Source: Bacteriovoracaceae bacterium (GTDB taxonomy: Bacteria; Bdellovibrionota; Bacteriovoracia; Bacteriovoracales; Bacteriovoracaceae). Taken from it: a stretch of 38,136 nucleotides of DNA. This document shows, piece by piece, positions 1-38,136 of this stretch. Position 1 is the stretch's first letter; every line of letters begins with the position of its first letter. Below the pieces are notes generated by a model that searched no databases, was not told where the DNA came from, and saw only the letters and a list, made by a program, of their open reading frames with translations. The translations under genes were made by a program, and so were the position numbers. The stretch lies in assembly GCA_023137315.1 (NCBI GenBank), contig JAGLPP010000104.1:1-38136 (forward strand), in the 5' to 3' direction.

Positions 1-413
1 GCAAAATCCTTTTTTTGAAAATCGGGCCTCCAGTTGGCAGGTGTTTCATGAGTGGTTTTTGTATGGGCCGTCTTAATGGCCGATAAGAAAAGGACCACAG
101 CAAAAATTCTTTTTAGAGTGTGGGCATCCAGAATGGAGGTGATTTTTCCACCAATTAAAATACCTGTAATTATGGCCGCTCCCATTAAAATAACCAGTTT
201 TGCATCAGGGTGAATTTTTCTGCGGGTAAATTTGGCGACATTTGCCATGCTGTTTATGAGAATTACGCCAAGAGATGTGGAAATCGCCGTTTGGGGTGGA
301 AGATCTGGAAAAATGGTATATAGTACCGGAACGATAATAACTCCTCCACCAAGTCCGAAAAAGGTGGAGACAATACCGACAGCGAAGCCTGTGAGAATCA
401 AAATAAAGATCAT
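1..413 (-). CDS. TauE/SafE-family membrane transporter (partial, 3' end outside window)
   Basis: The minus-strand frame stays open from ATG 413 to the window edge (137 codons, no stop), so this is the N-terminal half of a longer gene. The protein opens with a hydrophobic helix and the glycine-rich motif FGLGGGVIIVP, followed by TAISTSLGVILINS and AKFTRRKIH. These are typical of the TauE/SafE (DUF81) family of anion/organosulfur exporters, which have about eight membrane helices arranged as two repeats. A further hydrophobic segment (LVILMGAAIITGILIGG) follows. AGGA lies about 8 bases upstream of the ATG. It is divergent from the Cu/Zn-type permease, with under 60 bases between the starts. The substrate cannot be read from the sequence. 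Family assignment is fairly sure. Confidence 0.8.
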   Translation of the reverse strand, partial: MIFILILTGFAVGIVSTFFGLGGGVIIVPVLYTIFPDLPPQTAISTSLGVILINSMANVAKFTRRKIHPDAKLVILMGAAIITGILIGGKITSILDAHTLKRIFAVVLFLSAIKTAHTKTTHETPANWRPDFQKKDF

Positions 414-470
414 GTTTTTTTCCTGATTCTGACTTTATCGCAAGTGTCATGGAGAGTAAAAGGAGCATCG

Positions 471-1496
471 GTGGAATTTTTCGTTGTTTTTTGGAAATAC
501 TTAACCACATCCGCACCGTATCTTTTATTTGGTTTCGCAATAGCAGGTATTTTGAAGGCGATTATTCCGGACGATCTTGTTAAAAGGTGGCTTGGGGGCA
601 AGAGTTTTCTTTCTGTTGTACGGGCATCCATTATTGGAATACCACTTCCTCTTTGTTCGTGTTCTGTTGTTCCCACGGCAGTATCGCTGAGGAAAGCGGG
701 AGCAAATAATCCGGCAACTTCGTCGTTTTTGATTTCCACTCCTGAGTCCGGGGTTGATTCCATCAGTATTACCTACGCACTTATGGATCTTCCAATGACA
801 ATTATGAGACCGATTGCTGCTTTTGTGACGGCCTTCTTTGCCGGGGTTCTTCAGTATTTTTTCAATCACGAAACCGAGCTTCCTGAAAATGAACCAGTGA
901 AAAGTCATAATTGTTCACATTGTATGAAACAGCGGAGATTTGGGCGGAAATTAATGGATGGAATTCACTATGCATTTTTTGATTTGCTTGAGGATGTTGC
1001 CCTGTGGCTTACCATTGGTTTGATTATAGGCGGTTTGATTGAATTTTTTGTTCCTGCAAATATCTTTGTCGGGGTAAATGGAATTTTGGGTAAGTTTCTT
1101 ATTCTTTTGATTGGAGTTCCGCTTTATATTTGTGCCAGTGCCTCCACTCCGATAGCGGCCTCTCTTGTGATGAAAGGGCTTTCTCCTGGAAGTGCGATTA
1201 TCTTTCTTCTGGTGGGGCCGGCAACCAATATGTCGAATATTATTGTTTTGCAAAAATATATTGGGAAAAAAGGAATTATTATAAATATTTTTTCAATTTG
1301 TTTTGTGGCGTTTATAATGTCCATGTTGGTGGATTGGATATACATGAGTTTTTCCATTCCGGTGGACTTCAAGATTGCCCGTCACGATCATCACGGGGGA
1401 CTGGAAAGCTGGATTGGAATTATTTGTGCCGTTGTCCTTATCTTTTTTCTTTTGCGTGGAATTTACTACAGGGAGATCAAACCAAGATTGAAATAA
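471..1496 (+). CDS. SO_0444-type Cu/Zn efflux permease (DUF318/ArsP-like)
   Basis: This is an integral membrane permease of about 341 aa. It has two blocks of hydrophobic helices separated by a soluble loop, as in the DUF318/YraQ/ArsP superfamily. The first block carries PLCSCSVVPTAVSLRKAGAN followed by SSFLISTPESGVDSI, which matches the metal-efflux subgroup named after Shewanella SO_0444. The cysteine pair and the loop motif HNCSHC are plausible metal ligands. The second block has the paired signature YICASASTPIAASLVMKG and VGPATNMSN. I chose GTG 471 because AGGAG sits 5 bases before it. An in-frame GTG at 444 is possible but lacks a ribosome site. The stop codon directly abuts the next start, suggesting an operon. 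The transported metal is inferred only from the family. Confidence 0.8.
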   Translation: MEFFVVFWKYLTTSAPYLLFGFAIAGILKAIIPDDLVKRWLGGKSFLSVVRASIIGIPLPLCSCSVVPTAVSLRKAGANNPATSSFLISTPESGVDSISITYALMDLPMTIMRPIAAFVTAFFAGVLQYFFNHETELPENEPVKSHNCSHCMKQRRFGRKLMDGIHYAFFDLLEDVALWLTIGLIIGGLIEFFVPANIFVGVNGILGKFLILLIGVPLYICASASTPIAASLVMKGLSPGSAIIFLLVGPATNMSNIIVLQKYIGKKGIIINIFSICFVAFIMSMLVDWIYMSFSIPVDFKIARHDHHGGLESWIGIICAVVLIFFLLRGIYYREIKPRLK

Positions 1497-2249
1497 ATGA
1501 AAGACGAAAAAAGAAAGCATATTTTTATTACAGGCGGAACGACAGGTATTGGTCTGGCCCTGGCGGAACTCTATTTGAAGGAGGGACACCATGTTGGGAT
1601 TTGCGGACGCGATCTTTCCAAGATACCTGACAGCTTCAAGGATATTTATCCCATGCTTCATTCATTCGAGGTGGATGTCAGGGACATGAAGAAGCTTTCC
1701 ACGACAATCAAAAATTTTTCCAAGGACGGTTTGGATATATTGATTGCCAATGCTGGTATTGGTGATTTTAAAAAAACGGTTCTGCCTGATATGGAGTCTT
1801 CCAGACAGATTTTGGATATTAATGTGTTTGGAGTTTTTAATACTTTTGAGGCCGGCATGGAAGTGATGATTCCAAGGAAAAAAGGTCATCTTGTTGCCAT
1901 GGCATCTGTTGCAGGAATGGTGGGGCTTCCTCGTATTGGTGCTTATAGCGCATCAAAGGCCGCAGTCTTAAAACTTTGTGAATCTTTTGCAATTGATCTT
2001 TCAAGTGTTGGAATTAATGTAACTGCAATAGCCCCTGGTTTTATCGAAACACCTCTTACGAAGTCCAACAATCATCATATGCCGTTTCTTATGAGCGCAG
2101 AAAAGGCCGCTAAAAAAATGAAAAAGGCAATTGAGAGAAAAAGAGTTCTTTATGTCCTTCCTTTCAGAATGAGAATGGTTATGTTGGTTCTTGAGGGGAT
2201 GCCTCGTTTTCTTTACCGTTTTTTCATAAAAATGTTCAGGTTTGAGTAA
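1497..2249 (+). CDS. Short-chain dehydrogenase/reductase (SDR)
   Basis: This 250-aa classical SDR has the Rossmann nucleotide-binding motif TGGTTGIG (residues 12-19), the structural NAG motif (85-87) and a catalytic set of Ser137, Tyr150 and Lys154 (YSASK). It should be an NAD(P)-dependent oxidoreductase acting on an alcohol or carbonyl. The C-terminal 40 residues are basic and hydrophobic (ending PRFLYRFFIKMF), as in SDRs that act on lipid or membrane-associated substrates. Its ATG follows the permease stop with no gap, and the methyltransferase starts 3 bases after its own stop, so all three are probably co-transcribed. The substrate is unknown. The SDR assignment is secure. Confidence 0.85.
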   Translation: MKDEKRKHIFITGGTTGIGLALAELYLKEGHHVGICGRDLSKIPDSFKDIYPMLHSFEVDVRDMKKLSTTIKNFSKDGLDILIANAGIGDFKKTVLPDMESSRQILDINVFGVFNTFEAGMEVMIPRKKGHLVAMASVAGMVGLPRIGAYSASKAAVLKLCESFAIDLSSVGINVTAIAPGFIETPLTKSNNHHMPFLMSAEKAAKKMKKAIERKRVLYVLPFRMRMVMLVLEGMPRFLYRFFIKMFRFE

Positions 2250-2252
2250 AAA

Positions 2253-3059
2253 ATGGGTGGAAAACATTACGATAAATTAATCCTGAATCACTACAAGAAG
2301 GTTGCCGGTTCTTTCGGGCTTCGTTCTTCTTCAACAATGGAGGACCCTTTTGTCCGCAAAAAGGAGATAGAATTCATTATTGAGGAGATTCAAAGACTTT
2401 TTCTGGAATTAAAAAGGGATATTGTGATTCTTGATGCTGGTTGTGGCAACGGTTATACGCTTTCGTGCCTGAAGGAGAGATTTCCAACATTTGTGTTTTA
2501 TGGAGTGGAATTTTCCCCGGAGCTTTGTGAACTTGCCGTATCCAGAAATCTTGAAGGAGTTAAGATTACAAACGGGGATATAAGGGAGAAGGATTTTTTC
2601 AAGGAAACTGTTGATATTGTAATAACTGAAAGAGTTATTATAAATATACTTAATCGCGGTCATCAGGATGATGCTATTGCGAACATTTCTTCAGTTCTTC
2701 CTGATGGCGGGCTTTATGTCATGATTGAAAGTTTTGTAGGGCCCTTGAAGGAACTGGGCGATGCGAGAGATGAGATGTGCCTTGACGAGATAGAAGAGTC
2801 TTATCAGAACAAATACCTTAATGAACCATTTGTTAAGAGAATGGTAAAATACGGGTTAACGGAAAATACTCCTGTCATGCCAAGAAACTATCTTTCGTCC
2901 CATTTTTATCTTACCCGTGTTTTTCATAAAGCAATGCGTCCAGATGGAGGCAAGGTAAAATTCACGAAAATGGTTGATTTTTTTCGTGAGGCAATTCCCC
3001 CTGCTGTTGGAAATTTTTCCCCAATCCTGTTCAGATCGTTTAGAAAAATCTCCAAATAG
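2253..3059 (+). CDS. Class I SAM-dependent methyltransferase
   Basis: This 268-aa protein has the glycine-rich SAM-binding motif DAGCGNG at residues 61-67, followed by GVEFSPELCELA (acidic end of strand beta-2) and then NGDIRE and VDIVITERVIINI as motif II/III equivalents. Between SLLPDGG-like text and the C-terminus it has a long helical insertion (KYLNEPFVKRMV, RNYLSSHFYLTRVFHKAM), seen in small-molecule methyltransferases of the Methyltransf_11/25 type. It starts 3 bases after the SDR stop, so the two may modify one small molecule in sequence, but no pathway is evident. Family is clear, substrate unknown. Confidence 0.8.
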   Translation: MGGKHYDKLILNHYKKVAGSFGLRSSSTMEDPFVRKKEIEFIIEEIQRLFLELKRDIVILDAGCGNGYTLSCLKERFPTFVFYGVEFSPELCELAVSRNLEGVKITNGDIREKDFFKETVDIVITERVIINILNRGHQDDAIANISSVLPDGGLYVMIESFVGPLKELGDARDEMCLDEIEESYQNKYLNEPFVKRMVKYGLTENTPVMPRNYLSSHFYLTRVFHKAMRPDGGKVKFTKMVDFFREAIPPAVGNFSPILFRSFRKISK

Positions 3060-3093
3060 AGGATAAAAAGACAGGATGAAATTGCCATATGTC

Positions 3094-3122
3094 TTGTCTT
3101 GGGGACTTGGTCGTACTAAAAT
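3094..3122 (+). promoter_or_regulatory. Probable sigma-70 promoter of the phosphatase-greB operon
   Basis: TTGTCT (3094-3099), a 17-base spacer and TAAAAT (3117-3122) match the housekeeping consensus at 4/6 and 5/6 positions with optimal spacing. The predicted start site (about 3129) is just upstream of the GGAG and ATG 3140 of the phosphatase gene, giving a very short leader. It also argues against the alternative upstream start at 3089. Confidence 0.5.
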
Positions 3123-3139
3123 TGCGGTTTGGAGCGGAT

Positions 3140-3613
3140 ATGAAAAAGATATTATTTGTTTGCATGGGAAATATCTGTCGTTCACCGGCCGCGGAAGGCG
3201 TGATGCAAAATTTAGTGGCAAGCGAAGGACTTGAGCAAAAAATATATCTGGATTCGGCCGGAACAATCGGCTACCACGTTGGAGAAAGGGCCGATTCCCG
3301 CATGAGAAGTTTTGCTCAAAAAAGGGGAATTGATCTTTTATCAATTTCAAGATCGTTTGATCCAATGGGGGATTTTGAGGAGTTTGATTATATTATTGCC
3401 ATGGATGACTGCAATATGGAAGACCTTCTTAATATGGATGTGGATATGAAATATCGCGAAAAGCTTCATATGATGACGGATTTTTGCAGGACCAGAAAGG
3501 AAAAGAAAGTTCCTGATCCTTATTACGGAGGGGAATGCGGGTTTGATCTGGTTTTGGATATAGTGGAAGATGCATGTAATGGTTTATTGGACAGGGTTAA
3601 AAAAGAGATTTAA
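3140..3613 (+). CDS. Low-molecular-weight protein tyrosine phosphatase
   Basis: The 157-aa product has the LMW-PTP P-loop VCMGNICRSP near the N-terminus (nucleophile Cys8, phosphate-binding Arg14) and the general-acid motif DPYYGG with Asp126. Length and layout match the family. Such enzymes dephosphorylate phosphotyrosine or phosphoarginine, and related proteins serve as arsenate reductases. The DPYY loop favours phosphatase activity. ATG 3140 has GGAG 5-9 bases upstream. An in-frame ATG at 3089 would add 17 residues not expected before the MKKILFVC start and would lie upstream of the predicted promoter. The next gene, greB, begins 2 bases after the stop. The only obvious phosphorylation gene in the window, the Ser/Thr kinase at 36378, is far away, so no partner is implied. 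Confidence 0.88.
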   Translation: MKKILFVCMGNICRSPAAEGVMQNLVASEGLEQKIYLDSAGTIGYHVGERADSRMRSFAQKRGIDLLSISRSFDPMGDFEEFDYIIAMDDCNMEDLLNMDVDMKYREKLHMMTDFCRTRKEKKVPDPYYGGECGFDLVLDIVEDACNGLLDRVKKEI

Positions 3614-3615
3614 TT

Positions 3616-4122
3616 ATGGCAGATGAAAAAAACTATATTACTCCTGATGGATTTAAGAAACTTCAAGACGAGGCTCACTGGTTTGTAACGGTGGAGAGAC
3701 CACGCATTACCGAGATTGTACATCAGGCCGCTTTACTCGGGGATCGTTCCGAGAATGCAGATTATCAATATGGCAAGCTAAGACTTGGTGAGATAGACGG
3801 GCGCATTCAGTTTCTCAATAAGAGAATAGATAGTGCGATAATTGTTGATCCTTCAAAGATAACCACCGATCGTATCCAGTTTGGTGCAACAGTTGTTATT
3901 GAGGATGAAAATGGAATTGGAAAAAATTATGTGATTGTAGGCGCGGATGAGTCTGATGCAAGTAAAGGTCACATTAGCTGGAGGTCACCTGTAGGTCGCG
4001 CTCTTTTAGGCAAAGAGATTGGGGATGTGGTGAGTGTTCGAACTCCAAGGGGTGATGTTGAAATTGAGATTATTGAAGTGAAATATTTGAAAGTTGATAT
4101 TGAGGCCTTTAATGCTGATTGA
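3616..4122 (+). CDS. greB: Transcription elongation factor GreB
   Basis: This 168-aa protein is of the GreA/GreB family, which enters the RNA polymerase secondary channel and stimulates cleavage of backtracked transcripts. The N-terminal coiled coil begins NYITPDGFKKLQDE and carries GDRSENADYQYGK, with the acidic residues expected at the coiled-coil tip. It continues RLGEIDGRIQFLNKRI. These features fit GreB better than GreA. The C-terminal FKBP-like domain includes SWRSPVGRALLGKEIGD. It lies 2 bases after the phosphatase gene and overlaps the DUF6165 gene by 11 bases, indicating one transcript. Assignment is secure; GreB over GreA is fairly sure. Confidence 0.88.
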   Translation: MADEKNYITPDGFKKLQDEAHWFVTVERPRITEIVHQAALLGDRSENADYQYGKLRLGEIDGRIQFLNKRIDSAIIVDPSKITTDRIQFGATVVIEDENGIGKNYVIVGADESDASKGHISWRSPVGRALLGKEIGDVVSVRTPRGDVEIEIIEVKYLKVDIEAFNAD

Positions 4123-4492
4123 TTGCAAGATTTCCCTGGGAGAACTTGTCGATAAGATCTCCATTCTTAGAATTAAAAAAAAATTTCTTGATGGCACTGA
4201 AAAGCTCATGTATGTGGACAAGGAGAATTTGACCCTGACACGTATTTTGAACGATCTTAAACTTGACGGGATTGATTCTTTTTTAAATGAACTTATCGAG
4301 GTTAATACAAAACTCTGGAAAATAGAGGATGATATTCGTGAAAAAGAAAGAAACGGGGAATTTGATCAGGACTTTATCAAATTTGCCCGTTCCGTATATA
4401 TTACAAATGATGAGCGGTTTCGGATTAAAAACAGGATAAACGAATCCTATGGGTCCGATCTTCGAGAAGTAAAATCCTATAAAAAATATTAA
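4112..4492 (+). CDS. DUF6165-family protein of unknown function
   Basis: The 126-aa product begins MLIDCKISLGELVDKISILRIK and contains NTKLWKIEDDIREKE, FIKFARSVYITNDERF and ends in EVKSYKKY. This pattern (GE-VDKI-IL-IK, LW-IEDDIR, ARSVY-TND) is what I recall for DUF6165, small helical proteins with no known activity. ATG 4112 lies inside the 3' end of greB (11-base overlap), so translation is probably coupled. A TTG at 4094 could extend it by 6 residues but lacks a clear ribosome site. The gene ends 6 bases before the convergent EF-hand gene. No signal peptide or membrane segment is visible. Function is unknown. Confidence 0.7.
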   Translation: MLIDCKISLGELVDKISILRIKKKFLDGTEKLMYVDKENLTLTRILNDLKLDGIDSFLNELIEVNTKLWKIEDDIREKERNGEFDQDFIKFARSVYITNDERFRIKNRINESYGSDLREVKSYKKY

Positions 4493-4498
4493 ACCTGA

Positions 4499-5674
4499 TT
4501 ATTTTTCATTAAAAAAGATATCCAGGACAATTCCTTCTCTAGTCTTTTTTCCTTTTTTGTAGAAAAATTTTCCTTTGCCGGATGCCGTTGCCCGTCTTCC
4601 AAAATCCAAAAGATATTTATCGTTGTACTTGAGATTAATCTTGAATACTCCATTCTTTTTTAAGCTGGAGAGTTCTCCCTTGTCGGAATGTCCGTTACTA
4701 TTTATGTCCTTCCAGAGAACCAAATCCTTGAATTTTTTGTCCTTGCTGTCGATGACATCGTCAAAATTTGAATCCAATTCGGTAAGTGCGGAAAAACCAT
4801 TGGAGTAATAATCTCCGTCTCCGAAAAGTTGATTTGCACGATAAATACCCTTCTTTGGATTTTTGGGATCAAGTTGTGCCAGAAAAAAACCAACATGATT
4901 CTTTTCGGGCCAATAGGTTTTATCACCGGAACTTCTAAGCAAGGGACTGCTGCCAACAAATTTTGGCCTTTTATCGCCAAAGAAAAGCATCAATGGTGAA
5001 TGGTATCCTCCACAAAAGCCGTCCTGGCCGGGATAGGTGGTAAGAATGTGAATGAATTCCTCTGGATTTCCGTAACGATCAACACCCTTAACGTATTTTA
5101 CGATGTGTTTACCGCCTGGCATGTTACCATTATAGCCGTAGTACTGTGCAGCATTGTCATGTGCTGTATCATCAAAATCCTGAACGCTGCGAACGGAGAG
5201 ATAATGTCTATCACTCTCAGCAATTCCAAGTGATTTCATTTTTATCGTCATATGGTTGGCACGGCATCCGGTTGTGGCCATGAATTTGTTGTGATCGCGA
5301 ATAAAACTGCGTTCCATTTTGTCAGCTTCCGTGAAACTTGTTTTTCTGTAAAAACATCCGCTTGAAACATTTGAACCTTTTTTTGTAAGCTTTCCTGGAA
5401 AACGTAAAATATAACTGGTGCTGCCGCTGCCGGCCTTCTGGCCAATTCTTAATCCAATATAGACGTTTGACTTGGGGTCCAGTGGGTTGGTGGTTCCCCT
5501 GTTATTCGTTCCGTAACATCTTGTTTCCAGTAAAATCCTTGTTCCTCCTCCCGGAGTAGGGTCACTTAATGCAGGTGTCGACATACTGCCCGTGCCATTA
5601 GGTAGTAACGTTGTGGCAAAAGAATTTCCAATGTTAAAGCAGAGCAATATTGAAAACAAATAATTTAAATTCAT
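4499..5674 (-). CDS. Secreted protein with two EF-hand-like calcium loops
   Basis: The 391-aa product starts with a signal peptide (hydrophobic core YLFSILLCFNIG, likely cleavage after NSFA, residue 20). The mature part has four cysteines (about 53, 107, 137, 221) that could form disulfides. Near residues 301-334 are two 12-residue loops with calcium-coordination spacing: D301-N-D-D-I-D-D312 and DINSNGHSDKGE (323-334). They are joined by FKDLVLW, a pairing common in secreted bacterial calcium-binding proteins. ATG 5674 is preceded by GGAGAGAGG; an upstream in-frame ATG at 5725 lies within the preceding gene. It is last in an operon with three prepilin-like genes, so it may be cargo or a tip component. 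I do not recognise the N-terminal 300 residues. Confidence 0.65.
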   Translation of the reverse strand: MNLNYLFSILLCFNIGNSFATTLLPNGTGSMSTPALSDPTPGGGTRILLETRCYGTNNRGTTNPLDPKSNVYIGLRIGQKAGSGSTSYILRFPGKLTKKGSNVSSGCFYRKTSFTEADKMERSFIRDHNKFMATTGCRANHMTIKMKSLGIAESDRHYLSVRSVQDFDDTAHDNAAQYYGYNGNMPGGKHIVKYVKGVDRYGNPEEFIHILTTYPGQDGFCGGYHSPLMLFFGDKRPKFVGSSPLLRSSGDKTYWPEKNHVGFFLAQLDPKNPKKGIYRANQLFGDGDYYSNGFSALTELDSNFDDVIDSKDKKFKDLVLWKDINSNGHSDKGELSSLKKNGVFKINLKYNDKYLLDFGRRATASGKGKFFYKKGKKTREGIVLDIFFNEK

Positions 5675-5684
5675 TCCTCTCTCC

Positions 5685-6686
5685 TTATTTCTGAGTAGGT
5701 TTTTTGTAAAAACTAATTTCCACATCGATCATCTTGCTTGATGTGTTTTTACGTAAAAAGCTTAATTCTTTTACTCTTTTGGCAACCAACCTCTCTTTGA
5801 AGTGGTCTATACCCTTTGAGTAATCAAGAACCCGTCGGTAAAGATCAAATCCATCCTCTGGTTTTTTTTCAGGGACTCTGAGCTGATACTCTACGTACCT
5901 TACCGGAATGACAAAAACCCTTGCCATGGCACCGGCAGATTGGATGCATCTTAAAAAGTTATCCAGTGCTGAATCGGGATTTTCCTTACATTGCGAATTA
6001 GCAGGTTTCCAAATGGAGTCAAATTTTGCCCGTTTTATTGAATTATTCACCACTCCGAGCAAATAAGCATAATCCCTGCTGTTACCGAGAGAGTCGATCA
6101 TTGGTGTGATACCCTGAATTTTTACCAGATTACCGTTTTTCATATGGCCGTTATCGCTAAAAACCTTTCTAAGCTTGCTTGAAGAATAGTTCAAGCTCGG
6201 ACTTGTATTGTAAAAAATAGAAGGTGATTCTAAAATTGCCTTCTTGTACACACGGTTTCCTTTTTTCTCAAAGGTGGACCCATCAAACGCGAAAAAACCA
6301 AAACTGTCCTTGTCTGCTGTAAGATTTATTGCAACAGATTTGCAATAATCCTCAGAGGTAACCTGCCAAAAATAAGGCTTTGCATTTTTTGTACTGATAC
6401 AATGTTCGTTCTTTGTTTCGCTGTCGTTGAATACCCCGATCGATTTTATAAAATTAAAGGATGGATTTGTTTTCATTACATCCTCCACCAATAATTTTCT
6501 AGCGAAGGCCTCACTGATGATTGTGTCTGATTTTAATTCAAGACTCTTGAGATTTTTTGTGACACTGTTGGACAGGTGACTTATTCCGTAGGCTAGTAAT
6601 CCGCTGATTCCCAACGCAATCATTAATTCGGCCATCGAAAAGCCATTGTTTTCTTTTAAAATAATACATCTTTTTATCGACATCAT
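5685..6686 (-). CDS. Prepilin-like minor pilin (PilW/GspJ-like)
   Basis: The 333-aa protein has a type III signal for prepilin peptidase: a short basic leader ending NNG (residue 15), then FSMAELMIALGISGLL, with Glu at mature position 5 and a hydrophobic N-terminal helix. The rest is a globular domain with Cys at about 62, 85 and 165, and no repeats. Size and place after a PilV/GspI-like gene fit a PilW/GspJ-type minor pilin or pseudopilin. Its start overlaps the preceding stop in an ATGA arrangement, so translation is coupled. Minor pilins of this class prime pilus or type II secretion fibres in the inner membrane. Which fibre it belongs to cannot be told here, because no secretion ATPase or platform gene is in the window. 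Confidence 0.75.
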   Translation of the reverse strand: MMSIKRCIILKENNGFSMAELMIALGISGLLAYGISHLSNSVTKNLKSLELKSDTIISEAFARKLLVEDVMKTNPSFNFIKSIGVFNDSETKNEHCISTKNAKPYFWQVTSEDYCKSVAINLTADKDSFGFFAFDGSTFEKKGNRVYKKAILESPSIFYNTSPSLNYSSSKLRKVFSDNGHMKNGNLVKIQGITPMIDSLGNSRDYAYLLGVVNNSIKRAKFDSIWKPANSQCKENPDSALDNFLRCIQSAGAMARVFVIPVRYVEYQLRVPEKKPEDGFDLYRRVLDYSKGIDHFKERLVAKRVKELSFLRKNTSSKMIDVEISFYKKPTQK

Positions 6687-7150
6687 TCACCTGCCAGTAA
6701 CGAAATAATTTTAGGTTCCTTCCAGCTTTTATGGATAACTTTTACTGTCATTGTATAAAGCCCCTTTGAACCTGTGAGCGGTTTTACCACCATCCCGTAT
6801 CTTCCACTTGGACAATTGGGGTTACAATCTTTAACTGGAATCTGATCTCCCTTGGAATTCCATGCCATTGGTAAACCTCCACCCAGGATTGATTCTGCTG
6901 ACTCTGAGCTGTAATCTACCTGTAAAAATTGTGCCCTGGTTGAAAGTGAATCAACTAATTCAATGTGGATATCATTCAACGTAAGATCGGCCTTGCAGGT
7001 ATCCAATTCCTTGAACCAGTATTCAATTCCCAAATAAATTCCTGCTGAAAGAGTTGCCATAATTCCAATGCTGACAAGTGCTTCCACCAACCCGAACCCA
7101 TTTTTGTTATTATGAAATTTTAAATTCATTTTTTGAAACCTCGCTCTCAT
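6683..7150 (-). CDS. Prepilin-like minor pilin (PilV/GspI-like)
   Basis: This 155-aa protein has the leader KNG followed by FGLVEALVSIGIMATLSAG: a prepilin-peptidase site with Glu at mature position 5 and a hydrophobic helix. The small globular part contains a CNPNCPSGRYG segment that might form a disulfide. Its length fits PilV/GspI. Two starts are possible: ATG 7150, which overlaps the upstream stop (ATGA), and ATG 7129, which has GAGG 9 bases upstream and gives a shorter 11-residue leader. The second is attractive, but I kept the longer form. It lies between the giant prepilin and the PilW/GspJ-like gene, overlapping both by 4 bases, so the three products are probably made together. Confidence 0.75.
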   Translation of the reverse strand: MRARFQKMNLKFHNNKNGFGLVEALVSIGIMATLSAGIYLGIEYWFKELDTCKADLTLNDIHIELVDSLSTRAQFLQVDYSSESAESILGGGLPMAWNSKGDQIPVKDCNPNCPSGRYGMVVKPLTGSKGLYTMTVKVIHKSWKEPKIISLLAGE

Positions 7151-9960
7151 AGTTCGTAGTTCTCATTAAGAATTAAAAAATAATAATTCAGGGCCCGTCC
7201 TGAAGGTTTGCATGTTGTCATAATACTGTCGGAATCCTTCATCCCACAAAGAGGATTGAAACTTGTCCATTTGAACGGCTCGGCCCTTTCCATCAGATAT
7301 GCAGGAGTACACTTTCTCATGCGATCCATTTCAGCTGCAGATGTTGGATTCCAAAGCGGGGAGGATTTGTTGATTTTACAATTTGATAATGTGTTAATTT
7401 CCCCGGTTTTGTCCAAATATGTTCTGGCAGATGAATGAAAAATGTTCATCCACACAATGTCATTATCAGAACCCTCTATCTCCAGCTTATCCACAATAAA
7501 GGAGCCAATCATCGTCAATTTTCCGGTTCTTTTTTTAATTTTTAAATACCGGCAAATCAAAAAACCCATGACGTGATTTGCCGTTGAGTTGATGATGCAA
7601 CGATCAAGTACACCGTAAGTATGAAAATTATCATGATTATTACCATCTATAATCAGCTTGTTTTTCACCTTGGCATCACTTGAATTGAAAACATGGCCAT
7701 AAGGGGCATTATAGTCCGTCTTGGTAGGAGCTGGAACAAACTGGTTTTCACCGTCAATTGGACGATAATTCCATGAAGTGAAACTTGATTCGGAATAGTC
7801 AGCATTATAGGTGGACGAACTGCCTCCTCCTGTTGAACCGCTTCCTGAAGTTTCAACATCGCTGCACATAGTGTAAAAATCGGGAGGGTTGGATGAAAGA
7901 ACCTCAATTTCCTCATCATCCAAACTTATGGATTTATTATCAAGAGTATTCCATGAAATGGTGCTGTAATTTTTTTTCACTTGATATCCACCCTTGAACT
8001 CAAAATCCATTTTATGGTGGAAAAATTTTGGCCCTCCGTCGCTAATGACGTCCGCTCCTGTGATTCCATCTGTGAGAAAGGAGTGAGCGCTTAACTCAAA
8101 GTTCGGAGTGAAATACCAATTTGTATCAGGGTAGGTGTCGTTGACATCGTTATTTTTAAAGACAATATCAAGTTTTAATTGAGATGCCCCGACCCCTTCT
8201 TTTAGTGAAATTTCAATTGTTGGTCTGGAATTGAACTCTTCAATTTTACGGTTAATTTTTTCGGATGGAGGGTATATTCTTTTGATTTTTTTACAATCAT
8301 ATTTCCCACTTTCCTCATTTAATGTGCAACTTTCATAGATAACCAATGTGGTGTTAATGGTTTTACTGTCAACAGTTTTGCTGACCTCCTTGTCGGTTTT
8401 ATCTTCCTCCAAATCCTTGGTGGTTCCATCATCCTTCTCGGATATAAGTTTGGTTTTAGTGGAGGCACTTAGGGTTTTTGTATCAAATATCTTTTCAACA
8501 GTTTTCCCGTCCTTTTTTCCATAAAGTGTTCGTGTATAAACCAGCTTGGTTTTAGTGGATTTTAAGTCATCCTTGATCCAGTCGGTATCCATTGGGACAA
8601 CGGCACCTGCGGCATCAATATCAAAAATTGCCGTTCTGTTTTTTCCAAGGGAAAAGGATATCGGATATATTGAAATCCCTTTTTCGTTTGTTCTTTTTTT
8701 CCAATTTACACTGATATGAAAATTTGAAACATTTTTCGCTCCACCGTCATTCCGGTATTCCAAATAATCTTCATCTTTATAAGTGTGAATAACGTCGGTA
8801 AATTCGTTCAATTTGGTCAATCCCATCAAATACTTGTTTGTTCCTCTTTTTTTAATAATCAATCTGGAATCACGGGTTTTGGAGGCATCATATTTTCTAT
8901 TTTGATAATCGATACACTTATTCATGTTTACAGTTGAAACAGGTTTTGAATTATAGGCAAAAAGACTTGTCAGGGCGTCTTCGTAAGCGACACGGTATAT
9001 TCCTCCCTTGAGTCCTTTAAATCCCTCGTACCTTGATTGAAATGTTGTATTTTTTCCGCCAGGTGTACTGGGGGTGAACATTTTAACATTCTTGCTCGAA
9101 TGGGTTTTCAAATCACCGGTCATATAGACCCTGTCCTTCAATAAAATTTTTTCGTCGGAAGGAGAATTTGAAGTGCCGGGGATAACAATGTCTCCATTTA
9201 CAAAAACAGGTGAATAAAAAATAATTCCACTTTTCGTTGACGATAGTTGATTATCATCTTTTGTGGGATTAATGCTGCTGCCGATTAAAAGGTTTTTGTT
9301 AAGAGAAAGTACATTCTGATTAATTTGACGAGGGAAGAAAATTACTTCGGAATATGCCTTACCCAGTATCTCGGTTTTCTTGTAGAGGTTCAGGTTGATC
9401 TTTACCAGAATATCGTTACCGTGCGAGTTTGGTTCACTTACGTATTCGACCTGGAGACGATCCCCCCTCAGGCCAAAACCTCCACTTCTCATCATTGTGT
9501 ACAGGGGATGGCCAGGAGTGATATTGCTTTTTTTGATGTTGAAACTCATCTTTCTCAGGCCAATCTTGCTGTTGCCTGCGTTATAAAATGATTCCAATTC
9601 CCCGCCATTATAACGATACTTGTTTTTGAATTCATTATCTGTTGCGTCCGAGATCAACAAACGTTCGAGATTTCCGCTATCCGTTATGCCGATACAGTTC
9701 TTTTTCTCGATTCCAGTTGAGAGATCAATGCATTTTCTTTCTTTTAGGATGTAATTGGCGAAAACCATGCCACCTTTCAAAGAGTCGGTGTATTTGGTTT
9801 CTTTACGCATCTTATGTTGAACAAATTTTTTGGTTTGCCAAACTTGTTGTGAGAAATAAGTGACTGTTCCAACGAGTGTTCCCCCGATAATCAATACTTG
9901 AATCAGAGAAAACCCACGGTTTCCCAATCCGGAAAAACCCCTTTTAAAGTCCTTAAACAT
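7147..9960 (-). CDS. Giant prepilin-like protein (937 aa), GspK/PilX-like position
   Basis: The N-terminus MFKDFKRGFSGLGNRG ends in a Gly16 prepilin-peptidase site followed by FSLIQVLIIGGTLVGTVTYF. Mature position 5, almost always Glu, is Gln here. Usual minor pilins are about 150-350 residues, and this one is 937. The extracytoplasmic part is rich in beta-forming stretches, Lys/Asp/Thr segments (around 480-530) and a Ser/Gly linker (SGSGSTGGGSSS) near residue 720 that probably separates two domains. It starts the operon, has a strong AGGGGGG ribosome site, and is followed by PilV- and PilW-like genes. In type II systems GspK is likewise the largest pseudopilin, lacks Glu5 and caps the fibre; a similar capping role here is inference. 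I recognise no enzymatic domain. Confidence 0.7.
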   Translation of the reverse strand: MFKDFKRGFSGLGNRGFSLIQVLIIGGTLVGTVTYFSQQVWQTKKFVQHKMRKETKYTDSLKGGMVFANYILKERKCIDLSTGIEKKNCIGITDSGNLERLLISDATDNEFKNKYRYNGGELESFYNAGNSKIGLRKMSFNIKKSNITPGHPLYTMMRSGGFGLRGDRLQVEYVSEPNSHGNDILVKINLNLYKKTEILGKAYSEVIFFPRQINQNVLSLNKNLLIGSSINPTKDDNQLSSTKSGIIFYSPVFVNGDIVIPGTSNSPSDEKILLKDRVYMTGDLKTHSSKNVKMFTPSTPGGKNTTFQSRYEGFKGLKGGIYRVAYEDALTSLFAYNSKPVSTVNMNKCIDYQNRKYDASKTRDSRLIIKKRGTNKYLMGLTKLNEFTDVIHTYKDEDYLEYRNDGGAKNVSNFHISVNWKKRTNEKGISIYPISFSLGKNRTAIFDIDAAGAVVPMDTDWIKDDLKSTKTKLVYTRTLYGKKDGKTVEKIFDTKTLSASTKTKLISEKDDGTTKDLEEDKTDKEVSKTVDSKTINTTLVIYESCTLNEESGKYDCKKIKRIYPPSEKINRKIEEFNSRPTIEISLKEGVGASQLKLDIVFKNNDVNDTYPDTNWYFTPNFELSAHSFLTDGITGADVISDGGPKFFHHKMDFEFKGGYQVKKNYSTISWNTLDNKSISLDDEEIEVLSSNPPDFYTMCSDVETSGSGSTGGGSSSTYNADYSESSFTSWNYRPIDGENQFVPAPTKTDYNAPYGHVFNSSDAKVKNKLIIDGNNHDNFHTYGVLDRCIINSTANHVMGFLICRYLKIKKRTGKLTMIGSFIVDKLEIEGSDNDIVWMNIFHSSARTYLDKTGEINTLSNCKINKSSPLWNPTSAAEMDRMRKCTPAYLMERAEPFKWTSFNPLCGMKDSDSIMTTCKPSGRALNYYFLILNENYEL

Positions 9961-10020
9961 CTGATGCCCCCCTAAACCTCAAAATACGTAGTTTAACACA
10001 GTATCCTGACAAAAAAAAAA

Positions 10021-10038
10021 TGTGGCAACAATGTCACA
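10021..10038. promoter_or_regulatory. Imperfect palindrome upstream of the giant prepilin gene
   Basis: TGTGGCAACAATGTCACA is an imperfect dyad (TGTGRCA arms) about 60-80 bases upstream of the prepilin start at 9960, in the 282-base divergent gap 9961-10242. It looks like a Crp/Fnr-family half-site pair, but the spacing between TGTGG and TCACA is 8, not the 6 of Crp. Function is speculative. Confidence 0.25.
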
Positions 10039-10059
10039 TATTTTAACATCGCCTGGGTT

Positions 10060-10087
10060 CAATAAAAAACTTTCAACCTTTTTATTG
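10060..10087. repeat. Perfect 9-bp inverted repeat in the divergent gap
   Basis: CAATAAAAA (10060-10068) and TTTTTATTG (10079-10087) are exact inverted copies around a 10-base loop. The site lies between the divergent prepilin and methyltransferase genes, so it is not needed as a terminator and may be an operator. The rest of 9961-10242 is AT-rich; the best plus-strand promoter guess (TTGAAA at 10096, TATAAC at 10121) has a long 19-base spacer and is weak. Confidence 0.3.
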
Positions 10088-10242
10088 GTAACTAATTGAA
10101 AACCTACATTTTATTTAATTTATAACTGACAATATTTTCTGGCATATTAATTGAGGAATTGTGTATTGGATTTGAATTTTCCCAAACCATCTGGTAATTT
10201 TCTTTTCAGGTTGATCGAAACATTTAATTATGAGGTGTTGGT

Positions 10243-11049
10243 ATGACAGTAGGTAGTGAAATTTCAGTGGAGTTGAAGCATAAGTTGTATGAGAAATCGG
10301 TTCAAAATCCGGATGGTGATATTGATTTTATTAACAAGGAATACAGAAAAATTTACGGCAAAAAACCCATGACTCTCAGAGAGGATTTTGGTGGAACAGG
10401 GTATATGGCGTGTGAATGGGTCAAGCTGGGGCCGGAGCATCGTGCATGGGCAATTGATCTGGACAATGAACCGATTAAGTATGGTATTGAAAATCATTAT
10501 GCCAGACTATTGGAAGGCGAGAAGGAAAGGATGAAATATCTTGAGGCAAATGTCATGGATGACCACAATATGAGATTGGATGTGGTCTGTGCCTTTAATT
10601 TCAGCTATTACATATTCAAAAAGCGCTCAAAACTCCTGGAATATTTCAAGAGTGTTAGAAAATCAATTGCGAAAGAGGGAATGTTTGTAATGGATCTTTT
10701 TGGCGGTTCGGAATGTTTCACTCCTCAGGAGGAGGAAACGGAATATGAGGATTTTTCCTACTTTTGGGATCTTGATAAATATAATCCACTCACCAATGAG
10801 TGTTTGTATTATATACATTTTGAAACCCATGAAGATGGCAAGCGTTATGAGAAGGCATTTACCTATGACTGGCGCATGTGGACAGCTTATGAGTTGGTTG
10901 AAATCCTTGAAGATGCCGGATTTTCCACAGTAAAAACCTATTGGGAAGGCGAAGATGAGGAAGATGGAACTGGTGATGGTGAATTTTTTGAAACAACAGA
11001 AGTTGAAAATTGTGAGTCTTGGGTATCTTATATAGTCGCAATTCCTTAG
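10243..11049 (+). CDS. Class I SAM-dependent methyltransferase-like protein
   Basis: This 268-aa protein has a SAM-binding segment TLREDFGGTGYMACEWVKLG (residues 44-63), in which the usual D-x-G-x-G-x-G appears as EDFGGTG. Next come AIDLDNEPIKYG (acidic residue after beta-2), LEANVMD (motif II) and VVCAFNFSYYIFKKR (motif IV). A glycine-containing FVMDLFGGSE strand and a very acidic C-terminal stretch (EGEDEEDGTGDGEFFE) follow. GAGG precedes the ATG. It stands alone, divergent from the prepilin operon and convergent with the nusB-side gene, which it overlaps by 4 bases at the 3' ends. The substrate is not evident. Confidence 0.72.
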   Translation: MTVGSEISVELKHKLYEKSVQNPDGDIDFINKEYRKIYGKKPMTLREDFGGTGYMACEWVKLGPEHRAWAIDLDNEPIKYGIENHYARLLEGEKERMKYLEANVMDDHNMRLDVVCAFNFSYYIFKKRSKLLEYFKSVRKSIAKEGMFVMDLFGGSECFTPQEEETEYEDFSYFWDLDKYNPLTNECLYYIHFETHEDGKRYEKAFTYDWRMWTAYELVEILEDAGFSTVKTYWEGEDEEDGTGDGEFFETTEVENCESWVSYIVAIP

Positions 11050-11465
11050 GCTTCCAGGTCAATTGTTTTGAATTTGAAGTTTGGAAATCTTTTTTCCATT
11101 CTTTCTTGATGTTTTTGCTTTGAAGAATCTATAAGCATAATTGAGTTGCGTTTACTTTTTTTAAGTTTGAGTACAAGGTTCATTAATTCTTCAAGATCGT
11201 TATCCGTCTTGTCCGTATCTGCCAGCATGTATGCAACAAAAAACGGGTTGCCAAAACTCTCGGATACAAAAAAGTTTTTTGTATCGGGAACACTTATCTT
11301 GCTGTCTTGGGTCATTCTCTCGTAGTGTCTGGATAAAAGGCCGTCCAAAAAATAGTCCAGAGAGTGAAAAGGTAATGGACGTGATAGTAATTTTTCGTTG
11401 GTAATCCAGAAAACACCGATGACATCTGGTTTTAAATTTAATTGGAGTTTTTCCACTTGTTTCAT
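11046..11465 (-). CDS. Unknown protein translationally coupled to nusB
   Basis: The 139-aa protein is not recognised. It has alternating short strands and helices: VIGVFWITNEK, a middle helix SLDYFLDGLLSRHYERM, the hydrophobic strand NPFFVAYMLADTDKTD, a helix ELMNLVLKLKKSKR, then SIMLIDSSKQKHQERM. There is no signal peptide or membrane segment. Its ATG overlaps the nusB stop as ATGA, so it is probably translated by ribosomes finishing nusB, and it ends the minus-strand housekeeping cluster. The strand-helix order suggests a small alpha/beta fold, but no motif supports a function. Confidence 0.6.
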   Translation of the reverse strand: MKQVEKLQLNLKPDVIGVFWITNEKLLSRPLPFHSLDYFLDGLLSRHYERMTQDSKISVPDTKNFFVSESFGNPFFVAYMLADTDKTDNDLEELMNLVLKLKKSKRNSIMLIDSSKQKHQERMEKRFPNFKFKTIDLEA

Positions 11466-11929
11466 TTTTGGACTCTGATTTTTTTGGCAATGCTGTCCAT
11501 AATACCGTTGACGAATGAAAACGATTCATTCTTTCCATATTTACGTGCCATATTTACAGATTCATTAATCACAACTTTGACAGGGGTTTTCTTGATATAT
11601 TTCATTTCAGTTACACCAAGAAGCAGTATTGTTAAATCAACCTTGTCTACATTTTCAAGCTTCCATCCTTTGAGGTGTGATTTGATGATTTCCATAACCT
11701 CCGCGTAGTTTTCGATAGTATGACTTATAAGCTTTTTGGCAAAAACCAACATGTTTTCATTGAGGTTGTTATCCAGATGGTCAGGGTCTTCTTCGGTATA
11801 GCTTTTATGAAATACGGTAAGCGCATCTTCAATTTCTTCCATTGGAATTTCTATTTTGGAAGACACCATCTGATATAAAAATTTCAGTGCATATTCTCTG
11901 GCAGCAGTAGGTTTTTGGTTGGATATCAT
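11462..11929 (-). CDS. nusB: Transcription antitermination factor NusB
   Basis: This 155-aa all-helical protein opens with AAREYALKFLYQM and ends with TPVKVVINESVNMARKYGKN then FVNGIMDSIAKKI, the signature C-terminal half of NusB. Together with NusE (ribosomal protein S10) NusB binds boxA RNA and supports antitermination of rRNA operons. It starts 10 bases after the nrdR stop with an AAGGAAG ribosome site. Adjacency to nrdR is common in bacteria, but the riboflavin genes often found between nrdR and nusB are absent here. Confidence 0.93.
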   Translation of the reverse strand: MISNQKPTAAREYALKFLYQMVSSKIEIPMEEIEDALTVFHKSYTEEDPDHLDNNLNENMLVFAKKLISHTIENYAEVMEIIKSHLKGWKLENVDKVDLTILLLGVTEMKYIKKTPVKVVINESVNMARKYGKNESFSFVNGIMDSIAKKIRVQK

Positions 11930-11939
11930 GGTACTTCCT

Positions 11940-12431
11940 TTAGGTCATCCTGACAGGCATGTGGCCATGGTTGACGCTGAATGAGATTTTTTTGTTTTTC
12001 AGGCCCTCGGCAAATTCATCAATATCCTTATAATTCCAATAGAACGAGGCAAATCTGACATAGGAGACGGGGTCCAGTTTGTATAGATTTTCCATAACGA
12101 TTTCACCGACGATATTTGCAGAGACTTCCTTTTCCCCTTTTTCAATCAGACTTTTTTCAACATTTTTTATGATATTCGTTATGTCATCGGTGGAAATACC
12201 TCTTTTATGACAAGCCTTTTTGAGACCCTTGATAATTTTTTCATGTTTATAATTTTCCCGACGGCCATCATTTTTTACTATGTATGGAAGTTGGATATGG
12301 ATGGACTCGTATGTGGTGAAACGTTTTTCACAGGATTCACATTTTCGTCTTCGTCTGACAGTATCTCCTTCCTGGAGTAGTCTTGAATCGATGACCTTTG
12401 TTTCTGGTGCGTTACAGATAGGGCAATACAC
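11940..12431 (-). CDS. nrdR: Transcriptional repressor NrdR
   Basis: This 163-aa repressor of ribonucleotide reductase genes has an N-terminal zinc ribbon (Cys3, Cys6, Cys31, Cys34 in CPIC and CESC) with the conserved DSR and RRRRKCE segments. An ATP-cone domain follows (from VKNDGRRENYKHEKIIKGLKKAC), which senses ATP/dATP. It normally binds NrdR boxes upstream of nrd operons; none is evident nearby. The start codon is GTG, 5 bases after AGGAG. It sits between glyA and nusB, both within about 12 bases, in the same transcript. Assignment is secure. Confidence 0.95.
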   Translation of the reverse strand: MYCPICNAPETKVIDSRLLQEGDTVRRRRKCESCEKRFTTYESIHIQLPYIVKNDGRRENYKHEKIIKGLKKACHKRGISTDDITNIIKNVEKSLIEKGEKEVSANIVGEIVMENLYKLDPVSYVRFASFYWNYKDIDEFAEGLKNKKISFSVNHGHMPVRMT

Positions 12432-12443
12432 AATATCTCCTGT

Positions 12444-13694
12444 CTAATAAACTGGAAATTCCTTGCAAAGAGCAAGTACTTCGTTTCGTGTTTGTGAAAT
12501 AAAGTGTTCATTATCGTTGTTCTTTAGAACGGAAACGATCCACTCGGCGATTTGTGCCATATGGTTTTCCTCTAGCCCTCTTGTTGTGATAGCTGGTGTT
12601 CCAAGTCTGATACCGGACGTAATGAATGGGGAGCGTTTGTCTCCTGGAATCATGTTCTTATTGCATGTAATACCGGCCGCTTCCAGAAATCTCTCGGATT
12701 TTTTTCCGGACAGTCCAACTGAGTCGGTTTTTCCAAGCATAAGGTGATTATCAGTTCCACCTGAAACTATTTCCATGCCATTTTTTATAAGGTTTTCTGA
12801 CAATGCCTTGGCATTTTTCAGAACTTGTTTTTGATAAGTTGTAAATTCTGGTTGTAAGGCTTCATGGAATGCTACTGCTTTGGCAGCAATGACGTGTTCA
12901 AGTGGTCCACCCTGAATACCTGGAAACATATTGAAGTTGATATCCTTGGCCAGATCTTCACGATGTGTGAGAATTAATCCACCTCGTGGGCCTCTTAGCG
13001 TTTTATGTGTTGTTGAAGTTACAAAGTCTGCGATTCCAACAGGGGTGGGATGAAGTCCTGCTGCAACAAGTCCTGCAATATGGGCCATGTCGACGAGAAG
13101 ATAGGCATCAACACTGTCGGCGATCTCTCTGAATTTTTTAAAATCAATGGTTCTTGAATAGGCGCTGGCACCGGCCACAATCATTTTTGGTTTTTCTTTT
13201 TGTGCAAGATCGGCGAGGGCCTCATAGTCAATGGTTTCTGTTTCCATATTAAGTCCGTATGGAACCACATTAAACAGTTTTCCGGAAAAGTTGACCGGTG
13301 ATCCGTGGGTAAGATGTCCTCCTTCAGCGAGGTTCATTCCCAAAATTTTATCGCCGGGTTTTAAAACACAAAAGTAGGCCCCCATATTTGCCTGTGAGCC
13401 TGAGTGTGGTTGAACGTTGGCAAACTCGGCACCAAAAAGTTTTTTGGCGCGATCTATGGCAAGTTGTTCCACTTCATCAATAAATTCACATCCACCATAA
13501 TAACGTTTTTTAGGATAGCCTTCGGCATATTTGTTGGTAAGAACCGAACCTTGAGTTTGCATGACTGCAGGGGAAGTGTAATTTTCTGAAGCGATCAGCT
13601 CTAATCCTTCTTCCTGCCTGGTATGTTCCTTGTTTATAAGATCAAGGATTTCCATGTCCATCTTTTTAAGGGATGTAGCATTTGGATGAAACAT
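12444..13694 (-). CDS. glyA: Serine hydroxymethyltransferase
   Basis: This 416-aa PLP enzyme interconverts serine plus tetrahydrofolate with glycine plus methylene-tetrahydrofolate, supplying one-carbon units. The Schiff-base lysine is Lys231 in [14 protein letters not shown]. Asp202 and His205 (VDMAHIAGL) contact the cofactor, and LIASENY plus [11 protein letters not shown] are conserved SHMT motifs. Full length, with the expected C-terminus. It follows fabF (17-base gap) and precedes nrdR (12-base gap), linking folate metabolism with the fatty-acid cluster. Confidence 0.96.
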
Positions 13695-13711
13695 TTTTTT
13701 ACTCCAATTTA

Positions 13712-14971
13712 TTAGTTAGTAAATCGTTTAAAAATAAGAGACGAATTAGTACCACCGAATCCGAAGGAGTTATTAAGTGCGTATTCCACCTGAACCTTCT
13801 GTGCATTTTTGGGTATATAATCTAAGTCGCACTCAGGGCCGGGATTGTCCAGATTGATGGTAGGAGGAAGTATACCCTCACGAATCGCCATTGCGCAAAT
13901 GATGGATTCCAATCCACCTGCTGCACCGAGCAGATGACCGGTCATGGATTTTGTTGAGCTGATTTTTAATTTGTAGGCATGATCCTTGAAAGTTTTTTTG
14001 AGTGCCTTGGTTTCTCCTATGTCACCCAACGGGGTTGCTGTTCCGTGGGCGTTGACGTAGCCGATCATTTCAGGAGTAATGCCGGCATCGGAAAGAGCTT
14101 TTTCTATACATTTTGAAGCACCGACCCCTTCGGGATGTGGTGCTGTAATGTGATATGCATCAGAACTTGAACCGTGACCTACAATTTCAGCAATAATAGT
14201 GGCCCCTCTTTTGAGTGCATGATCGAGATTTTCGAGAACAAGAAGTCCTGCGCCTTCTCCAATGACAAAACCGTCCCGGTCAGAATCAAACGGCCTTGAG
14301 GCACCTTGTGGGTCATCGTTTCTTTTTGAAAGGGCCTTCATTGAAGCAAAACCCGAGATTGGAAGATTGCAAATGACACTTTCTGCTCCACCAGTAACCA
14401 TTACATCCTGTTTGCCGGTTCTTATTTCGTTTACCGAAGCTGAAATGGCATGTCCGGATGAAGCGCAGGCACTCGAAAGGGAATAATTAACCCCAGTGAG
14501 TCCGAGAGAAATGCTTATCAGGCCGGAGGACATGTTCGGGATCAGGGAAGGGATAAAAAATGGAGATACCCTTCTTGATCCTTTTGCTAGAAAAGTTTCA
14601 TAGGTCTTCTCGATAACCGGAAATCCACCCATGCCGACGCCCATGATACAACCGATATTTTCAGGTTTGTACGGGTTTTGATCCTTGAGTCCACTGTTTT
14701 CCCATGCGCTCCAGGCAGAGTGGAGTGCCATATGTAAAAAGCGGTCAAAACGGGCCGCTTCTTTTTTGGGAAGAATTTCTTCTGAGATGGTGAAGTTTTT
14801 GACTTCTCCTGCTATCTTGACTGGAAGATTTTCCGTGTCATGATATTCAATCAGGGAAATTCCGGATTTACCTTCAATCAGACAGTTCCAGATTTCCCCA
14901 ATATTATGGCCAAGACCACAAATAGCGTCCATTCCGGTTATGACAACCCTGTTTTCATTTTGCTTCGTCAT
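13712..14971 (-). CDS. fabF: 3-oxoacyl-ACP synthase II
   Basis: This 419-aa condensing enzyme elongates acyl-ACP with malonyl-ACP. The catalytic triad Cys169 ([12 protein letters not shown]), His309 ([11 protein letters not shown]) and His346 ([14 protein letters not shown]) is complete, with the conserved Lys341. The C-terminal [12 protein letters not shown] loop is present. Length matches FabF rather than FabB. It lies directly downstream of acpP (20-base gap), the common acpP-fabF order. Cytoplasmic, part of the dissociated type II fatty acid synthase. Confidence 0.95.
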
Positions 14972-14991
14972 GAAGTAATCCTTATTGGAAT

Positions 14992-15216
14992 TTATTGTTT
15001 CTTTTCAAGATATGTAACAATGTCCTTCACTTTTTTGAGACTTTCAGCATCTTCCTCAGGAATTTCTATGCCAAATTCATCTTCCATTTTCATCATGAGT
15101 TCAACGATGTCGAGTGAATCAAGATTAAGGTCATCAATAAAGCTGGTTTCCAGATTAATTTTTCCTGCTTCAATGTTTGTAGCATCACTGATTAGTTTTA
15201 CAATTCTCTCTTGCAT
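14992..15216 (-). CDS. acpP: Acyl carrier protein
   Basis: This 74-aa acidic four-helix protein carries the phosphopantetheine attachment site Ser34 in DDLNLDSLDIVELMM. The start at ATG 15216 is chosen because AGGAG lies 7 bases upstream and MQERIVKLI is the normal ACP beginning; an in-frame codon 30 bases upstream would add an atypical leader. It lies between fabG and fabF as in many bacteria and carries the growing acyl chain for the neighbouring Fab enzymes. Confidence 0.95.
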   Translation of the reverse strand: MQERIVKLISDATNIEAGKINLETSFIDDLNLDSLDIVELMMKMEDEFGIEIPEEDAESLKKVKDIVTYLEKKQ

Positions 15217-15273
15217 ACTGTTCTCCTGTAAGTCGGTAAGAGGCACAATGCCGGGGCCGACGTTATTTTTTTA

Positions 15274-16032
15274 TTATATGTAAAGACCGCCATCAATCTT
15301 TATTACTTCTCCTGTTATATAAGATGAAGCCTGACTTAGCAGAAAACTTACTAAATTGGCAACTTCGGAAGCTTCTCCCATGCGTTTCAGTGGTATTCCC
15401 GCAACATATGATTCTTTGACCTTCTCATTAAGCGTACTTGTCATGTCAGTTCCGATAAAACCTGGACATATTGCATTACAGCGCAAGTTGCGCGATGCCA
15501 TTTCCTTTGCCATGGATTTGGTAAAACCGATAAGTCCGGCCTTTGAGGCGGCATAAACCGTCTGGGCCGTATTGCCCATTAGTCCTACAACTGAACTGAT
15601 GTTGACGATTGAGACATTATTGGCCTTGAGAAAATTTCTGGATAAAATCTGAGTGACAAGGATTGCTCCTTTTAAATTAATATCAATAACTTCAGAAATT
15701 TCTTCGGGTTTGAGTCTCAGAATAAGTGTATCTTTTGAAATACCTGCATTGTTGACGAGACCAGAGATGGGCCCGAATTCCTTGATGAATCCGTCAAGTT
15801 CCTCTTTTATCTTTCCAGCGTCGGTAATGGTGAATTCCACCTTTGTTGCTTTTCCGCCAAGATCTTCAATTTCGCTCTTGAGTTCGGAGAAGCCTTCACG
15901 TCCAGGTCTCATGCTGCAGACGACATGTGCTCCCTGATTTCCCAATCCAAGGGCCACTGCTCTCCCTATGCCGCGATTGGCACCGGTAACAAGAATATTT
16001 TTATCTTTAAGGTCGTTATAAATGACGTTCAT
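15274..16032 (-). CDS. fabG: 3-oxoacyl-ACP reductase
   Basis: This 252-aa SDR-family enzyme reduces 3-ketoacyl-ACP using NADPH. It has TGANRGIG (16-23), NNAG (94-97), Ser147, Tyr160 and Lys164 (YAASKAG), and the FabG C-terminus YITGEVIKIDGGLYI. Its ATG overlaps the fabD stop by 4 bases, so translation is coupled. Unlike the SDR at 1497, its context fixes its substrate as acyl-ACP. Confidence 0.94.
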   Translation of the reverse strand: MNVIYNDLKDKNILVTGANRGIGRAVALGLGNQGAHVVCSMRPGREGFSELKSEIEDLGGKATKVEFTITDAGKIKEELDGFIKEFGPISGLVNNAGISKDTLILRLKPEEISEVIDINLKGAILVTQILSRNFLKANNVSIVNISSVVGLMGNTAQTVYAASKAGLIGFTKSMAKEMASRNLRCNAICPGFIGTDMTSTLNEKVKESYVAGIPLKRMGEASEVANLVSFLLSQASSYITGEVIKIDGGLYI

Positions 16033-16982
16033 GAAAAAATCTCCTCAATATCCGAAAAAGCCGTTTCCCTGTCCAACGAAATAACTTTGATATCAGGGTT
16101 GATTTTTCTTACGAGTCCTGCGAGGACTTTTCCCGGCCCGACTTCCAGGCATAATGTTTTAGGGTTTAGTTTTTGAATACTTTGTGTCCACATGACTGTG
16201 CCTGTAACCTGTTTGACCAGATTTTTTCTTATTGTTTCCGGTTTGGTTTCAGTTGAGTATTCGTTTGCATTAATATTTGCGATGTAGGGTATGGTGTTTT
16301 CATTGAATGGAAATGTCTCAAGCATGTCCTTGAGTCTTTTGGCCGCAGGCTCCATGTAGGAGGAGTGGAAAGGGGCCGATACTTTTAATTCGATGGCACG
16401 TAAACGCCCTTCTATGTTTTCATTCAACCACATTACTGCGCGATCACAGGCCTTTGCATTCCCGGAGATAACGATCTGGTTTGGTTCATTGAAATTGGCA
16501 GGCATGACTTTCTCATCATTATTACTTGCCTGCTTGCATGCTTCAATAATTTTTTCCTGCGGAACCTTCATTACAGCGATCATTTTTCCAACGCCTTTTG
16601 GAACTGCATCCTGCATGAATTGTCCTCTTATGTGAACTGCCTTGACTGCATCTTCAAAAGAAAGTGTCCCGGCAGAAACGAGGGCAGAATACTCGCCAAG
16701 CGAATGTCCAAGAACATGATCAATTTTTACATTTTTTGTCTTGATAATTTCTTTCAGCCTTCTTAAGAGCACAACGGAATATGTAAGGATTGCCGGTTGG
16801 GCATTGTAGGTCATTTGAAGTTCGTTTTCAGGCCCTTCGAAAATTATTTTGGAGAGATTGTAACCCAAAACATCATTTGCCTGATCGAATGTATCAAAGC
16901 ATTTTTTTCCTTCAAATTTTTTTCCCATGCCAACATATTGTGAACCCTGACCTGGAAAAAGAAGTGTTATGTTGGTAGTCAT
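16029..16982 (-). CDS. fabD: Malonyl-CoA:ACP transacylase
   Basis: The 317-aa enzyme transfers malonyl groups from CoA to ACP. It has the N-terminal PGQGSQYVGMG, the nucleophile Ser94 in GHSLGEYSALV, Arg119 (HIRG) for the malonyl carboxylate and His206 (APFHSSYM). ATG 16982 is preceded by GAGG at 9 bases. A TTG 15 bases further up would be an alternative, but it overlaps the fabH stop. It sits between fabH and fabG, the standard order. Confidence 0.95.
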   Translation of the reverse strand: MTTNITLLFPGQGSQYVGMGKKFEGKKCFDTFDQANDVLGYNLSKIIFEGPENELQMTYNAQPAILTYSVVLLRRLKEIIKTKNVKIDHVLGHSLGEYSALVSAGTLSFEDAVKAVHIRGQFMQDAVPKGVGKMIAVMKVPQEKIIEACKQASNNDEKVMPANFNEPNQIVISGNAKACDRAVMWLNENIEGRLRAIELKVSAPFHSSYMEPAAKRLKDMLETFPFNENTIPYIANINANEYSTETKPETIRKNLVKQVTGTVMWTQSIQKLNPKTLCLEVGPGKVLAGLVRKINPDIKVISLDRETAFSDIEEIFS

Positions 16983-16993
16983 GGTGCTTATCC

Positions 16994-17998
16994 TCAATAT
17001 TTAAAAACGATGGAGCCCGAGGTGAGTCCCGCACCGAACGCGGAGAAAACGACAGTTTGTCCACGTTTGATTTTGTTTTCCATGATTGCTTCGTGAAAAG
17101 CAACAGGGATTGTAGCGGAAGATGTATTACCATATTTTTCGATGTTGATAACGGTTTTGTTTATGTCGAACTTGAGAATGCTGACAGTTGTGTTGATTAT
17201 CCTGATATTGGCCTGGTGTGGAACAAGCCAGTCAACATTTTCCATTTGAATATCCGCTTTTTTAAGAACGGTCCTGGTGTTTTTGGCCAGTGTTCTTGTT
17301 GCCACCTTGAACATGTCACGGCCTTTCATATGCATGAAATGTTCCCTTTTGGCGATATGTTCCACTGTCAGTGGAGCGACTGCTCCGCCAATTGGATTGT
17401 CAAAATATTCTTTTCCTGTTCCATCTGCTGAAAGGTGAGTGGCCAGTATATCGGACTCATCGGTATCACCGCTTCTTCCGAGTATTGTTGCTCCACAGGC
17501 ATCCCCGAGAAGAATACAAACGCTTCTGTCTTTCCAGTTGACGACAGTGCTTAACATTTCGGAGCCTATAACCAACACATGCTCTGCCTTGCCGGTCTTT
17601 ATATAGGAATCGGCCAGATCAAGTCCGTAGACAAAACCACTGCATGCGGCAGAAAGATCAAAACATGCACAATGGTTTGTTATGCCGAGTTTGGTCTGAA
17701 GTATTGAGGCACTACAGGGAAGTGGCATGTCCGGTGTAACTGTTGCAAAAAGAATTAAATCGATATCGTTTCGATCAAGTCCGGCATTTTTAAGTGCTTC
17801 TTCTGTGGCGTATTTTGCCATGTCGGTTGGGAATTCGCCTCCGGTGGTTGAGGAAATCCTTCTTTCCTTTATGCCGGTTCTCTCTGTAATCCATTCATCA
17901 CTTGTATCTAAAGTTTTTTCCAAGTCAAAATTGGTTACAATTTTTTTTGGAACATACATTCCTGTCCCGAGAATTTTTGTCCGAGGCATTGATGTCAT
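16994..17998 (-). CDS. fabH: 3-oxoacyl-ACP synthase III
   Basis: This 334-aa enzyme starts fatty acid synthesis by condensing acetyl- or branched acyl-CoA with malonyl-ACP. The triad Cys119 (DLSAACSGF), His261 (VPHQANIRI) and Asn291 (EKYGNTSSATIP) is intact. A strong GAGGAGGT ribosome site precedes ATG 17998, and the leader has a complementary ACCTCCT (see 18002-18062). It leads the fabH-D-G-acpP-F series but has no plsX immediately upstream, unlike the usual rpmF-plsX-fabH arrangement. Confidence 0.95.
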   Translation of the reverse strand: MTSMPRTKILGTGMYVPKKIVTNFDLEKTLDTSDEWITERTGIKERRISSTTGGEFPTDMAKYATEEALKNAGLDRNDIDLILFATVTPDMPLPCSASILQTKLGITNHCACFDLSAACSGFVYGLDLADSYIKTGKAEHVLVIGSEMLSTVVNWKDRSVCILLGDACGATILGRSGDTDESDILATHLSADGTGKEYFDNPIGGAVAPLTVEHIAKREHFMHMKGRDMFKVATRTLAKNTRTVLKKADIQMENVDWLVPHQANIRIINTTVSILKFDINKTVINIEKYGNTSSATIPVAFHEAIMENKIKRGQTVVFSAFGAGLTSGSIVFKY

Positions 17999-18001
17999 GA
18001 A

Positions 18002-18062
18002 ACCTCCTCACTTAAACTACATAGTATTCATGATGTAAGTAAGACCCCTTGAAACAGGAGGT
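18002..18062 (-). promoter_or_regulatory. fabH leader with possible anti-Shine-Dalgarno pairing
   Basis: On the minus-strand RNA the fabH ribosome site AGGAGGT (plus-strand 18002-18008) is exactly complementary to ACCTCCT about 47 bases upstream (plus-strand 18056-18062). A 7-bp stem would hide the site. The AT-rich sequence between contains a loose dyad (TACAT...ATGTA, about 18018-18036) that could be an operator. No T-run follows, so this is not a terminator. Chance pairing is possible. Confidence 0.3.
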
Positions 18063-18128
18063 ATTTTTGATGTAAATATGCTTTTTGGCAACGTATTTTT
18101 ATTAAGATTCTGTTAGATTTGAGTTTTT

Positions 18129-18338
18129 TTACTCGTTCTCTTCAACTTCCTTTTCGGCCTTGATTTCAATAATTTCACGTCCTTTATACTGACCGCAAGC
18201 CGGACATGCGTGATGAGGCATGACGTGATCGCCACAGTTACTGCAGGAAATAGTTGTTTTTGAGTATAGTTTATGAGTATGGCCTGCGTGTCTTTTACCC
18301 TTGCGTGCACAACTTGTTTTCTTTTTTGGAACTGCCAT
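18129..18338 (-). CDS. rpmF: Ribosomal protein bL32
   Basis: The 69-aa protein begins MAVPKKKTSCARKGKRHAGH, a typical L32 N-terminus, and carries CSNC (32-35) and CPAC (45-48) as a zinc-binding ribbon, so it is the zinc-containing form. The tail is acidic (KAEKEVEENE). GGGAG lies upstream of the ATG. It follows yceD in the usual yceD-rpmF order. The 130 bases to fabH carry no plsX. Confidence 0.95.
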   Translation of the reverse strand: MAVPKKKTSCARKGKRHAGHTHKLYSKTTISCSNCGDHVMPHHACPACGQYKGREIIEIKAEKEVEENE

Positions 18339-18371
18339 TTTATTCTCCCAACATATTGATTTTTCTTATTT

Positions 18372-18399
18372 ATTTTAAAATCATCCAGTAGCATTACAA
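18372..18399 (-). promoter_or_regulatory. Possible promoter of rpmF-fab genes
   Basis: On the minus strand TTGTAA (plus 18394-18399), a 16-base spacer and TAAAAT (plus 18372-18377) resemble a sigma-70 promoter (4/6 and 5/6). The start site would lie about 27 bases upstream of rpmF. It sits in the 119-base gap between yceD and rpmF. Confidence 0.35.
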
Positions 18400-18457
18400 G
18401 TAGCAGTTTTTACGATAGAATTGGTCATCATGCAAGTCATTTTTAATATCAATGATT

Positions 18458-19009
18458 CTACTTTCTAGCATGAATGCATTTTCCTAAATTCAGATTGAAT
18501 CCGCAGATCGGGCAAAGTCCCTTGCAATCCGTATTGTGTAGTGGCCTTTGGTTGACGTTTAAAAATATCTGCTCATGGATATATTCGTAAAGATCGACTG
18601 CGTTCTTGTTGTAAAAATATAATTCCATCAACTCACCATCGCAAAAAATGTCTGTAATATCGTGATATTCTTCTTGTTGCTTAAACGAGTGATGTAAAAA
18701 GCACGCAGAAAAATCAACTTTCAATGTTTCTCTGGCCGGGGCCAGACATCTGACGCATTGTGTATGGTAAGACGTGTTGACTGTTCCACGTATAATCAAA
18801 TGATCTTTGAGCGCGTTGGATTTTTTTTTAAGTAATTTCAATTTCGCTTCAAGAAAACTTGTTTCGCTGGGATGAGAAACGTCACCTTCTGGATCAGTAT
18901 GATCCTGGAGTTCCTCCAGTATTTTGGCCAGCCACAAGACATTATGATCTATTTGTTCATATTTTTCTTGATCTATGGTCAATTGATTGATTTTCAGTAG
19001 CTGTTCCAT
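18458..19009 (-). CDS. yceD: YceD/DUF177 family protein
   Basis: The 183-aa product carries the DUF177 pattern: a central CVRCLAPARETL region and the C-terminal DCKGLCPICGFNLNLGKC, four cysteines likely to bind zinc. In many bacteria yceD precedes rpmF, and in plants and some bacteria the family is linked to 23S rRNA accumulation. ATG 19009 is preferred: the longer frame would need a TTG at 19039, and AAGGTG lies upstream of 19009. It is divergent from aroK. Confidence 0.88.
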   Translation of the reverse strand: MEQLLKINQLTIDQEKYEQIDHNVLWLAKILEELQDHTDPEGDVSHPSETSFLEAKLKLLKKKSNALKDHLIIRGTVNTSYHTQCVRCLAPARETLKVDFSACFLHHSFKQQEEYHDITDIFCDGELMELYFYNKNAVDLYEYIHEQIFLNVNQRPLHNTDCKGLCPICGFNLNLGKCIHARK

Positions 19010-19045
19010 TTGGACACCTTTATAACCATTTTTAATCAATTATTG

Positions 19046-19067
19046 CAAGGATGGTCTTTAATCCTTG
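19046..19067. repeat. 7-bp inverted repeat between yceD and aroK
   Basis: CAAGGAT (19046-19052) and ATCCTTG (19061-19067) are exact inverted copies around an 8-base loop, in the 107-base divergent gap. There is no T-run, so it is more likely an operator or chance dyad than a terminator. Confidence 0.25.
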
Positions 19068-19116
19068 GCGTTGCGCGTCAGCAAGTGTATGATGAATCCG
19101 CAAGTTGGGGTGTGTC

Positions 19117-19653
19117 ATGAAGATATTTTTATGTGGTTTTATGGGGGCTGGAAAGACACGTTTGCTCCGTCGTCTTGAGGGAAATTCCGATCATGGTTGG
19201 AGCTTTCTGGACCTCGATGCTGGGATTGAACAAGATGAGAAAATGTCAATTGATAGCATTGTTGAAAAAAACGGATGGGATTATTTTCGAAAGTTGGAGA
19301 GAGATTGGATTGAAAGGATTCTTGACTCGCAAAATGGAAAAATTATTGTTGCCATTGGTGGAGGTGCCCTTTGCGGTGGTAACCTTGAAAAAATTTTGAA
19401 AGTGGAAGGGGCCAGTCTGGTGTGGATAAAGACTCCACTGGATATTTGCATTGAAAGGATTTCAAGTGAGGACGGAAGACCTCTTGTGTGCAATGGGGTG
19501 AAATATTTAAAGGATTTATATCGGCAAAGATGTGATGACTATGAATTTTCCCAGGTACATCTTGATGTTGAAGAACAGGATTCCATCATCCATCCCGATG
19601 GGCTTTTAGAGTGCTGTCGGGATCTGACACGTATTGGACGAATTGACATGTAA
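19117..19653 (+). CDS. aroK: Shikimate kinase
   Basis: The 178-aa enzyme phosphorylates shikimate at O3 in aromatic amino acid synthesis. It has the Walker A GFMGAGKT (7-14), the shikimate-site DLD and YFRKLERD, the GGGAL motif, and the lid arginine segment GRPLV. Length fits AroK. ATG 19117 is chosen over an in-frame TTG at 19105. It is divergent from yceD and 55 bases upstream of the receiver-like gene; no other aro gene is here. Confidence 0.87.
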   Translation: MKIFLCGFMGAGKTRLLRRLEGNSDHGWSFLDLDAGIEQDEKMSIDSIVEKNGWDYFRKLERDWIERILDSQNGKIIVAIGGGALCGGNLEKILKVEGASLVWIKTPLDICIERISSEDGRPLVCNGVKYLKDLYRQRCDDYEFSQVHLDVEEQDSIIHPDGLLECCRDLTRIGRIDM

Positions 19654-19708
19654 AAGGCATAATGAAACTGAATAATGGCGACATGTCGCCTAAAAAAGGG
19701 GAATAAAA

Positions 19709-21238
19709 GTGAAAACCTCCAGCACAGATAAAATTGTCAGAGAAGATAAGGCAAAATTGGAAGTGGCACTACTGATTTCGGATTTGGCGGATGTGCGCGC
19801 AATTTCAGCAGTTTTCAGAGAGGCAGGTATAATTCCCCATTTTTACGAAACCTTGAAGGATTTATGGAGTGAAACTTTAACCAGAATGCCATCTCTGTGT
19901 GTTGTTGATGTTAAGAAAATGAGTGAAGGTTCTTTAAGTTTTGCCAGTCATCCGCATGTTGTCAGTGAGTCAATGCCGGTCTGTTTTTTTTACTCTGACG
20001 ATTCCAAACCACTTGTTTTTTCAACATACGAAATTTTTAATTATGGCCTTATCAGAAAATCCAACGACTATTCAGGCCAGATAAAATCAATTTTAAAACG
20101 TTTTAACAAAATTGCTTCAGGTGAAAAGGAGATTGGTGGTTTCAGGCAGCGTAATGAAAAGCTGGAAAGACAATTTGAAAGCTCTCTTCAAAAGATTGAA
20201 AATCATCGTGAAAAGAAATTTTATAATGAGCTTCTGTTTAACTTTTGTAATGAATTTGAACATCAAAAAAGTTATTCGGATGATTTTTTTGAAGCATGTG
20301 AAAACGCTTTTTCCAGAATTGATGAGATTTGTGAATTTTCCTATCTGGAACTTTCAAGAAGCGGCCACAAACTGCAATCTCCAGCGTCAGGTTGTGTGAA
20401 GATGAAAAAAATACCGTCTTTATGGCTTGGACATGCGTGTATGGAAGGAGTGGAGTTTTTTGCACAGAACATGGCCAATCAGGTCGTTCTTGACATCATG
20501 GGTTCTGATCTAATGTGCCTGATGATCAAAGGGGCAAAAAAGAATCCTGACAAGATGGTTTTTGTTCGCGTCAGGGATGAGGAAATCCTGAACAATTTTA
20601 ACTGGGAATTTTTTGAAAATTATCTTGGTGGAATTTATTCTCATTTCCTTTCTCTCAATAGTCAGAGACCTTCCGTTGAGAATGGAAAGATTTTTGAACC
20701 CTGGAATTTGATGGGAGTTCTGGATCGATCTTTTTATGAAAATCATGAAAATATTGGAATAGAAGAACCATACGTTATCGATATTGATTTAACGCCGCTT
20801 CTTGAAGTGATTAAAGGCAAATCAATGTTAAGATTTTTTTGGGAGGAGTTTCTCTCCGATTTTACGAGAAAGTTGGAAAATAAGATTAAATTTGATTATT
20901 CACGCGCCTCGGTGGGGCTCGAACATCTTGTCTTTGTTGTGGAAGGCAAGCGCGGTGAAATCATGTTTAATACTCTCAAGGAGCTTGTGGGGCGTTTTCA
21001 GTATTGGAGGTATTTTGAGGATTCCGATAGCGTTTTTTCGATGACAATTTCTCCACAAGTGCGCAGCGTTCCGGTTTCATCGGACGCGTTTTTAAGACAT
21101 CTTACTGGAGTGTTTTTGAATGGTAGGGCCGATAATTCTTTTAAAATACCTGCCTCTAAAGAGATAAATAATGTCGGAAAGTCAAAAATTGCATGGTCCT
21201 CCGATTTGAGTGCGGATATCGAATCGACACCTCAGTAA
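19709..21238 (+). CDS. Receiver-like regulatory protein of unknown function
   Basis: The 509-aa protein starts with GTG after AGGGG. Residues 15-130 (VALLISDLADVRAISAVFREAG, LCVVDVKKMS, PVCFFYSDDSK) follow the beta/alpha rhythm of a response-regulator receiver, with Asp in VVDVKK at the phosphorylation-site position. The acidic cluster after beta-1 (ISDLAD) is weak. A coiled coil follows (about 145-190, EKLERQFESSLQKIENHREKK). The C-terminal 350 residues have no motif I recognise; LTPLLEVIKGKS and VFVVEGKRGEIMFNTL might be relics of a GGDEF- or PAS-like fold. No membrane segment. It lies 76 bases before mlaE, but the mla genes have their own promoter-like site, so a functional link is uncertain. 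Confidence 0.55.
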   Translation: MKTSSTDKIVREDKAKLEVALLISDLADVRAISAVFREAGIIPHFYETLKDLWSETLTRMPSLCVVDVKKMSEGSLSFASHPHVVSESMPVCFFYSDDSKPLVFSTYEIFNYGLIRKSNDYSGQIKSILKRFNKIASGEKEIGGFRQRNEKLERQFESSLQKIENHREKKFYNELLFNFCNEFEHQKSYSDDFFEACENAFSRIDEICEFSYLELSRSGHKLQSPASGCVKMKKIPSLWLGHACMEGVEFFAQNMANQVVLDIMGSDLMCLMIKGAKKNPDKMVFVRVRDEEILNNFNWEFFENYLGGIYSHFLSLNSQRPSVENGKIFEPWNLMGVLDRSFYENHENIGIEEPYVIDIDLTPLLEVIKGKSMLRFFWEEFLSDFTRKLENKIKFDYSRASVGLEHLVFVVEGKRGEIMFNTLKELVGRFQYWRYFEDSDSVFSMTISPQVRSVPVSSDAFLRHLTGVFLNGRADNSFKIPASKEINNVGKSKIAWSSDLSADIESTPQ

Positions 21239-21259
21239 TCCTGACTGTCCAATTAATTC

Positions 21260-21288
21260 TTCGCAATCCCCATACTGTAGTTTACAAT
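21260..21288 (+). promoter_or_regulatory. Probable promoter of the mla operon
   Basis: TTCGCA (21260-21265), a 17-base spacer and TACAAT (21283-21288) match sigma-70 elements at 4/6 and 5/6. The start site would lie about 20 bases upstream of the mlaE ATG, just after the preceding gene ends. Confidence 0.45.
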
Positions 21289-21314
21289 AAGCTCGATGTG
21301 TACGCGGATAAAAA

Positions 21315-22106
21315 ATGATTAAATTTCTTGAACGACAGATAGAAAGACTTGGTGCTTCTGTATTAGTCCCGATTGGAAGTCTTGGGGACGTAATGATATT
21401 TACGTATCAGTTCTTCTATTGGCTTGTTAAGAGACCATTTCGATCCAAATTGTTTATTGAGCAGCTTTTGTTTGTTGGAAATAAAAGCTTGTTTATTATT
21501 TTTCTGGCCGGTTCCTTTACAGGAATGGTTTTTTCCTATCAAACCTACTTTGGTTTTAAAATGATTTCCGTGGATTCACTTGTCGGACCGATTGTTGCCA
21601 TTTCGCTTTCCAAGGAGCTTGCGCCGGTTCTAACAGGTCTTATTGTTGCCGGACGTGCAGGTGCTGCGATGGCCGCACAAATTGGTTCGATGAAAGTCAC
21701 CGAACAAATCGATGCCCTTGAAGTTATGGGTATTTCGAGTCATCAATATCTTGCTGTACCACGAATTGTTGCAGGTACAATTGCCGTACCAATGCTAACC
21801 GTGATTTTTAATCTTATTGGGAACATTGGTTCCTGGTTCGTGGGAACAAAGGCACTCATGATTGACGAAGTGATGTATTTTTCCAAGCTTGGAGAGTTCA
21901 TGTTTGTTGAGGACCTGCTACAGGGAATCATCAAGGCGGTTTTTTTCGGATTTATCATATCAGTTGTGGGATGCTACTTTGGTTTTACCGTCGAAAAGGG
22001 GGCCGAGGGAGTCGGGAGAGGCACTAATCTTGCTGTTGTTTGGGGTATGATTCTTGTTTTAATTTTGGATTATTTTCTGACCAGTTTTTTGATCAGAATT
22101 CTATAA
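21315..22106 (+). CDS. mlaE: MlaE-family lipid ABC transporter permease
   Basis: This 263-aa inner-membrane permease partners an MCE protein in phospholipid movement between membranes. It has an N-terminal interfacial helix, then about five membrane helices with the family motifs SLSKELAPVLTGLIVAGRAG, MAAQIGSMKVTEQIDALEVMG and the conserved proline/glycine YLAVPRIVAGTIAVP. The order mlaE-mlaF-mlaD and tight spacing (19 bases to mlaF) support one complex. In E. coli the complex maintains outer-membrane asymmetry; import or export direction here is not evident. No mlaA, mlaB or mlaC gene is nearby. Confidence 0.93.
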   Translation: MIKFLERQIERLGASVLVPIGSLGDVMIFTYQFFYWLVKRPFRSKLFIEQLLFVGNKSLFIIFLAGSFTGMVFSYQTYFGFKMISVDSLVGPIVAISLSKELAPVLTGLIVAGRAGAAMAAQIGSMKVTEQIDALEVMGISSHQYLAVPRIVAGTIAVPMLTVIFNLIGNIGSWFVGTKALMIDEVMYFSKLGEFMFVEDLLQGIIKAVFFGFIISVVGCYFGFTVEKGAEGVGRGTNLAVVWGMILVLILDYFLTSFLIRIL

Positions 22107-22125
22107 TTATTTTGAGGGAGTAAAA

Positions 22126-22872
22126 TTGCAAAAGGATGTAACGGTTTCCATTCGAAATCTTTCCAAGCATTTTGGGAAACATGTTATTTTGAATGGTCTC
22201 AATATTGATATTGAGAAAAATTCCATTACAACAATTTTGGGTTTTTCAGGTGCCGGAAAATCAACACTTTTAAAACATATTCTTGGACTTTTGCAACCAA
22301 CGTCAGGCGAAATACATGTTTTGGGAAACGATCTTGCGGACATGAATCATTTTAAACTCCGCCAATTCCGCCAAAATTTTGGAATGCTTTTCCAATATGC
22401 AGCTCTTTTTGATTCGATGACTGCATTTGAAAATACCGCTTTTCCACTCAGGGAATTTTCAGACTATACGGAGAAAGAAATCAGTGAAAGGGTGAGCGAA
22501 CTTCTTTTGTCGGTTAATATCAAGGAGGAGTCCTTTTTCAAGATTCCTTCCGAGCTTTCAGGCGGTATGAGAAAAAGAGTTGGATTGGCGCGCGCCCTGG
22601 CGTTGTCTCCGGAAATTATGCTCTATGATGAACCGACGACAGGACTTGATCCAATCACGACAAGAATGGTCAATGATCTGATAACAGACACCTCCAAAAA
22701 ATACCGCGAACGTGGTCTTACCTCAATAATTATTTCTCACGATGTTAAGGCAACGTTAGAAATTTCCGACTATGTCGCATTTCTTGACCGTGGTAGAATT
22801 ATTGAGTACTTACCAGCTCTAGAATTTCCCAAGTCGGATAATCCGCTGGTTAAGGCGTTTATTAATTTATAA
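22126..22872 (+). CDS. mlaF: MlaF-family ABC ATPase
   Basis: This 248-aa ATPase powers the MlaE/MlaD transporter. Walker A GFSGAGKST (39-47), Q-loop LFQ (88-90), signature LSGGM (144-148), Walker B IMLYDE (164-169) and the switch histidine in ISHD are all intact. The start codon is TTG, preceded by GAGGGAG at 4 bases; no nearby ATG fits. It lies 19 bases after mlaE and 50 bases before mlaD. Confidence 0.93.
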   Translation: MQKDVTVSIRNLSKHFGKHVILNGLNIDIEKNSITTILGFSGAGKSTLLKHILGLLQPTSGEIHVLGNDLADMNHFKLRQFRQNFGMLFQYAALFDSMTAFENTAFPLREFSDYTEKEISERVSELLLSVNIKEESFFKIPSELSGGMRKRVGLARALALSPEIMLYDEPTTGLDPITTRMVNDLITDTSKKYRERGLTSIIISHDVKATLEISDYVAFLDRGRIIEYLPALEFPKSDNPLVKAFINL

Positions 22873-22922
22873 ATAGTTAGCTGACTTATGGCCAGGAAAG
22901 CCGAGACAAGAGGCAAGAACTT

Positions 22923-24299
22923 ATGAATGAGTTTAAAGTTGGTTTACTTGCGATTGCAACAATGGTGGCAGTTGTTTACATGTCCTTGAAAATTACAACA
23001 GATCAATCCGGTTTTGGTGACTATATTACTTACAAAACCATTATAGACGATGCGTCCGGTATCTTTGAAAAAACTCCAATCAAAGTGGCCGGTATCAACG
23101 CAGGAAGAATAAAGAGCATTGAATTACAGGGAAACCAGGCGCTTATTAGTTTTGAAGTTTTAGAAAAGGTAAAAATTTCGAATGACTCCAAGCTGAGGGT
23201 GAAGACTGTTGGTTTTTTGGGTGATAAATATCTTGAAATCGTTGTTGGAATATCCGACATAAGATTAGGAGATGGCAAATTGATCGATTCGGAGGAGGCG
23301 GGGGGTATCGCCAATCTCGCCAGGGACGCATCGGAGTTGATGAAGGAAGTTAAAGATCTTGTAAAAGATCTCAAGACGGCAATTGTTCCAGATGGTGAGG
23401 AATCCCCCATAAGGAGAATTCTTCTGGATTTGAAAGAGCTTTCCGCGAATGCCAAGGAGTCGTCAGTCAGTTTTAGGCGGTTTATAACCAGTAACGAAAA
23501 GAAGCTAGGGAATATTGTAAGCAATCTGGAAGGTTTCAGTGAGAGACTTAACTATCACATGCGTGAAGGGAATAAGGATGCTGCGATGGCCGACATCAAG
23601 CAAATTCTGGCCGATGCCAAGACGATGATGTCCAATATGGATGCCATCGTGACGGATATTCGAAAAGGTAAAGGAACCATGGGAAAATTCCTGGTGGAGG
23701 AACAGATTGCTGATGAGGTCAAACAGACTTTGGCCAGCGTGAATAAAATTGTTGGAAAAATGGATTCCATTCGAACAGAGCTTTCTGTTTATACTGGAGC
23801 TGATTCCGAGAACGGAGGAGTGACGGAGGCAGGTCTTCGGGTTTTTCCATCGCCGGAACGTTTTTATCTTTTCGGGATAACCACTTCAAAATTCGGCCCG
23901 ATGAAGGAAAAGGAGACAACCACCATTGAAGGTGGTTCCGAGTCCAAGGTAATTACAAAGAATCAGGAAAAGAATAGTTACCGTTTTAACGTGCAACTGG
24001 GGCGTAAAATTCATAACTGGGTTTTTCGTGGTGGTTTGATAGAATCAACCGGCGGTATAGGTGTCGATTATGAGTTTTCCGGAAAACGCTATGTTATTGG
24101 CGGGGAAGTTTATGATTATGATGAGAATGACGGGGTTAATGTCAGACTGTTTTCCGATTTTCTTGTCTGGAACGTTCTTTACGGCAAGCTGGCCGTACAG
24201 AATTTTACCAGAAAAACAACAAAAACAAGCTTTTCTGCCTTCGCCGGACTTAAATTTACTGATGAGGACTTAAAAAGCATACTGGGATTTTTCTTTTGA
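22923..24299 (+). CDS. mlaD: MCE/MlaD-family protein with C-terminal beta-rich domain
   Basis: The 458-aa protein has one N-terminal membrane helix (5-21), an MCE domain (about 35-112: VAGINAGRIKSIEL, VKTVGFLGDKYLEI) and a long helical region (130-290) of heptad-like stretches (LLDLKELSANAKES, IKQILADAKTMMSNMDAI). Residues 300-458 alternate hydrophobic and polar positions like a beta-barrel or beta-sandwich, with GGLIESTGGIGVDYEFSG and FAGLKFTDEDLKSI, ending FFF. E. coli MlaD stops soon after the MCE domain (183 aa). GAGG precedes the ATG. The C-terminal part, perhaps in or at the outer membrane, suggests a single chain spanning the periplasm; that is inference. The next gene overlaps its stop. 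Confidence 0.85.
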   Translation: MNEFKVGLLAIATMVAVVYMSLKITTDQSGFGDYITYKTIIDDASGIFEKTPIKVAGINAGRIKSIELQGNQALISFEVLEKVKISNDSKLRVKTVGFLGDKYLEIVVGISDIRLGDGKLIDSEEAGGIANLARDASELMKEVKDLVKDLKTAIVPDGEESPIRRILLDLKELSANAKESSVSFRRFITSNEKKLGNIVSNLEGFSERLNYHMREGNKDAAMADIKQILADAKTMMSNMDAIVTDIRKGKGTMGKFLVEEQIADEVKQTLASVNKIVGKMDSIRTELSVYTGADSENGGVTEAGLRVFPSPERFYLFGITTSKFGPMKEKETTTIEGGSESKVITKNQEKNSYRFNVQLGRKIHNWVFRGGLIESTGGIGVDYEFSGKRYVIGGEVYDYDENDGVNVRLFSDFLVWNVLYGKLAVQNFTRKTTKTSFSAFAGLKFTDEDLKSILGFFF

Positions 24300-24307
24300 A
24301 TGGAAAA

Positions 24308-26587
24308 ATGATTAAAGACTGGCTTATTCGCACGAGGGGAAAAAAGATATTGGGCCCGGTGTCCAAAAATAAAATTATTGAGCTTGTAAGAAATCGCTCA
24401 TTGTCCCGTGACGATGAAATTTGTGCGGGAAATGGTTTTTGGTTTCTGGTGAGTGAAAGAGAATATCTTGAGCGACATCTTTTTGGTGACATTTCACAGA
24501 AATTTAATCCAATAACAGAGGCCCCTGATACTATTTCGGTTGATCCGGGACTGACTGTCGAGAAGTGTCTTAAGTTCAAGCTAAGAGGGAATGTTACAGC
24601 AGAAATTATCAGAGAGAAGTTTCAAGGTGACATGGCCCCGAGGATTGATCATGTTGATGAGCAACAAGTCGATGATATAACAGTTGTCGGGAAGATGGAC
24701 GATTTAATGAAAGGACTTGGGGCAGATGTGTCTGAAGTACAGCACGAAGAGATCATGATCCCGGATGAGCATGATCTTGAATATCCTGATATTGGGGAAA
24801 AACAACAGGAGACGAAGTCGACTGGGGCCGGGATTAGTGTTGCCAGTGCAGAGAAGGTAGATACGGAGAAGCTTAGTGATGATTGCGAAGAGAGGATATT
24901 ACTTCCATCTGAAGAGGATTTGAAGTATCCGGATATCGGATCCAGCGATGATGGCGTGAATGTTTCGCCAGAGAAGATCCCTGTCACGCAGAAAAAGAAA
25001 GTCAGGAAAGCAAAATCGACTGTAGGTATTGTACGGAAGATAAGGTCTGTACAACAACAAAATGACGTTAAAGAAGTCAATGTGCCTGAACTGGAGAGGC
25101 ATGGAAATATGAGAAGAAGTGGAAATATTTTTAATATCAAGATGATTGTCATGATATTTGTGATTGTGGTGCTTCTGATTATATTTGTTTTTAACAAGTG
25201 GATAAGTGCTGCGGAAGGTGCGACCACTGATCGTTACAGTACAGGCATACAGGAGAAAATTTCAAGGATATTTGTTCCAGTGGCGGCGGCACAGGTAAAA
25301 ATAAATCATGTGGTAAAAAAAAAGCCTTTTGAATACCTTCCAATAATAACGTCCTTCGGGGTTCTTTCAGGCAATCTTGGATTAAATGGTTTTACATTTA
25401 ATCGTGAGCAAGCTCTTCCTGACATCAAATGTACTGATTTAAACAATTATTATGCAAAATTTGCCATTTGTTTGCATGACTTCCAGTCAAAAAAAAAATG
25501 GTATAAAAAACTGGAGAAAGATTGTTCCTCCGTGGTCGACGGAAATTTTCTGGCCATGGTTAACTACGATACAAAAAAAATTAAAACAACGAATGATTTG
25601 AATAACCATCTTATTCATCATCGCGTGGCAAAAAAAAGGCGGAAGAAAATAGTCTCGCTTTTCAGAAAGAAAAAAAAGGCCATGCGTCGCAGAGAAATTA
25701 TTGATGTTTTTAACAGGCTTGTGGAAGCGGAGGTCGCTTTCATGGCAACTGGAAAGAGAAAGGATGGGCGGTTTGATGCCTTGGCGGAAATAGAAAAGTT
25801 CAAGGGGAATCTTGTTGCGGATATGAGTGAGATGATGGTCGCAGTGAAGTCCAAAAATACGGCCTGGGCAAAAAGAAATATCAGAAAGATATTACATTAT
25901 TCCCCTGAAAAATTTATTTTTGATGTGGAAAACCTCTTTTTCAAAGGGAGGAAGGATAGAGAGCGATATTTGGGTAATGTGGTTTCGTTTTTATGGATTC
26001 TTGAGAAACATATTTCGGATAGTATGCTCTTTAAACTTTTGGTGAATTATATATCTCTTCTTCACGACGTAAAGCGCGTCTACGATTTAAAGATGCGCAT
26101 TGATGCCTATTGGACACTGGAGGATATTCTGGGGAGTTCACGCTCCTTTAATTTTGGCAGAAAGTACACAGGTTTATGGCTGGCCCTTTTGCTTAATCAA
26201 AATTCCTCAATGGTGCCCTCGTATGTGAAAAGCAAGTCATCTCTTAACCTGATTAATGAAATTGATTTCAGGCAATTATGGATATATTCATATTATCCCC
26301 AGGAAAACCCCAAATGGCGATCTGCAATCATAAAAAGAATTCGTGGAGAATTAGTTGGAAGTGTTTCCTCATATGAGAGACAAATGCTTTATAAATATTT
26401 GGAGGATCAGTGGTACAAAAAAGAGATTTCCAAATTTGACAAAAAATTGAAAAAACCGATTTCCCGGATAGAATATGAGTTTTATCGTGGACTATTGGGA
26501 AGAGGGATTGCAATTGAGTATAGTATTTATAATCTGCTCTTGCTTGGCGATAAGAACGAAAATTATTTTTGGTGGATGATATTATGA
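24308..26587 (+). CDS. GYF_2-like single-pass membrane protein, unknown function
   Basis: The 759-aa protein opens with a GYF_2-like domain (WLIRTRGKKILGPVSKNKI, then GNGFWFLVSEREYL), similar to those in the PilZ protein at 34877. A disordered acidic region follows, with two copies of a motif around YPDIG (about 150-167 and 198-215 of the longer form). Next are a basic stretch, one membrane helix (IVMIFVIVVLLIIFVF, about 280-300) and a large Lys-rich helical domain with three Cys shortly after the helix. By the positive-inside rule the GYF part is cytoplasmic and the large domain periplasmic. ATG 24308 is taken; TTG 24296, overlapping the mlaD stop, would add 4 residues. It looks co-transcribed with mlaEFD. 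The C-terminal fold is not recognised. Confidence 0.65.
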   Translation: MIKDWLIRTRGKKILGPVSKNKIIELVRNRSLSRDDEICAGNGFWFLVSEREYLERHLFGDISQKFNPITEAPDTISVDPGLTVEKCLKFKLRGNVTAEIIREKFQGDMAPRIDHVDEQQVDDITVVGKMDDLMKGLGADVSEVQHEEIMIPDEHDLEYPDIGEKQQETKSTGAGISVASAEKVDTEKLSDDCEERILLPSEEDLKYPDIGSSDDGVNVSPEKIPVTQKKKVRKAKSTVGIVRKIRSVQQQNDVKEVNVPELERHGNMRRSGNIFNIKMIVMIFVIVVLLIIFVFNKWISAAEGATTDRYSTGIQEKISRIFVPVAAAQVKINHVVKKKPFEYLPIITSFGVLSGNLGLNGFTFNREQALPDIKCTDLNNYYAKFAICLHDFQSKKKWYKKLEKDCSSVVDGNFLAMVNYDTKKIKTTNDLNNHLIHHRVAKKRRKKIVSLFRKKKKAMRRREIIDVFNRLVEAEVAFMATGKRKDGRFDALAEIEKFKGNLVADMSEMMVAVKSKNTAWAKRNIRKILHYSPEKFIFDVENLFFKGRKDRERYLGNVVSFLWILEKHISDSMLFKLLVNYISLLHDVKRVYDLKMRIDAYWTLEDILGSSRSFNFGRKYTGLWLALLLNQNSSMVPSYVKSKSSLNLINEIDFRQLWIYSYYPQENPKWRSAIIKRIRGELVGSVSSYERQMLYKYLEDQWYKKEISKFDKKLKKPISRIEYEFYRGLLGRGIAIEYSIYNLLLLGDKNENYFWWMIL

Positions 26588-27180
26588 TTAAGTCTGACAA
26601 AATATATATCTATCCGACTGATACGGTTTGGGGAATCGGAGGAAGCATTTATTCAAAAAATGTTTATGAGCATGTTTTGAAAATAAAACACTCATCACCG
26701 GATAAACCTCTTTCCATATTGTTTTCGGATGTGTCGATGATAAAAAAGTATTTTCGGCTGCCGGTGTTCATGGAACGAAATTGGTTGGACAGGATTTTTT
26801 CACTTGAGGCCACACTTGCGGTTCCAAAAAACTGGTGCAAAATGAAAATTCCTGATTGGGTGACAGGTAATAGCGATTTTATCGCGTTTAGATATTTAAA
26901 ATTTGATTCAATAAAGAGGATTGTCAGTGAAACAGGTGCACCGGTTACAACAACCAGTCTGAATATTACCGGTGAACGACCTATTGTTGACGAAGCCTCG
27001 GCAAAATCTTTTCATGAACGATACGCCAAGGACGCGAAATTTATTGAGGATGGGAACGTAATTCCCTCCGGCAGATCATCCACTATAGTGATATTTCACA
27101 GTGAGAGCGAATTCAAGTTTGTGCGGGAAGGAAAATTCAAGGAAGAGATTAATGAATATCTCAGAGTATTATCAGCCTGA
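26584..27180 (+). CDS. YrdC/Sua5/YciO-family protein
   Basis: This 198-aa protein belongs to the TsaC/YrdC fold that binds RNA or, in TsaC, makes threonylcarbamoyl-AMP for tRNA t6A. It has IYPTDTVWGIGG, KHSSPDKPLSILFSD (equivalent to the K-x-R/S-P-x-x-K-P-L region) and TTTSLNITGERP (S-x-N). The canonical KxR is KIK-HSSPDK here, so TsaC and YciO-type paralogues are hard to separate. ATG 26584 overlaps the preceding stop as ATGA. Its 3' end overlaps the methyltransferase gene by 29 bases. Confidence 0.78.
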   Translation: MIKSDKIYIYPTDTVWGIGGSIYSKNVYEHVLKIKHSSPDKPLSILFSDVSMIKKYFRLPVFMERNWLDRIFSLEATLAVPKNWCKMKIPDWVTGNSDFIAFRYLKFDSIKRIVSETGAPVTTTSLNITGERPIVDEASAKSFHERYAKDAKFIEDGNVIPSGRSSTIVIFHSESEFKFVREGKFKEEINEYLRVLSA

Positions 27181-27766
27181 TTTTTACCATTTTTGTGAAA
27201 ATACCATCAAACTTGCAGATGAGGCATCAAAGCTGCTTTCATCGATGAAAGATTTTCCGGATGTCAGAGTGCTTGATTTGTGTTCCGGGTGCGGGGTTGT
27301 TGGGATGGAGATCCTTGCCAGATTATCCCGGCCCGTCAGGGTGGATTTTTTGGAGTTGCAGGTCGAGTTTAATCAATATTTTAAAAGGAATCTTTCGATG
27401 TTTCCGAAAGAGTATGTTTCCAATATGAAACTCATTAATGGGAATTTCACAGATAAGAATTTGTTGGCGGAAATGAAGGGACGATATGATCTTGTTGTAT
27501 CAAATCCACCTTTTTATCTTTCGGACAAGGCCCGTCTTGGTACTAATGAGAAAAAAAATATCTGTAGATTTTTTATTCGAGGTTTACCACCGCAATTTTG
27601 GGAGTTTTGTTTTATGGCCCTGAAGGACGATGGAAATTGCCTTGTTTTAACGAAGGATGATGTTGATCTTTGCCCACCCAGTAATAATTTCTCATGGAAT
27701 GTTCTTGATAGATATGGTGATCATCTATTGGTTCTTGCTTCTGTTTTGGATAAAAATGGATGTTAA
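27152..27766 (+). CDS. TrmN6-like N6-adenine methyltransferase
   Basis: The 204-aa protein has a SAM-binding motif LDLCSGCGVVG (41-51) and the catalytic NPPF (118-121, VVSNPPFYLSD), characteristic of N6-adenine or amide-N methylation. The N-terminal YYQPDFYHFCENTIKLAD resembles the QP-x-x-Y-x-F segment of TrmN6/YfiC, which methylates A37 of a tRNA. ATG 27152 is chosen for its GGAAGAG site; an upstream start would double-code more of the preceding gene. Pairing with a YrdC protein hints at tRNA position-37 modification, but this is inference. Its 3' end overlaps the convergent dciA by 42 bases. Confidence 0.72.
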   Translation: MNISEYYQPDFYHFCENTIKLADEASKLLSSMKDFPDVRVLDLCSGCGVVGMEILARLSRPVRVDFLELQVEFNQYFKRNLSMFPKEYVSNMKLINGNFTDKNLLAEMKGRYDLVVSNPPFYLSDKARLGTNEKKNICRFFIRGLPPQFWEFCFMALKDDGNCLVLTKDDVDLCPPSNNFSWNVLDRYGDHLLVLASVLDKNGC

Positions 27767-28255
27767 TGTTTCCTTTAATTCATTATCTGTAACATCCTTG
27801 AATATTTCACAGGCCTCTTCTTTCAGTAGACGAAATTGTGGAGAGTAAGGGTGTAGCGTCGTGTTTTTACGTTTATTTTGATGATTGCCCGAACTTTTTT
27901 CCATTAATTTTTTTTTGTTTTCAAAAAATCTGTTTCCGGTTTGGAACTTTATTCTGGAAATGTTTGGCCTCAATCCAGGGAAGTGCTCAAAAATCTTTTT
28001 TTTGAGAATTTCCTCCATAAAACTCAGTTCAGTGGCAAAAGCCGGGTGATTGGCAAGAATAGTCAGCGTTTTATAGGTGTTTTTAAGTGGGACTGTGTGT
28101 TCGGCAAGCTTGTTTCCAACAATTTCCGGCCATGCCTTTATAAGCTTTAAAAAATCAAAACTTTCTTCGTATTTATTTTTTTTAGAGTAGTTTTTTGTTC
28201 TGCCACCGGCAGGAACGTCGAAATTTTGAATTAATGATGAGAGGGTTTTAAACAT
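27725..28255 (-). CDS. dciA: DciA/DUF721-family protein
   Basis: The 176-aa protein carries the DUF721 core: IKAWPEIVGNKLAEHTVPL, then TLTILANHPAFATELSFMEEILKKKI. DciA family proteins load the replicative helicase in bacteria lacking DnaC/DnaI. The C-terminal 90 residues are basic and less typical. It is divergent from lptE and holA; holA is another replication gene. The 42-base overlap with the convergent methyltransferase falls at the 3' ends. Family is likely; orthology with DciA is fairly sure. Confidence 0.72.
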   Translation of the reverse strand: MFKTLSSLIQNFDVPAGGRTKNYSKKNKYEESFDFLKLIKAWPEIVGNKLAEHTVPLKNTYKTLTILANHPAFATELSFMEEILKKKIFEHFPGLRPNISRIKFQTGNRFFENKKKLMEKSSGNHQNKRKNTTLHPYSPQFRLLKEEACEIFKDVTDNELKETLTSIFIQNRSKNQ

Positions 28256-28281
28256 AATTCATTTAAGTTACTAGTTTTATG

Positions 28282-28308
28282 TTGAATATTATAGTATTTT
28301 TTTATAAT
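28282..28308 (+). promoter_or_regulatory. Possible lptE promoter in dciA-lptE gap
   Basis: TTGAAT (28282-28287) and a perfect TATAAT (28303-28308) lie 15 bases apart, shorter than ideal. The gap is very AT-rich and also reads TTGTAA and TAATAT on the other strand, so divergent promoters are likely but not precisely placed. lptE lacks a clear ribosome-binding site. Confidence 0.3.
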
Positions 28309-28343
28309 TACAAGGTATGTATTCACTGATAATGGTTTTATAG

Positions 28344-29015
28344 ATGAAACTTGGTTTACCAATAATTTTTTGTTTATTTCTTTTATCATTGACTGGATGT
28401 TCCGGTTATCACTTTGTAAGAAAGTCCAATCCGTTCAGAGTATATGATATCGAAAGTATTGCAGTTCCATATTTTTTAAATAAATCTTCTTTGTCTGGTA
28501 TCTCAGGGCCGATGACACGTGAAATTACTTCGCTGCTGGAGAGCTATCCTGATTTGAGGGTCTATTCAGGCGAGCGTCGCAAGGTGGATGGAGTATTGGT
28601 CGGGATTATTGAATCACGGAAAAGAAGACGTGAGGTTACTCCCAACAGCAGTCATCAGTTTACGTCAGGGGAACTTGAGGATTCAATTGGTGAAAGACGT
28701 GGATTTTACATTCCACAACAGGTTCAGGTCAATGCAAGATTAAGATTGGTGCTGATTAGAAATCCTACTCCAGCAGATATTGAAATCATCACTTCCGATG
28801 CAGGCCGTTTTATCAAGGGGCATCCGAAGGTTATTTTTGATGAAACAATATCTGTCCAAACAGATATCAACCACGTAATTTCGGAGAATCTTTCTCCTGA
28901 TAGCGGGGGAGTTGTCAACTTTACAAAAAACAGGAAATCAATGGAAGTAGGTATGCAGCAGTTGGCGATACAGGCACGTAATAATTTAAAACAAGAGATC
29001 CTAGATGCATTTTAA
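28344..29015 (+). CDS. lptE: LptE-like outer-membrane lipoprotein
   Basis: This 223-aa lipoprotein has a signal peptide with lipobox LTGC (Cys19) followed by Ser, favouring outer-membrane location. The GYHF, DIESIAVPYFLNKS and REITSLLESYPDLRVY segments match the LptE pattern (Y-x-F, I-a-VP-F-N, ending LARLALNNL-like QLAIQARNNLKQEI). LptE plugs the LptD barrel for LPS insertion. The following holA-like gene, overlapping by 11 bases, is the classic lptE-holA order, strengthening the call. LptD is not in the window. Confidence 0.78.
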   Translation: MKLGLPIIFCLFLLSLTGCSGYHFVRKSNPFRVYDIESIAVPYFLNKSSLSGISGPMTREITSLLESYPDLRVYSGERRKVDGVLVGIIESRKRRREVTPNSSHQFTSGELEDSIGERRGFYIPQQVQVNARLRLVLIRNPTPADIEIITSDAGRFIKGHPKVIFDETISVQTDINHVISENLSPDSGGVVNFTKNRKSMEVGMQQLAIQARNNLKQEILDAF

Positions 29016-29988
29016 GGCCCGTCCGTGGGATTTTGAAAAAAATCACCCACACCTCATACTTTCAGAAAAAAAAGGTCTCTATTCTCTTCATTCATTTGAT
29101 CCTTTTATTGAAACCATTTTTCTATCCAGAATGAAATCATTTTTGCGTAGAACCTTGCCTGGAGAAGAGGGGAAATTCAATGTTGTGCTTGGAAGTGAGA
29201 TCACTTGCGAGTGGCTGGAGAACAACTTTAAAAATCGGAGTCTGTTTGGAAATAATGATTCATTTCTAGTGTTACAAGCTGAAACCATTTCCAAAAAAGA
29301 GGCAAAATTTATATTGGAGGAAGATCTTGGTTTTGAAGATAAATATTTTGTTCTTGTTTTTTCCGTAATGAATGATTTTTGGGAGAATTTAACAACCCAT
29401 GAACAAGGGGTTGCACTTTCAATTGAGATACCGCGTTTTTGGGAAAACCAAAAATTGCTTGATTATCTTATGAAAGTAATGAAATTGAATTTATCCTGGG
29501 ACGTTCGTAATCATATTCTTGAAACCGTTCCATCGACATGCTCGGATTATGTTACTGTTCTTGGAATGATTAAAAAAAATTTTTTGCATGAGAATGAGAT
29601 TACGTTTGATTCGGTTAAGAGTCTGTTAAAAACAAACAGGATGGATATCTTCGAGCTTGCATCAATGTTTTCACGAAAGAAAAGACTTTCGTTTATGAAA
29701 AAAGTTGTTGAATTTGAGGACCATGATTTATTGAGACGTCTTTTTTCTTTTATGCAGGGACATCTGTTGAAACTTTCTGACGGAGAATATCTCTTAAAGA
29801 AGTATGGTAGTGGCAGAGTTAGCGGTTATAACAAGGAGCTGATTGCTTGCTCCAAACTGTGGAACAAGGATGAAATTGCACACGCAATGAGGACATTCGG
29901 GCATTGGGAAATTCTGGCAAAAGGTCGCAATAAGATGCTCATAAACATACTGAGAAAAGAGTATCTATCCCTTTACAATAAAATATAG
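29005..29988 (+). CDS. holA: DNA polymerase III delta subunit-like protein
   Basis: The 327-aa protein begins inside lptE and has the HolA layout: a diverged AAA-like N-terminal region (KGLYSLHSFDPFIETIFLSRM; VVLGSEITCEWL; DDSFLVLQAETIS-type strand) and an all-helical C-terminus (LASMFSRKKRLSFMKKVVEF, LRRLFSFMQGHLLKLSDGEYL, KMLINILRKEYL). HolA opens the sliding clamp in the clamp loader. Sequence similarity is low and the call relies much on lptE-holA gene order, so the subunit identity is probable, not certain. It ends 15 bases before the convergent rpsT. Confidence 0.65.
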   Translation: MHFKARPWDFEKNHPHLILSEKKGLYSLHSFDPFIETIFLSRMKSFLRRTLPGEEGKFNVVLGSEITCEWLENNFKNRSLFGNNDSFLVLQAETISKKEAKFILEEDLGFEDKYFVLVFSVMNDFWENLTTHEQGVALSIEIPRFWENQKLLDYLMKVMKLNLSWDVRNHILETVPSTCSDYVTVLGMIKKNFLHENEITFDSVKSLLKTNRMDIFELASMFSRKKRLSFMKKVVEFEDHDLLRRLFSFMQGHLLKLSDGEYLLKKYGSGRVSGYNKELIACSKLWNKDEIAHAMRTFGHWEILAKGRNKMLINILRKEYLSLYNKI

Positions 29989-30003
29989 TGAAGTGCAGGC
30001 AAT

Positions 30004-30270
30004 CTATTTGGAAAGATTTTGAACTTGTGTTGCCAGACGGGAAACTTTTTTTGAGGCACAGTTCTTTTCAATGGCACCTGTTTGGGCAGCCTTCTGCAAC
30101 ATTGATTGTGTTTTTGGAAGAAGATCAATTGCGGTTTTCTGATCTTTTTTTGAGATAGCCTCTCGAATTTTTTTGACGAGGTTGCGGGTGATACTTCTTC
30201 TAGTTTTGTTACGTTCGGTTCTGACTTCGGTTTGTCTCACTCTTTTCTTTGCAGATTTATGGTTGGCCAC
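30004..30270 (-). CDS. rpsT: Ribosomal protein bS20
   Basis: The 88-aa basic helical protein begins MANHKSAKKRVRQTEVRTERN and ends KKVSRLATQVQ, the S20 signature that binds 16S rRNA. The start codon is GTG (plus-strand CAC at 30268-30270), with AAAGGAG upstream. Non-ATG starts are known for rpsT and tied to translational autoregulation in E. coli (there UUG). It is divergent from the H1-like gene and has a good promoter at 30307-30335. Confidence 0.95.
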   Translation of the reverse strand: MANHKSAKKRVRQTEVRTERNKTRRSITRNLVKKIREAISKKDQKTAIDLLPKTQSMLQKAAQTGAIEKNCASKKVSRLATQVQNLSK

Positions 30271-30306
30271 AGCTGACTCCTTTTACTCTTGCTGACTAAC
30301 TTAAGC

Positions 30307-30335
30307 GTTTTATTCCAGTTTGACGTAGTTGGCAA
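30307..30335 (-). promoter_or_regulatory. Probable rpsT promoter
   Basis: On the minus strand TTGCCA (plus 30330-30335), a 17-base spacer and TAAAAC (plus 30307-30312) match the sigma-70 elements at 5/6 and 4/6. The start site would be about 25-30 bases upstream of the rpsT GTG. It overlaps a plus-strand promoter candidate at 30320-30347. Confidence 0.45.
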
Positions 30336-30347
30336 GAGTTTTATGAA
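30320..30347 (+). promoter_or_regulatory. Possible promoter of the H1-like gene
   Basis: TTGACG (30320-30325), a 16-base spacer and TATGAA (30342-30347) match at 5/6 and 4/6. It would give a leader of about 120 bases before ATG 30476. It overlaps the rpsT promoter, so the two could compete. Confidence 0.35.
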
Positions 30348-30475
30348 TTATTTACGATTATGGCGCAAGGCGTCGGTTCAGAAGGACGTAATCGACGTGT
30401 ATCTCATGTTTTACAGATTCATCGAAAGAGTGTTAGGAATACTAAACTCGTTTTAAAATCACTGGAGATCCTTTA

Positions 30476-31222
30476 ATGGCTAAGAAGAAGATTATCAAAA
30501 AGAAAGCTGCAAAGAAAACTATCAAGAAGGTCGCAAAGAAGGTCGCTAAAAAGGCGGTAAAGAAAAAGGTCGTCAAAAAGGCGGTAAAGAAAAAGGTCGT
30601 CAAAAAGGCAGTAAAAAAAGTCGCTAAAAAGGCAGTAAAAAAAGTCGCCAAAAAGGCTGTAAAAAAAGTCGCCAAAAAAGATGAGTTGATAAATGATTCA
30701 ATTCTGAACGAAGAAGCAAATTTGGATTATGATAAATCAGGTAAAGATAATACTGAAAGTCAATTGAAACAAGATGTTACGGAAGAAATTATTGGCCTGA
30801 GCGAAGATTATTCCTTGAGAGATATTTTTGATTCAATCAGAAATATTGATTTTTTTCAAAATGAAACTGACGAATGTCTTGAGAAGGGGTGTGATACTCC
30901 TCCAACAACCATGGGATACTGCCGTCTTCATTACATAAGGAATTGGACGAATATCAGGAAAAAGCAAAGTATTCTTTCCGAAGGTAAACTTCAGACTTTT
31001 ATTGAGGAACTTTTAAATAAATATCCTGCGAAATATATTGAGGCAATTTTTGATGATATCAAGGACGAGAAATCGTTCTATTCAATACTGAAAGAACTTA
31101 ATATTGAATCAGATGAAGAATTTGAGAGCGTGGAAGAAGCCGATAATGCCGATGATGATCAGGACATTGTCTATGAAACCAAAGTAACGATGAAGGCAGC
31201 TGTCTTTTCAGAAGAAGAATGA
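30476..31222 (+). CDS. Histone H1-like Lys/Ala repeat protein with C-terminal Cys/His domain
   Basis: This 248-aa protein has residues 1-68 made of Lys/Ala/Val units (KKAVKKV, KKKVVKKAV), like the C-terminal tail of histone H1 and bacterial H1-like DNA-compacting proteins. An acidic linker follows. From about residue 130 comes a conserved-looking globular domain: CLEKGCDTPPTTMGYCRLHYIRNW (split here as Cys-x4-Cys-x9-Cys-x2-His), then a helical SEGKLQTFIEELLNKYP and FDDIKDEKSFYSILKELNI. The Cys/His set may bind zinc. The basic repeat probably coats DNA; the C-terminal domain's role is unknown. GGAG lies 8 bases before the ATG. Repeat number may vary by slippage. Confidence 0.75.
   Translation: MAKKKIIKKKAAKKTIKKVAKKVAKKAVKKKVVKKAVKKKVVKKAVKKVAKKAVKKVAKKAVKKVAKKDELINDSILNEEANLDYDKSGKDNTESQLKQDVTEEIIGLSEDYSLRDIFDSIRNIDFFQNETDECLEKGCDTPPTTMGYCRLHYIRNWTNIRKKQSILSEGKLQTFIEELLNKYPAKYIEAIFDDIKDEKSFYSILKELNIESDEEFESVEEADNADDDQDIVYETKVTMKAAVFSEEE
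30554..30679 (+). repeat. Tandem repeat coding the H1-like tail
   Basis: Two exact 27-base units (30554-30580, 30581-30607) coding AVKKKVVKK are followed by three near-identical 24-base units (30608-30631, 30632-30655, 30656-30679) coding AVKKVAKK. Lengths are multiples of three, so gains or losses keep the frame. Nearly identical codons suggest recent duplication. Confidence 0.85.
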
Positions 31223-31230
31223 TATTGGTT

Positions 31231-31683
31231 CTATTCGTTTATATCGTCACCATTTAATATTTTATTGGCCATTATGGTTAGGGATACATTTTCTCTGGTG
31301 ATTTTATAGTGGAAAGTTACTTCCTTGATGGATTCTTTTTGCCAGGCCATTTGCCATTCACTCCAGTCCGGAGTTGAAAAGTAATTATCAAAGAAAATAC
31401 CAATGGCATCAACCAATGTATTGAGAAGCTTTTTGTGGTTTTGTCCGTCTTTCAGATCGGAGGAGACAAGAACGGTCATTGGGGATTTTCCCTGATCAGT
31501 GGAATCAAGAAATGAGGCAGCAATGAGTATTTCATTCGGGTAAGAGAAACCGTACACTTCGAACTTTTTTTTCAGAATATTGCATTTTTCCTGATAGGTT
31601 ACTTCCAAAAGTTTTTCCACTTCCTTTTTCCATTCTTCAGGGAGCGAATTACCCGGGCCTTTTTGTTCTTTTCTGGAAAGCAT
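31231..31683 (-). CDS. Unknown cytoplasmic protein
   Basis: The 150-aa protein is not recognised. It begins with a hydrophilic helix (EWKKEVEKLLEVTYQEKC), followed by strands EVYGFSYPNEILIAASFLD and MTVLVSSDLKD, a helix LLNTLVDAIGIFFDNYF with a Trp-rich segment (DWSEWQMAWQKE), and a final strand pair VTFHYKITRENVSLTIMANK. There is no signal peptide or membrane helix. It is convergent with the H1-like gene (8-base gap) and divergent from the gene at 31753. The alternating strand pattern suggests a compact alpha+beta fold. Confidence 0.55.
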   Translation of the reverse strand: MLSRKEQKGPGNSLPEEWKKEVEKLLEVTYQEKCNILKKKFEVYGFSYPNEILIAASFLDSTDQGKSPMTVLVSSDLKDGQNHKKLLNTLVDAIGIFFDNYFSTPDWSEWQMAWQKESIKEVTFHYKITRENVSLTIMANKILNGDDINE

Positions 31684-31706
31684 ATATTACCCCTTTGATT
31701 CCTATT

Positions 31707-31742
31707 ATGGTGCAATTTACACTATAATAATAAATGGTGCAA
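31707..31742. promoter_or_regulatory. Direct repeats flanking a TATAAT box
   Basis: ATGGTGCAA occurs at 31707-31715 and 31734-31742, 27 bases apart, on either side of TATAAT (31723-31728). The TATAAT could serve as the -10 of the plus-strand gene at 31753, but no good -35 is seen. Paired direct repeats around a promoter are typical of an operator, though they may be chance. Confidence 0.3.
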
Positions 31743-31752
31743 GGAGCCTCCT

Positions 31753-32097
31753 GTGAGATCAATTGATGTCTCTGAGTTAAAAATGAAAATTTTTTTGGAG
31801 CAGAAGTCAGGACTGCAGAATTTTGATTGTGACAGTATATTGAAAATTGACAGGGCTTCTGAAAACTGTCTTATCTTCAGTGAACTTGTTGATATGGATG
31901 TTTTTAACAGTATAAAAAATGTGAATGTTTATTTTCATGTTTCAGGTAAGTGGAAATTGTACAATATAAACAATATAAGACCGCTTTCTTCTGTGTCGGC
32001 AGTAGGTGACGGTAAAGCGATATCAGGTATTAATTTCAGTATGCCGAATGATGAGATAGAGGAGTTTTACAGGGATTTTACACTGGCCCGTTGTTAG
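31753..32097 (+). CDS. Unknown small protein upstream of a cNMP-binding-domain gene
   Basis: The 114-aa protein begins at GTG 31753, 6 bases after AAGGAG. It has a beta-rich pattern: MKIFLEQKSGLQNF, SILKIDRASENCLIFSELVDMD, VNVYFHVSGKWKLYNINNIRPL, ISGINFSMPNDEIEEFYRDF. The layout recalls small PilZ-like or wing domains, but the PilZ RxxxR and D/NxSxxG motifs are absent. No signal peptide. It lies 25 bases before the CNB protein, so the two are probably co-expressed. Function is unknown. Confidence 0.55.
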   Translation: MRSIDVSELKMKIFLEQKSGLQNFDCDSILKIDRASENCLIFSELVDMDVFNSIKNVNVYFHVSGKWKLYNINNIRPLSSVSAVGDGKAISGINFSMPNDEIEEFYRDFTLARC

Positions 32098-32122
32098 TGG
32101 AGATTTCTGAAGAGGTAATTTA

Positions 32123-33196
32123 ATGATTCGTGGTGCAGCTAAAAAGACATTGCAAACGCAAAAAAAATCCGGTCTTCGGACTTTGAAATCCGGTGATATT
32201 CTTTTTCATGAAAATGATCATGCCGAGTCACTTTTTATCATTCAAAAAGGGCAGTTACGGTTGTTTCGTCCCAAGGGGAAAGGATATATTGAAATTGCCA
32301 TATTACGTTCAGGAGAGGTTATTGGAGAGATGGCCTATTTTGATGAAAAGGCAAGAAAAAGAAGTTGTTCAGCTGAAGCGATTGTCTCCACTGACGTAAT
32401 TGAGGTTTCCTTCAAGGCATTTGGAAAAACACTTGAGGGCCTTAATCCATGGTTTAAAACAATCATCAATACATTGGCGCAGAGACTCAGGAAGACTAAT
32501 GATACGGTAAGGGAGCTTGAATCCAACTCTGTTTCCTTTGGAAGGGGTGGGAAAGTCCCTGAATATAAATTCTTCGGTGATGTCGACATATTAAGGGGAT
32601 GTTCCATTTTGTATCTTGTGATGAAGTCACATGGAGATTTGAAAGGTTCCAAAATGGTAATTCATATGAATCGCCTCAAGTTTTATTTTTTTGATGTGTT
32701 TAATTATTCTGAAATAAAATATGAAGAGCTCATTCAGCTTTTACAGACCCAGAAAATTTTGGATATCAGCAATGACAAGGATAATTTGCCTAATATTGTC
32801 GGTATTAAAAATGTAGAATGTCTGAAGGATTTCATGCGTTTTTTTAATTTGCAACGTGTGGTTGATCAGTCAGAGGAATTGATAATATCCAACAAATGTG
32901 AACGTTTTCTTAAAAGAATCTATGATCAGTTGATTGCCAAGGATTCTGACAAGGATCATGTAGTTGCGGACTTGAGTATTATCTTGAAGGATTTTTCCGC
33001 CAGAAATGTTCCCATTACGGAAGAGGATCTTCAGGATTCCATTGAGGCGGGGATTGTTGGTGAAATTATTGTGGATGATGGAAATAAATTAATAGCAGAA
33101 GTGAATTATCTGAAGCTCAAGGAACTTTTCCCGTCCATAGTTTTTATGAATGAGGTCAAGAAGCTCAACGAAATCAAGGCACACGGAAAGAGTTAA
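32123..33196 (+). CDS. Cyclic-nucleotide-binding-domain regulatory protein
   Basis: The 357-aa protein has a Crp-type CNB domain at about 15-125: GDILFHENDHAESLFIIQKGQLRLFR, then SGEVIGEMAYFDEKARKRSCSAEA, equivalent to the phosphate-binding cassette (G-E-x-A ... R). The cassette is diverged, so the ligand may not be cAMP. A helix (WFKTIINTLAQRLRKTNDTVRELE) follows, as in Crp C-helices. The C-terminal 220 residues have no clear HTH of Crp type; a motif with EELIQLLQTQKIL and LKDFMRFFNL may form winged-helix-like helices, not proven. AGAGG lies upstream. Its 3' end overlaps the convergent VWA lipoprotein by 4 bases. Confidence 0.7.
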   Translation: MIRGAAKKTLQTQKKSGLRTLKSGDILFHENDHAESLFIIQKGQLRLFRPKGKGYIEIAILRSGEVIGEMAYFDEKARKRSCSAEAIVSTDVIEVSFKAFGKTLEGLNPWFKTIINTLAQRLRKTNDTVRELESNSVSFGRGGKVPEYKFFGDVDILRGCSILYLVMKSHGDLKGSKMVIHMNRLKFYFFDVFNYSEIKYEELIQLLQTQKILDISNDKDNLPNIVGIKNVECLKDFMRFFNLQRVVDQSEELIISNKCERFLKRIYDQLIAKDSDKDHVVADLSIILKDFSARNVPITEEDLQDSIEAGIVGEIIVDDGNKLIAEVNYLKLKELFPSIVFMNEVKKLNEIKAHGKS

Positions 33197-34659
33197 GGAG
33201 CTGTGCTTGGATCGTAACTCGAAAAGATTGTGTCATCATTGGTATAAATGGAATCACCGTACAGCTTCAACATATAACCAGTTCGCAGCTCTGCAGGAGT
33301 CCCCGGTTGGTCAGGTTCTGACGGGGAGAGAACCTTTACATTGAAACTGCTGCGAAGTCCGATATAGTCCCAACAGTTGTTGTATGGAGTTGCCGAACAT
33401 TGCGGTATGGTCCTGCCGTTTACCTTGAATATGATTGAGCTTACCAGTGGGTTGTTTGGAAGAGAATAATATCCCCAGTATTCGTCTGGACTAATGCCCT
33501 CTACAACAACGCATTCAGGAAATGTGACTCTCGCTGTTCCGTGGAGCCTTATCATGTATCCAGTGTATGGCTCACCCGGAGTTGGTTCATAGCGTGTGTT
33601 TTTGTTTGATTTCCAGGCCTCGTATGTAAAGCCGTTTACATTATCTCCGGCAGCGAGTTCGGTTGCAATTGTTCCGGAATACTTTGTTACCTTTAGGGTG
33701 TTTTGATCAAAAGGTGTTGGAATGGTTACAGGCCAGTAATCGTATTTGTGAGCGATAACCACTTGTTGAATAGAGGAGTTGATTCCATCAAATACATGCA
33801 GATAATCCACTCCGGCAATATTATAGCTGTCCGGGGTGCTTCTTGCATTTTGGTCGTCCGGCTTGATCTTGTGTCCGATGTCCTGATAGATAAGTTTGGA
33901 CATTTCGATATATGCGTATCCTTTCTTATATCCATATGGGTTAGTTGGACTGCTTTCGTCTATGTGTGAAACCAGGGATATGAATCTCATCTGCTCACTC
34001 TGCAGGCTGTTTCTGAGGTTCAGTAATTGAATCTTTTTTGTCATGATATGCTGGTTGGTGAGATATGGGATCCAGTGGCCTCCGTCAAAGATTCTTACGT
34101 CACCGTTGGACATGAGAATTATATTCGTATAGGCATTCTGTCGGAAGATACCGTTTGAGCGGTTGGCGTTGATCAGATCAATTGCCCTTTGAAAACCTCT
34201 TTCCTGTGAACCACCTGCGGTTGAGCGGATTATCTCATCGAGTTTTGATGCAGCCGATGTATATGGGATTTTGATGGAGAGTGCGTTGGAGGTTAGTCCC
34301 GTTGTGTCGAATGAGGCGAAATATGTGCTCGTCATATCCGCCCCGAGCTTGTTCAATGGAGCCATAAGTATGTGGTAGTCAAATTGTTCGGATATTTTGT
34401 TGATGGTGTTATTAAGAGCACTTTTTAGTGCCGGATCGACGTAGGTTTGACTGGATGAGTTGTCCCAGAGGAATAAAAAATCCACGTGTGGTTTTATGAT
34501 ACTGGATTGAGAGCAAATCTCCCCTGAACTATAGGATTGTTTTGAGCTGGTTGTTTCCAGTATCTTGCTGCTTTTTGTTCCGAATTCATGAGGGCCGCAT
34601 GACGACAACGCAAGTGCCAGACATATTGGCAGATAGACTTTTTTTATGAATCTTTGCAT
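33193..34659 (-). CDS. VWA-domain lipoprotein
   Basis: The 488-aa protein has a lipoprotein signal (lipobox LSSC, Cys21) after a basic leader. It then carries a von Willebrand factor A-like domain (from about 58) with a metal-site DxSxS in FLFLWDNSSSQ (Asp66-Ser68-Ser70) and a later strand TNIILMSNGDVRIFDGG. About 350-488 is beta-rich (SIIFKVNGRTIPQC, AELRTGYMLKLYG) and may be a jelly-roll-like surface domain. ATG 34659 has AGAGGG upstream. VWA domains bind other proteins through a Mg ion, so an adhesin or envelope complex role is likely. A sigma-28-like promoter is at 34698-34724. It is divergent from the PilZ protein. Confidence 0.72.
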   Translation of the reverse strand: MQRFIKKVYLPICLALALSSCGPHEFGTKSSKILETTSSKQSYSSGEICSQSSIIKPHVDFLFLWDNSSSQTYVDPALKSALNNTINKISEQFDYHILMAPLNKLGADMTSTYFASFDTTGLTSNALSIKIPYTSAASKLDEIIRSTAGGSQERGFQRAIDLINANRSNGIFRQNAYTNIILMSNGDVRIFDGGHWIPYLTNQHIMTKKIQLLNLRNSLQSEQMRFISLVSHIDESSPTNPYGYKKGYAYIEMSKLIYQDIGHKIKPDDQNARSTPDSYNIAGVDYLHVFDGINSSIQQVVIAHKYDYWPVTIPTPFDQNTLKVTKYSGTIATELAAGDNVNGFTYEAWKSNKNTRYEPTPGEPYTGYMIRLHGTARVTFPECVVVEGISPDEYWGYYSLPNNPLVSSIIFKVNGRTIPQCSATPYNNCWDYIGLRSSFNVKVLSPSEPDQPGTPAELRTGYMLKLYGDSIYTNDDTIFSSYDPSTAP

Positions 34660-34697
34660 GGATATCCCTCTTGTTATAACAAATTTCCTCACCTGTC

Positions 34698-34724
34698 TTA
34701 TCGGAGACGAGGTGTGACTCTTTA
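34698..34724 (-). promoter_or_regulatory. Sigma-28 (FliA)-type promoter of the VWA lipoprotein
   Basis: On the minus strand TAAAGAGT (plus 34717-34724), an 11-base spacer and TCCGATAA (plus 34698-34705) match the enterobacterial FliA consensus TAAAGTTT-N11-GCCGATAA at 6/8 and 7/8 positions with exact spacing. The start site would be about 30 bases upstream of the ATG at 34659. The spacing and match make chance unlikely but not excluded. Confidence 0.6.
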
Positions 34725-34839
34725 GTTGAGTCCGAGTTTATTGATCGGTTTGTCCTATGGGGGGGAAATTTTGCCAGAGGTTTATTTGTATTTTCAGTCA
34801 GTTATAATATTCCTATCATGAATAGCTGTATAAAATCCC

Positions 34840-34855
34840 GGGGTGTGACTACCCC
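34840..34855 (+). other. Small hairpin in the PilZ-gene leader
   Basis: GGGGT and ACCCC pair around the loop GTGACT about 22 bases upstream of ATG 34877. There is no T-run, so it is not a terminator. It is too small for a known c-di-GMP riboswitch and may simply affect translation. A TATAAT at about 34803 lies upstream without a good -35. The rest of the 217-base divergent gap contains the sigma-28-type site. Confidence 0.25.
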
Positions 34856-34876
34856 ATAGAAAAATGGAGTTTTACC

Positions 34877-35773
34877 ATGGCGGTCAAATGGTACTACGTG
34901 GAAAATGATGGCAAGGCCGGCCCCGTTGATGAGGCCACGATTGCCTCTTTTTTACAAAAGGGTTCCCTCAACGAGAAAAGCTATGTTTGGAAAAAGGGTT
35001 TTGATGATTGGGTGCAGATTGTGAATGTTCCCGAGCTTCATAAGTTTTTTGAAGAGGATGAGATGGAAGAGGAATTCGATGATAAGCCCTTCTACGAGGA
35101 GGAGCTTGTCTTGGAGGATGAGGAAGACGAAGAAAGCGAACTGGTCGTCGGGGAAATAACCCAGACGATGGATGTTAATGATTTTATTCATGAGGATTTT
35201 GCGGATGAAGAGGATGTAGAAATTGATTGGGATTCCATTTCCGCCACTCAACCAATATTCAGTATAAAGGTCGGGCATGATCGTGGAAGTACTGAAGTCG
35301 AATACGGGCCGTTTTCCTTGGATGCGCTGAAAAAGCTTTTTACAGAAAACAGGATCAATGGAAGGACATACATTTTCACTCCTCAAATGAATGATTGGAT
35401 TTTTCTGGCAGATCTCCCCATTTATGAGAAGATTTTTGCGGCAATTCCTCCAGTTATTGATGACGGAGAGAGAAGAATTAACGTTCGTAGACCATTTGTT
35501 GCGAAAATGTTTTTTCATAATAATTCACAGTTGTTTGAAGGTGTCTGTCGCGATATTTCCGTTGGAGGGCTTCAGGTTCTTGTGTTCAATCCTCCAGTCA
35601 GGGACGGGGAGCGGATTTCCATGAATGTTCACCCCGAAAATTCCGAGTACTCCTTTGTCGCTTCAGGAAAAGTTGTTAGATTGCTTAGCGGAGGACAGGG
35701 GTTTTCGCTGAGGTTTATGAATTTAAGTGATGAGGCACAAACTGCCATTACAGGTTATCTGGAAAGAACTTGA
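34877..35773 (+). CDS. GYF_2-GYF_2-PilZ protein
   Basis: The 298-aa cytoplasmic protein has two GYF_2-like domains (about 4-57: WYYVENDGKAGPVDEA, VWKKGFDDWVQI; and about 127-187: EYGPFSLDALKKLF, FTPQMNDWIFL) separated by a very acidic linker. The PilZ domain starts at about 196, with an intact c-di-GMP motif RxxxR (Arg200, Arg204) and D226-x-S-x-x-G231. It may bind c-di-GMP, with the GYF parts recruiting proline-rich or other linear motifs. It lies 12 bases before the lipoprotein gene. Such domain mixtures occur in Bdellovibrionota and myxobacteria, but I know no characterised member. Confidence 0.8.
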   Translation: MAVKWYYVENDGKAGPVDEATIASFLQKGSLNEKSYVWKKGFDDWVQIVNVPELHKFFEEDEMEEEFDDKPFYEEELVLEDEEDEESELVVGEITQTMDVNDFIHEDFADEEDVEIDWDSISATQPIFSIKVGHDRGSTEVEYGPFSLDALKKLFTENRINGRTYIFTPQMNDWIFLADLPIYEKIFAAIPPVIDDGERRINVRRPFVAKMFFHNNSQLFEGVCRDISVGGLQVLVFNPPVRDGERISMNVHPENSEYSFVASGKVVRLLSGGQGFSLRFMNLSDEAQTAITGYLERT

Positions 35774-35785
35774 GGAAAATTTGCC

Positions 35786-36304
35786 ATGATTAATAAGGTT
35801 TTAATACTTGTCTTTATGTTGGTCTTGGGGTGTTCGAGTTTATCCAAAAACATGGTAAAGAGTGGAGATTTTACTGTTTCCGGTGGCAGAAGCAAGACCT
35901 TGGAATGGGAACAGAATCTGGAATTTGTTCGTTTTTCCTGGTTTCAGGAACTGACACTTCTTTTTGATGTAATGTTTGTGGAGGTGGGCAAGGATGATCC
36001 GTTTCAGAATTGGTTTTCAGATTTTGAAAAGGAGGAAATCAGCAAGTGTGATGAATTTTTGGTTGTTTTGAGTTATTCACTTGACCCGGATAAAATTTCA
36101 CACAAGCTTTTCCAGTCGGAAATGAAAGACAACGGTTTTAGCAAAATGGAAATTCCAACTTTCCGTTCAAGCATGAGGACACATCCGGATTATGAGGGTC
36201 TTTCACTCAAGAATTATCATGTTGGAGGATTTTGCCGCAAAACAGCTCGTGAAGAGACGGTTATTTCCTTTCCAGGATTTTTATCACAAAAAATTGAATT
36301 TTAG
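35786..36304 (+). CDS. Small lipoprotein, unknown function
   Basis: The 172-aa protein has a clear lipobox VLGC (Cys16) followed by SSL, favouring the outer membrane. The mature part has aromatic and charged segments (RFSWFQELTLLFDVMFVEVG, SKCDEFLVVLSYSLDPDKIS) but no known motif. GAGG precedes the ATG, 12 bases after the PilZ gene, so it is probably co-transcribed with it. The kinase gene follows after 73 bases, with its own promoter-like site. Confidence 0.65.
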   Translation: MINKVLILVFMLVLGCSSLSKNMVKSGDFTVSGGRSKTLEWEQNLEFVRFSWFQELTLLFDVMFVEVGKDDPFQNWFSDFEKEEISKCDEFLVVLSYSLDPDKISHKLFQSEMKDNGFSKMEIPTFRSSMRTHPDYEGLSLKNYHVGGFCRKTAREETVISFPGFLSQKIEF

Positions 36305-36323
36305 AATTTGGGACCTGTTCAAT

Positions 36324-36351
36324 TAAAGTTTTCCCCCATTATTACCGATCA
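36324..36351 (+). promoter_or_regulatory. Sigma-28-like site upstream of the kinase gene
   Basis: TAAAGTTT (36324-36331, exact match to the FliA -35) is followed by 12 bases and ACCGATCA (36344-36351), 6/8 to the -10. The spacer is 1 base longer than ideal. It is about 27 bases upstream of the ATG. Weaker than the site at 34698-34724. Confidence 0.35.
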
Positions 36352-36377
36352 GACTACACAGGAGGTAGGCTACCATT

Positions 36378-38136
36378 ATGTCTGATGAAAAAGGTAAAAA
36401 AGGACTCATTCTGAAACGTTTCGGCAAGTATCTCCTTTTGGACCATTTGGTCGATGGAGGTATGGCCAAGATTTGCAGGGCCCGTTTTCTCGGAGAGCAG
36501 GCTGATAAACTTGTTGCAATAAAGATGATTCAACCGCAGTTTTCAAGTGATGAGTTATTCAAGAGCATGTTTATCGACGAAATCAAAGTGACATTTGGTT
36601 TGATTCATCCAAATATCACCCAGACGTTTGATTGTGGAATGGAGAACGACCAGCTTTATCAGGTGATGGAGTACGTTAACGGTCGTAATCTCAAGGAGTA
36701 TCTGCAAAAACTCAAAAAACGCGGATTTGTTTTTCCAGTTGAGGTATCAGTTTATATTGTAGCGCAAGCGTGTCAGGGACTGCATTATGCACATACATTC
36801 AGGAATGCACTGACAGGCGAGCCTGCCCATATTGTTCATCGTGATATTTCTCCACATAATCTCATGCTTACATATGATGGCGCGTTGAAGGTGATTGATT
36901 TCGGAATCGCCAAAGCGAGTACAAACAAGGATAAAACACAGGCCGGAACAATCAAGGGTAAGTTGTCATATCTTGCGCCGGAGTATCTTGAGGGACAGGA
37001 ACTGGATGCAAGATACGATCAGTTCGCTCTGGGGATCACTCTTTGGGAAATGCTTTGTTCAAGAAAACTTTTTACGGCAAAAACAGATCTTGCCGTGTTG
37101 AAGAAAATTCAAAGTTGCAAGATTCCATCTCCGTCATCGATAAATCCAAATGTTTCAAAAGAACTCGACAAGATTGTCCTGAAGGCCTTATCAAAAGATC
37201 GAACTCTGAGATATGAGAATCTTGATCAGATGAACAGGGCCCTTATAAAATTTCTGTATGCAAAGTATCCGGAATTTAATGCAACAGATCTTGCTTACTT
37301 CTCCAAGGAACTTTTTAAGGACGATATTAAAAAAGATCAAAAACGATTTATTGAATTTGGCAAGATTGACCTGATGCCATACCTGAAAGAACTCAGATCA
37401 GGAGGCAAGGTTTCAAGCAATGAGGAAGAGGGAGATACGATTATTATCGAGGATGATGATGACCAGAAAGATCAGTCAGGTTCCGCAGGCAGGGGTGGGA
37501 TGGAGATTGATTTTGAAGAAGTGACGGATGATACTGAAAGTGAGCCTTCGCTTGAGATGGAAAGACCAATAGATGATTTGCTCACTGATGCCTTCAATAT
37601 TAATCAACAGATGGCAAAGGCGTCAAAGGCATCAAAGGATGCCAAGAAGAAAACCGCTCCGGCTGCAGGAATACCACCTGGAAAAAGCGCGGTGTCCAGA
37701 ACAAGAGCAAAAAGTCGTACAAGGGTAAAGAACGTCTATTCGCCAAAACTTCAAAAAAAGGTCAGAAAAAAAGGAAGTATTGGAGAGATTGTGAAAATAG
37801 CAGCTGTTGCTGCCAGTGTTGCGTTGATGTGGTTTGGTTATAATATTATGTGGAAGGAGTGTCCTTCCGGTTATGACAAAAATGGAATTGGTCAATGCGT
37901 TTTAAAAACAGTTCGTGCTCCCGGTTCAGGAGAGGTTTATGATTCCGATCCCATATCCGGGCCAAGACCGGCATCATCCAAAAGAACAATAAGGCTCAAA
38001 TTTGATAACTGGGCCGGGTACAGGGATCTTTTCAGCAGGACTGATAAAAACCCACGTATTTATCTTGATGGAGTAAGGCTTGAGCATTTGAATGAGAATA
38101 TTTTTGGTGATTTTGCAGGAATTTCGATACCAGATG
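36378..38136 (+). CDS. Membrane Ser/Thr protein kinase (partial, 3' end outside window)
   Basis: The frame is open to the window edge (586 codons, no stop). The kinase domain spans about 15-290: diverged Gly loop VDGGMAKICRA, VAIK with Lys49, Glu68 (DEIK), HRDISPHN (Asp156, Asn161), DFG (174-176) and the activation segment GTIKGKLSYLAPEYL. The acidic linker (350-400) and basic stretch (about 420-466) precede a membrane helix (about 470-490: IVKIAAVAASVALMWFGYNI); after it come two Cys (KECPSGY, GQCV), so the C-terminus is periplasmic. AGGAGG lies upstream of ATG 36378. The outer domain could sense envelope signals. It follows the PilZ/lipoprotein pair. Confidence 0.87.
   Translation, partial: MSDEKGKKGLILKRFGKYLLLDHLVDGGMAKICRARFLGEQADKLVAIKMIQPQFSSDELFKSMFIDEIKVTFGLIHPNITQTFDCGMENDQLYQVMEYVNGRNLKEYLQKLKKRGFVFPVEVSVYIVAQACQGLHYAHTFRNALTGEPAHIVHRDISPHNLMLTYDGALKVIDFGIAKASTNKDKTQAGTIKGKLSYLAPEYLEGQELDARYDQFALGITLWEMLCSRKLFTAKTDLAVLKKIQSCKIPSPSSINPNVSKELDKIVLKALSKDRTLRYENLDQMNRALIKFLYAKYPEFNATDLAYFSKELFKDDIKKDQKRFIEFGKIDLMPYLKELRSGGKVSSNEEEGDTIIIEDDDDQKDQSGSAGRGGMEIDFEEVTDDTESEPSLEMERPIDDLLTDAFNINQQMAKASKASKDAKKKTAPAAGIPPGKSAVSRTRAKSRTRVKNVYSPKLQKKVRKKGSIGEIVKIAAVAASVALMWFGYNIMWKECPSGYDKNGIGQCVLKTVRAPGSGEVYDSDPISGPRPASSKRTIRLKFDNWAGYRDLFSRTDKNPRIYLDGVRLEHLNENIFGDFAGISIPD

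Follow-up and report, generated by a model that had tools for sequence, protein, structure and literature searches.

A giant prepilin lacking Glu5 heads a conserved four-gene cassette of Bdellovibrionota that resembles a pilus tip complex

Introduction

What is assembled from an operon whose first gene encodes a 937-aa prepilin without glutamate at position 5 of the mature protein (Glu5)? Such an operon lies in a 38,136-nt window, the whole stretch of DNA analysed here, which is contig C7 of a 3.1-Mb draft genome of a Bacteriovoracaceae bacterium (phylum Bdellovibrionota). Type IV filaments carry at their tip a complex whose cap is a subunit without Glu5 (PMC10191384). GspK-family pilins are larger than the others and also lack this residue (PMC5207764), as does PilX of Myxococcus xanthus, which has been modelled as the carrier of PilY1 (PMC7541494). 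A largest subunit without Glu5 is read as the one that comes first and caps the tip (PMC10191384; PMC5207764). Type IVa and type IVb pilus genes are required for predation (PMC6561027, PMC5430801), and no characterisation of the tip proteins of bdellovibrio-like predators was found in the literature that we searched.

Results

The operon spans positions 4499-9960 on the minus strand. It opens with the giant prepilin (7147..9960; delimited from the list of open reading frames and from homologues), followed by a 155-aa prepilin with Glu5 (6683..7150) and a 333-aa prepilin with Glu5 (5685..6686), with 4-nt overlaps at both junctions among the three genes. The fourth gene, encoding a secreted protein, ends at 4499, and its open reading frame begins at 5725 (408 aa). 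Its start is more likely Met18, at 5674, which lies 10 nt past the stop codon of the 333-aa gene and behind a good ribosome-binding site, AAGGAGAG. From this start, gene 4 (4499..5674) encodes 391 aa, of which MNLNYLFSILLCFNIGNSFA reads by eye as a clean type I signal peptide. The neighbouring genes are divergent upstream and convergent downstream, so the four-gene operon is a self-contained unit. The intergenic region 9961..10242, shared with a divergent gene for a 268-aa methyltransferase-like protein, presumably contains the promoter; the match to promoter consensus found there was weak and not above chance.

The open reading frames and prepilin-peptidase sites reported in the initial annotation were confirmed, with the Gln5 giant heading an overlapping series. 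The cleavage site of the giant reads NRG^FSLIQVLIIGG, with Gln at mature position 5; those of the 155-aa and 333-aa proteins read NKNG^FGLVEALVS and ENNG^FSMAELMIA, respectively, both with Glu5. The 155-aa protein scores above the cut-off of the Pfam N_methyl model (24.3 vs 21.2 bits). The 333-aa protein falls just under it (20.1) and passes that of TIGR02532 (17.5 vs 16.3 bits); both assignments also draw on family alignments. No pilin model of Pfam or NCBIfam matched the giant of the window.

A profile built from five giants and run over 369 genomes of the phylum detected the giant in 68 genomes, representing 33 of 182 genera and at least eight families; in one genus, it was present in 22 of 24 species, usually in two copies. 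These homologues comprise 847-1169 aa, share about 24% mean identity, and are larger than the partner prepilins (142-233 and 318-379 aa). A scan of named genomes with one alignment returned two relatives only, from a 'Bacteriovoracaceae bacterium' and a 'Bacteriovorax stolpii' MAG, so confinement of the family to this phylum cannot be claimed; a further alignment contained no stretch of sufficient conservation for such a scan. The two named relatives place the genome among bdellovibrio-like bacteria.

The gene order noted in the initial annotation is conserved. Twenty distinct loci were read over their full length. In all 20, the four genes are adjacent and point in the same direction, with the small Glu5 prepilin next after the giant and the medium one behind it; the partner gene usually comes last (K-I-J-partner) and sometimes first (partner-K-I-J). 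Since these loci were picked for the presence of the giant, the strong claim concerns the constant company of the four genes rather than its frequency. Conversely, of the 88 strong hits to gene 4, 80 are no more than 10 kb away from one of the listed giant hits, and divergence between pairs of loci correlates among the four proteins (r 0.43-0.74; 0 of 2000 permutations). No filament assembly gene adjoins the cassette in any locus read.

Position 5 was compared in the 44 distinct giants whose N-terminus is intact. All of these start in the prepilin manner, with a hydrophobic helix behind G^ (Ala in one). None has Glu5; the residue is Gln in 17, Phe in 6, Met in 6, Ile in 3, and others in the remainder. 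Because Gln recurs in 17 of these homologues and Glu in none, Gln5 in the window is no sequencing slip. Glu5 is present in 19/19 small and 21/21 medium partner prepilins, and the GFxxxE N_methyl motif of type IVa pilus (T4aP) and type II secretion system (T2SS) pilins in 17/19 and 17/17 members, respectively. At the level of sequence, absence of Glu5 from the giant combined with its presence in the partners is the pattern that marks tip-capping minor pilins of the K type (GspK/PilX). This signature, initially noticed in a single operon, is thus maintained over at least eight families, and the giant does have homologues with the same N-terminal peptidase site. By analogy, the earlier proposal that the giant caps a fibre has good support, and a cap role is what we infer for it.

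The identity of the two smaller prepilins is less specific. The 155-aa family shares a conserved motif, L-P-x-A-W ... C ... C-x-G-R-x-G. The small and medium sets matched no GspI, GspJ, PilV or PilW family, only N_methyl models. Profile alignment with the pilins of the genome's own T2SS locus covers 25-35 N-terminal columns only, and that of the giant with the K-like protein of this locus 25. The I-, J- and K-like proteins of the T2SS locus also miss their own Pfam families, which weakens the comparison by family homology. For the 155-aa protein, the AlphaFold model has a pLDDT of 51, and a fold search of the PDB with this model gave no significant match. Of the PilV/GspI- and PilW/GspJ-like partners originally proposed, the fixed order after the giant therefore holds, but a family match is lacking; the likeness is only an analogy, drawn from size, order and the N-terminal motif.

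The giant consists of a transmembrane/alpha1 helix (residues ~17-40), a conserved N-terminal region (~40-400, with conserved Cys 77, 89 and 349), a variable middle (~400-690) and, at the C-terminus, a conserved domain of about 240 residues that is rich in Cys (~700-937; Cys 788, 803, 861 and 884). This pattern of conservation makes the previously suggested division into two domains reasonable, but the Ser/Gly linker on which it had partly been based, located at the start or edge of the C-terminal domain, is peculiar to the copy in the window. A Pfam Serglycin match was rejected as reflecting this linker and not homology. Whole-length PDB hits and SMC/Rad50 hits of the giants were likewise dismissed as coiled-coil noise from the variable middle; judging by the SMC/Rad50 noise, this part appears coiled-coil-like in some relatives. 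Among the matches listed, no Pfam or NCBIfam family, GspK included, and no recognisable grafted domain was found in the giants, and PDB profile searches with the N- and C-terminal domains produced no fold match. The AlphaFold model of the giant, built from an alignment of three sequences only, has a pLDDT of 31. It includes short regular strands at residues 246-286 and 768-838, a hint of a beta-solenoid in a model whose confidence is too low for a claim.

Gene 4 had been overlooked in the initial annotation, both as a secreted protein with a domain like the self-processing module (SPM) and as a constant member of the cassette. It has an N-terminal domain, and its C-terminal half is an SPM-like EF-hand domain that matches the FrpC self-processing module (6sjw, residues 44-166; E 1.4e-23), EF-hand loops included. 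The FrpC module folds on calcium, severs the Asp-Pro bond with which it begins and couples the released Asp to lysine residues (PMC7078468). In the cassette proteins, the scissile Asp-Pro is replaced by Ser-Pro in 24/24 partner rows (22 distinct), as it is in 18/18 more distant SPM-like rows from the phylum, and the first calcium loop, which follows the Pro, is gone, with later EF-hand-like loops remaining. With Ser-Pro at the scissile position in every member, self-cleavage is therefore not expected. From these sequence features, we expect the C-terminal half to be a calcium-folded binding domain and not a protease-ligase. It further differs from the FrpC module in belonging to a non-RTX protein with a type I signal peptide. 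PilY1 (PF05567) was matched neither in the operon nor in any of 116 relatives, control genomes likewise giving no match.

The genome carries a T4aP machine (contig C101), a T2SS (contig C71) and further Tad-like T2SSE/T2SSF-type genes outside these loci (C158, C204 and others). Assembly genes thus do co-occur with the cassette, as the initial annotation had suggested checking, but both T4aP and GspD are near-universal in the phylum, which makes the co-occurrence uninformative: PilT-family ATPases are found in 366 of the 369 genomes and GspD-type secretins nearly throughout. The contrast of 366 genomes with 68 for the giant suggests that the cassette is accessory to a near-universal machine. 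A separate series of G, H, I, J and K-like subunits, the last of 455 aa, is encoded at the T2SS locus on C71, so that the cassette does not simply represent the T2SS tip. Further pilin sets of the same genome, on C141, C8 and C144, are as expected of alternative tips. Two of them include another Gln5 prepilin, of 332 aa (C141) and 617 aa (C8), each with two Glu5 pilins nearby; a Hint domain is found at the C-terminus of the 617-aa protein. Among relatives, Hint-type domains recur on prepilins without Glu5 that have conserved neighbours of their own.

Discussion

The proteins of the cassette resemble a tip complex such as a retractable fibre on the cell surface would carry; the tip location, the host machine and any role in contact with prey are inferred. 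The reading that we favour, and hold somewhat more probable than not, is an accessory, interchangeable type IV pilus tip complex in which gene 4 takes a PilY1-like role. Prepilin peptidase would cleave the 937-aa giant, and the lack of Glu5 would restrict this protein to the first, distal position. Beneath it, the two Glu5 prepilins would connect it with the major pilin and prime assembly. The gene 4 protein would be exported by Sec, fold upon binding calcium and dock on the giant in the manner of PilY1 on PilX, so that this protein and the large ectodomain of the giant would be what the fibre shows to surfaces or other cells. An optional cassette on a common machine fits the three tip clusters of M. 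xanthus, which are served by one machine (PMC7541494), and the four Kil Tips (PMC12075869). Counting against a type IV pilus tip, the operon encodes no H/FimU-like subunit; the K-like gene comes first, its usual place being last (PMC5207764); the AlphaFold models of the giant and the 155-aa protein give no fold support; and the co-occurrence of T4aP and GspD cannot separate the machines.

The main rival would keep the tip but change the machine: the cassette could form an alternative T2SS pseudopilus tip, with the giant as a GspK-like, cargo-selecting cap and gene 4 as its dedicated substrate. The GspK family offers the closest signature, being large and without Glu5 (PMC5207764), PilY1 has been described as analogous to the substrates of a T2SS (PMC7541494), and a T2SS cluster and near-universal GspD-type secretins are at hand. 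However, the C71 locus is already equipped with G to K-like subunits of its own. To our knowledge, swappable tip sets have been described for type IV pili and not for T2SS, and we regard this alternative as unlikely, if a serious competitor.

A Tad-type pilus tip, the bdellovibrio counterpart of Myxococcus KilLMN, seems improbable. Like the cassette pilins, KilLMN form a set of three in which one subunit is large, a genome encodes several such sets, and structural prediction has pointed to a tip in Bdellovibrio (PMC12075869); the extra T2SSE/T2SSF-type genes of our genome look Tad-like as well. Yet the N_methyl motif of the two smaller subunits, GFxxxE, is that of T4aP and T2SS pilins, no TadE, TadF or TadG match turned up in the small and medium sets or in the matches listed for the giants, and no Tad gene adjoins the cassette. 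We give slightly less credence still to proteins that never enter a filament and form a membrane-anchored complex through their N-terminal helices. The absence of a linked filament gene would agree with such a complex, but conserved cleavage motifs in all three prepilins and the strict division at position 5 are most readily explained by pilin assembly.

Compared with known systems, the preferred pilus tip complex shares with GspI-GspJ-GspK a set of three minor pilins in which the largest lacks Glu5 and its partners have it. It differs in that the giant is much larger than GspK (the K-like protein of this genome included), has no detectable sequence in common with the T2SS-locus K-like protein past the N-terminal helix, is encoded first, and is joined by an exported fourth partner. 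With the FimU-PilVWX-PilY1 tip of T4aP, it has in common a cap without Glu5, a calcium-binding non-pilin partner with a type I signal peptide and several alternative sets per genome, whereas it has no FimU, its partner is an SPM-like EF-hand protein instead of PilY1, and its cap is much larger. The Kil Tips (KilL/KilM/KilN) likewise combine three subunits, one of them distal and very large, multiple sets and a predatory context, but they are TadE/F/G-like, whereas the cassette subunits have T4aP/T2SS-type motifs. Enlarged tip pilins with extra domains, or modular pilins, are also represented by PilA-PilB-PilC of Streptococcus sanguinis; unlike these, the cassette giants have no recognisable grafted domain. 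Our search of the literature found no paper describing the four-gene cassette. The cassette is real, conserved and of a known general kind; as a combination, it is apparently undescribed.

In gene 4, an SPM-type fold appears to have been recruited as a pilin partner with loss of the cleavage residue. A more speculative idea, to which we assign a low probability, is that Bdellovibrionota swap pilus tips with protein-processing folds at the business end, an SPM-fold partner here and a Hint-fused K-like prepilin in another cassette of this genome, and that calcium-gated folding or self-processing would lock the tip onto the contacted cell or release it. The phylum includes bacteria-eating bacteria, and the cassette names concrete candidates for proteins with which bdellovibrio-like predators may recognise or hold their prey.

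Genes flanking the giant-prepilin cassette

The four-gene cassette (window 4499-9960, minus strand) is flanked by two 268-aa methyltransferase-like proteins, one on each side (2253-3059 and 10243-11049, both on the plus strand), which differ from each other. Between the one at 2253-3059 and the operon come two more genes, one resembling a low-molecular-weight phosphatase (3089-3613) and the other GreA (3616-4122). These flanking genes were named by eye.

Further prepilin sets and a recurrent Hint-like domain

Elsewhere in the same genome, contig C8 (L028; 9402-11252, minus strand, and 11309-13434, plus strand) encodes a Gln5 prepilin of 617 aa that carries a Hint/Vint domain at its C-terminus (GCFDSNTMIYMMDG...TSEHPFLT...HFILT); its neighbors are a 302-aa membrane-anchored protein and two E5 pilins. 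This Hint-like domain recurs in proteins of other genera (L176, L178, L179, L181, L183), several of which have a prepilin N-terminus lacking Glu5 and are adjoined by a membrane protein of about 300 aa, another prepilin without Glu5, and an E5 pilin. A third K-like set of this genome, on contig C141 (L026; 3704-6627), consists of a 332-aa Gln5 prepilin and a pair of E5 prepilins (290 and 305 aa) encoded divergently to it. Two pilin-like proteins of 225 and 212 aa on contig C144 (L029; 6651-7924, minus strand), with the N-termini GSTLLEMVLAIGL and GTNLMELMVAGLL, possibly represent a fourth set.

SPM-like domains across the phylum

Domains resembling SPM, the self-processing module of FrpC, are scattered across the phylum, often within lipoprotein-like or multidomain secreted proteins (L146-L163). 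At one site apart from the giant cassette (L163), a 918-aa SPM-domain protein (37-2793, plus strand) is immediately adjoined by a Glu5 pilin (2799-3311, minus strand), a further pilin-SPM association. Because all the scattered SPM-like domains read carry Ser-Pro at the position of the FrpC Asp-Pro, their sequences suggest that the SPM family includes a large non-cleaving branch.
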